Part shown: positions 1 to 38,479 of the stretch, in pieces
How the letters are laid out: each line of letters starts with the position of its first letter
How positions within the stretch are numbered: position 1 is the stretch's first letter
Program-made: the position numbers and the translations under genes
Source: an uncultured Veillonellaceae bacterium
GTDB taxonomy: Bacteria > Bacillota > Negativicutes > Selenomonadales > Selenomonadaceae
DNA: 38,479 nt
NCBI GenBank assembly: GCA_902766015.1
Contig: CACXCC010000108.1
Location: 1-38,479, forward strand
Direction: 5' to 3'
Notes under the pieces: generated by a model
The model's input: the letters and a program-made list of their open reading frames with translations, nothing else
What the model was told of the DNA's origin: nothing
Database searches by the model: none

Positions 1-88
1 AGTTTCAGGTGACTCGGATAAGTTCCGTGACTCAATTATCTCATGTGAGGGAAAGAATTTACATACACCATTTTATTAAGCGGTTACG

Positions 89-2035
89 GTGTTTCGTGCC
101 GTGTTTCTTTGGCGGTACTGGCCGTTTCGCGGATGGGATGGTAAGGGAAAGGCTGTGCGTCAATGTTTTCGGTTCGGCTTTTGGTGGGGGATGGATATCA
201 ATTCGTATGTATATCTGGTCCTCATGGTTCTCGTCAGTCTGCCGGGGGCGTTTTTGACGGGATATTTTGCAGTCGGCGATACGGTGCGGTTGATGTTCGT
301 GACAGTTTTTTCGCTTGTGCTGTATACGGCGTTCTGGGGGAATATGATTTTTTACGATCATTTCCATGATATTTTTAACCAGAATGTCTGGCTGGGGCGT
401 AAGGCGGAGAAGCATAATCTCGCGGATATTTTCTTTAACCAGCATCACGGGCTTTGGATTCTCCTGAGTTATGCCCCGTTTGCGCTCGCGGTTGCCGGGA
501 TCGGGACGTTGCTTCTTTGGATTCCGACACTTCCTCTGCCGCAGTTGACGTCAACGCCGCTTCAGTATGCGCTGAATACGGTTGTATTTTTGGGCGCGGT
601 AATGCTCTATTATTTTATTCGTTACGGCGGCAGTTTTTCGCACCGTGATAAGCCGGAATGGGATACGGTACCGCCGTTGGTCAAGAAGGATATGTTTCTC
701 GCGCGGGCGACGGTTGACGATCTCATTGCGTTGAAAAATCTGTATCAGCATCCATTGACGGGAGTTTTATCGCAGGATGACGCGACGGGTGAGAAGGCGA
801 TCCGGACGGTTTTGCCGAAAGGGGCGCCTTTGACGTGGCCGAAGGAGAGTCCGCTTTCGAATTTCCGCCGTACGGCGCAGGGCGCGCGGATCCGCAAGCC
901 GAAGCAGATTTTCTTTATTGTGGCGGAGAGTTATGCGCAGTATCCGCTCGATGATATTTATTCGTTTCTGCATTTGGCGGAGGGCGGCAGGAAGTTCCGT
1001 GAGGATCCGCATACGTTTTCACTGGAGCATTTCCTGCCGGCGGGGATGGTTTCGCGGCCTTCGCTTGTGGGGTTGATGTCAGGGATTTTTGACGCGAATC
1101 TCCAGCTTAATGAGCGCGAGATGTTTTGGCGTCATTCGGTGCGGACGTCTCTCCCGCTTCAGCTAAAGAAACTCGGTTATCGTTCGATCTATTGGTACGG
1201 CGGTTCGGCGACAAACGGGAGTTTTCACGAGTTTGCGCCGGCGATGGGCTTTGACACGGTGAATTCGGCAACGGAGTTTTGTCCGGCTGACGCACCGCGG
1301 ACTTGGGTCGGCGTTTATGATGACGTGTTTTTGGAGCATACGGCGAAGCTCATCAAGCAGATGAATGATGATCAGCCGACGTTGCATTTTGTCTATACAA
1401 CGTCGTATCACGGGCCGTTCAAGATTCATTTGGAGGATTACGGATATAATCCCGATACGGTGATGCCGGAGGCGTCGAAAAAGCTTCGCCGTGATCACGG
1501 GAAGCAGCAGAATATGGGTACGTTCTGGTATGCGGATCAGGCGCTTTACCGGTTTGTGAATGATATGAAGGCGACGTATCCGGACAGTCTGATTCTCGTG
1601 ACGGGAGATCATTCGGCGGGGATTATCCCGATCGGGGACTGTCTGCCGCGCAAGGATATGACGCTTCGCGAGCAGTATATGACGTCATTTGCGATGTATC
1701 ATCGGGATTTGACGTCGGAGATGTTCGCGGGTAATACGATCGGCAGTCATATGAATCTGATGCCGACTCTCTTAGAACTCATTGCGCCGCAGGGGTTCGA
1801 GTATTTTTCGCTCGTGCCGCCGCTCACGGAGCCGATTGATCATGTCGTGACACCGTATCACTGGCTGACACGTGACGCGATCGGTCGCGCGGGGACGACG
1901 TCATATCAGAATTTGACGATATCGAAGGATCCCGTGCCGACGTTTGAGCTCAAGGAACCGCGGTTCGAGGATGAGATCAACGGCTGGTGTTCACTGACCG
2001 GCTGGATTGTCCGGCATCCGGAATTGATGCGATGA
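89..2035 (+). CDS. LTA synthase family membrane sulfatase/phosphotransferase
   Basis: Membrane-anchored alkaline-phosphatase-superfamily protein resembling LtaS. The N-terminal third is hydrophobic, with several probable membrane segments (about residues 38-160). The C-terminal part is an extracytoplasmic sulfatase-like domain. Expected metal-site residues are visible: E280 in the FIVAES strand, the GDH motif at D507-H508, and a histidine in TTSYHGPF. The nucleophile is probably one of the hydroxyl residues in VSRPSLVG (S322 or S325). LtaS relatives transfer glycerol-phosphate or phosphoethanolamine groups in the envelope; the donor and acceptor here are unknown. The start is uncertain. GTG 89 has no good ribosome binding site, a stop lies in frame at 77, and ATG 191 (MDINSY) has only a G-rich upstream tract. 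The family's first membrane helix is poorly represented, so a frameshift or sequencing error near 80-95 is possible. Family call good, exact start poor. Confidence 0.75.
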   Translation: MFRAVFLWRYWPFRGWDGKGKAVRQCFRFGFWWGMDINSYVYLVLMVLVSLPGAFLTGYFAVGDTVRLMFVTVFSLVLYTAFWGNMIFYDHFHDIFNQNVWLGRKAEKHNLADIFFNQHHGLWILLSYAPFALAVAGIGTLLLWIPTLPLPQLTSTPLQYALNTVVFLGAVMLYYFIRYGGSFSHRDKPEWDTVPPLVKKDMFLARATVDDLIALKNLYQHPLTGVLSQDDATGEKAIRTVLPKGAPLTWPKESPLSNFRRTAQGARIRKPKQIFFIVAESYAQYPLDDIYSFLHLAEGGRKFREDPHTFSLEHFLPAGMVSRPSLVGLMSGIFDANLQLNEREMFWRHSVRTSLPLQLKKLGYRSIYWYGGSATNGSFHEFAPAMGFDTVNSATEFCPADAPRTWVGVYDDVFLEHTAKLIKQMNDDQPTLHFVYTTSYHGPFKIHLEDYGYNPDTVMPEASKKLRRDHGKQQNMGTFWYADQALYRFVNDMKATYPDSLILVTGDHSAGIIPIGDCLPRKDMTLREQYMTSFAMYHRDLTSEMFAGNTIGSHMNLMPTLLELIAPQGFEYFSLVPPLTEPIDHVVTPYHWLTRDAIGRAGTTSYQNLTISKDPVPTFELKEPRFEDEINGWCSLTGWIVRHPELMR

Positions 2036-2055
2036 CACAAATTTTGACACAGAAA

Positions 2056-2094
2056 AAGCCCCTCGCAACGTTTTTGCTTCGTTGCGAGGGGCTT
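2056..2094 (-). terminator. Terminator between the LtaS-like gene and rpmF
   Basis: A 15-bp perfect stem (2056-2070 with 2080-2094) around a 9-nt loop. The T-run lies on the minus-strand side, so it mainly ends rpmF, but it may also stop the convergent gene. Confidence 0.85.
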
Positions 2095-2105
2095 CCTTAT
2101 GGCCG

Positions 2106-2285
2106 TTATTCTGCGGCCTTGATGACTTCTTTGCCGTCGTAGTAACCGCATTCCATGCAGACATGGTGCGGGAGTTTCGGCTGGTGGCACTGCGGGCAGG
2201 CTACATAGCCCGGAGCCGTCAGTTTCCAGTTGGCACGGCGCTGGTCGCGGCGGGCCTTGGACATTTTACGCTTTGGTACTGCCAT
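2106..2285 (-). CDS. rpmF: 50S ribosomal protein L32
   Basis: A 59-residue protein beginning [20 protein letters not shown], the canonical L32 N-terminus. Four cysteines (C30, C33, C43, C46) form the zinc ribbon seen in zinc-binding L32 variants. A GGAGGTG ribosome binding site lies a few bases upstream of ATG 2285. In many bacteria rpmF follows a yceD/DUF177 gene. Here it stands alone with its own promoter (2380-2408) and terminator, divergent from the FakA-like gene. The product is a structural component of the large ribosomal subunit. Identification is essentially certain from the full-length sequence. Confidence 0.97.
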
Positions 2286-2379
2286 TTGATTTCACCTCCG
2301 GTAGTGGTTCACTGGTGCGTGAAATTCAATTCCATGCAATGGGTTGATGCTGAATGGATTACGATTGACGCACGAATCT

Positions 2380-2408
2380 ATCATACCTGTTTTCGGCGTC
2401 GGTTGCAA
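2380..2408 (-). promoter_or_regulatory. rpmF promoter
   Basis: Read on the minus strand: -35 TTGCAA (2403-2408), a 17-bp spacer, and -10 TATGAT (2380-2385). It faces rpmF about 95 bp upstream of its start codon. Confidence 0.75.
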
Positions 2409-2450
2409 GCAATTTTTTCATTATTTTTTCAGGGGCGGGGCGTGCATTTA

Positions 2451-2459
2451 TGGTATAAT
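2451..2459 (+). promoter_or_regulatory. Extended -10 promoter of the FakA-like gene
   Basis: TGGTATAAT is an extended -10 with a consensus hexamer at 2454-2459. No good -35 hexamer lies at the usual distance. The start codon is 36 bp downstream. Confidence 0.65.
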
Positions 2460-2494
2460 AAAAGCTACAACGGAAAAGAAACGGATGTGATTTT

Positions 2495-3745
2495 ATGGTA
2501 GGAAATAAAGAAGTCATTACCGGCAGCGATTTTAAACGCATGGTTACCGGCGCATACAGTGAATTCCTGTTGGAATATGAGAATATTAACGAGCTTGACG
2601 GAGCCGGGGAACTCCCGGGGACGCATATTCTGCATACGTTGGGCGCGGCGGTTATGCCGCTTTCGGATACGACGGATGACAGTATCGGGGGACTCGCGCG
2701 CCGTGTCGCATCAGCCGCGGTTTTCGGGGCACGCGGGAGTGCCGGTGTCGTTCTCGCGCAGATGTTCCGCGGTCTCGGCAAGGGGCTCTCGGGCAAGTAT
2801 AACGCGACGTCGTCGGAGTTCGGCAAGGCGTTCCAGTACGGCATTCTTTATGCGCAGCGTGTCATCCCGGAACAGCCGGAACGTCCGATCATCACGATCG
2901 CGCGTGCCGTCGCGAAAGGCGCCTACCACGCCGTACGCGCGAATGTTCCGATTGTCGAGATTCTGCAGGCGGCGATTGAAGCCGGCGATCAGGCTCTCGA
3001 AAAACTTGACAAGCCGGATGCGGGCGCAAAGATTATGTTTACGTTCCTTTCGGGCTGCCTCAAGGGACTTGACGGCAATTTCGTTTCGCCGGCCGTCAGT
3101 CTGTCTCTCGGACTCGGCGCGGGTCAGCCGGGCCTCCCGGATCCGCGCGAAGACCTCGTGCAGCCGTACTGCGTCCGTTTTACGGTGCGCAATCCGAAAG
3201 GCAAGGTCACGGAGCTTCAGCATCAGCTGAAGGAATATGCGGATTTCGTGAGTGCGGAGCGCCGCGGCGGACTCGTTTATTTCCATATACATACGGATCG
3301 TCCGGGCAAAGTCATCGATCAGGCGATCGGCTGGGGGCCTCTCCATTCGATGCATGTGACAAATATGAGCGAAAGTCATGTCATCGAGCAGCATGAGGCG
3401 GAAATGCCGGTTGCGATGCTCGCGGTGGCGGAAAATACGGTTCAGGCGCGTCAGCTCCATGACGCGGGCATTCATACGACGGTTGTGGGCAGCGAGGAGT
3501 TCTGTCCGTCTGTCGCGGATGTTGTCAATGCGGTGCACAGCGATCTCGCCGATGCGTATGTGCTCATTGCGTGGAGCCGCGATTTCCGTCTCGTGTTCCG
3601 TCAGGTCAAACGTCTCCTCGGCGGACGCGTCGAACTCGTTCTCTGCGAGAATAAGAGTCAGCAGGCGCAGGCGATCAAGGCGTTTAACCCGCATCGCAGT
3701 GCCGCGGAAAATGCGCGTGACATGCTCCGCGCAGCCGGGCTTTGA
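2495..3745 (+). CDS. Degenerate YloV/FakA-like DAK2-family protein
   Basis: A 416-residue protein with the architecture of the DAK2/FakA (YloV) family, whose active members (about 550 residues) use ATP to phosphorylate fatty acids held by FakB. Recognisable blocks are GARGSAGVVLAQMFRG (78-93), the middle block HIHTDRPG (264-271) followed by a THVTNM-like strand, and a C-terminal DegV-like region. The ATP/Mg-binding block that in active kinases reads like FPVPDGDTGTNM is replaced by LDGAGELPGTHI (34-45), so both key aspartates are absent. Loss of kinase activity is therefore inferred. It may be a regulatory paralogue or a lipid-binding protein. No FakB or alkaline-shock gene is nearby. The SD is weak (ACGGATGTG), and the gene appears monocistronic. 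Confidence 0.75.
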   Translation: MVGNKEVITGSDFKRMVTGAYSEFLLEYENINELDGAGELPGTHILHTLGAAVMPLSDTTDDSIGGLARRVASAAVFGARGSAGVVLAQMFRGLGKGLSGKYNATSSEFGKAFQYGILYAQRVIPEQPERPIITIARAVAKGAYHAVRANVPIVEILQAAIEAGDQALEKLDKPDAGAKIMFTFLSGCLKGLDGNFVSPAVSLSLGLGAGQPGLPDPREDLVQPYCVRFTVRNPKGKVTELQHQLKEYADFVSAERRGGLVYFHIHTDRPGKVIDQAIGWGPLHSMHVTNMSESHVIEQHEAEMPVAMLAVAENTVQARQLHDAGIHTTVVGSEEFCPSVADVVNAVHSDLADAYVLIAWSRDFRLVFRQVKRLLGGRVELVLCENKSQQAQAIKAFNPHRSAAENARDMLRAAGL

Positions 3746-3769
3746 CTGTGACTTTTTACGGTTTACAAG

Positions 3770-3798
3770 TTGACAAATGACACCGAAATGCGTATAAT
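3770..3798 (+). promoter_or_regulatory. Perfect sigma-70-type promoter of a short transcript
   Basis: -35 TTGACA (3770-3775), 17-bp spacer, -10 TATAAT (3793-3798), with no mismatch to the consensus. The only thing downstream on this strand is a terminated transcript of about 65-70 nt. Confidence 0.85.
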
Positions 3799-3804
3799 AA
3801 GACC

Positions 3805-3870
3805 ATAAACAAATACCGATTTCGCGACAAGGAAGCCGTACGGATGAGAGTTCATCTGTGCGGCTTTTTC
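3805..3870 (+). ncRNA. Candidate small RNA, about 66 nt
   Basis: Predicted transcript from the consensus promoter at 3770-3798 to a strong intrinsic terminator. The terminator has a 15-bp stem (3833-3847 with 3852-3866), a 4-nt loop and a T-run. The next gene downstream lies on the opposite strand, so this is not a leader. The 5' single-stranded part is about 28 nt. A 16-codon hydrophobic mini-ORF starts at ATG 3844 inside the terminator with a poorly spaced SD and is probably fortuitous. No match to a known RNA family was recognised. The rest of this intergenic region (3871-3980) shows nothing else. Confidence 0.55.
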
Positions 3871-3980
3871 GGTTTTGTTTTCCTATTGGTCTGATTCCGC
3901 GGCAGTCGGCGGGTTCCTTTCCCGAGTGGCCCCTTCTAACCTCATTCGCTTTCCGCTCGCTGCCGTTTTTGTAAAAAATT

Positions 3981-4013
3981 CCCCTGTCTTCTCATGATTC
4001 CGGAAGGCAGGGG
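3981..4013 (-). terminator. Terminator of the glycosyltransferase gene
   Basis: Stem CCCCTG/CAGGGG (3981-3986 with 4008-4013) with a T-rich tract on the minus-strand exit side, 26 bp past the stop codon at 4039. Confidence 0.75.
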
Positions 4014-4038
4014 ATTTTTATGTGTCCGTATGCAAGTG

Positions 4039-5112
4039 TCAATAGAAGATTTCGCGGAGGCGTTCGGCGACGACAGAAGGAGGAATGGCATCCATACAGG
4101 CATTTGTTTTCTTTTTGCAGTGCGTATGACAGCAGGCGCGGCATTCGTTCGGTGTGATGATGAAGCGGTGTCCCGCGGAGAGCGGTCCGTAAATGGTCGG
4201 ATGTGTCGGTCCCCAGAGACTCAGGGTTGAGAGGCCGACGGCTTCGGCGATGTAGAGCGGTCCCGTATCGCCCGTGAGGAGGAGTGTTCCCGTTTTAAAG
4301 AGCGCGGCGAGTTCGCGCAGGTTCGTTTCGCCGGCGATGGATACAGACGGACGGAAGAGGTTTTGCTGCGCCGTTTTGACGAACGGGATGTCCGCGGGAG
4401 CGCCGCAGAAGACGATCTGGACGAGCGGCGGGAGTTCGCGCAGGGCTTCGCCGAAATATTCCGGTTTCCAGTTTTTGTCGGGCCACGTCGTGCGCGTGTT
4501 GACGAAGAGGATCGGGCGCGAAGGATCGACGCCGTGTTTCTGCCAGAATTTGCGTGCGTAGTCCTGCCAGCCGTCTTTGAGTTTCAGGACGAGACCGGGG
4601 CGGAATTTTTTCGGGTCATAGCCGAGAGGGCGGAGTGCCGTGAGGTAACGGCGGATTTTGTGCGGGTCGTCAATTTCGGGCGCCATTTCCGACATGAAAA
4701 GCGAGTTCCCTTCGTGACGTTCGTGGATGCCGATGCGGCGTTTGGCGCGGCTCATGCGCGTCAAAATGCCCGTGAGGAATAGCCCCTGTACGTCAAGTGC
4801 GATGTCGAATTCGTACTGATGGAGGAGTTCGGCGGCTTTTTTGAGCTCCGCGTAGCAGGTGCCGAGATGAAGTGAGGCTCCCGCTTTGTCGATGGGGCGG
4901 CGGTCCCAGACGAGGAGCCGGTCAATGTCGGGATTGTTCTCGAGGAGTGTTGCCGCGGGGGGACTGACGAGCCATGTGAGATGACAGTCAGGCAGATATT
5001 GTTTGATTTGGTGGGCGATTGCCGTTGTGTGCAGCACGTCGCCGATCGAACTGAGGCGCACGAGCAGGATGCGTGCGTTTTTCGGCGGTATCGTTACGGT
5101 TGTTTTTGACAT
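4039..5112 (-). CDS. Glycosyltransferase family 9 (heptosyltransferase-like)
   Basis: A 357-residue GT-B fold glycosyltransferase of the ADP-heptose:LPS heptosyltransferase family. Visible hallmarks are the N-terminal nucleotide-fold motif ILLVRLSSIGDVLHTTA, DVQGLFLTG, the donor-binding GDTGPLYIAEA (usually GDTGPMHIA), and WGPTHPTIYGP. A cysteine cluster, CRACCHTHCKKKTNACM, lies near the C-terminus and is common in this family. The enzyme would add a heptose-like sugar to the lipopolysaccharide core at the inner face of the cytoplasmic membrane. That is consistent with a diderm Firmicute. It sits alone with its own terminator, and no other LPS gene is adjacent. The exact sugar and acceptor cannot be read from the sequence. 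Confidence 0.88.
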   Translation of the reverse strand: MSKTTVTIPPKNARILLVRLSSIGDVLHTTAIAHQIKQYLPDCHLTWLVSPPAATLLENNPDIDRLLVWDRRPIDKAGASLHLGTCYAELKKAAELLHQYEFDIALDVQGLFLTGILTRMSRAKRRIGIHERHEGNSLFMSEMAPEIDDPHKIRRYLTALRPLGYDPKKFRPGLVLKLKDGWQDYARKFWQKHGVDPSRPILFVNTRTTWPDKNWKPEYFGEALRELPPLVQIVFCGAPADIPFVKTAQQNLFRPSVSIAGETNLRELAALFKTGTLLLTGDTGPLYIAEAVGLSTLSLWGPTHPTIYGPLSAGHRFIITPNECRACCHTHCKKKTNACMDAIPPSVVAERLREIFY

Positions 5113-5223
5113 GATATTTCCCTTTTTTTCGATCTTACGCTAAAATAAGGATAGTTGTTTATTTATTTTAGCACGATTTCGGGGTCGGGTACAAATCCCC
5201 GTGTGCGGAAGGAGGAATCGCGG

Positions 5224-8200
5224 GTGAAGGACGATACGGACCGGGAACTGCGTCGGCGTATGGATGCGGCGCGATCCCGGGCGGAGATGGCGGGACGTCA
5301 TCTGCTGCAGGATTTTTCGGAGGTTCGCCGTCAAATGACGCCTGAGGGCGTCAGGAAGGTGCCGCTGTTTCTCGTGCCGCGTCTCTTTGTCGAAACGGGG
5401 CGGGGCGATCCGAAACATTGGCTCGAGTTCCGCATGGGACGGGACCGTTTATATATTTTGCAGAATCTGCAGGAACTCATGCAGCGCGCGGAAAGCGGCG
5501 AGTATTGGGAGCTCGGGAAAAATGCCGTGTATTTGCCGCAGGAGGTCGGCTGGGCCGATCCCGTTTCGGCCGCGCTGTTTGACCTCATGCAAAAGGCGTA
5601 CCGCGAGGAAAAAGGCTTTTTTGCGGCGCAGCAGGAAGTTTCGGGCTGGCTGCGTCAATATCCGAGCTATGTGTTCCGGAAGAAACGGTTTTTCCTGTCG
5701 GATACGGAGTTTGCGCGATTCCTTCATGTTATGGGCGATATGCCGTTTGAACTGCATTTGGACGGGAGCGAGGGATTTGACGCGCGGTTTTCGCGGGAAA
5801 AGCCGCCGTTAAAACTCATCGTGGCGCGTGACGGCGAGGGCGGGACGGTTCGTCTCGAGCCGCAGGATCTGCTGCTGTTTGACGGTCAGGGACGGTTTGT
5901 TTATGCGGGTGAGCGGATTTATGAGCTTTCGGCGAATGATGCGCGCGCGCTCAAGCCGCTCGTCTGGGCGCTTCATAATGTTCCGGGGATTGCGTTTGAC
6001 CGTCGGGGAATGGCGCGTTTTTTCGGCGAGGTTTTGCCGGCACTGCGTGATGCGGCGGAGCTTCAGGCCGATCCGGAACTGCTGCACGAATTTTTGCTGC
6101 GTCCGCTTCATGCGGCCGTTTATATTGATTATGAGGGCAGGGGGATCAGCGTGCGTCCCGTTTGGCAGTACGGCGGGGATCGGATCAATCCGTTTGTGCC
6201 GCCGGAGACGCAGGGGAAAACGGGCCCCGTTTATGTGCGTGACCGTCAACATGAGGATGAACTTCTCGCGCAGCTCCGGAGTTACGGCTTTCGCCAGCGG
6301 GGCGGGCGGCTCGTGCTCGACGACGAGGATATGAGCTATGAGTTTTTGACGGACGGGCTGAAGCTTTTGCCGGATTGGGTTGACGTGTTTTATGCGGAGA
6401 CGCTGACGCGGCTTCCCGTGCAGAACCGTGTGTCCGTCAAGGCGGGCGTCACGGTGAATGCGGATAATATGCTGGAGCTCACGTTTGACCTGAAGTCGAT
6501 CGACTGGGAGGAACTGCAGGCGGTTTTTGAGGCGTATCGAAAAAAACGCCGGTATTGCCGTCTGAAAGACCGCACGTTTGTGACGCTCGGAGATCAGCAG
6601 ATGCGCGATCTCGCGAAGCTTTCGGAGCGGCTCGACTGGAAAAAGGCGCCGCGTCATCGGGATGATTCGGGGAAGGAAACACTCGAACTGCCGCTTTCGC
6701 AGGCGCTGTACCTTGACGGCAGTTTTGCCGAGCAGGAACGGCGATCGGGGAAGGAAATCCTCGCGCGGAGCCGAAAGTTCCGCGATTTGCGAGAGTTGCT
6801 CGAGTCGCCGCAAACGGCGCCGTTCCCGGTGCCGCAGACGCTTCAGCCGGTTCTGAGGAATTATCAGGTGACGGGGTATAAATGGCTCGCCACGCTCGCG
6901 TCACTCGGTCTCGGCGGGATTCTCGCGGATGACATGGGACTCGGGAAGACGCTGCAGGTTTTGACGCTGCTGCTCGCGGAAAAAGAGCGTCAACTCGCCG
7001 ATAAAACGGACACGGTTGACATGTCAACGGAGTCGGATCAGAATGCGGTTGATGTGTCAAATGACGCGAAAAACTCACCGAAAAGGCCGTCAATTGTTGT
7101 TGCGCCGACGTCACTTCTCTACAATTGGACGGACGAAGCGGCGAAATTTACGCCGCAACTCCGTGTCGCGGCGGCCGCGGGAACGAAGGCGGAACGACGC
7201 AAGGTGTTGGATCACGCGTCAGATTATGACCTCATCGTGACGACGTATCCGCTCTTGAAGCGCGATCTCCCGCTTTATGCGGATCTGACGTTTCATTACT
7301 GTTTTCTCGACGAAGCGCAGCAGATCAAGAACCCGGGCACGCAGAACGCGAAAGCCGTCAAGGAACTGCATGCGGAGGGGCGGTTTGCCCTGACGGGGAC
7401 GCCGATCGAAAATACGCTGACGGAGCTCTGGTCGATTTTTGACTATCTGCTGCCGGGCTTTTTGTACCGTCATGAGACGTTTAAACGGCGCTTTGAGGTG
7501 CCGATCGTGCGCGTTGAGGACGAAAGTGTCCTCAAAGATCTGCGCCGCCGCGTCTCGCCGTTTATTCTGCGGCGGTTAAAATCCGACGTGCTGCAGGAAC
7601 TCCCCGATAAAACGGAGCGGCGCGTGCTCGCGGATATGACGCCGCGTCAGGCGAAAATTTATCAGTCGTATTTCCTGCACAGCAAACGCGAATTTTTGCG
7701 CGTGCTCGAACAGCACGGATTTGACGGCAGCCGCATCAAGATCCTCGCACTACTCACGCGCCTGCGTCAGATCGCCTGTGATCCGGGTCTGTTCCTCGAC
7801 GATTATGACGGCGGATCGGGCAAGCTCGATTTATTTGACGAGATCGTCGCCGATGCCGTCGAAAGCGGTCACCGTTTGCTCGTTTTTTCACAGTTTACGC
7901 AGATGCTCGCGCGTCTCGGCAAACGTCTGCAGGCTCTCGGGATTGCCTATTTATACCTTGACGGTTCGACTCCCGCGCAGGAGCGCGTCGAACTTGTGAA
8001 GAAATTTAATGAGGGAACGGTGCCGGTATTTTTTATTTCGCTCAAGGCAGGCGGCACGGGACTCAATCTCACGGGCGCGGATATGGTCATCCATTTTGAC
8101 CCGTGGTGGAATCCCGCCGTCGAAGATCAGGCGACAGACCGCGCGTACCGCATCGGTCAGATGAAAAATGTGCAGGTGCTGAAATTCCTTGCGCGCGGCA

Positions 8201-8322
8201 CCATCGAGGAAAAAATCTACGCGATGCAGCAAAAGAAACACGAGCTCATCGATCAAATGCTGACGAGCGGCAGCGGCGCCGTCCGATTGACGGAAGACGA
8301 GGTTCGGCGTCTGTTTTTGTGA
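5224..8322 (+). CDS. SNF2-family DEAD/DEAH-box helicase
   Basis: About 1032 residues. The C-terminal half is a complete SNF2 ATPase: Walker A in DDMGLGKT (about 570-576), DEAQ box (D696), TGTPIENTLTELWSIFDYL, and helicase-C motifs SQFTQM, YLDGSTPAQERV and GGTGLNLTGADMVIHFDPWWNP followed by DRAYRIGQ. The N-terminal half is a long accessory region typical of bacterial SNF2 proteins, with no zinc/SWIM signature seen. A polar insert (about 595-625) separates motifs I and Ia. Such proteins translocate on double-stranded DNA; their bacterial role is mostly unknown. GTG 5224 is chosen because AAGGAGG ends 8 nt upstream. An in-frame TTG at 5155 has no such site. It is followed by the 6S RNA locus. 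Confidence 0.9.
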   Translation: MKDDTDRELRRRMDAARSRAEMAGRHLLQDFSEVRRQMTPEGVRKVPLFLVPRLFVETGRGDPKHWLEFRMGRDRLYILQNLQELMQRAESGEYWELGKNAVYLPQEVGWADPVSAALFDLMQKAYREEKGFFAAQQEVSGWLRQYPSYVFRKKRFFLSDTEFARFLHVMGDMPFELHLDGSEGFDARFSREKPPLKLIVARDGEGGTVRLEPQDLLLFDGQGRFVYAGERIYELSANDARALKPLVWALHNVPGIAFDRRGMARFFGEVLPALRDAAELQADPELLHEFLLRPLHAAVYIDYEGRGISVRPVWQYGGDRINPFVPPETQGKTGPVYVRDRQHEDELLAQLRSYGFRQRGGRLVLDDEDMSYEFLTDGLKLLPDWVDVFYAETLTRLPVQNRVSVKAGVTVNADNMLELTFDLKSIDWEELQAVFEAYRKKRRYCRLKDRTFVTLGDQQMRDLAKLSERLDWKKAPRHRDDSGKETLELPLSQALYLDGSFAEQERRSGKEILARSRKFRDLRELLESPQTAPFPVPQTLQPVLRNYQVTGYKWLATLASLGLGGILADDMGLGKTLQVLTLLLAEKERQLADKTDTVDMSTESDQNAVDVSNDAKNSPKRPSIVVAPTSLLYNWTDEAAKFTPQLRVAAAAGTKAERRKVLDHASDYDLIVTTYPLLKRDLPLYADLTFHYCFLDEAQQIKNPGTQNAKAVKELHAEGRFALTGTPIENTLTELWSIFDYLLPGFLYRHETFKRRFEVPIVRVEDESVLKDLRRRVSPFILRRLKSDVLQELPDKTERRVLADMTPRQAKIYQSYFLHSKREFLRVLEQHGFDGSRIKILALLTRLRQIACDPGLFLDDYDGGSGKLDLFDEIVADAVESGHRLLVFSQFTQMLARLGKRLQALGIAYLYLDGSTPAQERVELVKKFNEGTVPVFFISLKAGGTGLNLTGADMVIHFDPWWNPAVEDQATDRAYRIGQMKNVQVLKFLARGTIEEKIYAMQQKKHELIDQMLTSGSGAVRLTEDEVRRLFL

Positions 8323-8395
8323 GGGGGAATTTCCTGTGATTTATCCCGATGAACTACGTTACAATTCGTTTACATAGAGGCCTGTTTGTCAAGTC

Positions 8396-8424
8396 TTGCA
8401 TACGATTTTTTTTTATGCTATGAT
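8396..8424 (+). promoter_or_regulatory. 6S RNA promoter
   Basis: -35 TTGCAT (8396-8401), 17-bp spacer, -10 TATGAT (8419-8424). The start point should fall near 8431, at the 5' end of the structured RNA. Confidence 0.75.
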
Positions 8425-8430
8425 ACTTAC

Positions 8431-8651
8431 AAAGAAGGACAAGCCTAGGGTGTGCGTGAGCTTTAATAATGTCTAACCTACATTTTTCCTAGGGACTCTG
8501 ATTTGATTCCGGTGGATGTTCGCCTCGGCGAATGCAGAAGCCTGACTTAGGAGACCCACCTGCTAGTCGCAGGTTTTAGGCATGTAAAGTGAACGGCACT
8601 CCGGACCCCTGCTTTGAAAAGGGATTGTTGCTACGGGCAGCAATCCCTTTT
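8431..8651 (+). ncRNA. ssrS: 6S RNA
   Basis: A 419-bp gap between genes holds a structured RNA of about 185-nt mature length. The closing stem pairs AAGC, GGGT and GTGC near 8442-8456 with GCAC, ACCC and GCTT near 8597-8615. An inner stem pairs CCTAGG with CTTAGG on either side of an apical hairpin with a TTCGCC/GGCGAA helix. A small CCTGC/GCAGG hairpin lies in the 3' side of the central bubble. This closing-stem, central-bubble and terminal-stem layout, with the GAGACCCACCTGC segment, is that of Firmicute 6S RNA. The RNA binds the housekeeping RNA polymerase holoenzyme and mimics an open promoter. The promoter and terminator fit exactly. The call is from structure and remembered similarity, not from a covariance search. 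Confidence 0.75.
8617..8651 (+). terminator. 6S RNA terminator
   Basis: Stem AAAAGGGATTG/CAATCCCTTTT extended inward by further pairs (about 15 bp in all), with a T-run in the 3' arm. Confidence 0.85.
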
Positions 8652-8665
8652 CCCGTTTCTGATAC

Positions 8666-8692
8666 TTGCACTTCTTTCTTATCCGGTATAAT
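8666..8692 (+). promoter_or_regulatory. Promoter of the HD/CARF-like pair
   Basis: TTGCAC (8666-8671) and TATAAT (8687-8692) with a short 15-bp spacer, about 50 bp upstream of ATG 8742. The short spacer suggests a modest or regulated promoter. Confidence 0.55.
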
Positions 8693-8741
8693 ATTAAAGT
8701 ATGCATCTTTACAGATGATTTCGGACTAAGGAGGAGTTTTC

Positions 8742-9308
8742 ATGTCAGCTTTGACGTTAGCGCGTGCAAAAGAAATTTTGCCGAAACATACGACGGAGGA
8801 ACATTTATTTAAACATGCCGCAGCTGTAAGCGCCGCGATGGGTGCGATGGCGGATCATTTCGGCGAGGATAAGGATCACTGGGAAGCGATCGGGTATCTG
8901 CATGATGTCGATTATGAGACGTATCCGGATGAGCACTGTCATCATGTCCGCGAGTTTCTCGAGCCGGAGGGCGTGGACGAGGCGGATATCCGCGCGATTA
9001 TTTCCCACGGCTGGGGACTCACGACGAATGAGACGGAGCCGCAGACGAATCTCGAGAAGAGCCTGTTTACGGTTGACGAGCTTACGGGTATCGTGATGGC
9101 GTACGCCCTCATGCGTCCGGAAGGCATGGATGGGATGAAGGTCAAGAGTTTCAAGAAGAAGTTTAAGGATAAACATTTCGCCGCGAAGTGCAACCGCGAT
9201 GTTATTCAGCAGGGCTTTACGATGCTCGGTCTGGAACCGGCGGTTGTTATGCAGTGCTGTATTGACGGTATGGCGGCGCATAAGGACGAGATTTTCGGTC
9301 AGGATTGA
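8742..9308 (+). CDS. HD-domain hydrolase
   Basis: A 188-residue single-domain HD phosphohydrolase. Metal ligands visible are H25, the H54-D55 pair in GYLHDVDYE, and a downstream aspartate in FTVDELTG. A further conserved histidine lies in IISHGW. The TVDELTG and KKFKDKHFAAKC segments match a conserved but uncharacterised HD family in Firmicutes. HD enzymes hydrolyse phosphomonoesters, phosphodiesters or nucleotides; the substrate is unknown. The SD AGGAGG is ideal. The CARF-like gene starts 38 bp after its stop with no terminator between them, so the two are probably co-transcribed. That makes a nucleotide-related substrate worth considering, but this is inference. Confidence 0.85.
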   Translation: MSALTLARAKEILPKHTTEEHLFKHAAAVSAAMGAMADHFGEDKDHWEAIGYLHDVDYETYPDEHCHHVREFLEPEGVDEADIRAIISHGWGLTTNETEPQTNLEKSLFTVDELTGIVMAYALMRPEGMDGMKVKSFKKKFKDKHFAAKCNRDVIQQGFTMLGLEPAVVMQCCIDGMAAHKDEIFGQD

Positions 9309-9346
9309 CGTGTCATCCGATTTTGCACGGAAAAGGGGTGGAGACG

Positions 9347-9937
9347 ATGCTCGATTTACGCGAGAAATTGAAAGTTTGGAATGATTTACCGCAGGATACG
9401 CCGGAGCAGCAGCTTTGGGCGGATAATTATTATGCGGATGAGATTTTGCCGCGGGCGCAGGAGAATTTTTGCGGTCATTACGGGACGAAGAATTATCCGA
9501 AGTATTACGGGATGTTTTTGCTGCTCGGCGATCATTGGGAGTGGTCGGTGTTTACGCCGGCTCTTTTGCATCCGACGAATATTCATGTGATTTGTAACCG
9601 GGAGGCGTCAAGTCAGATCCGGTATATTCAGGAGAATCTCGGGTTGGATGATGATGCGGTTGTTTGGACTGAGGTCAAGGATCAGGATACGGCGGCTTTG
9701 TATCGTGTGATGAAGAAGCAGCATGATATTTGGGATTCGATGGGCCGTTGTGCGATTGATATTACGGGGCGTTCGCGCGTGATGGGCGCGGCGGCGGCGA
9801 TGGCTGCGGAGCGGATGAATGTTGACATTTACGATATCCGCGCGGCTCGCAATGCGAATTGGGGACGTCTCCAGCCGGGGACGGAGACGCTTATCCGCAT
9901 TCCTTCCGTGACGTCAGTGCTCGGAGATATATTTTGA
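9347..9937 (+). CDS. Stand-alone CARF-like domain protein
   Basis: A 196-residue protein whose layout matches the CARF Rossmann-like ligand-binding domain. A hydrophobic first strand and loop (YGMFLLLGDHWEWSVFTPALLHP) is followed by IHVICNREASSQIRYI and a polar stretch with VKDQDTAALYRVMKK. The signature strand AIDITGRSRVMGAAAAMAA (D138-T140-G141) follows; the family motif is usually DITGGTK. The final block PGTETLIRIP..SVLGDIF corresponds to PGxE...FGDLE-like sequence that normally links CARF to an effector domain. Here the protein ends at that point, so no HEPN, PD-DExK or HTH effector is attached. ATG 9347 is preferred because a purine-rich GGGGTGGAG lies just upstream. No CRISPR genes occur in the window. 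The fold call is from motif reading only. Confidence 0.6.
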   Translation: MLDLREKLKVWNDLPQDTPEQQLWADNYYADEILPRAQENFCGHYGTKNYPKYYGMFLLLGDHWEWSVFTPALLHPTNIHVICNREASSQIRYIQENLGLDDDAVVWTEVKDQDTAALYRVMKKQHDIWDSMGRCAIDITGRSRVMGAAAAMAAERMNVDIYDIRAARNANWGRLQPGTETLIRIPSVTSVLGDIF

Positions 9938-9954
9938 TATAGATGTATGAAAAA

Positions 9955-9989
9955 GGCAGGTCCGGCGTTGAGGCGCGGATCTGCCTTTG
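9955..9989 (+). terminator. Terminator of the HD/CARF-like operon
   Basis: GGCAGGTCCG pairs with CGGATCTGCC, followed by TTTGTT, directly after the stop codon. Its 3' half coincides with the left end of the long inverted repeat. Confidence 0.65.
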
Positions 9990-10225
9990 TTGCTCCACAG
10001 GATAAAATCGGGCGGGGGACCTGTCCTTGCTAAAAGCTGCGGCTAAAAAATTTGCATTTTCGCTTAATTATAGTCGCCTGCATCAAATCGCTGCGCTTAA
10101 GCAATGCAGGCTCCGGGCGAAAATGCAAATTTTTCTTTACGCCTTTGTGCAGCAAAACGCAAGGACAGGTTCCCCGCCCTCTTTTTATCCTGTTCCGCAA
10201 GTCGGCAGATCCGCGCCTCAACGCC
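9964..10225. repeat. 262-bp long inverted repeat (MITE-like)
   Basis: The two ends (9964-9985 and 10204-10225) are perfect 22-nt inverted copies. Further inward, matching arms continue in order: AGGATAAAA with TTTATCCT, ACCTGTCCTTGC with GCAAGGACAGGT, AAATTTGCATTTTCGC with GCGAAAATGCAAATTT, and GCCTGCAT with ATGCAGGC near the centre. The whole segment can fold into one long imperfect hairpin. It holds no gene except the 3' end of a small minus-strand ORF. The layout is that of a miniature inverted-repeat element or dispersed palindromic repeat. No target-site duplication is obvious. Confidence 0.85.
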
Positions 10226-10385
10226 TCACGGTTTTTTCCGCGATGAGAGCGGGAAGGGTGCTAACGTCAGCGGTTGTCGTCGCGTAGACGAGGTCATTGT
10301 TGTCAAGGACGAGGGCGTGTCCGCCGATGCGTTCGAATGTCCGCATGAGACGCTGACGCACGGAGAGCAGTTTATGCAGTTTCAC
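10218..10385 (-). CDS. Small hypothetical protein, 55 aa
   Basis: A 55-codon ORF starting at GTG 10385 (KLHKLLSVRQRLMRTFERIG...), with an AAAGGGTG ribosome-binding-like site upstream. Its last codons lie inside the right end of the 262-bp inverted repeat, so the C-terminus may have been altered by insertion. The protein has a basic, probably helical N-terminus and then an alternating hydrophobic stretch. No family was recognised. A terminator (10409-10442) lies directly upstream on the same strand. It would therefore depend on read-through from the transporter operon or from the candidate promoter at 10478-10507. Existence as a gene is uncertain. Confidence 0.35.
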   Translation of the reverse strand: MKLHKLLSVRQRLMRTFERIGGHALVLDNNDLVYATTTADVSTLPALIAEKTVRR

Positions 10386-10408
10386 GGAAATCACCCTTTC
10401 CCCATATA

Positions 10409-10442
10409 CAAAAACAGCCGCAGGTCACTACTCCTGCGGCTG
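10409..10442 (-). terminator. Terminator after the DASS transporter operon
   Basis: A 10-bp stem (10415-10424 with 10433-10442) with an 8-nt loop, then a T-run on the minus strand (10409-10414). It lies about 80 bp past the transporter stop and just upstream of the 55-codon ORF. Confidence 0.85.
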
Positions 10443-10477
10443 CCGCTTGGACAACTATCGTCTCTTTTATCATCAAT

Positions 10478-10507
10478 ATTTTAACGCTTATCTTGTCCTG
10501 CTGTCAA
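10478..10507 (-). promoter_or_regulatory. Candidate promoter upstream of the terminator
   Basis: On the minus strand: TTGACA (10502-10507), 18-bp spacer, TAAAAT (10478-10483). Transcripts from here would meet the terminator after roughly 55-60 nt, giving a short RNA or attenuated expression of the 55-codon ORF. Confidence 0.4.
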
Positions 10508-10519
10508 TGTCAGTTTTTA

Positions 10520-11941
10520 TTACCAAAGTCCGATAACGTGCCACCAGAACGATCCGATACCGAGCCAGATGACGAGGTTGACGGTTACCATGATGAAACC
10601 GAGTTTCCACCACGTTCCCTGCGGGACATAGCCGGCGCCGTAAAGGATCGGGGCTGCGCCTCCGCCGTAATGCGTCAGCGGAATCATGATGTTCGAGAGA
10701 GCGGCAAACGCGATCGCGGCGAGAAGCGGAGGCGTTCCGACCGCAACGGAAACGGCGAGGAATGCCGCGTACATGGCGCCGATGTGCGCCGAGACGCTCG
10801 CGAATGCGTAATGCGAGTAAACGTAGATGACAACGAGGATCATGAAGGCTGCGAGCCAGGAAAGACCGGCACTCTGAATCGCGGCACCGGCCATTCCGGC
10901 AACCGTTTTAATGAAACCGGAGCTCGAAAGTGCACCGGCGAGGGCGATGAGGGAACCCATCCAGAACATCGTGTTCCAGGCGCCTTCCTCTTTGAGGACA
11001 TCTTTCCACGTGAGGACGTTTGTGAGAATGAGGATGGCGACGGCGAGCATGCCGACGCCCGTTGCATTCATATGCGTGATGGACGACGTTGCCCAAAGAG
11101 CGAGGGATCCGACGAAAACGAAGGCGACGATTTTTTCCATGCGTGTCATCGGGCCCATTTTGTTGAGTTCTTCGATGGCCATGGCTTTTGCGGTCGGCAT
11201 TTCGTGAATTTCCGGCGTGTAGAGTTTATAGAGGAGATACGGCATGACGATGAGGGAAATGGCGCCCGGAACGATCGCGGCGAGAGCCCATGCGCTCCAG
11301 GTGATTTCGACGCCGATGGTTTTTGCGGCGAGTTCAACGGCCATCGGGTTTCCGGCCATTGCCGTCATGAACATGGCGCAGGTGATCGCGTTTGCCTGAT
11401 ATTCGATCTGCATGATGTAGGCGCCGAATTTGCGTCCCGTTCCGTCGTTCGGCTCGGAGCCGAGAGCCGACGAAAGACTGCGGATAATCGGGTAGAGAAT
11501 ACCGCCTGCACGTGCCGTACTGGACGGCGTTGCCGGGGAAATGACAAAGTCGGAAAGCGTGATTGCGTAGCCGAGTGTCAGGGACGATTTACCGATCGCT
11601 TTAATAATGAGATACGCGATGCGGCGGCCGAGACCGCTTTTGATAAATGCGCGGGCCAGCAGGAATGCGCAGATGATGAGCCAAATCGTGCTGTTGCCGT
11701 AACCGGAAATGGCGACTTTGACACTGACAACGCCCGTGAGCGCTGCGACCGTGACGCCGATGAATGCGACGGCGCCGATCGGGAACGGCTGAAGGATAAA
11801 TCCGGCGATTGTTGCGGCGAAAACGGCGAACAAATGCCATGCGATCGGCTTAATCGCATCCGGATGCGGACAGAACCAGATGACGAGGCCGATGGCGATC
11901 GCAATGAGCAGACGCCGGATTTTTTTCGGGTCCATGTTCAT
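10520..11941 (-). CDS. DASS-family dicarboxylate transporter
   Basis: A 473-residue polytopic membrane protein of the divalent anion:Na+ symporter (SLC13/CitT) family, with about 11-12 hydrophobic segments. Family landmarks are the first substrate-binding region SPATPSSTARAGGILYPI and the second SHYAFASVSAHIGAMY in the C-terminal half. Both belong to the 2-oxoglutarate/malate/citrate translocator branch. It should move C4-C6 di- or tricarboxylates across the cytoplasmic membrane. It is the second gene after a fumarase-superfamily lyase, whose reaction would consume or yield a dicarboxylate, so the pair likely supports uptake and conversion, or exchange, of one acid. The upstream leader is odd: see the hairpin at 11948-11982. 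Confidence 0.88.
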   Translation of the reverse strand: MNMDPKKIRRLLIAIAIGLVIWFCPHPDAIKPIAWHLFAVFAATIAGFILQPFPIGAVAFIGVTVAALTGVVSVKVAISGYGNSTIWLIICAFLLARAFIKSGLGRRIAYLIIKAIGKSSLTLGYAITLSDFVISPATPSSTARAGGILYPIIRSLSSALGSEPNDGTGRKFGAYIMQIEYQANAITCAMFMTAMAGNPMAVELAAKTIGVEITWSAWALAAIVPGAISLIVMPYLLYKLYTPEIHEMPTAKAMAIEELNKMGPMTRMEKIVAFVFVGSLALWATSSITHMNATGVGMLAVAILILTNVLTWKDVLKEEGAWNTMFWMGSLIALAGALSSSGFIKTVAGMAGAAIQSAGLSWLAAFMILVVIYVYSHYAFASVSAHIGAMYAAFLAVSVAVGTPPLLAAIAFAALSNIMIPLTHYGGGAAPILYGAGYVPQGTWWKLGFIMVTVNLVIWLGIGSFWWHVIGLW

Positions 11942-11947
11942 AGAAAA

Positions 11948-11994
11948 GGCAGGCGGAAGACCGCTCGGGACTTCTGCCTGCCGTCACCTCCTTT
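11948..11994 (-). promoter_or_regulatory. SD-hairpin-start leader of the transporter
   Basis: On the minus strand a near-perfect Shine-Dalgarno AAAGGAGGTGA (11984-11994) is followed one base later by a hairpin and then the start codon. The hairpin pairs 11976-11982 plus 11971-11974 with 11956-11959 plus 11948-11954. After TTTTCT comes ATG 11941. The linear SD-start distance is 42 nt, far too long, but a folded hairpin would leave about 7 nt. The hairpin plus T-run could also act as a weak terminator between lyase and transporter. No start codon for a leader peptide follows the SD at usual spacing. Confidence 0.6.
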
Positions 11995-12013
11995 GGTTTC
12001 TGAAAACTCGGTT

Positions 12014-13369
12014 TTACTTGACATAAGCGGCGTATTTCTCGAGTACGCGGTCGCAGAAGACCGGTGCGAGGCCGAGGTAGTTATGCGGATCGAGCATGTA
12101 GTCGATTTCTTCTTCCGTGAAGGCTTCCTCGACTTCCGGGGTCTTCATGAGGACATCTTTCAGCGGGATTTCTTTTTCGTAAGCTTCCATGCAGGCCTGA
12201 TATACGATGTGATGCGACGTCAGACGGCCGAGTTTGCGGGCGAGGTGCATCATGACGCATTCGCTCATCATGAGGCCTTTCTGTGCGAAGAGGTTGCGCT
12301 CCATGTGTTTCGGATAAACGCGGAGGTTTTCGAGGATGTATTTCGATTTCGCGAGCGCAGCGCCCATGAGGTGGCAGGCGCGGGGGATTGCTTCCCATTC
12401 GGAGAGGAAGCAGCCCCAGTCGCGTTCATTTTCGCTGACCATGCTTTCGACGATCGACGGAGCAATGCTGCGGACGTTGCGGAGCAGGGCGAGGACGTTT
12501 TCGAGAACAGCCGGGTTGCGTTTGTGCGGCATCGTGGAGGAGCCGACTTTGCCCATGAAGAACGGTTCTTCGAGTTCCAGGATTTCCGTGTGCTGCAGGC
12601 TGAAGATCTCGTGGTTGATACGGCCGAGCGTGCCGGCGAGGAGTGCGAGTCCCGTAGCGAATTCCGCCTGATTGTCGCGGGCAACGTGCCATGCGATCGT
12701 CGGGACGCGGAGGCCGAGGATTTCAAACATGCGTTTCTGCGTTTCAAGGCCTTTTTCCGGCTGCGAAGCGAGCGTGCCGACTGCACCGGCCATCTCGCCG
12801 ACGAAAACGCGGTCTTTCATGGCTTCGAGGCGTTCGACTTCGCGGCCGAGTTCGTCAGCCCAGACAGCGGCTTTATAACCGAACGTGATCGGAATGGCGT
12901 GAACAACGTGCGTACGTCCGGCTTCCGGCGTATCGCGGTATTTCTTCGCGAGTGCAAGGCAGGCGGAGAGGCATTCTTTCGTGTCACGCAGGATGACTTC
13001 GTAAGCGTCGCGCTCGAGGAGGACGATACCCGTGTCCACGATATCCTGGCTCGTTGCGCCCCAGTGTACGTATTCGCCGGCGTTATCCGGGAGGATTTTC
13101 TTGAATGCATTCAGCAGCGGAACGATCGTAATGGAGCTCTTGTAGCCTTCGCCGATCGCGTCAATGTCAATGAGTTCGGCTTTGGCGTATTGATTGATGA
13201 TGTCGGCTTTTTCCTGCGGGATGACGCCGAGTTCGCCCTGAGCTTTCGCAAGAGCTGCTTCCGTGTCGAGCCATTTCTGAACCCAGGCTTTGTCGCTGAA
13301 GATTTCGCGCATTTCGTCCGTTCCGAACAGGAAACCGTGAATGTGACTGTCAATTGCCGTGCATGCCAT
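12014..13369 (-). CDS. Fumarase/aspartase-superfamily lyase (adenylosuccinate-lyase-like)
   Basis: A 451-residue lyase of the superfamily containing adenylosuccinate lyase, argininosuccinate lyase and carboxymuconate cycloisomerase. The superfamily signature GSSTMPHKRNP (276-286) is present, as are HWGATSQDIVDT and GRTHVVHAIPITFG. These correspond to the other two conserved active-site regions. Such enzymes eliminate fumarate, or a related acid, from a succinyl-type substrate. This is probably not the purine enzyme. No pur genes are nearby, and it forms an operon with a dicarboxylate transporter divergent from a LysR regulator, which suggests catabolism of a carboxylic acid. The substrate is not predictable here. 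The start is ATG 13369, with a GAAAGGGG site about 10 nt upstream. Confidence 0.82.
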   Translation of the reverse strand: MACTAIDSHIHGFLFGTDEMREIFSDKAWVQKWLDTEAALAKAQGELGVIPQEKADIINQYAKAELIDIDAIGEGYKSSITIVPLLNAFKKILPDNAGEYVHWGATSQDIVDTGIVLLERDAYEVILRDTKECLSACLALAKKYRDTPEAGRTHVVHAIPITFGYKAAVWADELGREVERLEAMKDRVFVGEMAGAVGTLASQPEKGLETQKRMFEILGLRVPTIAWHVARDNQAEFATGLALLAGTLGRINHEIFSLQHTEILELEEPFFMGKVGSSTMPHKRNPAVLENVLALLRNVRSIAPSIVESMVSENERDWGCFLSEWEAIPRACHLMGAALAKSKYILENLRVYPKHMERNLFAQKGLMMSECVMMHLARKLGRLTSHHIVYQACMEAYEKEIPLKDVLMKTPEVEEAFTEEEIDYMLDPHNYLGLAPVFCDRVLEKYAAYVK

Positions 13370-13486
13370 GATGAAAATACCCCTTTCATTTATACCAAGT
13401 GTTCATTTACATTTTCGTTCGGTGCCTTTCGCGGTACCGATCTTTGATCTGTCTATATCCTAACACGGGGAAAGGGGCTTTGAGAA

Positions 13487-13501
13487 ATACCGGAACCTTA
13501 T
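13487..13501. promoter_or_regulatory. Possible LysR half/partial site
   Basis: ATACCGGAACCTTAT keeps the T-N11-A frame and the CCTTAT right arm of the stronger site at 13622-13636. It lies about 120 bp upstream of the lyase start in the 350-bp divergent region, which otherwise shows no recognised gene. Confidence 0.35.
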
Positions 13502-13621
13502 GAAAAGATAACGATCGGGACGAGGAAAACGGGGGATTGCCCGCGAATTAGAATAAAACCGGCATTTTTCGGTCAAATTTTGCGTTTCGGCTGCGGTTTG
13601 ACGTCATGTCAGGGCCGGGTT

Positions 13622-13636
13622 ATAAGGCAGCCTTAT
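13622..13636. promoter_or_regulatory. Candidate LysR-type operator
   Basis: ATAAGGCAGCCTTAT is a perfect 7-bp-arm palindrome with one central base. It contains the T-N11-A pattern of LysR-type binding sites and lies 84 bp upstream of the LysR start in the divergent control region. It is the obvious candidate for autoregulation and lyase control. Confidence 0.5.
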
Positions 13637-13719
13637 GCCGCGCATACGATTTCGTTATGAGGTGATTCGGGGCGCGTATGGTAGAATACAATTGAAGGAA
13701 AAGGAAGGCAGGTATATTT

Positions 13720-14583
13720 ATGGAAATACGTCAACTCGAATACTTCCTGATGGTCAGCCAGGCCGGGAGCTTTACGCGCGCGGCAGAGCGGCTTTTCGTG
13801 TCGCAGCCGGCGGTAACAAACGCCGTACGCAGTCTCGAGGAGGAACTGGGGATCCAGCTTTTCGACCGCGGGCAGAAAGCCGTGACACTCACGCCGGAAG
13901 GAAAAATCTTTCACGCGCATATCCAGCAGGTCATGCACGGTATCGCAAGTACGATTGAAGAAATCAACGCCATCAAGGATCTGCAGGACGGGCGGCTGAA
14001 CTTCGGGCTGACCGCACTCGGCGGACTGAAGTCATTTGTCGCGCTCCTGCGGGATTATCACGAGCAGTATCCGAATATCCGTATGGTGATGCGCGAAGGC
14101 ACGGAAACGGAGCTTCTCGATGAGCTCATGGATGAGCATATTGACATGGTGCTTTTGACGCGCGCACCGAAAAATAATGCGATCGCTTCCTATAAATTAC
14201 CGCGCGAAGAGATCCTCGTCTGCTGCGGGCGGCGTCATCCGCTCCATCGGCGTAATTCGGCGGGGTGGACGGATATACGGGAAGAGACTTTTATCGGTCT
14301 GCGTTTTACGGGGGATAAAGATGACATGACGTCGGATTTCCCCGAAGGCATGGTACCGGGGCAGATCCTGACATCATCGGCCGCCGCGCAGACGGTCAAA
14401 AATCTCGTCGCAGCGGGATGCGGCATCGCGCTGATGCCTGAAAGCCTTTGCGAAGACGCGGGTGACCTCGCTGTTTTATCGCTCGATCCGCCTCAATATT
14501 TGGAGCCGGTTCTTTGCTGGAAAAAGAATCGCCATCTTTCGAAGGCGGCCGAGTCATTTTTGGAAGCAATCCGGGAGGAATAA
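13720..14583 (+). CDS. LysR-family transcriptional regulator
   Basis: A 287-residue LysR-type regulator. The N-terminal winged helix-turn-helix reads MEIRQLEYFLMVSQAGSFTR, AAERLFVSQPAVTNAVRSLE, then ELGIQLFDR. The effector-binding domain begins near residue 90 (GRLNFGLTALGG). It is transcribed away from the lyase/transporter operon, the classical arrangement for LysR control of a divergent catabolic operon. Candidate T-N11-A sites lie in the shared region. An extended -10 (TGG TAGAAT, ending 13687) lies 32 bp upstream of the start. The SD is GGAAGG. The next gene starts 3 bases after the stop, so the two are translationally coupled. The inducer is unknown. Confidence 0.92.
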   Translation: MEIRQLEYFLMVSQAGSFTRAAERLFVSQPAVTNAVRSLEEELGIQLFDRGQKAVTLTPEGKIFHAHIQQVMHGIASTIEEINAIKDLQDGRLNFGLTALGGLKSFVALLRDYHEQYPNIRMVMREGTETELLDELMDEHIDMVLLTRAPKNNAIASYKLPREEILVCCGRRHPLHRRNSAGWTDIREETFIGLRFTGDKDDMTSDFPEGMVPGQILTSSAAAQTVKNLVAAGCGIALMPESLCEDAGDLAVLSLDPPQYLEPVLCWKKNRHLSKAAESFLEAIREE

Positions 14584-14586
14584 GAT

Positions 14587-15393
14587 ATGGATACGTTAAA
14601 ACTGGCGGCTGTAGGGAGTTCGCTCCTCGTGGCCGAAGAAATTCGCTCGATCGCCAAAGCCTTTTTGGATGACTGGTTCCCGATCCGCGTCGTTACGACG
14701 GATCACGTGCGTACGGCGCGCCCGGATACGTTTTATCTCTGCGCGACGACGCAGGGATATCCGCTTCGTCAGGTTGTGCCGAAGGATCGGCTGTTTGTCT
14801 TTGACCTCGAGCCCGTGACGACATTTTTCCTCGCGATCGCGAAGATCCCGGCGGGGGAAACGGTCTATGTCTTCAATAATCTCCTGCCGTATACGGAAAT
14901 CCTCACGAAACGCTGTCAGGCGCTCGGGATTAATCAGGTGACGTTCCGCCCGATCGCGTTTGCCGAGATGAAGCCCGGGGAAATCGTGGAGCGTCTGCGT
15001 GACGCGAAGTACATCATCGGCGTTGACGCGTTCGTGTCGGAAAATGTCCTGCTTTCGCCGCAGTATCGTCCGTTTTTGCGTCCCGATGCCGTGATTATCC
15101 CCGGCAAGCGCATGGCGACGATTCCGTCGGCCTGCCGTCTCCTCGCGGCGATTGCCGACGTTTATCTCGATCAGGTGCAGAAAAACAGTGCCGATCCCGC
15201 GGCCGCCGAAGAGCTCGCGCAGTTCAACGCGTATCTCAAACGTGCTGCCGTCCAGCTCGTCATGAGTCAAATCGGCAGTACGCAGGCCGCGCCGCCCGAT
15301 CCCGTCAGCGTCACGCCTGACGCGTCAATCCAGGAGCAGATCCGTACGCTCGCCTATCTCCGCGACAAAATCCGCAGACTTGCGGCATCGTAA
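14587..15393 (+). CDS. Unrecognised protein coupled to LysR, receptor-domain-like
   Basis: A 268-residue cytoplasmic protein with no membrane segment or signal peptide. Its start overlaps the LysR end region, with GGAGGA 8 nt upstream, so the two are co-translated. No enzyme motif was found. The central part (VYVFNNLLPYTEILTKRCQALGINQ, ALRDAKYIIGVDAFVSEN, VIIPGKRMATIPS) has the alternating strand/helix pattern of a Rossmann-like ligand-binding domain. It loosely resembles the N-terminal sensor domains of some Firmicute sigma-54 activators. No AAA+ or DNA-binding domain is attached. The C-terminal 60 residues look helical and polar. A role as a sensory partner of the LysR regulator is only inference. 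Confidence 0.6.
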   Translation: MDTLKLAAVGSSLLVAEEIRSIAKAFLDDWFPIRVVTTDHVRTARPDTFYLCATTQGYPLRQVVPKDRLFVFDLEPVTTFFLAIAKIPAGETVYVFNNLLPYTEILTKRCQALGINQVTFRPIAFAEMKPGEIVERLRDAKYIIGVDAFVSENVLLSPQYRPFLRPDAVIIPGKRMATIPSACRLLAAIADVYLDQVQKNSADPAAAEELAQFNAYLKRAAVQLVMSQIGSTQAAPPDPVSVTPDASIQEQIRTLAYLRDKIRRLAAS

Positions 15394-15440
15394 TTTTCGC
15401 CGCGTTTTAAAGGAATTGTAATCTGTCTGTTTTAAAATAG

Positions 15441-15476
15441 CATCGGCGGCCGGGGAAAGCGGCTGCCGATGTTTTT
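15441..15476 (+). terminator. Terminator of the LysR operon
   Basis: CATCGGC pairs with GCCGATG, plus GGCC/GGC inward pairs, followed by TTTTT. Confidence 0.85.
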
Positions 15477-15509
15477 ATGTCAGGTTAGAAGGAAAGAAAG
15501 GACGTTTCG

Positions 15510-17294
15510 ATGAAGCGGATGAAACCATGGCAGGGGGCCTGCGCAGCGGCGGCATTTTTCGTGTCAGCCGGAATGACGTCAACGGTTTTTGCGGCGGACG
15601 TTGCGGGCATTGACAATACGAAATGGCAGTACAACGCCGAGGATGATGTCTATTACCAGACAGGGATCACATATGTCGCGAAACCCGCGGATACGAACTA
15701 TGAAACGATGGGCATTTTCGTGCCGGGCGCGTATATGAAGGCGACGGCAAACGGTGACGGAACCTATACGGCGAAAGTCAACAAGCGCGGCAAAGCCGGA
15801 TCCTATACGGCAAAAAATGCGCCGGTCGTCATGCCCGTCGAAACGCCGGGATACAGCGCGATGACGCCTCCCTCGGGATATGTCAGCGACGTGTCAAAAT
15901 TTACGAAGGAAGGCATGGTTTATCTTTACGCCGGTGCACGCGGACGCGATCACGGGGCCCCGGCCGGTGTGACGGACATGAAAGCCGCAATCCGTTATCT
16001 GCGTCAAAATAACAAAGCCGTTCCGGGCGACAAAGAAAAACTCTTTTCGTTCGGCATGAGCGGCGGAGGCGCGCAAAGTGCACTTCTCGGCGCAACGGGA
16101 GACAGCCCGCTTTATCAGCCGTATCTTGACGCGATCGGAGCGGCAGACGGAAGCGATGCGATTCTCGGCACGATGGACTGGTGCCCGATCACGTCGCTTG
16201 ACGTCGCGGACGAAGCCTACGAATGGAACATGGGCCTGACGCGTCAAAATCTGACGCCGTTTGAAGCGAATGTATCGAAAGAACTCGCCACGGCGTTTAT
16301 CGGTCAACTCAATGACATGAACCTCAAAGACGAAAACGGCACCCCGCTGACTCTCGAGCAGTCGGAAGACGGCTACGGGCAACAGGGCACCTACTACGAA
16401 TATATGAAAGGCGTTGTCGAGCAGTCCTTTGAAAACTTCCTGCAGGACACGCTTTTCCCGTACGATTCCTCGGAAAATACGCAGATGGGCGGCCCCGGAG
16501 GGCCGGGAGGCCCGGGGGGAGCGGGACAGTTCAACGGCCCGCGCAAAATGCCGCGGCATCCTGCGTCGACCGGCGCTGACATGTCAAACGCGCCGTCAAT
16601 TTCGGCTGATGCGTCACAGGGCGGCGAACCGGATTTCACGAAAATGGATAATATTCGCCGCAATGGAACGGAGGCAGCCGTGACCGTCAGCGGCGTTTAC
16701 GAGACGCCGTCCGAGTATATCGCAGCGCTCAACAAGCCGTTCCACTGGATCGATTATGACATATTCACGAAACAAGTCACGATCACGAGCCTCGCCGACT
16801 TTGCCCGCGCCATGAAACCGGCGTCAAAACAGCTCGGCGCGTTTGACCAGTTCGACCGCGGACAGGGAGAAAACACGCTGTTCGGCTACGGTGACGGAAC
16901 GGGCGCCCATTTTGACGCCGTTCTCGGTGACATCGTACGCGGCTCGGAGTACGAAACGGACTTTGCCGCGGATCTCGCGCGCCTCGATGCACTCGGCACG
17001 CCCGTTTCCGTGCGCCTTGACATGTACAATCCGCTTTATTACCTGCTTCCGTCCTATGCCGGTTACGGCACGTCGAAGCCCGCGAAATACTGGCGTATCC
17101 GTACCGGTATCGATCAGGGTGACACGTCACTTTCTACGGAAGTCAACCTCGCCCTCGCCGCCGCGCAGTATTCGCCGGCGAACCAAGTCGATTTTGCGAC
17201 GGTCTGGGGACTCAAACACGTTCGCGCCGAACGCACGGGTGACCCGGATGACAACTTCATCGCGTGGGTCAAAGCGTGTACGACGAAAAAATAA
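15510..17294 (+). CDS. Secreted tannase-like alpha/beta hydrolase
   Basis: A 594-residue exported protein. The signal peptide (residues 1-28, ending TVFAAD) is followed by an alpha/beta hydrolase related to bacterial tannase. The nucleophile elbow is GMSGGG with S184. The tannase-like WCPITSLDVADEAYEW stretch follows. C-terminal acid and base candidates are D535/D538 in RTGIDQGDTS and H570 in WGLKHVRAE. Tannases hydrolyse galloyl esters of plant polyphenols; substrate identity here is inferred. A low-complexity insert near 330-390 contains repeated GGP units and a Ser/Ala-rich linker, unusual for the family. The protein is also longer than the roughly 470-residue Lactobacillus enzyme. The SD is GAAAGGA. 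It lies between two terminated units, so it is probably monocistronic. Confidence 0.8.
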   Translation: MKRMKPWQGACAAAAFFVSAGMTSTVFAADVAGIDNTKWQYNAEDDVYYQTGITYVAKPADTNYETMGIFVPGAYMKATANGDGTYTAKVNKRGKAGSYTAKNAPVVMPVETPGYSAMTPPSGYVSDVSKFTKEGMVYLYAGARGRDHGAPAGVTDMKAAIRYLRQNNKAVPGDKEKLFSFGMSGGGAQSALLGATGDSPLYQPYLDAIGAADGSDAILGTMDWCPITSLDVADEAYEWNMGLTRQNLTPFEANVSKELATAFIGQLNDMNLKDENGTPLTLEQSEDGYGQQGTYYEYMKGVVEQSFENFLQDTLFPYDSSENTQMGGPGGPGGPGGAGQFNGPRKMPRHPASTGADMSNAPSISADASQGGEPDFTKMDNIRRNGTEAAVTVSGVYETPSEYIAALNKPFHWIDYDIFTKQVTITSLADFARAMKPASKQLGAFDQFDRGQGENTLFGYGDGTGAHFDAVLGDIVRGSEYETDFAADLARLDALGTPVSVRLDMYNPLYYLLPSYAGYGTSKPAKYWRIRTGIDQGDTSLSTEVNLALAAAQYSPANQVDFATVWGLKHVRAERTGDPDDNFIAWVKACTTKK

Positions 17295-17413
17295 GACTCT
17301 GTTTAACGGTATCTGTCCTTGCGGCGGATGCCGTTTTTTTATGCCTGTTCGGCAGTAATCAAGATAACAAAACGACAGGATAAAAAGTATGTTTATAAAT
17401 AACCGACAATTCA

Positions 17414-17485
17414 TATAATCCAATAAAGAGGATTGATGTGTGTTTCCTAGAATATTATGTAACAGCGGCTGTTTTTCTTTTTTTT
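17414..17485 (+). promoter_or_regulatory. Leader of the serine recombinase gene
   Basis: TATAAT at 17414-17419 lacks a good -35. It is followed by AGAGG and a four-codon ORF (ATG 17435, then TAG). Next is a small hairpin AACAG-CGG-CTGTT (17461-17473) with a long T-rich tract, before the recombinase SD (AAGGAGG). The arrangement resembles an attenuator, but every part is weak. Confidence 0.35.
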
Positions 17486-17523
17486 GTTTGGAAACAGCGA
17501 TATAGCACAAAAGGAGGCACAAA

Positions 17524-18162
17524 ATGAACAAATACGGCTACATTCGAGTATCATCGACCGATCAGAGCGAAGCGCGTCAAGTCGACGCCATGCGCGCAAT
17601 CCCCATTTGCGAGTCTTGTCTCTATATGGACAAGCAGTCCGGCAAAGATTTCTGCCGCCCCGCTTATCAGAAACTGGTTCGGAAACTGAAAAAGGGAGAC
17701 GAACTCTATGTTCTCTCCCTCGACCGGCTCGGGCGCAACTATCAGGAAGTCCGCGAGCAGTGGCACTATCTGACGAGTCAACGGGGCGTTGACATCATCG
17801 TCATGGACACGCCGCTGCTCGATACGCGTCAAAGCATGGATTTTCTCCGTCGGTTTGTGGCGGACATGGTCCTACAGATCATGTCATTTGCAGCGGATAA
17901 CGAGCGACGCAATATCCGTTCGCGTCAGGCGCAGGGCATTCGCGCCGCCCGCAAACGCGGCGTTATTTTCGGCCGCCCGCGTCGTCCCGTGCCGCCGTAT
18001 TTCGATAAAATCTGTCAAGACTGCGAGAACGGCCGCATCACGCAGCGGGAAGCCGCAAGACGCTGCAATATGCCGACTTCGACGTTTCGGTATAAATATA
18101 AACATGAGTATAAAGCAAAAAAAGACCGTGACAACCGCTCGTGCGATGATCATGGTCTGTAA
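17524..18162 (+). CDS. Small serine recombinase (resolvase/invertase)
   Basis: A 212-residue serine recombinase of the resolvase/invertase class. The catalytic N-terminal domain starts YGYIRVSS, with R8 and the nucleophile S10. LSLDRLGRNYQEV holds the DRLGR active-site motif. The long E helix runs through MVLQIMSFAADNERRNIRSRQAQGIRAARKRGVIFGRP. The C-terminal helix-turn-helix (about 165-195) reads GRITQREAARRCNMPTSTFR. Length and layout fit a DNA invertase or resolvase, not the large integrases or IS607 TnpA. SD AAGGAGG is 8 nt upstream. It is immediately upstream of a surface adhesin gene whose promoter is bordered by matching short inverted repeats, so control of that promoter by inversion is a reasonable hypothesis. 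Confidence 0.92.
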   Translation: MNKYGYIRVSSTDQSEARQVDAMRAIPICESCLYMDKQSGKDFCRPAYQKLVRKLKKGDELYVLSLDRLGRNYQEVREQWHYLTSQRGVDIIVMDTPLLDTRQSMDFLRRFVADMVLQIMSFAADNERRNIRSRQAQGIRAARKRGVIFGRPRRPVPPYFDKICQDCENGRITQREAARRCNMPTSTFRYKYKHEYKAKKDRDNRSCDDHGL

Positions 18163-18171
18163 ACATCTGTG

Positions 18172-18200
18172 AAAAAGTGTACATATTCGTACACTTTTTT
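18172..18200 (+). terminator. Terminator of the recombinase gene
   Basis: AAAAAGTGTAC (18172-18182) pairs with GTACACTTTTT (from 18189) around a 6-nt loop, with a T-run. The same GTACACTTTTTT word occurs again at 18323. Confidence 0.8.
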
Positions 18201-18245
18201 AACGGCACACAGTCATTCCGATTTAGAATTATTGTGGTCTAATCC

Positions 18246-18274
18246 TTGATTATCTTGTCGTTTTGTGCTATATT
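18246..18274 (+). promoter_or_regulatory. Adhesin promoter
   Basis: TTGATT (18246-18251), 17-bp spacer, TATATT (18269-18274). It reads toward the adhesin, leaving a leader of about 130 nt. Confidence 0.7.
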
Positions 18275-18412
18275 ATAGTTATCTGGTAATTTGTTTTTGT
18301 TTCAAGTTAGATGCGCGAAAACGTACACTTTTTTGTTTGCCTAAAAACGGGGGGCACGGCGGACATCGCAAAAGTGTAAAGGGAGAATAGGGAAATCATA
18401 AGGAGGACAATC

Positions 18413-21400
18413 ATGAATAAGCTGTATAAAGTTATCTAGAACGAAGCAAGACAAATGTACATCGTCGCCTCCGAACTCGCGAAAAGTCACGGCAAATCCA
18501 AAAGCAGCCGCTCGAAAGCCGCGGCGCTGACGCTCGCAGTGACACTTGCACTGACGGGGATGACGGCGGGGACGGTTAATGCGGCGAATAATGCGGAAGG
18601 CAACGGGCAAGGTGTGGCCGTCGGGGAAAATTCAACTGCGCCGAAAGCAGAGAACGTGGCAGTGGGGAAAGGTGCTACGATTAAATATTCTAACGGTGAT
18701 TCGAGTGCTACCGGTGACATTGCTGTGGGGAATGGCGCAAAGATTGACAATTATGTCAGCCAGGGCGGCAGTATTGCAATCGGAAAAAATTCAAATATCG
18801 AGAACATGGCTGGACGTCAGGAAATGCTGTTTAATTTTAATCAGACTACATTTAAGGGGTCTGGATGGTTTGGCCTGCAATCTCCGTTTGTTCCTGCAGA
18901 TCCTGCAAGAGTTCCAGGGAGTATTGCTGTAGGCGAAAATTCATATGCTCGTTCTGGAGGAACGGAGATTGGTATACATAATTACATTGGCAAAATTGGC
19001 GATAAAGATGTAAATACGGGAGATGTAACCGAGGGAAGAAAATATCGTATTAATGTAAATGCGACAACGATTGGTACGAACAGTTTTACTAATGCAGCGT
19101 TTGGAGTCACTACAGGGGCGTATTCCATCATATCTGGCGGATATGATGGTGGGAGTTATTCCAGTAAAGCTGGTCAAAACTTTGGCGCTACTATTACCGG
19201 TTCGTTGAATAGTATTGAATCTGCTACTGCATCATCAGACTATGCAGATTATTCAGGAGTCGGCAATAGCATTGTTGGTGTAGCCAATAGGGAGTTCGAT
19301 TCTAATGGTGCCTTGATTTTTGGAGCGGGTAACGAGATTACGAATTCTATAACAGGAATTGATGCGCCAAGCAAAAGTGGTAAATCCGTACCGGAACTTC
19401 AGAAAGCTCTTAAGAAGGCTATTGCAGATGCCGAAGGCGGCGGCGCGGCCATGGCGATTGGCGGCGGCAACACGATAAATTACGCTCAAAAATCGCAAGT
19501 TATGGGCGTAAACAACAGTTTGTCAGGTGAAGACGGTAATGTCAGCAAGTTTAACTTTATTGACGGTTATAAAAATTCCGCTGAGAAGGTACAGAATGTC
19601 TCTGTATTGGGGTCAAATAATATCGTATCTGAATCAGAAAGCACGAAAATTATCGGCGATAATCGGAAGGTTACGAAGTCAAATAAATCTGTTGTCATTG
19701 GCTCGGCTGATAATAAGACGGAATTAACCGTGAACAATGCGACAATCCTTGGTTATAACGCTAACGTAACGCAAGAAGGCGGCGTAGCTCTCGGCGAAGG
19801 TTCGATTGCTTCCACAGATAAAAATGTCAATGGCTATGATCCGTCTACAGGCAAGGAAACTACAGAAACAAGTGAGGCTTGGGTATCAAAAGCCGCGGCA
19901 GTATCTGTAGGTGATACAGATAAAAAAATTACCCGCCAAATCACGAATGTAGCGGCAGGTAAAGAAGCGACTGATGCTGTCAATGTTGCGCAGTTAATGA
20001 AAGCAACAGATAGTGCAAAGACTCATTATTATGGCGTTGAACAGAGTACGGAAATTGCTAACAGATTTTTCTATGATCATGAAAATACAAAAGCTTATAA
20101 CATCAACTACGACAATGAAGGTGCAGTAGGCTGGAACAGTTTGGCAGCCGGATACAATACGATCGCCAATGGTATTACGGCTACGTCTACTGGTTCCTAC
20201 AACATTATTGGAGATCTCAAGAACCCTCTGAAAAAGCAGGATAAAGCATTGGTCTGGGGCTATGGCTTTAAGGGTGCTACTGCTGCTACATATGGCAGTT
20301 TTAATGCAATTCTTCTTGATGATGAAGACGCGAGACCGTATGACGGGGTAGCAAGTACCGTTGTCGGTCAAGCAAACATCACTGAAAAATCCAATGCCGC
20401 TATCATTCTGGGTGCAGGTAATAAAGTTACTAATTCCTATCTGGATGTAGTCCTCAATCAATCAAGTACTTCTATCTTCGATGCATTACAGGAGGCAGTT
20501 CCTAAAAGTGGCGGCAAAATCATGGCCATTGGCGGGGCGAATAATATTGACAATGCTTATGAGTCTCAGGTCATGGGCGTCGGGAATAAATTGCAAGGCG
20601 TACAGGGTGATTATGACGAAGATACTTCGACCCGTCTGAACTATATTGAGGGTTTCTATAACACAGCAGAAAATGTTCAGAATGCATATATCATCGGTGC
20701 AAATAATACCGTGAAAAATGGTAACAATAATATTGTCTTCGGCGATAAACGTACGATGGACGGTCAGAGCGGCAATATTATTATTGGTTCTGGTGAAGGC
20801 GATGACGGCTTACCAACGACAACGACCGTTTCTAAGGCAATCATCCTTGGCAATAAAGCTAATGTAACCGAAGAAGGCGGTATCGCGATCGGTGAAGGTT
20901 CCATTGCATCTACAGCTGCAGGACAAGTCGGTTATGATCCTTCTGGCAAGAAAGATAAGTCCGGAAATGCATGGAAAGCTACAAATGCGGCTGTTTCCGT
21001 AGGAAATGGAGATAAACTGACGCGTCAAATTACCGGCGTTGCAGCTGGTACACAAGATACGGATGCTGTCAACGTCGCACAGCTAAAACAAGTTCAAAAC
21101 GCTATTGATGCCAAGAAGGATACAAATACAACTTACAAATTGAATGGCACTACGGAAGAGAAGAATGGTGCTACGGAAACAACCATTTCACTGAAAGATG
21201 ATCAGAATAAGGATGCCGGTTCTGTCACTGTCCGTAATGATACGTTAGCAAAAGGGCAGGAAAAGGTTTTGACTTTGACTGATGACAATAAGTTGAAGTT
21301 GAGCATCAAAGACACGGCCGGAAATGAAGCCAAAGGCGAGGTTGACCTTTCAAAATTCAAAAGCGCTGTTGACACGAACACAACCTATACCTTTGCAAGC

Positions 21401-22207
21401 AAGGCAAATGATGACAACACGACGACACTGACGGTCACGGATAGCAACGGTAATACTTCAAAGGCAACGGTCGCAACGAAAGACACGCGCAACACGTTAG
21501 CAGCCGGAGATAATATTTCCCTGAAAGAAGCGAAACAGGCCGATGGCAGCACGCAGTATACGGTTAGCGCTGTGGCAAATGGCAAGGTCGATTCTGGTGA
21601 TAAGGGACTCGTTTCCGGTGATACCGTCTACAAGGAAACGCGTACATCTTCTGACGGCTTCGTGACAAAGAAAGACAATACGGCCGGCGAAAACATCTCG
21701 GCTTTGGATCGTCAGGTCAAATCGAATGCTGACAATATCAACAACATCAACCAGTCCGTCACGAACCTCGGCGGGCGCGTTGACAAACTCGGCAGCCGCA
21801 TCAACAAAGTCGGTGCGGGCGCGGCGGCCCTCGCGGCACTTCATCCGCAGGATTACGATCCGAGCGTCAAATGGGACCTCGCAGCCGGATTCGGCAACTA
21901 CCGTGATGCAAGCGCGGGCGCAATCGGCCTGTTCTACCGTCCGAATCCTGACACGCAGTTCAGTCTCGGGACGAACTTCGGCAACGGCGAAAACATGGTT
22001 AACCTCGGCGTCACGATCAAACTCGGCAAAGGCAGCCAGTACGCGGGACTTTCGCGTGCGGCTCTCATCGAGAGACTTGACGCACAGACGAAGACCATTG
22101 ACACGCTAAAAGCGAAAGACGCCGACCGCGATGCTGTCATCGCACAGCAGCAGCAGGAAATCGAAGCGCTCAAAGCCGCAGTTGAAAAACTCATGGCCAA
22201 AGAATAA
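18413..22207 (+). CDS. YadA-like trimeric autotransporter adhesin with amber codon in ESPR
   Basis: 1264 codons. It opens with an extended signal peptide region, MNKLYKVI-stop-NEARQMYIVAS, then a basic stretch and hydrophobic core ending TVNA (about residue 57). In ESPRs the residue after VI is a conserved tryptophan; here it is TAG (18437-18439), one base from TGG. SD AAGGAGG precedes ATG 18413. ATG 18455, past the stop, has none and would cut the ESPR. The passenger has YadA-head motifs (AVGENS, AIGKNS), necks DAVNVAQL and an internal duplication. The C-terminal anchor is a coiled coil (NLGGRVDKLG) and four-strand barrel ending near VTIKLGKG. About 60 residues of predicted coiled coil follow the barrel. 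Such trimers mediate attachment and aggregation. Whether the protein is made depends on the amber codon. Confidence 0.9.
19110..21090 (+). repeat. Tandem duplication inside the adhesin passenger
   Basis: Two diverged copies of about 0.9 kb, roughly 19110-20005 and 20175-21090. Each runs in the same order through a SIIS/YNII strand, an L/IFGAGN or ILGAGN motif, MAIGG.N, SQVMGV, NAE.VQN, ANVT.EGG.A.GEGSIAST, and the neck TDAVNVAQL. Boundaries are approximate. This middle part is more AT-rich than the gene ends. Confidence 0.75.
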
Positions 22208-22225
22208 CTCCATATTGACACCCGA

Positions 22226-22255
22226 AGACCCCCGGGACAATGTTCCGTGGGGTCT
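22226..22255 (+). terminator. Hairpin after the adhesin gene
   Basis: AGACCCC pairs with GGGGTCT, plus GGGA/TTCC inside. There is no T-run, so it may be an mRNA-stabilising hairpin or a weak terminator. Confidence 0.5.
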
Positions 22256-22312
22256 GTCAGCATATAGAGAAAACTGTAAATTTAGACATTTTGACAAAGG
22301 AGGTGAACCGAC

Positions 22313-23407
22313 ATGGTCAAAACTTACCGCTACCGCATTTATCCGAACAAATCGCAGGAAACCATGTTTATGAAGACATTCGGCTGCGTGCGGTTTATTT
22401 ACAACCGGATGCTGTTTGACCGGCTGAAATATTACCGGGAAACGGGGAAAATGCTGTTCAACACGCCCGCGCAGTACAAGGATACCTATCCGTTCCTGCG
22501 TGAAGTTGACAGTCTGGCTTTGGCCAATGCCCAGCTTCACCTCAACAACGCCTATAAAAATTATTTCCAGCGTAAAGGCGCGGGACGCCCGCGGTTTAAA
22601 TCGCGCAAAAGCCTGCACCAGAGTTACGCGACAAATAATCAGCGCGGCTCGGTCCGCATCGAGCGCGGGCATATCCGCCTGCCGAAAATCGGCTTTATCC
22701 GGATTCGTCAGCATCGTCCGTTTACGGGGAAAATCAAGACCGTCACGGTCACCCGGACATTGGGCGGCAGATATTATGTGAGCATTCTCGTCGAGGACGA
22801 AAACCAAGTCCGGGCGATTGACCCGCATACATTTGCCGGCATTGCGTTTTCCCTGCACGGACTTTATGCCGCGTCAGACGGAACCGGGGCGGATATGCCG
22901 CAAAATTGTCTGCGAACTCTGCGCCGTTTGCGGCGGGAACAGCGGAAAATGGCGCGGACCAAACGCAACAGCCGCAACCGTGTCAAACAGCGTCGGCGTG
23001 TGTCAACACTGAGCGACCGCTTTACAAACCAGCGGGCGGATTTCCTGCAAAAAGTCACGACGCAGCTTGCGCGTCAATATGACGCGATCTGCATCGAAGA
23101 GATCTCGGCGCGTAAACTCGGCCGCGAATTCGGCAAAGGGAACCGGATCGGCCACATGCTCACGCGCAAAGGCTGGAGTTTATTCGTCATCATGCTGCAG
23201 TACAAACTCGCATGGCAGGGAAAAGCGCTCATTCGCGTCAATATCCCGCACGGGCGGCTTCTCCGCAGTGACGATCTCGAAGGTGCAAAACGCAGTTTCC
23301 GGCTGCTTCCGCGCGAAAAACGTTCGCCGTTTGCAGACGCCGCAGACTGTGCCGCCGCCGTACGAATCCGTGATAAGGGCCGAAGTCAAATTCCGGCAAC
23401 GGCCTGA
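22313..23407 (+). CDS. TnpB-like protein, apparently nuclease-dead
   Basis: A 364-residue TnpB (IS200/IS605 OrfB) homologue. The N-terminal wedge (YRYRIYPNKSQE, FIYNRML) and the helical bridge are intact. The RuvC fold is recognisable: FAGIAFSLHGLYAASDG aligns with the family's IGIDLGL...SDG, so the first catalytic aspartate is alanine (A178). The glutamate is kept in CIEEIS (E262). The CxxCG zinc finger is absent, and the third aspartate region is altered (FADAADCAAAVRI, possibly D345). The ORF is otherwise open, with SD AAAGGAGGTGA. The typical C-terminal tail (EIFTVGTTG) continues in another frame after about 23395. No TnpA is present. It is either a decaying insertion sequence or a nuclease-dead, TldR-like RNA-guided binder. 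Confidence 0.85.
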   Translation: MVKTYRYRIYPNKSQETMFMKTFGCVRFIYNRMLFDRLKYYRETGKMLFNTPAQYKDTYPFLREVDSLALANAQLHLNNAYKNYFQRKGAGRPRFKSRKSLHQSYATNNQRGSVRIERGHIRLPKIGFIRIRQHRPFTGKIKTVTVTRTLGGRYYVSILVEDENQVRAIDPHTFAGIAFSLHGLYAASDGTGADMPQNCLRTLRRLRREQRKMARTKRNSRNRVKQRRRVSTLSDRFTNQRADFLQKVTTQLARQYDAICIEEISARKLGREFGKGNRIGHMLTRKGWSLFVIMLQYKLAWQGKALIRVNIPHGRLLRSDDLEGAKRSFRLLPREKRSPFADAADCAAAVRIRDKGRSQIPATA

Positions 23408-23563
23408 AATATTTACCGTAGGGACTACGGGAAATCAAGCCTGTATGAGACATGTCAATCATCCTTAGCGCGCCGCGGTACGCCCCGGCGATGACAGGCA
23501 ATGTGTTGTCGATGATTCAGGAAGCCCGCAAACGGCAGAGGCGCCGCAACACGGACAGTCCAC
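23408..23563 (+). ncRNA. Candidate omega-RNA / right end of an IS605-type element
   Basis: Downstream of tnpB a perfect hairpin CCGTAG-GGA-CTACGG (23416-23430) is followed by CAGGAAGCCC (23518-23527) and then AGTCCAC (23557-23563). These match, in order, the conserved right-end/omega-RNA segments of IS605-group elements, which usually end TTCAC. The bases after 23563 would be the guide. This is a reading from remembered element ends, with no structure computed. The remainder of the gap to the ATPase gene (23564-23867) holds direct repeats, a terminator and a promoter. Confidence 0.45.
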
Positions 23564-23622
23564 AGTTATTTTATATTACACGTTTAGACGTAGAGAGAAT
23601 TTGAAAAAGGTCTTTCCCGACC

Positions 23623-23644
23623 GAAGCAGGATCAGCCGGATACG
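23623..23644. repeat. Direct repeat, left copy, beside the ATPase gene
   Basis: Shares the perfect 15-mer GATCAGCCGGATACG (23630-23644), and most of the seven bases before it, with 25281-25302. The two copies bracket the ATPase_2 gene, and each is followed by a similar terminator. Confidence 0.7.
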
Positions 23645-23685
23645 ACGGCTGCGGGGAAATAAAATCTGACACTGATTTAGATCGT

Positions 23686-23725
23686 AAAAATGCCGGCTGC
23701 GGTGGAAACTGCAGCCGGCATTTTT
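23686..23725 (+). terminator. Terminator upstream of the ATPase gene
   Basis: AAAAATGCCGGCTGC pairs perfectly with GCAGCCGGCATTTTT around a 10-nt loop. It insulates the ATPase gene from the TnpB region. Confidence 0.9.
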
Positions 23726-23775
23726 GTAACCGGGAAACTATCGGGGGCGTCTGATGTCAATCGGGGAACTTGACA

Positions 23776-23844
23776 TTGACCTTTGACGACGTACTTTGGT
23801 ATAATTTAGTAAATCGTAAACTACTAAATCGTAACTTACTAAAA
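23776..23844 (+). promoter_or_regulatory. Promoter and repeated operator of the ATPase gene
   Basis: TTGACC (23776-23781), 18-bp spacer, extended -10 TGGTATAAT (-10 at 23800-23805). Immediately downstream the word TAAATCGTAA occurs twice, and TTAGTA/TACTAA words alternate through 23842 (inverted and direct copies). This looks like a repressor-binding array over the start point. Confidence 0.65.
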
Positions 23845-23867
23845 GTGAAAAGTTTGAGGTGAAAAGA

Positions 23868-25274
23868 ATGTTTATCGGAAGACAACGGGAACTTTCCGAA
23901 ATGCAGCGGCGGTATAAACGGGAAGGATTCGAATGCATTGTTTTATACGGACGGCGACGAGTCGGCAAGACCGCGCTCATTCGGGAATTTTGTCGAGATA
24001 AGAAGACGATTTTTTTCACCGGTCTGGAGACGACAGCAAAAGAAAATCTGGAATATTTCAGCCAAAGCGTTTATGACATGCAGGGAGGACGGGGCAAAGC
24101 GCCGGTTTATCCGGATTTTTCCACACTGCTTGCGGCCGTTACAGATCTTGCACGCAAGGAAAAAATTGTCCTTGTCATTGATGAATATCCGTATTTAGCT
24201 AAATCCTATGAAGGAATCTCTTCTCTGTTGCAACGCGAAATTGATCACGTATGGAGAAATTTAAATCTTTATGTGATCCTGTGCGGGTCGTCTATGAGTT
24301 TTATGGAAAAACAGGTTCTCGGGCATCGCAGTCCGCTTTTCGGCCGCCGCTCCGCACAGATTAAGTTGGAACCGTTCACGATTTTTGAAACACGGGCCTA
24401 TTTCCCGACAATGGATGCGGAAGATCTCGCACTCCTCTACGGCGTGACGGGAGGGATCCCGTTTTATCTTGCGCAAATGGATGCGGATGCCGGTATCCGG
24501 GATAATTTGACGCGAAATTTCTTTGACCCGATGGGATATCTTTTTGAGGAACCGTCCAATCTGTTAAAGCAGGAACTGCGGGAACCGGCAATCTATAACG
24601 CTGTTTTGCAGGCTGTTGCGGACGGCAAAACCAAGCTCAGTCAGATTGCCGTATCCGTCGGCATTGAGACGGGGGCCTGCAGCGGATATCTGAAAAACCT
24701 TATATCACTCGGCATCGTCGAACGGGAAACGCCGATCGGTGAGAAACAGTCAAAAAAAAGCATTTATCAGCTGAGTGATACGATGTTTCGGTTCTGGTAC
24801 CGGTTTATCCCGCAATATTATTCGATGATCCAAAATGGGATGGGAGAAATCGCCTGTCGGCACATCGAACCGTATTTGCCGGATTTCATGGGTCATATTT
24901 TCGAGAAAATCTGCTTACAGTGGTTGTGGCGCGAAAATAAAAAAGGGAATCTCCCGATTTTTTTTGAAGAAGCGGGACGATGGTGGGGGAATGATCCGCG
25001 GCGGAAAGCACAGACCGAAATTGACATTCTTGCTCGGAATGCCGATCGGGAAATGCTGTTTTGCGAGTGCAAGTGGCGAAACGAAGCCTTGGACGGCGAC
25101 ATTTTCGATCTGCTCATCGAGAGAAGTGAACTGTTTTCGGCAAAAAACAAGCAGTATATTTTGTTCTCGAAACGCGGTTTTTCCGATCGTTGTCGACGCA
25201 AAGCCGAGAAACAGGGCAATGTCCGACTTGTCGGGTATCCGGAAATTCTCCAGCCTCAAATGTACGCTCATTGA
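23868..25274 (+). CDS. ATPase_2 / DUF234 family ATPase
   Basis: A 468-residue STAND-like P-loop ATPase of the archaeal-type ATPase_2 family. It starts MFIGRQRELSEM. Walker A is GRRRVGKTAL, Walker B is LVIDEYPYL, and the sensor-like strand is ILCGSSMSFME. A winged-helix region (about 235-300) precedes a C-terminal DUF234 domain with restriction-nuclease-like features: TEIDILARN and FCECKW. These genes are common, patchily distributed accessory genes; proposed roles include stress response and defence, none proven. ATG 23868 is chosen because GAGGTG lies 6 nt upstream; GTG 23859 overlaps that site. The gene has its own promoter and terminator and lies between direct repeats, suggesting a transferred single-gene cassette. 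Confidence 0.88.
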   Translation: MFIGRQRELSEMQRRYKREGFECIVLYGRRRVGKTALIREFCRDKKTIFFTGLETTAKENLEYFSQSVYDMQGGRGKAPVYPDFSTLLAAVTDLARKEKIVLVIDEYPYLAKSYEGISSLLQREIDHVWRNLNLYVILCGSSMSFMEKQVLGHRSPLFGRRSAQIKLEPFTIFETRAYFPTMDAEDLALLYGVTGGIPFYLAQMDADAGIRDNLTRNFFDPMGYLFEEPSNLLKQELREPAIYNAVLQAVADGKTKLSQIAVSVGIETGACSGYLKNLISLGIVERETPIGEKQSKKSIYQLSDTMFRFWYRFIPQYYSMIQNGMGEIACRHIEPYLPDFMGHIFEKICLQWLWRENKKGNLPIFFEEAGRWWGNDPRRKAQTEIDILARNADREMLFCECKWRNEALDGDIFDLLIERSELFSAKNKQYILFSKRGFSDRCRRKAEKQGNVRLVGYPEILQPQMYAH

Positions 25275-25280
25275 ATCGGG

Positions 25281-25302
25281 GAAGCCAGATCAGCCGGATA
25301 CG
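25281..25302. repeat. Direct repeat, right copy, beside the ATPase gene
   Basis: Second copy of the GATCAGCCGGATACG repeat (exact 15-mer at 25288-25302), just after the ATPase stop codon. Confidence 0.7.
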
Positions 25303-25334
25303 GTGTGTTTTCGGTTTTCGTTAATTTTATGAAC

Positions 25335-25372
25335 AAAAATACCGGTTGCGGATGTCCGTAACCGGTATTTTT
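25335..25372 (+). terminator. ATPase gene terminator
   Basis: AAAAATACCGGTT pairs with AACCGGTATTTTT. It resembles the upstream terminator at 23686-23725 in sequence. Confidence 0.9.
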
Positions 25373-25418
25373 ATGCTTTTTGCGGGTTGAAACTACGCTT
25401 TACAGGCGTAAAAAATTT

Positions 25419-25442
25419 AAACCCGTCGAATTCGACGGGTTT
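25419..25442 (-). terminator. Terminator of the small exported protein gene
   Basis: A 24-bp perfect palindrome centred on GAATTC with arms starting AAACCCGTCG. The T-run follows on the minus strand, 14 bp past the stop. Confidence 0.8.
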
Positions 25443-25456
25443 AGGAAATGTCAGCT

Positions 25457-25792
25457 TTATTCGACGAAATTCCGGTCGAGGACGCTGATCCAGCAGATTT
25501 TGTTGTTGTACTTGCTGACGCCGAACTCGAGCATTTTGGTCGGTTTGTCGTCGGAGAAATAATGATAAAGGTATGTGTGGCGCTCCCAGGAGCGGAGGCT
25601 CGGATTGCTGCCTTCCCAGTCGGCGGGGCCGTAAATGTCACGGAGAACACTTGCGTCCATGCCGACGGTGACGCCGTCGGGCGTTTGGTGACCGTCGTAG
25701 AGCAATTGTCCGCCGGCGATTTTGGCGGAGGCAAGGCCGGGAGTCGTGAGGAGGGAGCCGGCGAGTATTACGGCGAAGAGTTTTCGGATCAT
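25457..25792 (-). CDS. Small exported protein, BamE/SmpA-like fold possible
   Basis: A 111-residue protein with a clear signal peptide (MIRKLFAVILAGSLLTTPG, cleavage near ASA-K at 24). No lipobox cysteine precedes the cleavage site, so it is probably periplasmic and soluble. The mature part contains VGMDASVLRDIYGPADWEGSN, then W, Y and aromatic strand residues ending KICWISVLD. A G-M-x(3-5)-V-x(3)-G-P helix-turn of this kind is typical of BamE/SmpA-OmlA-like small domains, but the similarity is weak. SD GAGGT is 6 nt upstream of ATG 25792. It is monocistronic with its own terminator. Function unknown. Confidence 0.7.
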   Translation of the reverse strand: MIRKLFAVILAGSLLTTPGLASAKIAGGQLLYDGHQTPDGVTVGMDASVLRDIYGPADWEGSNPSLRSWERHTYLYHYFSDDKPTKMLEFGVSKYNNKICWISVLDRNFVE

Positions 25793-25957
25793 GATGATAC
25801 CTCGCTGGTTGATAAAAATAACGAAACGATTGCTATAATCAGCATATCATAGAACGGCGGACGGGGCAATTATAAGATTTGACGCGTCAGGTCCGTATTT
25901 GACGTCAGGCGGTGAAGCGGAATCGGTCGGCGACGAAGAAGTTTCGGCGCTCACGCG

Positions 25958-27160
25958 TCAATCCCGCATTTGACGCCGGATTGTGACGCGGAACCACGCG
26001 GCGTTGATGAGGAGCAGGACGGCGGTGAGGAAGAACATGTTGCGGATACCGATTGCCGCGACGAGACTGCCGCCGATGAAAGCGCCCGTAAACATGCCGA
26101 TAAACTGGAAGGACTGGTTAAATCCGTATACACGCCCGAGACATTCCGACGGCGTCAAAACGCGGATGAGTGCGTTGACGGACGGGATGAGTCCCGCCAT
26201 GGCGATACCGTGAATGAAACGCAGAACGGCAAGCTGCCACGGTGATGTGACGATTCCCTGCGGGACGGAAACAATGCCGGCGAGGAGAAGACAGCCGAAC
26301 AGGACGACCTGCGGACCGCGCGTGTCGGAGAGATGGCCGAGTTTTGACGCGAACAGCATGCTCGCAAAGCCCGCACTTGAGAAAATGACACCCGCGACGA
26401 CGGCGATGTGTTCGTTCGTCGGATCGAGGAAATGGACGTAAACGGTCAAAATCGGCATGATGCACGTCAGCGAAAAATGAAGCAGCAGCGTCGTGAGAAA
26501 CAGTCCGATTACGGCGTTCGGATGCGGCAGTTTGCGGAACATCCCCGCCAGACTCGTATCTGACGTGTCAGCCATTTTCGGCTGCGGACGTTTTGTTTCA
26601 TGCAGGCGCGTCAGCGCGAGGCATCCGAGCAGACAGCACGTACCGATGAAGAAGAACGAATGACGGTAGCCGATGATTTCCGACAGCCAGCCGCCGAAAA
26701 CCGGCCCCATGAGTCCGCCGGTGACCTGAAATGTAAAAAACATGCTCATCGCCCAGCCGGATTTGTCTTTCGGCGTTTCCTGCGCGATGAGGGGGATAAC
26801 GGCGGCCTGAAACCCGGTCATCGTGCCCTGAATAAGACGCAAAATCGCGAGCTGGTAAACGCTTTGTGCGAGTCCGAGACAGATCATGACGAGTCCAAGT
26901 GCGCACGAAGCGCGCAGAACCATGGGCTTTCGTCCGTACCGGTCGGAGAGGCGTCCCCAGATCGGCGAGAAGATCGCAAGCGAGATAAAGTTTGCGCCGA
27001 AGACAATTCCGGACCAGCGCGCGATTTCATTGGGATCGGAGATGCCGAGTTCGCGGATATAGAGCGGCAGGATCGGCGCCATTTGGCTCATGCCGATCGA
27101 GACGATAAAGGACGCAAGACAGCAGATCGCGAGATTTTTTTTCCACGGTTCCATCGTCAT
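25958..27160 (-). CDS. MFS efflux transporter (DHA1-like)
   Basis: A 400-residue, 12-helix major facilitator transporter. Motif A is clear between helices 2 and 3 (SPIWGRLSDRYGRKPM) and is repeated in degenerate form in the second half (SKLGHLSDTRGPQ). The antiporter motif C of drug/proton exporters appears as VTGGLMGPVFGGWL. A polar central loop (about 190-215) joins the halves. It should export a small drug or metabolite in exchange for protons; the substrate is unknown. An AGGAAAGGATG-like site precedes ATG 27160. The 165 bp between its stop and the small exported gene upstream on the map hold TGACGCGTCA and TGACGTCA palindromes but no gene. Confidence 0.87.
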   Translation of the reverse strand: MTMEPWKKNLAICCLASFIVSIGMSQMAPILPLYIRELGISDPNEIARWSGIVFGANFISLAIFSPIWGRLSDRYGRKPMVLRASCALGLVMICLGLAQSVYQLAILRLIQGTMTGFQAAVIPLIAQETPKDKSGWAMSMFFTFQVTGGLMGPVFGGWLSEIIGYRHSFFFIGTCCLLGCLALTRLHETKRPQPKMADTSDTSLAGMFRKLPHPNAVIGLFLTTLLLHFSLTCIMPILTVYVHFLDPTNEHIAVVAGVIFSSAGFASMLFASKLGHLSDTRGPQVVLFGCLLLAGIVSVPQGIVTSPWQLAVLRFIHGIAMAGLIPSVNALIRVLTPSECLGRVYGFNQSFQFIGMFTGAFIGGSLVAAIGIRNMFFLTAVLLLINAAWFRVTIRRQMRD

Positions 27161-27329
27161 CGCATCCTTTCCTGATCAATTGCCGTTATTTTCGGTTCAT
27201 ACCTGTATTATAATGCGCGGCGCGGCGGCTTCGCAAGGCGGGAACGTAGCATTTGTTACAGAAGAGGCTTGCCTGTCGTGCTACGATGAAGGAAGGATAG
27301 GATTGATTTGACAGAAAGAAGTCTTGACG

Positions 27330-27707
27330 ATGGCATATGAAATCCGGATCAAACGCATTTATGAGGCGCCGGCAGAGGATGACGGCGCGCGTATTCTTAT
27401 CGACCGTCTTTGGCCGCGCGGCATGGCAAAAGCGCGTGCGAAACTTGACGGCTGGTGGAAAGACGTGACGCCCTCCCCGGAACTGCGGACGTGGTTCCAC
27501 AAGGACCTTGCGGGTCATTACGAGGAGTTCGGGGAGAAATACACGGTCGAGCTCGCGGCGCGCCCCGAAGTACAGGAGCGTTTGCGCGAGTGTGCGGAGC
27601 TTTTGACGCAGGGAAATGTCACGTTCCTCTACGCGGCGAAGGATCCCGTGCACAATCACGCGCGGATTTTGCAGAATTGGTTTCAGTGGCAGCTCAAAAA
27701 GGCATAA
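27330..27707 (+). CDS. DUF488 family protein (YeaO-like)
   Basis: A 125-residue protein of the DUF488 family. Its conserved core is present: IKRIYEAP, DGARILIDRLWPRGMAK, LDGWWKDVTPSPELRTWFHKD, then VTFLYAAKDPVHNHARIL. The DRLWPRG and WFHKD blocks are the diagnostic segments. Members are small cytoplasmic proteins of unknown function and a standard length of about 120 residues. ATG 27330 is preferred to the in-frame TTG six bases upstream; the SD (AAAGAAG) is weak in either case. It converges on the ThrE-like gene across a shared bidirectional terminator. Confidence 0.9.
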   Translation: MAYEIRIKRIYEAPAEDDGARILIDRLWPRGMAKARAKLDGWWKDVTPSPELRTWFHKDLAGHYEEFGEKYTVELAARPEVQERLRECAELLTQGNVTFLYAAKDPVHNHARILQNWFQWQLKKA

Positions 27708-27740
27708 AAAATCCCGGGCCGGTGATGGCTCGGGATTTTT
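27706..27740. terminator. Bidirectional terminator, DUF488 / ThrE-like
   Basis: AAAAATCCCG...CGGGATTTTT stem with GCC/GGC inside and A/T runs on both sides, between convergent genes. Confidence 0.88.
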
Positions 27741-27750
27741 CTGTTTGACG

Positions 27751-29118
27751 TCAGGCTTCGCTGTTGAAGCGCTGTTCGAGGAGTTCGTTTGTTTTTTCGT
27801 TGCGCTCCCGGTTCAGGCGGCGCGAAATGAAGATGTTCGGGATCGTGATACCGATGGCGATGCCGATGATGATAAAGAGCGCGATCGTACCGCTGCGGAT
27901 GCCGTCGAGGAGCGCCGTCGAACTGATTGTCTGGATGTTCAGAACGGCGAAGAGCAGGCGGTAGAGCAGGACGCCCGGGATCATCGGGATAACAGACGGG
28001 ATCGTCAGGGTAATGATCGGCACGTGGAGTACGTGCATCATGCGCAGTGCGATAACGCTGACGAGAACGGCGCCCGTGAATGATCCGGCGATCTGCGAGA
28101 AGCCGAGTTCGAGGACCATGATATTTCGCGTCATAACGGCGATGATACCGCCGATGCCGACGACGGGTAAAAGATGTTTCGGCAAATTGAAGATGACGGA
28201 AAAGCACATGGCTGAAATGCCGGCCGCGATAACCTGAGAAAGATAGACGTTGTCCGGCTGCATACTGACTGCCGTAAAGTCGGCGATGTTGCCGAGTCGA
28301 ATCGCAATGACGATACCGAATGTCATACTGCCGACAATGAGCAGCGTATGCATAAACCGTGCCATGCCCGAAACGATAAATCCGTTGAGTAAATCGTCAA
28401 CCGCATTGATGAGCGGGATACCGGGGACGATAAAGAGCGCGCAGGCGATGAGCGGATACCACGCCATTCCGTTCCCCGTGATGAATTGTACGCTCCACGC
28501 GAGCATGGTCGCCGCAAACGACGCGATGGCGATACCGGCATACGGATGGAATCCGTAACGTTCGATACAGAGACGGCGTACGAAGAAGCCGAAGAAGGCG
28601 CAGACCGCGGTGAACACAAAGTCAAGCCAGCTCCCGCCGAAGAGCTTCGAAAAACCGCCGCAGGCAAGGCCGGCACTCAACGCCGTGACGTAAAAGGAAT
28701 ACGTACGCGGGCGTGCGGCAATGCGTTCGAGCAGCGCTTCGTATTGACGCAGCGAAAACGATTCGCGCAGGGCGCGCCAGGTCAAATGGCTGACGGCTGT
28801 AAGCGTTTCCATGTTGACACCGTGTTTTCGGCATTTGCGGAACTCTGTATATGTATGATCCTGGTCGTTGACGTTCAACATGAGCGTCGTATACATGACA
28901 TGCAGATGCAGTTTTTCTTTCGGAATGCCCATAAATGCGGCAGCGCGCGTCATATCGCGGACGGTTCGGTCACTGTCGGCGCCGCTTTCCATGAGCAATT
29001 GACCCGTGCGCAGCAGCAGGTGCAGTTTTTTGTCAATCTTGGCATAAGGATCCGTCAAAACTTCTTCTTTCCGGCGCTGGATCTCCTGCAGCCGTTCCTC
29101 TCTCGGCGTTTCTTCCAT
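27751..29118 (-). CDS. ThrE-family threonine/serine exporter
   Basis: A 455-residue membrane protein with both halves of the ThrE exporter fused. A cytoplasmic N-terminal hydrolase-like region (about 30-140: LLMESGADSDRTVRDMTRAA, TEFRKCRKHGVNMETL) is followed by ten or so membrane segments. These include the IVPGIPLINAVDDLLNG motif of the first domain and the IPMIPGVLLYR motif of the second. Many Firmicutes encode the two domains as separate genes (yjjP/yjjB-like), so the fused form is notable but known. It would export small amino acids using the proton gradient. The start is ATG 29118 with GGAGG upstream; TTG 29124 is too close to the SD. The stop codon overlaps a TGACGTCA octamer. Confidence 0.88.
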   Translation of the reverse strand: MEETPREERLQEIQRRKEEVLTDPYAKIDKKLHLLLRTGQLLMESGADSDRTVRDMTRAAAFMGIPKEKLHLHVMYTTLMLNVNDQDHTYTEFRKCRKHGVNMETLTAVSHLTWRALRESFSLRQYEALLERIAARPRTYSFYVTALSAGLACGGFSKLFGGSWLDFVFTAVCAFFGFFVRRLCIERYGFHPYAGIAIASFAATMLAWSVQFITGNGMAWYPLIACALFIVPGIPLINAVDDLLNGFIVSGMARFMHTLLIVGSMTFGIVIAIRLGNIADFTAVSMQPDNVYLSQVIAAGISAMCFSVIFNLPKHLLPVVGIGGIIAVMTRNIMVLELGFSQIAGSFTGAVLVSVIALRMMHVLHVPIITLTIPSVIPMIPGVLLYRLLFAVLNIQTISSTALLDGIRSGTIALFIIIGIAIGITIPNIFISRRLNRERNEKTNELLEQRFNSEA

Positions 29119-29153
29119 TCGCAAAATCCTCCTTCATTCCATACAACTATCTG

Positions 29154-29182
29154 AATGTACTCTTCTTTTGCCCGGTTGTCAA
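29154..29182 (-). promoter_or_regulatory. Promoter of the ThrE-like gene
   Basis: Minus strand TTGACA (29177-29182), 17-bp spacer, TACATT (29154-29159). Confidence 0.65.
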
Positions 29183-29196
29183 CTTAATCATATCAT
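29168..29196 (+). promoter_or_regulatory. Candidate promoter of the ZIP gene
   Basis: TTGCCC (29168-29173), 17-bp spacer, TATCAT (29191-29196). It overlaps the oppositely directed ThrE-like promoter, so the two genes may interfere or share a regulator. Confidence 0.5.
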
Positions 29197-29314
29197 AGGA
29201 ACGAAAGAAGTGAAATTCAGACAATCGTAAATTTTTCTTTTTCCGTGTCAGGCAGGAATGACCGTGCGGGGACAGAATTAAATAGGAAAGACTTACGTGA
29301 AAGGGTGATGCGAA

Positions 29315-30097
29315 ATGCCGATGGAAATCGTACAGGGCCTGTTGATTCCGTTTCTCGGGACAACGCTCGGCGCGGCATGTGTATTTTTTATGAGCGGCGA
29401 AATGAATCCGAAGGTGCAGAAAGCATTGACGGGATTTGCTGCGGGCGTCATGGTGGCGGCGTCAATCTGGAGTCTCCTCATTCCCGCGATGGACGAAGCC
29501 GAAGGAATGGGGATTCTGCCGTGTATCCCGTCGGTGACCGGTTTTTGGATCGGTATGCTTTTCCTGCTGCTGCTCGACCATATTATTCCGCATCTGCATT
29601 CGTTTGCGAGTGAAGCCGAAGGTCCGCATACGCATCTTTCCAAAAGTATCATGCTCGTGCTCGCCGTGACGCTTCATAATATTCCGGAAGGTATGGCCGT
29701 CGGTGTTGTTCTCGCGGGGTGGCTCGCCGGAGGTGCGGACTTGACGGCGGGAAGTGCACTCGCGCTTTCTGTCGGCATTGCAATCCAGAATTTCCCGGAA
29801 GGTGCGATCGTGTCCATGCCGCTCAAAGCAGCCGGAAAAGGCGCACTGTATGCGTTTGCGGGCGGCGTCGCGTCCGGTGTTGTCGAGCCGATCGGCGGAT
29901 TTTTGACGATTCTCGGCGCCGAACTGGTCATCCCGTTCCTTCCTTATTTATTGTCGTTTGCGGCAGGCGCGATGATGTATGTTGTTGTCGAGGAACTCAT
30001 TCCCGAGATGAGTGCCGGCGAACACGCGCATATCGGCGTTTTGCTTTTTGCCGTCGGCTTTACTCTCATGATGACGCTGGACACGGTCCTCGGCTGA
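29315..30097 (+). CDS. ZIP-family metal transporter
   Basis: A 260-residue, eight-helix ZIP transporter of the ZupT/GufA branch. The two metal-binding helices carry VTLHNIPEGMAVG and IAIQNFPEGAIVS, the bimetal-centre HNxPEG and QNxPEG motifs. The loop between helices 3 and 4 has histidines (HLHSFASEAEGPHTHL) fitting a metal-handling loop. It imports zinc or other divalent cations such as iron or manganese into the cytoplasm. SD AAAGGGTG precedes ATG 29315 by 9 nt. A leader of about 110 nt follows the candidate promoter. No Fur/Zur-like palindrome was recognised. Confidence 0.92.
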   Translation: MPMEIVQGLLIPFLGTTLGAACVFFMSGEMNPKVQKALTGFAAGVMVAASIWSLLIPAMDEAEGMGILPCIPSVTGFWIGMLFLLLLDHIIPHLHSFASEAEGPHTHLSKSIMLVLAVTLHNIPEGMAVGVVLAGWLAGGADLTAGSALALSVGIAIQNFPEGAIVSMPLKAAGKGALYAFAGGVASGVVEPIGGFLTILGAELVIPFLPYLLSFAAGAMMYVVVEELIPEMSAGEHAHIGVLLFAVGFTLMMTLDTVLG

Positions 30098-30185
30098 TTG
30101 ACGTCAATTCATTGAGAAAAATTTTCATCTTTGTGACTCAGGTTACTGGATTTTTCCTCTCGAATCGTGTATGATAAGCATGTAA

Positions 30186-31526
<1,341 letters not shown>

Positions 31527-31589
31527 CCGGAACTGTCTGACACTACCCTGATTTACCCATTACATCCTGATATATTCTCTCACCACTGA

Positions 31590-31623
31590 GATCCTCCGAC
31601 TTCCCACGGAGGGTCTTTTTTTG
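31590..31623 (+). terminator. eno terminator
   Basis: CCTCCG pairs with CGGAGG, extended by GAT/GTC-type pairs, followed by a run of seven T. Confidence 0.88.
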
Positions 31624-31687
31624 CATGGCGGTGCAGTTTTCGGCAATTCGAGATAAAAGTCAAAGTATAGGTGTATTTCCTTTTAAT

Positions 31688-31723
31688 GTAATTGTTGACA
31701 TTACTACAAAACGACTGTATAAT
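31688..31723 (+). promoter_or_regulatory. Consensus promoter with overlapping dyad
   Basis: TTGACA (31695-31700), 17-bp spacer, TATAAT (31718-31723), with no mismatch. GTAAT (31688-31692) and ATTAC (31700-31704) form an inverted repeat across the -35 box, a possible repressor site. It drives the exported gene at 31794. Confidence 0.75.
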
Positions 31724-31793
31724 GCTAAATGTAATCAAGATTAATACATCAAAAAGAGTGATGTCAAAGTTACGGATAAAGGAGTGTTTACCG

Positions 31794-32756
31794 ATGAAAC
31801 GTTTCATGAAACCGGCCGTGACGTTCGGCCTTGCCGCAATGCTTTTGGGCGCGCCTTCCGTGCCGGGGATGACAAATTTTGACTTGACGAACCCGGTCAT
31901 GTCGACGGCTTCGGCTGCTGCGCAGGTTCCCGGTGCCCGGATCATGGAGATCGTGCCGCTCAATCAGGGTGAAGTCACGGTGACGGAATACGGTGACATC
32001 AAAGTTCACGCGTTCCGTACCGGTGACGCGCTGTCGGATGAATGCTATGCTCTGGAATCGGATCAGGGTCTCGTTCTCATCGAAGCGACGATCATGAAAG
32101 ATGACATGACGGCGTGGAAAGGCTACCTTGACAAATTGGGCAAGCTGATCGCCGGTGCTTTTATGGCGTACCATCCGAACGGGTATGAGCGTTTGGGTGA
32201 TGTTCCGATCCTTGCGACGGAAAAAGCGCTCACAAACTGGCAGCCGGGCGGCGCAATTTACGGGATTTCAAGCGGCCTGAGTAACGCGTTCGGCGATGCC
32301 GCCGACGGCATGATGCCTGCCGCTTCCGATGTGACTCGCGTTCTCCGTGACGGTGAAACCGTGACGCTTGCCGGGATTGACGTCAAAGTCCTCGCATCGC
32401 ATGATGACGCGTACACGCTGGAAATCCCCGCACTGAACGCTGTTTACCGTCATATGATGGGCAGTCACGTTCACAGTATCCTTGCAAGCCGCGATTATAT
32501 CCGCAATGAAATTCGTGAGTTGCAGACGTATCAAAAATCCGGCTATACGCTTATTTTGACGAGTCATTATGTCCCGGAAGGACGCGAAGCCGTCACGACG
32601 AAACTGGATTATCTGAAAACGGCTCTGACGTTTGCGGAAACCTGTCCGGACGGAGCAAGCTTCAAAGCCGCGATGCAGAAAGCCTTCCCGAATTATGAAG
32701 ACGTCAAATATCTTGATATGTCCGTTCAGTCCCTTTATCCGACAACAGCAGAGTAA
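31794..32756 (+). CDS. Exported degenerate metallo-beta-lactamase-fold protein
   Basis: A 320-residue exported protein with an N-terminal signal (MKRFMKPAVTFGLAAMLLGA...; cleavage probably in the ASAAA region around 45). The strand order resembles MBL-fold proteins: CYALESDQGLVLIEA, then AGAFMAYHPNGYERLG where the HxHxDH metal motif should be. After that come a VPILATE strand, a DGETVTLAGIDVKVL strand, and MMGSHVHSIL plus LILTSHYVPEG like the late metal-ligand strands. The HxHxDH motif is reduced to a single histidine, so classic dinuclear hydrolysis is unlikely. It may be a binding protein. ATG 31794 has AAAGGAG 9 nt upstream; upstream in-frame starts lie within the promoter. A fully consensus promoter implies strong expression. 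Confidence 0.65.
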   Translation: MKRFMKPAVTFGLAAMLLGAPSVPGMTNFDLTNPVMSTASAAAQVPGARIMEIVPLNQGEVTVTEYGDIKVHAFRTGDALSDECYALESDQGLVLIEATIMKDDMTAWKGYLDKLGKLIAGAFMAYHPNGYERLGDVPILATEKALTNWQPGGAIYGISSGLSNAFGDAADGMMPAASDVTRVLRDGETVTLAGIDVKVLASHDDAYTLEIPALNAVYRHMMGSHVHSILASRDYIRNEIRELQTYQKSGYTLILTSHYVPEGREAVTTKLDYLKTALTFAETCPDGASFKAAMQKAFPNYEDVKYLDMSVQSLYPTTAE

Positions 32757-32815
32757 GATGCCTGCATCTTCTCCTCTTATCTTCCTCTGATCATGTCCCC
32801 TTCGAGACAGGCATC
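32757..32815 (+). terminator. Hairpin after the MBL-like gene
   Basis: GATGCCTG pairs with CAGGCATC around a long pyrimidine-rich loop, followed by TTCTTTCTG. It starts just after the stop codon. Confidence 0.6.
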
Positions 32816-32850
32816 TTCTTTCTGTTGACATACTTCCCCTTACGAGAAAA

Positions 32851-32898
32851 AATCTGCCGCCATTCCCCTTGTCCATGCGGGAATGACGGCAGATTTTT
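32851..32898. terminator. Second terminator, bidirectional
   Basis: AATCTGCCG...CGGCAGATT stem with an inner CATTCCC/GGGAATG stem, and A/T runs at both sides. Confidence 0.8.
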
Positions 32899-32920
32899 AT
32901 GTGTTTGGGAAGAAAAAACT

Positions 32921-32969
32921 AAAGTATACTCTAGAAAATCGGGATTTTTACGAAAAAATAAAGTATAAT
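32921..32969 (+). promoter_or_regulatory. Promoter with direct repeats of the DUF4143 ATPase gene
   Basis: TATAAT at 32964-32969. The word AAAGTATA occurs at 32921-32928 and 32960-32967, each followed within a few bases by TCTAGA- or TATAGA-like sequence. The second copy overlaps the -10 box, so the pair may be operator sites. Confidence 0.5.
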
Positions 32970-32987
32970 ATAGATTAGGTGATGAAA

Positions 32988-34202
32988 ATGATAAAACGTG
33001 ACTTATACTTAAAAAAACTGATCGCTTTTCAAAATCAGCCCCTGATCAAAGTGATCACCGGGATGCGCCGCTCCGGGAAATCGACACTGCTTATGCTCTT
33101 TGCCGCGTATCTTCGGGAACAGGGTGTACCGGATAATCAGATTATCGTGATGAATCTCGAGTCACTGGAATATGATGCGTATCTGGATTATCGGAAACTA
33201 TATCGTTATCTGAAAGAGCAGATTCAGGGAAAATCGCAGGTCTATCTGCTTCTCGACGAGATTCAGGCCGTGGACTCGTGGGAGAAAGTCGTCAATTCGT
33301 TGTACGAGGAAGGACTCGCGGATATCTATGTCACGGGATCGAATGCAAAAATGCTCTCGTCGGAGATTTCGACACTGCTTTCCGGACGTTATGTGGAGAT
33401 CGCGGTGTTTCCGCTGTCCTTTCGTGAATATCTGTCATTTTTGCCGGAAGAGCGGCGGCATGATAAGGACGCGGTGTTTCAACGGTATTTGAAATACGGC
33501 GGTCTGCCGGTTATTCCGCGCCTACCGCAGGATGACAATACGATCAGTCTGTTCCTTTCCGGTATCTATAACACGGTACTCATTAAGGATGTTGTGCAGC
33601 GGAGTGCAATTCGCGATCCGCAGCTGCTCGATCAATTGACGCATTTTCTCGCGGACAGTATCGGAAGCACTGTTTCCACGTCAAAGATCAGCGGTTACCT
33701 GACAAGTCAGGGACGTAAAGTCAGCGGTATTACGATTGACAACTACATGAAAATGCTCGAGGAAGCGTTCATCTTTTACCGTGCGCAGCGCTATGACATC
33801 AAGGGCAAGGCTTATCTGAAAACACAGGAGAAATATTATATCGTCGACACCGGTATTCGCAATGTCCTGCTGGGGTTCCGCGACGGCGATTACGGACATA
33901 TTCTCGAAAATGTCGTCTATCTAGAACTCCTGCGCCGCGGCTATAAGGTGTCAATCGGTCGCCTCGGCACGCTTGAAGTCGATTTTATCGCGGAAAAGAT
34001 GGATGAGAAAGTGTATTACCAGGTGTCGGCAAGCGTCATGGACGCGCAGACCCGGGATCGGGAACTGACCCCTTTGCGGAAAATCCCCGATCAGTATAAA
34101 AAGGTTCTGTTGACGACGGATCGGACGTATATCAGGGACTATGACGGGGTGCGGAATGTCAATATCGTTGACTTTTTGCTGGTGGATGACAATATGCTAT
34201 GA
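32988..34202 (+). CDS. AAA_14 / DUF4143 ATPase
   Basis: A 404-residue protein with an N-terminal AAA_14 P-loop domain and a C-terminal DUF4143 domain. Walker A is VITGMRRSGKSTLL, Walker B is VYLLLDEIQAV, and sensor regions are IYVTGSNAKML and the SGRYVEIAVFPLSFREYL motif diagnostic for the family. The winged-helix segment (about 225-270) and a terminal nuclease-like region (ENVVYLELLRRGYKVSIGR, LEVDFIAE) follow. It is a widespread accessory gene family of unknown function, often expressed from an autorepressed promoter. ATG 32988 is chosen because AGGTG is 6 nt upstream; the two earlier in-frame starts overlap that site. It is unrelated in detail to the ATPase_2 gene at 23868, but similar in style. 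Confidence 0.92.
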   Translation: MIKRDLYLKKLIAFQNQPLIKVITGMRRSGKSTLLMLFAAYLREQGVPDNQIIVMNLESLEYDAYLDYRKLYRYLKEQIQGKSQVYLLLDEIQAVDSWEKVVNSLYEEGLADIYVTGSNAKMLSSEISTLLSGRYVEIAVFPLSFREYLSFLPEERRHDKDAVFQRYLKYGGLPVIPRLPQDDNTISLFLSGIYNTVLIKDVVQRSAIRDPQLLDQLTHFLADSIGSTVSTSKISGYLTSQGRKVSGITIDNYMKMLEEAFIFYRAQRYDIKGKAYLKTQEKYYIVDTGIRNVLLGFRDGDYGHILENVVYLELLRRGYKVSIGRLGTLEVDFIAEKMDEKVYYQVSASVMDAQTRDRELTPLRKIPDQYKKVLLTTDRTYIRDYDGVRNVNIVDFLLVDDNML

Positions 34203-34299
34203 GCGGGGATTAAGCTATTCTTGTCGTTCTGGTAGGAATTACGGCATTCTTGGAGAAATAATAGAACAATGAATATCAGTTGACGGGGAGATGACGTAT

Positions 34300-37200
34300 A
34301 TGGCAGAAGAAGTCAACGATGTAAATAAAATCAAATCGATCTTTGAGTTCATAAAAGAGTATGGTGAGCAAAGAGGAAATACAATAAAGGATGTCCTGAA
34401 AGAGCCAAGGTGTTTTTTCTTGAACGATATTCCTGCTGATACACCATATATCTGTTTGCATAATCGCAATACTGAAATCTCGGTTGATGGAGAAGACGAG
34501 GAAGTCGATGACGATATTATTTTGTCAGTCCAAAAACCGGACTTTACTGCCTGCCCGGAACCGGGACGTGCTTTTAAGAAATGGTTACAGCCGGGATGGG
34601 AAGATTACCATAAAGATGTCAAATTATATGATACTGTAAAAAATGATCGGTCTGAATCGGTAGATCAATTATTGAATTTTCTTCCGTTAATTGGGGATGA
34701 TGGCAAGGAAACAAAAGTAAATTTGCAAGAGAATTTTTCCGATAACCCGCAGAGAGTTCGACAGTACAGCGGATGGCTGAAGAAACGTGACTTATGGGTA
34801 GAAGAACAGAAAAAGCTCGAGCAGATTCGTAATTTTTATTTTGACTTGTACGAGTGGTATATCGAGGCAGAGCAAAATAGTGAATCAAAGGAAATGATGG
34901 TCGGTAACGGTATCCTTACGGATACAAATGATAAGACGATTCACTATCCGCTTCTCTTGAAGCGCGTAGAAATTAAGTATCATCCGGATAAAAGCGAAAT
35001 TGTAATTAGCGATTCGGAGCGTCCGTCAGAGTTTTGTAATACAATATTTAATACCGTTGATGAAGTTAATCATTCTGCAATTGCCAAAGTAATGGAAAAT
35101 TTGGAAGATAATAATTATCATCCATTGGATCATCATGACGGTTGTGATTTTCTGAGAACATCGATTAATACTTTGTGTGAGAAAGGAAAATTTCTGAAGG
35201 AAACTCAAAAAGTACCAAAAGGATCTCCAGATATTTTGTTCGTACAGGATAACCCGGTGTTCTTCATTCGTAAAAAGTTGGACGGGCTGGGTAAATTTAC
35301 GGATAAAGTTCTTGAAAATATTGATGCAACAGGATATGCACCGGCAGTAATCCATAAAATTGTGGGAACGCATACTCAGGAAGTGTTGGAAGATATTCCA
35401 GAGCCGTCAATTGATCAATTATTGGCGGAAGTAGGCGGTGAAGATCCGGATATTCTTCTGTCAAAGCCGGCAAATCGGGAACAGCTTCAGATTGCGCAGG
35501 AGATTGAAAAGCACGATGCTGTTTTGGTTCAGGGACCGCCGGGAACCGGTAAAACACATACGATTGCTAATTTAATGGGACATTTTTTGGCACAGGGGAA
35601 AAGTGTTCTGGTAACGAGTTATACAGCAAAAGCATTGTCTGTTCTGAAAAATAAATTACCAACGGAAATACGAAATCTTTGCGTTTCCTTGCTGGATGAT
35701 ACCAATAAAGATATGGAAGAATCCGTTAATGGTATTACGGAATATATTTCGGGGACGAATTCACTGGAAGTGAAACGTAAAGCAGACGAGGCTCAACAGG
35801 CTCGTGTGGAAATCATTGGTAAGTTAGCTGCCGTACGAAAACGAATCTACACTTTGCAAAATAAAGAATATGAAACGATTGTCTTTCAAGGAGAAGGGAT
35901 TTCTCCGATTAATGCAGCGAAGTATGTCCATGACCATGAGACGGAATATGGCGATATTATCCCCGGAACGATAAAAATCGGTTCGCCTCTGCCGCTCAGC
36001 AGTGAAGAATTTATCTGGTTGTATAACAGTAATACATCGATTTCGGAACAGGAAGAAAATGAAATGGATCAGGATCTTCCCGATCCTAAGATATTGCCGT
36101 CACCGGAGGGGCTTGACAACTTACTGACAAATCAAAAGCAGTTGCTGGATGAGATTGAAACCGCAGCAAAACAGGCTGGTCTTCAATGGATAAATTCAGA
36201 AGATCATTATGAAATGCTCAGTACCAGTGGGAAACGTTTGGATTTTAAAATTGTTCCATTAGATAATGTCAAGGTGCTTGAACAATATCTCGCCACGTTA
36301 GAGGATTATGAAGCATGGGCCGCTCTTGTAGCAGCGGATGGGAAACGGGGGACTGGATTTAAGACAAGATGGAATAAACTTGTCAACAGTATCCAAGAAA
36401 CTTATGATTATTCAGGAACTGTATCCGATAATCTTCTCGGTGTTGAAATCCAGTTAACGTCTCAGGAAGACTATGGTGCATTTAATAGAACTATAGAGAA
36501 AATGAAAACGATATATGCCAAAGGAGAGACAATTGGGCGAATTAAACGGCTGTTGAATAAAGAATATGATCGGGTTGATGATAGTATCAAAATAAATGGG
36601 CATACTCTAAAAAACGCCGAAGATTGTGATAAGGCTTTACAATATATACATTTGCAGGAATTACGGAAACAAACCTCTCGCTATTGGGATGCATTAATGG
36701 CAAGTAATGGATTGCCGTCATTTGAAGATTTGCGTGCCTATGCACCGGAAATGGTTGCTGTAAACTATGTCGAAAAAATAAAACGCTATCTAGATTGGTA
36801 TGATACGGAATACAAGAAATTCATGTCATTGGTTGATGAGGCAGGTATTCCTTTTGGTTCGTTGGTCGTTTTTGATGATGCCATGGATGATGAAGGGCGT
36901 ATAAGAAAACTGTTGACGATTACAGACACTTCCCTGAAAGATTGGTGTGAGCTCCAGCGAAAAAATATTTCCTTGTATATGACCGATCAGACAGTAGAGA
37001 GAACAACGAAACAGGTTCAGGCTGTTCATAATTCCGAGTCGGGTTTATGTACAGATTTAATTCAAGCTTGGCAGACACGTGATCTCTCAGGTTATGCATT
37101 GACGTATAACAAAATATCGGAACTGTACTACAAAAATGCTGATTATAAAAAGCGTAGAGAATTGTTGCAAAGGTTAAGTGTTGCTGCTCCGCAGTGGGCC

Positions 37201-38454
37201 GAATGTATTCGTGTCCGCACGGGAATTCACGGGGATTCCATTCCGCCTAAACAGTTATTCGAGGTATGGAAATGGAAGCAGTATAAGGAAATTGTTGAAG
37301 ATATTACTTCGCAACCGTTTGATTACTTACAGAAGCAAAGCCATGAATTAGAGCAAGAATATAGAGAACAGACGGAATTGGTTGCATCGTATCGTGCATG
37401 GCTTCATTTGTTGCAGCGTACGGAACAAGACGGAGCGCTTCAGCAAAATTTGATGGGCTGGGTTCAACTGACCAGAAAAATTGGTAAAGGAACGGGAAAA
37501 CGTGCTCCTCAATTACGGGCTGAAGCGCGAAAACTCATGTCCAAATGTCAGGATGCTGTCCCGGCTTGGGTTATGACTATAGGAACAGCTCTGAACAATC
37601 TTGTCCCCGGGGAAAACCAATTTGACGTTGTTATTATCGACGAAGCCAGCCAGGCTGATTTATCCGCACTTACCATGTTGTATTTGGCAAAGAAAGTCAT
37701 CATTGTCGGTGATGATAAACAGGTAAGTCCGTTGGCAGTAGGCGTTGATTTAGATAATGTCACGAAGATGATCCAATCGCATTTGCAAGGCATTCCGAAT
37801 GCTGCTACATATGATGGCACTACTTCATTGTATGATATCGGCAGTCAAATTTGTCGACCGTTGATGCTGAAAGAACATTTTCGCTGTATACCAGATATTA
37901 TCGGCTTTTCCAATATCTACTGTTATGAAGGTAAGATTAAACCGCTTCGCGATACAAGTGATTGCAATCTTATGCCATCTTTGGTGTCGTACCGGGTTGA
38001 TGGAGAACGCGATAAAACACGGAAAATTAATCGGGTAGAAGCTGAAACAACGGTAGCGTTGATCCGTGCGATGATCGATTCACAGGAGTACGCTCATAAA
38101 ACGATTGGCGTTATTTCCCTTTTGGGAAATGAACAGGCAAAATATATCACGCGTCTGTTGCTTAACCAAAACGTCGATATGACATCCCATAAAATTCTTT
38201 GCGGCGATGCTTCGCAGTTCCAAGGTGATGAACGTGATGTCATTATCCTGAATATGGTTGACAGTAATAGAGGAACTACTCCTTTACGACTGACACGAGA
38301 TAATAAGACTTGGCAACGGTATAATGTTGCTGTAAGCCGTGCAAGGGATCAGGTATGGATTGTTTATTCTATGGATGCGTCAAAAGATCTGAATGAATAT
38401 ACCGATGAATCAGAGCCACCCAATATGATGGTGAGAGCCACCGGACAATGTTGA
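34300..38454 (+). CDS. Large UPF1-like SF1 helicase, C-terminus short
   Basis: About 1384 residues. A long N-terminal region without recognised domain precedes Walker A GPPGTGKTH (412-420). After a large insertion (about 500-1080, helical and charged) the second half of the SF1 helicase follows: VVIIDEASQADLS (D1114-E1115), VGDDKQVSP, LKEHFRCIPDIIGF, TIGVISLLGNEQA, FQGDERDVIILNMV and RYNVAVSRARDQVW. This is the UPF1/DNA2-like class. Many bacterial relatives carry a C-terminal Vsr/REase or PLD nuclease domain; here the protein stops 32 residues after motif VI (TESEPPN..TGQC-like tail), so none is present. Low GC and the neighbouring accessory ATPase suggest horizontal acquisition. Defence or repair roles are plausible but unproven. 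ATG 34300 has GGGAG 9 nt upstream; ATG 34291 abuts that site. Confidence 0.85.
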   Translation: MAEEVNDVNKIKSIFEFIKEYGEQRGNTIKDVLKEPRCFFLNDIPADTPYICLHNRNTEISVDGEDEEVDDDIILSVQKPDFTACPEPGRAFKKWLQPGWEDYHKDVKLYDTVKNDRSESVDQLLNFLPLIGDDGKETKVNLQENFSDNPQRVRQYSGWLKKRDLWVEEQKKLEQIRNFYFDLYEWYIEAEQNSESKEMMVGNGILTDTNDKTIHYPLLLKRVEIKYHPDKSEIVISDSERPSEFCNTIFNTVDEVNHSAIAKVMENLEDNNYHPLDHHDGCDFLRTSINTLCEKGKFLKETQKVPKGSPDILFVQDNPVFFIRKKLDGLGKFTDKVLENIDATGYAPAVIHKIVGTHTQEVLEDIPEPSIDQLLAEVGGEDPDILLSKPANREQLQIAQEIEKHDAVLVQGPPGTGKTHTIANLMGHFLAQGKSVLVTSYTAKALSVLKNKLPTEIRNLCVSLLDDTNKDMEESVNGITEYISGTNSLEVKRKADEAQQARVEIIGKLAAVRKRIYTLQNKEYETIVFQGEGISPINAAKYVHDHETEYGDIIPGTIKIGSPLPLSSEEFIWLYNSNTSISEQEENEMDQDLPDPKILPSPEGLDNLLTNQKQLLDEIETAAKQAGLQWINSEDHYEMLSTSGKRLDFKIVPLDNVKVLEQYLATLEDYEAWAALVAADGKRGTGFKTRWNKLVNSIQETYDYSGTVSDNLLGVEIQLTSQEDYGAFNRTIEKMKTIYAKGETIGRIKRLLNKEYDRVDDSIKINGHTLKNAEDCDKALQYIHLQELRKQTSRYWDALMASNGLPSFEDLRAYAPEMVAVNYVEKIKRYLDWYDTEYKKFMSLVDEAGIPFGSLVVFDDAMDDEGRIRKLLTITDTSLKDWCELQRKNISLYMTDQTVERTTKQVQAVHNSESGLCTDLIQAWQTRDLSGYALTYNKISELYYKNADYKKRRELLQRLSVAAPQWAECIRVRTGIHGDSIPPKQLFEVWKWKQYKEIVEDITSQPFDYLQKQSHELEQEYREQTELVASYRAWLHLLQRTEQDGALQQNLMGWVQLTRKIGKGTGKRAPQLRAEARKLMSKCQDAVPAWVMTIGTALNNLVPGENQFDVVIIDEASQADLSALTMLYLAKKVIIVGDDKQVSPLAVGVDLDNVTKMIQSHLQGIPNAATYDGTTSLYDIGSQICRPLMLKEHFRCIPDIIGFSNIYCYEGKIKPLRDTSDCNLMPSLVSYRVDGERDKTRKINRVEAETTVALIRAMIDSQEYAHKTIGVISLLGNEQAKYITRLLLNQNVDMTSHKILCGDASQFQGDERDVIILNMVDSNRGTTPLRLTRDNKTWQRYNVAVSRARDQVWIVYSMDASKDLNEYTDESEPPNMMVRATGQC

Positions 38455-38479
38455 GCCGATTTTTCAATCTGCTCATGAG

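Follow-up and report, generated by a model that had tools for sequence, protein, structure and literature searches.

An amber codon in the extended signal peptide of a putatively phase-variable trimeric autotransporter adhesin from an uncultured Veillonellaceae bacterium

Here, we describe an adhesin gene in DNA from an uncultured Veillonellaceae bacterium that we read, with moderate confidence, as a phase-variable trimeric autotransporter caught in the assembly with its promoter 'on' and carrying, within its extended signal peptide (ESPR), a nonsense allele that most likely silences or weakens the adhesin. Its promoter would lie on a segment of about 130 bp, open to flipping by the neighboring serine recombinase, and in the assembled orientation would face the adhesin, which has a nonsense codon at ESPR position 9. 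Ribosomes starting at the strong site at 18413 would end after 8 codons, and little adhesin would be made, at most by a weak restart at ATG 18455 that would keep the Sec signal and lose the first 14 ESPR residues. The nonsense codon would most likely abolish or attenuate the function of a surface antigen that can be switched in any case; we infer that expression is low and the allele recent. The window (the whole 38,479-nucleotide stretch analyzed; features in Table 1) is contig 108 in an assembly of 2.04 Mb, split into 144 contigs and about 91% complete, and one genome represents the genus in strain comparison, so that one allele of the adhesin is seen.

Table 1. Positions, strands and supporting evidence of the features in and around the adhesin gene
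Feature	Positions	Strand	Evidence
Small serine recombinase (212 aa), likely invertase	17524..18162	+	PF00239 E=9e-28; PHROG 'DNA invertase' E=1e-45; only copy in genome
Left putative recombination site, arm AAAAAGTGTACATATTCG	18172..18189	+	10 bp after recombinase stop; inverted repeat with 18316-18333
Putative invertible segment, 126 bp	18190..18315		between the two sites; homologous architecture in relatives, both orientations
Extended -10 promoter-like site TTGATT-17-TGcTATATT, toward adhesin ('on')	18246..18274	+	weak match by itself
Right putative recombination site, inverted-repeat arm	18316..18333	-	pairs with 18172-18189
Shine-Dalgarno AAGGAGG of the ESPR start	18400..18406	+	sequence, Shine-Dalgarno energy
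First 8 ESPR codons, MNKLYKVI	18413..18436	+	translation; PF13018 match 18413-18556
In-frame TAG, ESPR position 9	18437..18439	+	sequence, PF13018 match
Remaining open frame from ATG 18455: rest of ESPR, Sec-type signal peptide, head repeats, YadA stalk (PF05662), YadA anchor (PF03895), C-terminal coiled-coil tail	18455..22207	+	translation, Pfam
TnpB-like protein, RuvC-I Asp and zinc-ribbon Cys lost (TldR-like)	22313..23407	+	TnpB homology, residue comparison
Region homologous to guide-RNA scaffold of TnpB relatives, ending GTCCAC	23414..23563	+	alignment with 3' flanks of relatives, boundary
Putative guide AGTTATTTTATATTACACG	23564..23582	+	boundary equivalent to TnpB relatives

Direct reading of the sequence confirmed what a first-pass annotation of this DNA had reported, namely an amber codon inside an ESPR, a strong Shine-Dalgarno (SD) sequence before ATG 18413 and an otherwise open gene. 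The AAGGAGG preceding this ATG pairs with an energy of -11.1 kcal/mol, in the top 0.7% among the window's 821 ATGs, and after the 8 codons and the TAG the same frame continues as NEARQMYIVASELAK... (NEARQMYIVASELAKSHGKSKSSRSKAAALTLAVTLALTGMTAGTVNA...) up to the next stop at 22205-22207. The ESPR family PF13018 matches at 64.1 bits (curated cut-off, 25 bits) right across the stop with exactly one TAG inside, giving the gene an N-terminal ESPR above the cut-off in an interrupted frame. Behind the TAG, a trimeric autotransporter frame of about 1,250 codons is open with no second lesion, which would also fit a gene that is still translated and in that respect speaks against our preferred reading. 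The protein encoded there has YadA stalk repeats (PF05662, 65.7 bits) and a C-terminal YadA anchor (PF03895, 29.1 bits), so that the earlier assignment to the ESPR-type autotransporters stands and the adhesin is, by its domains, of the trimeric type (type Vc), with display on the surface as a trimer predicted. Its relatives are found in Mitsuokella, Acidaminococcus, Dialister and Megasphaera, the best being that of M. jalaludinii (45% identity, whole query matched); viral contigs, plasmids and phages, searched for a direct strain comparison, gave no hit.

An internal stop occurs in no other ESPR among about 150 listed matches in 380 class-level genomes, and both remaining ESPR genes of this genome have open frames with sense codons at position 9, so the stop is beyond chance. 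In the 56 starts recovered, one of which is an off-target frame, position 9 is Trp in 49, Tyr in 5 and a stop in 1, the window gene. The annotation had proposed that a single G-to-A change turned a conserved Trp codon into amber; Trp is indeed the residue in 49/56 starts, but it is not invariant, and Tyr is equally possible and closer in homology, being the residue of the nearest homologues (Mitsuokella L031 and L035, Dialister L034) and of L002, a paralogue within this genome. The direction of the codon change therefore cannot be told. The best homologue, from the type strain of M. jalaludinii, DSM 13811 (L031 4958-5030), is frameshifted at ESPR codon 10 and stays open for 1,391 codons thereafter; two lesions at nearly one place, each with an intact frame behind, are suggestive and too few to argue from. 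L031 and L029 share an interrupted start, and since this links the named Mitsuokella homologue to a genome of the 189-genome family, that family appears to be Selenomonadaceae.

The annotation had also suggested an off-state of a surface antigen. A phase-variable surface antigen was a good guess, but the amber codon does not look like its off switch: no inverted repeat of at least 8 nt spans or flanks the codon in the 18380-18720 stretch searched, the genome holds no similar or high-identity donor copy for gene conversion, and no repeat tract lies at the codon. An intragenic inversion around the stop and a gene-conversion donor were both rejected as candidates on these grounds. The switch that is visible is the putative invertible promoter upstream, overlooked in the annotation.

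Upstream of the adhesin, the recombinase frame is intact, and its nearest solved structures are the Sin/Tn552 recombinase and the gamma-delta resolvase. The two arms form an 18-nt inverted repeat with 2 mismatches, 126 nt apart, a pair of a kind that arose in 0/200 shuffles of the region, and the AAAGTGTAC core of the sites is also present after relatives of the recombinase. The element has an adjoining recombinase gene and inverted repeats around a short segment, and is probably a recombinase-linked promoter inverton acting on the adhesin, whose segment presumably flips in this bacterium. The promoter-like match alone is weak (10 such sites found vs 8.1 expected in 5.2 kb), which counts against our preferred reading, and the main support for an inverton in the window comes from the relatives.

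At 12/28 recombinase loci (those with enough sequence, the window's own included), an inverted pair lies within 430 bp downstream; an upstream stretch of the same length, taken as control, gave 2, and shuffling predicts 0.7. The AAAGTGTAC core is common to L047, L049, L052, L053 and L058. The relatives' segments carry a strong promoter, T[GA]GACA-17-TGnTATAAT (TACAAT in L049), which is forward in L048, L049 and L071 and reversed in L052, L053, L058 and L067. Homologous segments align in opposite orientation (L058/L071 over 112 bp, L052/L071 over 87 bp), which, as a pattern seen only between species, reads as a footprint of inversion. Wzz (chain-length determinant) and sugar-transferase (surface-polysaccharide) genes lie behind such segments in relatives. 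The Selenomonadaceae genomes with recombinase-linked promoter invertons are L048, L049, L052, L053, L058, L067 and L071, several of them with the inverton before Wzz or sugar-transferase genes, and other copies of the recombinase family (L046, L051, L063-L066) adjoin flagellar hook (FlgE) or flagellin genes. For Mitsuokella multacida, of the same family, 181 read-supported invertons have been reported, the most in a 125-strain community (PMC11892184).

These comparisons bear on a different account of the upstream element, in which no promoter is inverted and the inverted repeat serves to terminate transcription or, as a res site, to resolve multimers or transposons, an account compatible with every reading of the stop. 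The left site lies within a perfect 28-bp palindrome followed by T's just past the recombinase stop, and resolvases such as Sin are the nearest solved structures; yet the match to the second site, 144 bp away, covers 18 nt and thus extends past the palindromic half, and relatives have promoters, facing either way, between paired sites of this kind. We regard a terminator or res site as possible but unlikely, and keep the promoter inverton. The recombinase-inverton arrangement was not seen at the other ESPR loci read, nor in L031-L037 (the match in L109 being an opposite-strand motif only), so it is not a conserved feature of the adhesin family; this too weighs against a phase-variable adhesin.

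The remaining explanations concern the stop itself. By read-through, an amino acid would be inserted at the UAG and the ESPR completed, an option raised in the annotation that finds some encouragement in TAG being the genome's rarest stop and in the conservation of the ESPR on either side of the codon. Against this, TAG ends 5 of the 193 ORFs that reach 150 aa in 277 kb of sequence from the genome, ORFs of ordinary length, and is thus a rare but working stop; a tRNA search aimed at amber suppression found no CUA anticodon among the genome's typed tRNA genes, an incomplete catalogue from which several tRNAs, tRNA-Trp among them, are missing; and both other ESPR genes of the genome have sense codons at position 9. 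We therefore set read-through aside as highly improbable.

The annotation's suggestion of a weak restart at ATG 18455 fares better, as the restart is possible, but its SD is as weak as supposed. In its strongest form, the 8-codon leader would end at the TAG and the same ribosomes would restart at this ATG, 15 nt past the stop, to make a shorter adhesin with a plain Sec signal as a real, regulated product. In the 43-residue leader that is left, a basic stretch, a hydrophobic stretch and an A-x-A-like end survive, the sequence from ATG 18455 onward still scores 28.9 bits vs the PF13018 cut-off of 25, and the C-terminal part of such signals is usually enough for export (PMC8151025); the M. jalaludinii homologue likewise has its first ESPR codons cut off from a long open frame. 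Set against these points, the SD of ATG 18455 reaches only -0.7 kcal/mol, equaled or bettered by about 79% of the window's ATGs, and no similar SD-led leader precedes a long ORF in 277 kb of the genome. A specially evolved restart codon was not supported, because 6 ESPRs whose position 9 is intact have Met at position 15 as well, so that this residue need not be an adaptation to restart. A functional restart is in our judgment rather unlikely, and the stop would strongly reduce adhesin output. ESPR removal is tolerated by Pet and Hbp and impairs the trimeric adhesins EmaA and Vta9 (PMC8151025, review). Alternatively, the codon might stem from an error in sequencing or assembly, or from a minor strain captured by the metagenome assembly, a sense codon being normal for the species; the fragmented, incomplete assembly, the single allele seen and the otherwise intact gene would agree with this, whereas a single substitution in a non-repetitive stretch is an atypical assembly error and the region has no second copy in the genome that could collapse. 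We hold such an artifact to be distinctly unlikely, and return to a nonsense allele in a promoter-switched adhesin gene as the preferred reading.

Directly behind the adhesin lies a TnpB-like gene with an intact frame. Its product has TnpB homology and has lost a RuvC catalytic residue, the RuvC-I Asp being replaced by Ala where all relatives resolved at the site keep Asp, and it has lost all zinc-ribbon Cys, which nearly all relatives with the region resolved keep (a few TnpB relatives are truncated, and L166 and L167 are without one cysteine each). Nuclease-dead TnpB proteins of this type are known as TldR repressors. Third codon positions differ far more than second positions (0.69 vs 0.29), and with the intact frame this argues that the TnpB-like protein has been kept by selection, although some of the divergence may be older than the loss of the catalytic residue. 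The DNA behind the gene aligns with the relatives' guide-RNA scaffold and ends at the equivalent boundary. In the roughly 91% complete genome, AGTTATTTTATATTACACG has no convincing second match, the only one being to a terminator with 3 mismatches in 18, so that no promoter matching the guide was found in the same genome; the TldR-like protein has no orthologues in 380 class-level genomes or in viral contigs. At 23686-23731, a strong hairpin with a T run (AAAAATGCCGGCTGC...GCAGCCGGCATTTTT) is the likely terminator of the TnpB-like/guide transcript, and at 25303-25451 (+) there is a sub-threshold Rfam RUF4 match (29.9 bits vs a gathering score of 55) that is probably due to chance. One broader interpretation would make the window a domesticated surface-antigen switch composed of the serine invertase, the invertible promoter, the adhesin and a TldR-like RNA-guided repressor with its own guide RNA, in which turning the adhesin on could also repress another surface gene through RNA guidance, an effect reported for flagellin, and the amber would be one damaged or attenuated allele; we consider this doubtful.

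Trimeric autotransporters determine the surfaces to which a gut bacterium adheres and what it presents to host immunity. An adhesin behind a recombinase-linked invertible promoter would join the on/off surface structures of Negativicutes, for which very many invertons and little mechanism are known, and a nonsense allele behind a promoter that is 'on' would illustrate another, irreversible route to silencing as well as offering a natural test of whether a trimeric adhesin needs its ESPR. Nonsense alleles could persist in such a gene because it is off part of the time and under weaker selection; alternatively, loss may be favored in a population locked on. As an event, a nonsense allele is commonplace, and an inverton-controlled adhesin adds to a known kind; novelty would lie in the TldR reading alone. 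If the TldR-like gene works with the adhesin, RNA-guided repression would extend from flagella to adhesins.

Compared with known systems, the window gene shares the ESPR (PF13018) and the YadA stalk and anchor with ESPR-containing trimeric autotransporters (YadA-like, type Vc; EmaA, SadA, Vta9), and differs from them in the stop inside its ESPR and in a coiled-coil tail that follows the anchor. In gut Clostridia (Flavonifractor, Oscillibacter; PMC13418256), loci have been reported that combine hin, a promoter inverton of about 120 bp, csrA/fliC and tldR; the window has an adhesin in place of flagellin, no csrA and no guide target found, as a single example, and shares with these loci the order of invertase, short (here putative) invertible promoter, surface-appendage gene and nuclease-dead TnpB with a guide-RNA-like tail. 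Relative to promoter invertons with a neighboring recombinase (Bacteroides Mpi; gut invertons, PMC11892184), the window recombinase stays well short of the Mpi family cut-off (25 bits against 272), its site is the Selenomonadaceae AAAGTGTAC, and inversion here is predicted from sequence. The arrangement itself is the same, with a recombinase gene beside inverted sites around a short, putatively promoter-bearing segment before a surface-protein gene.
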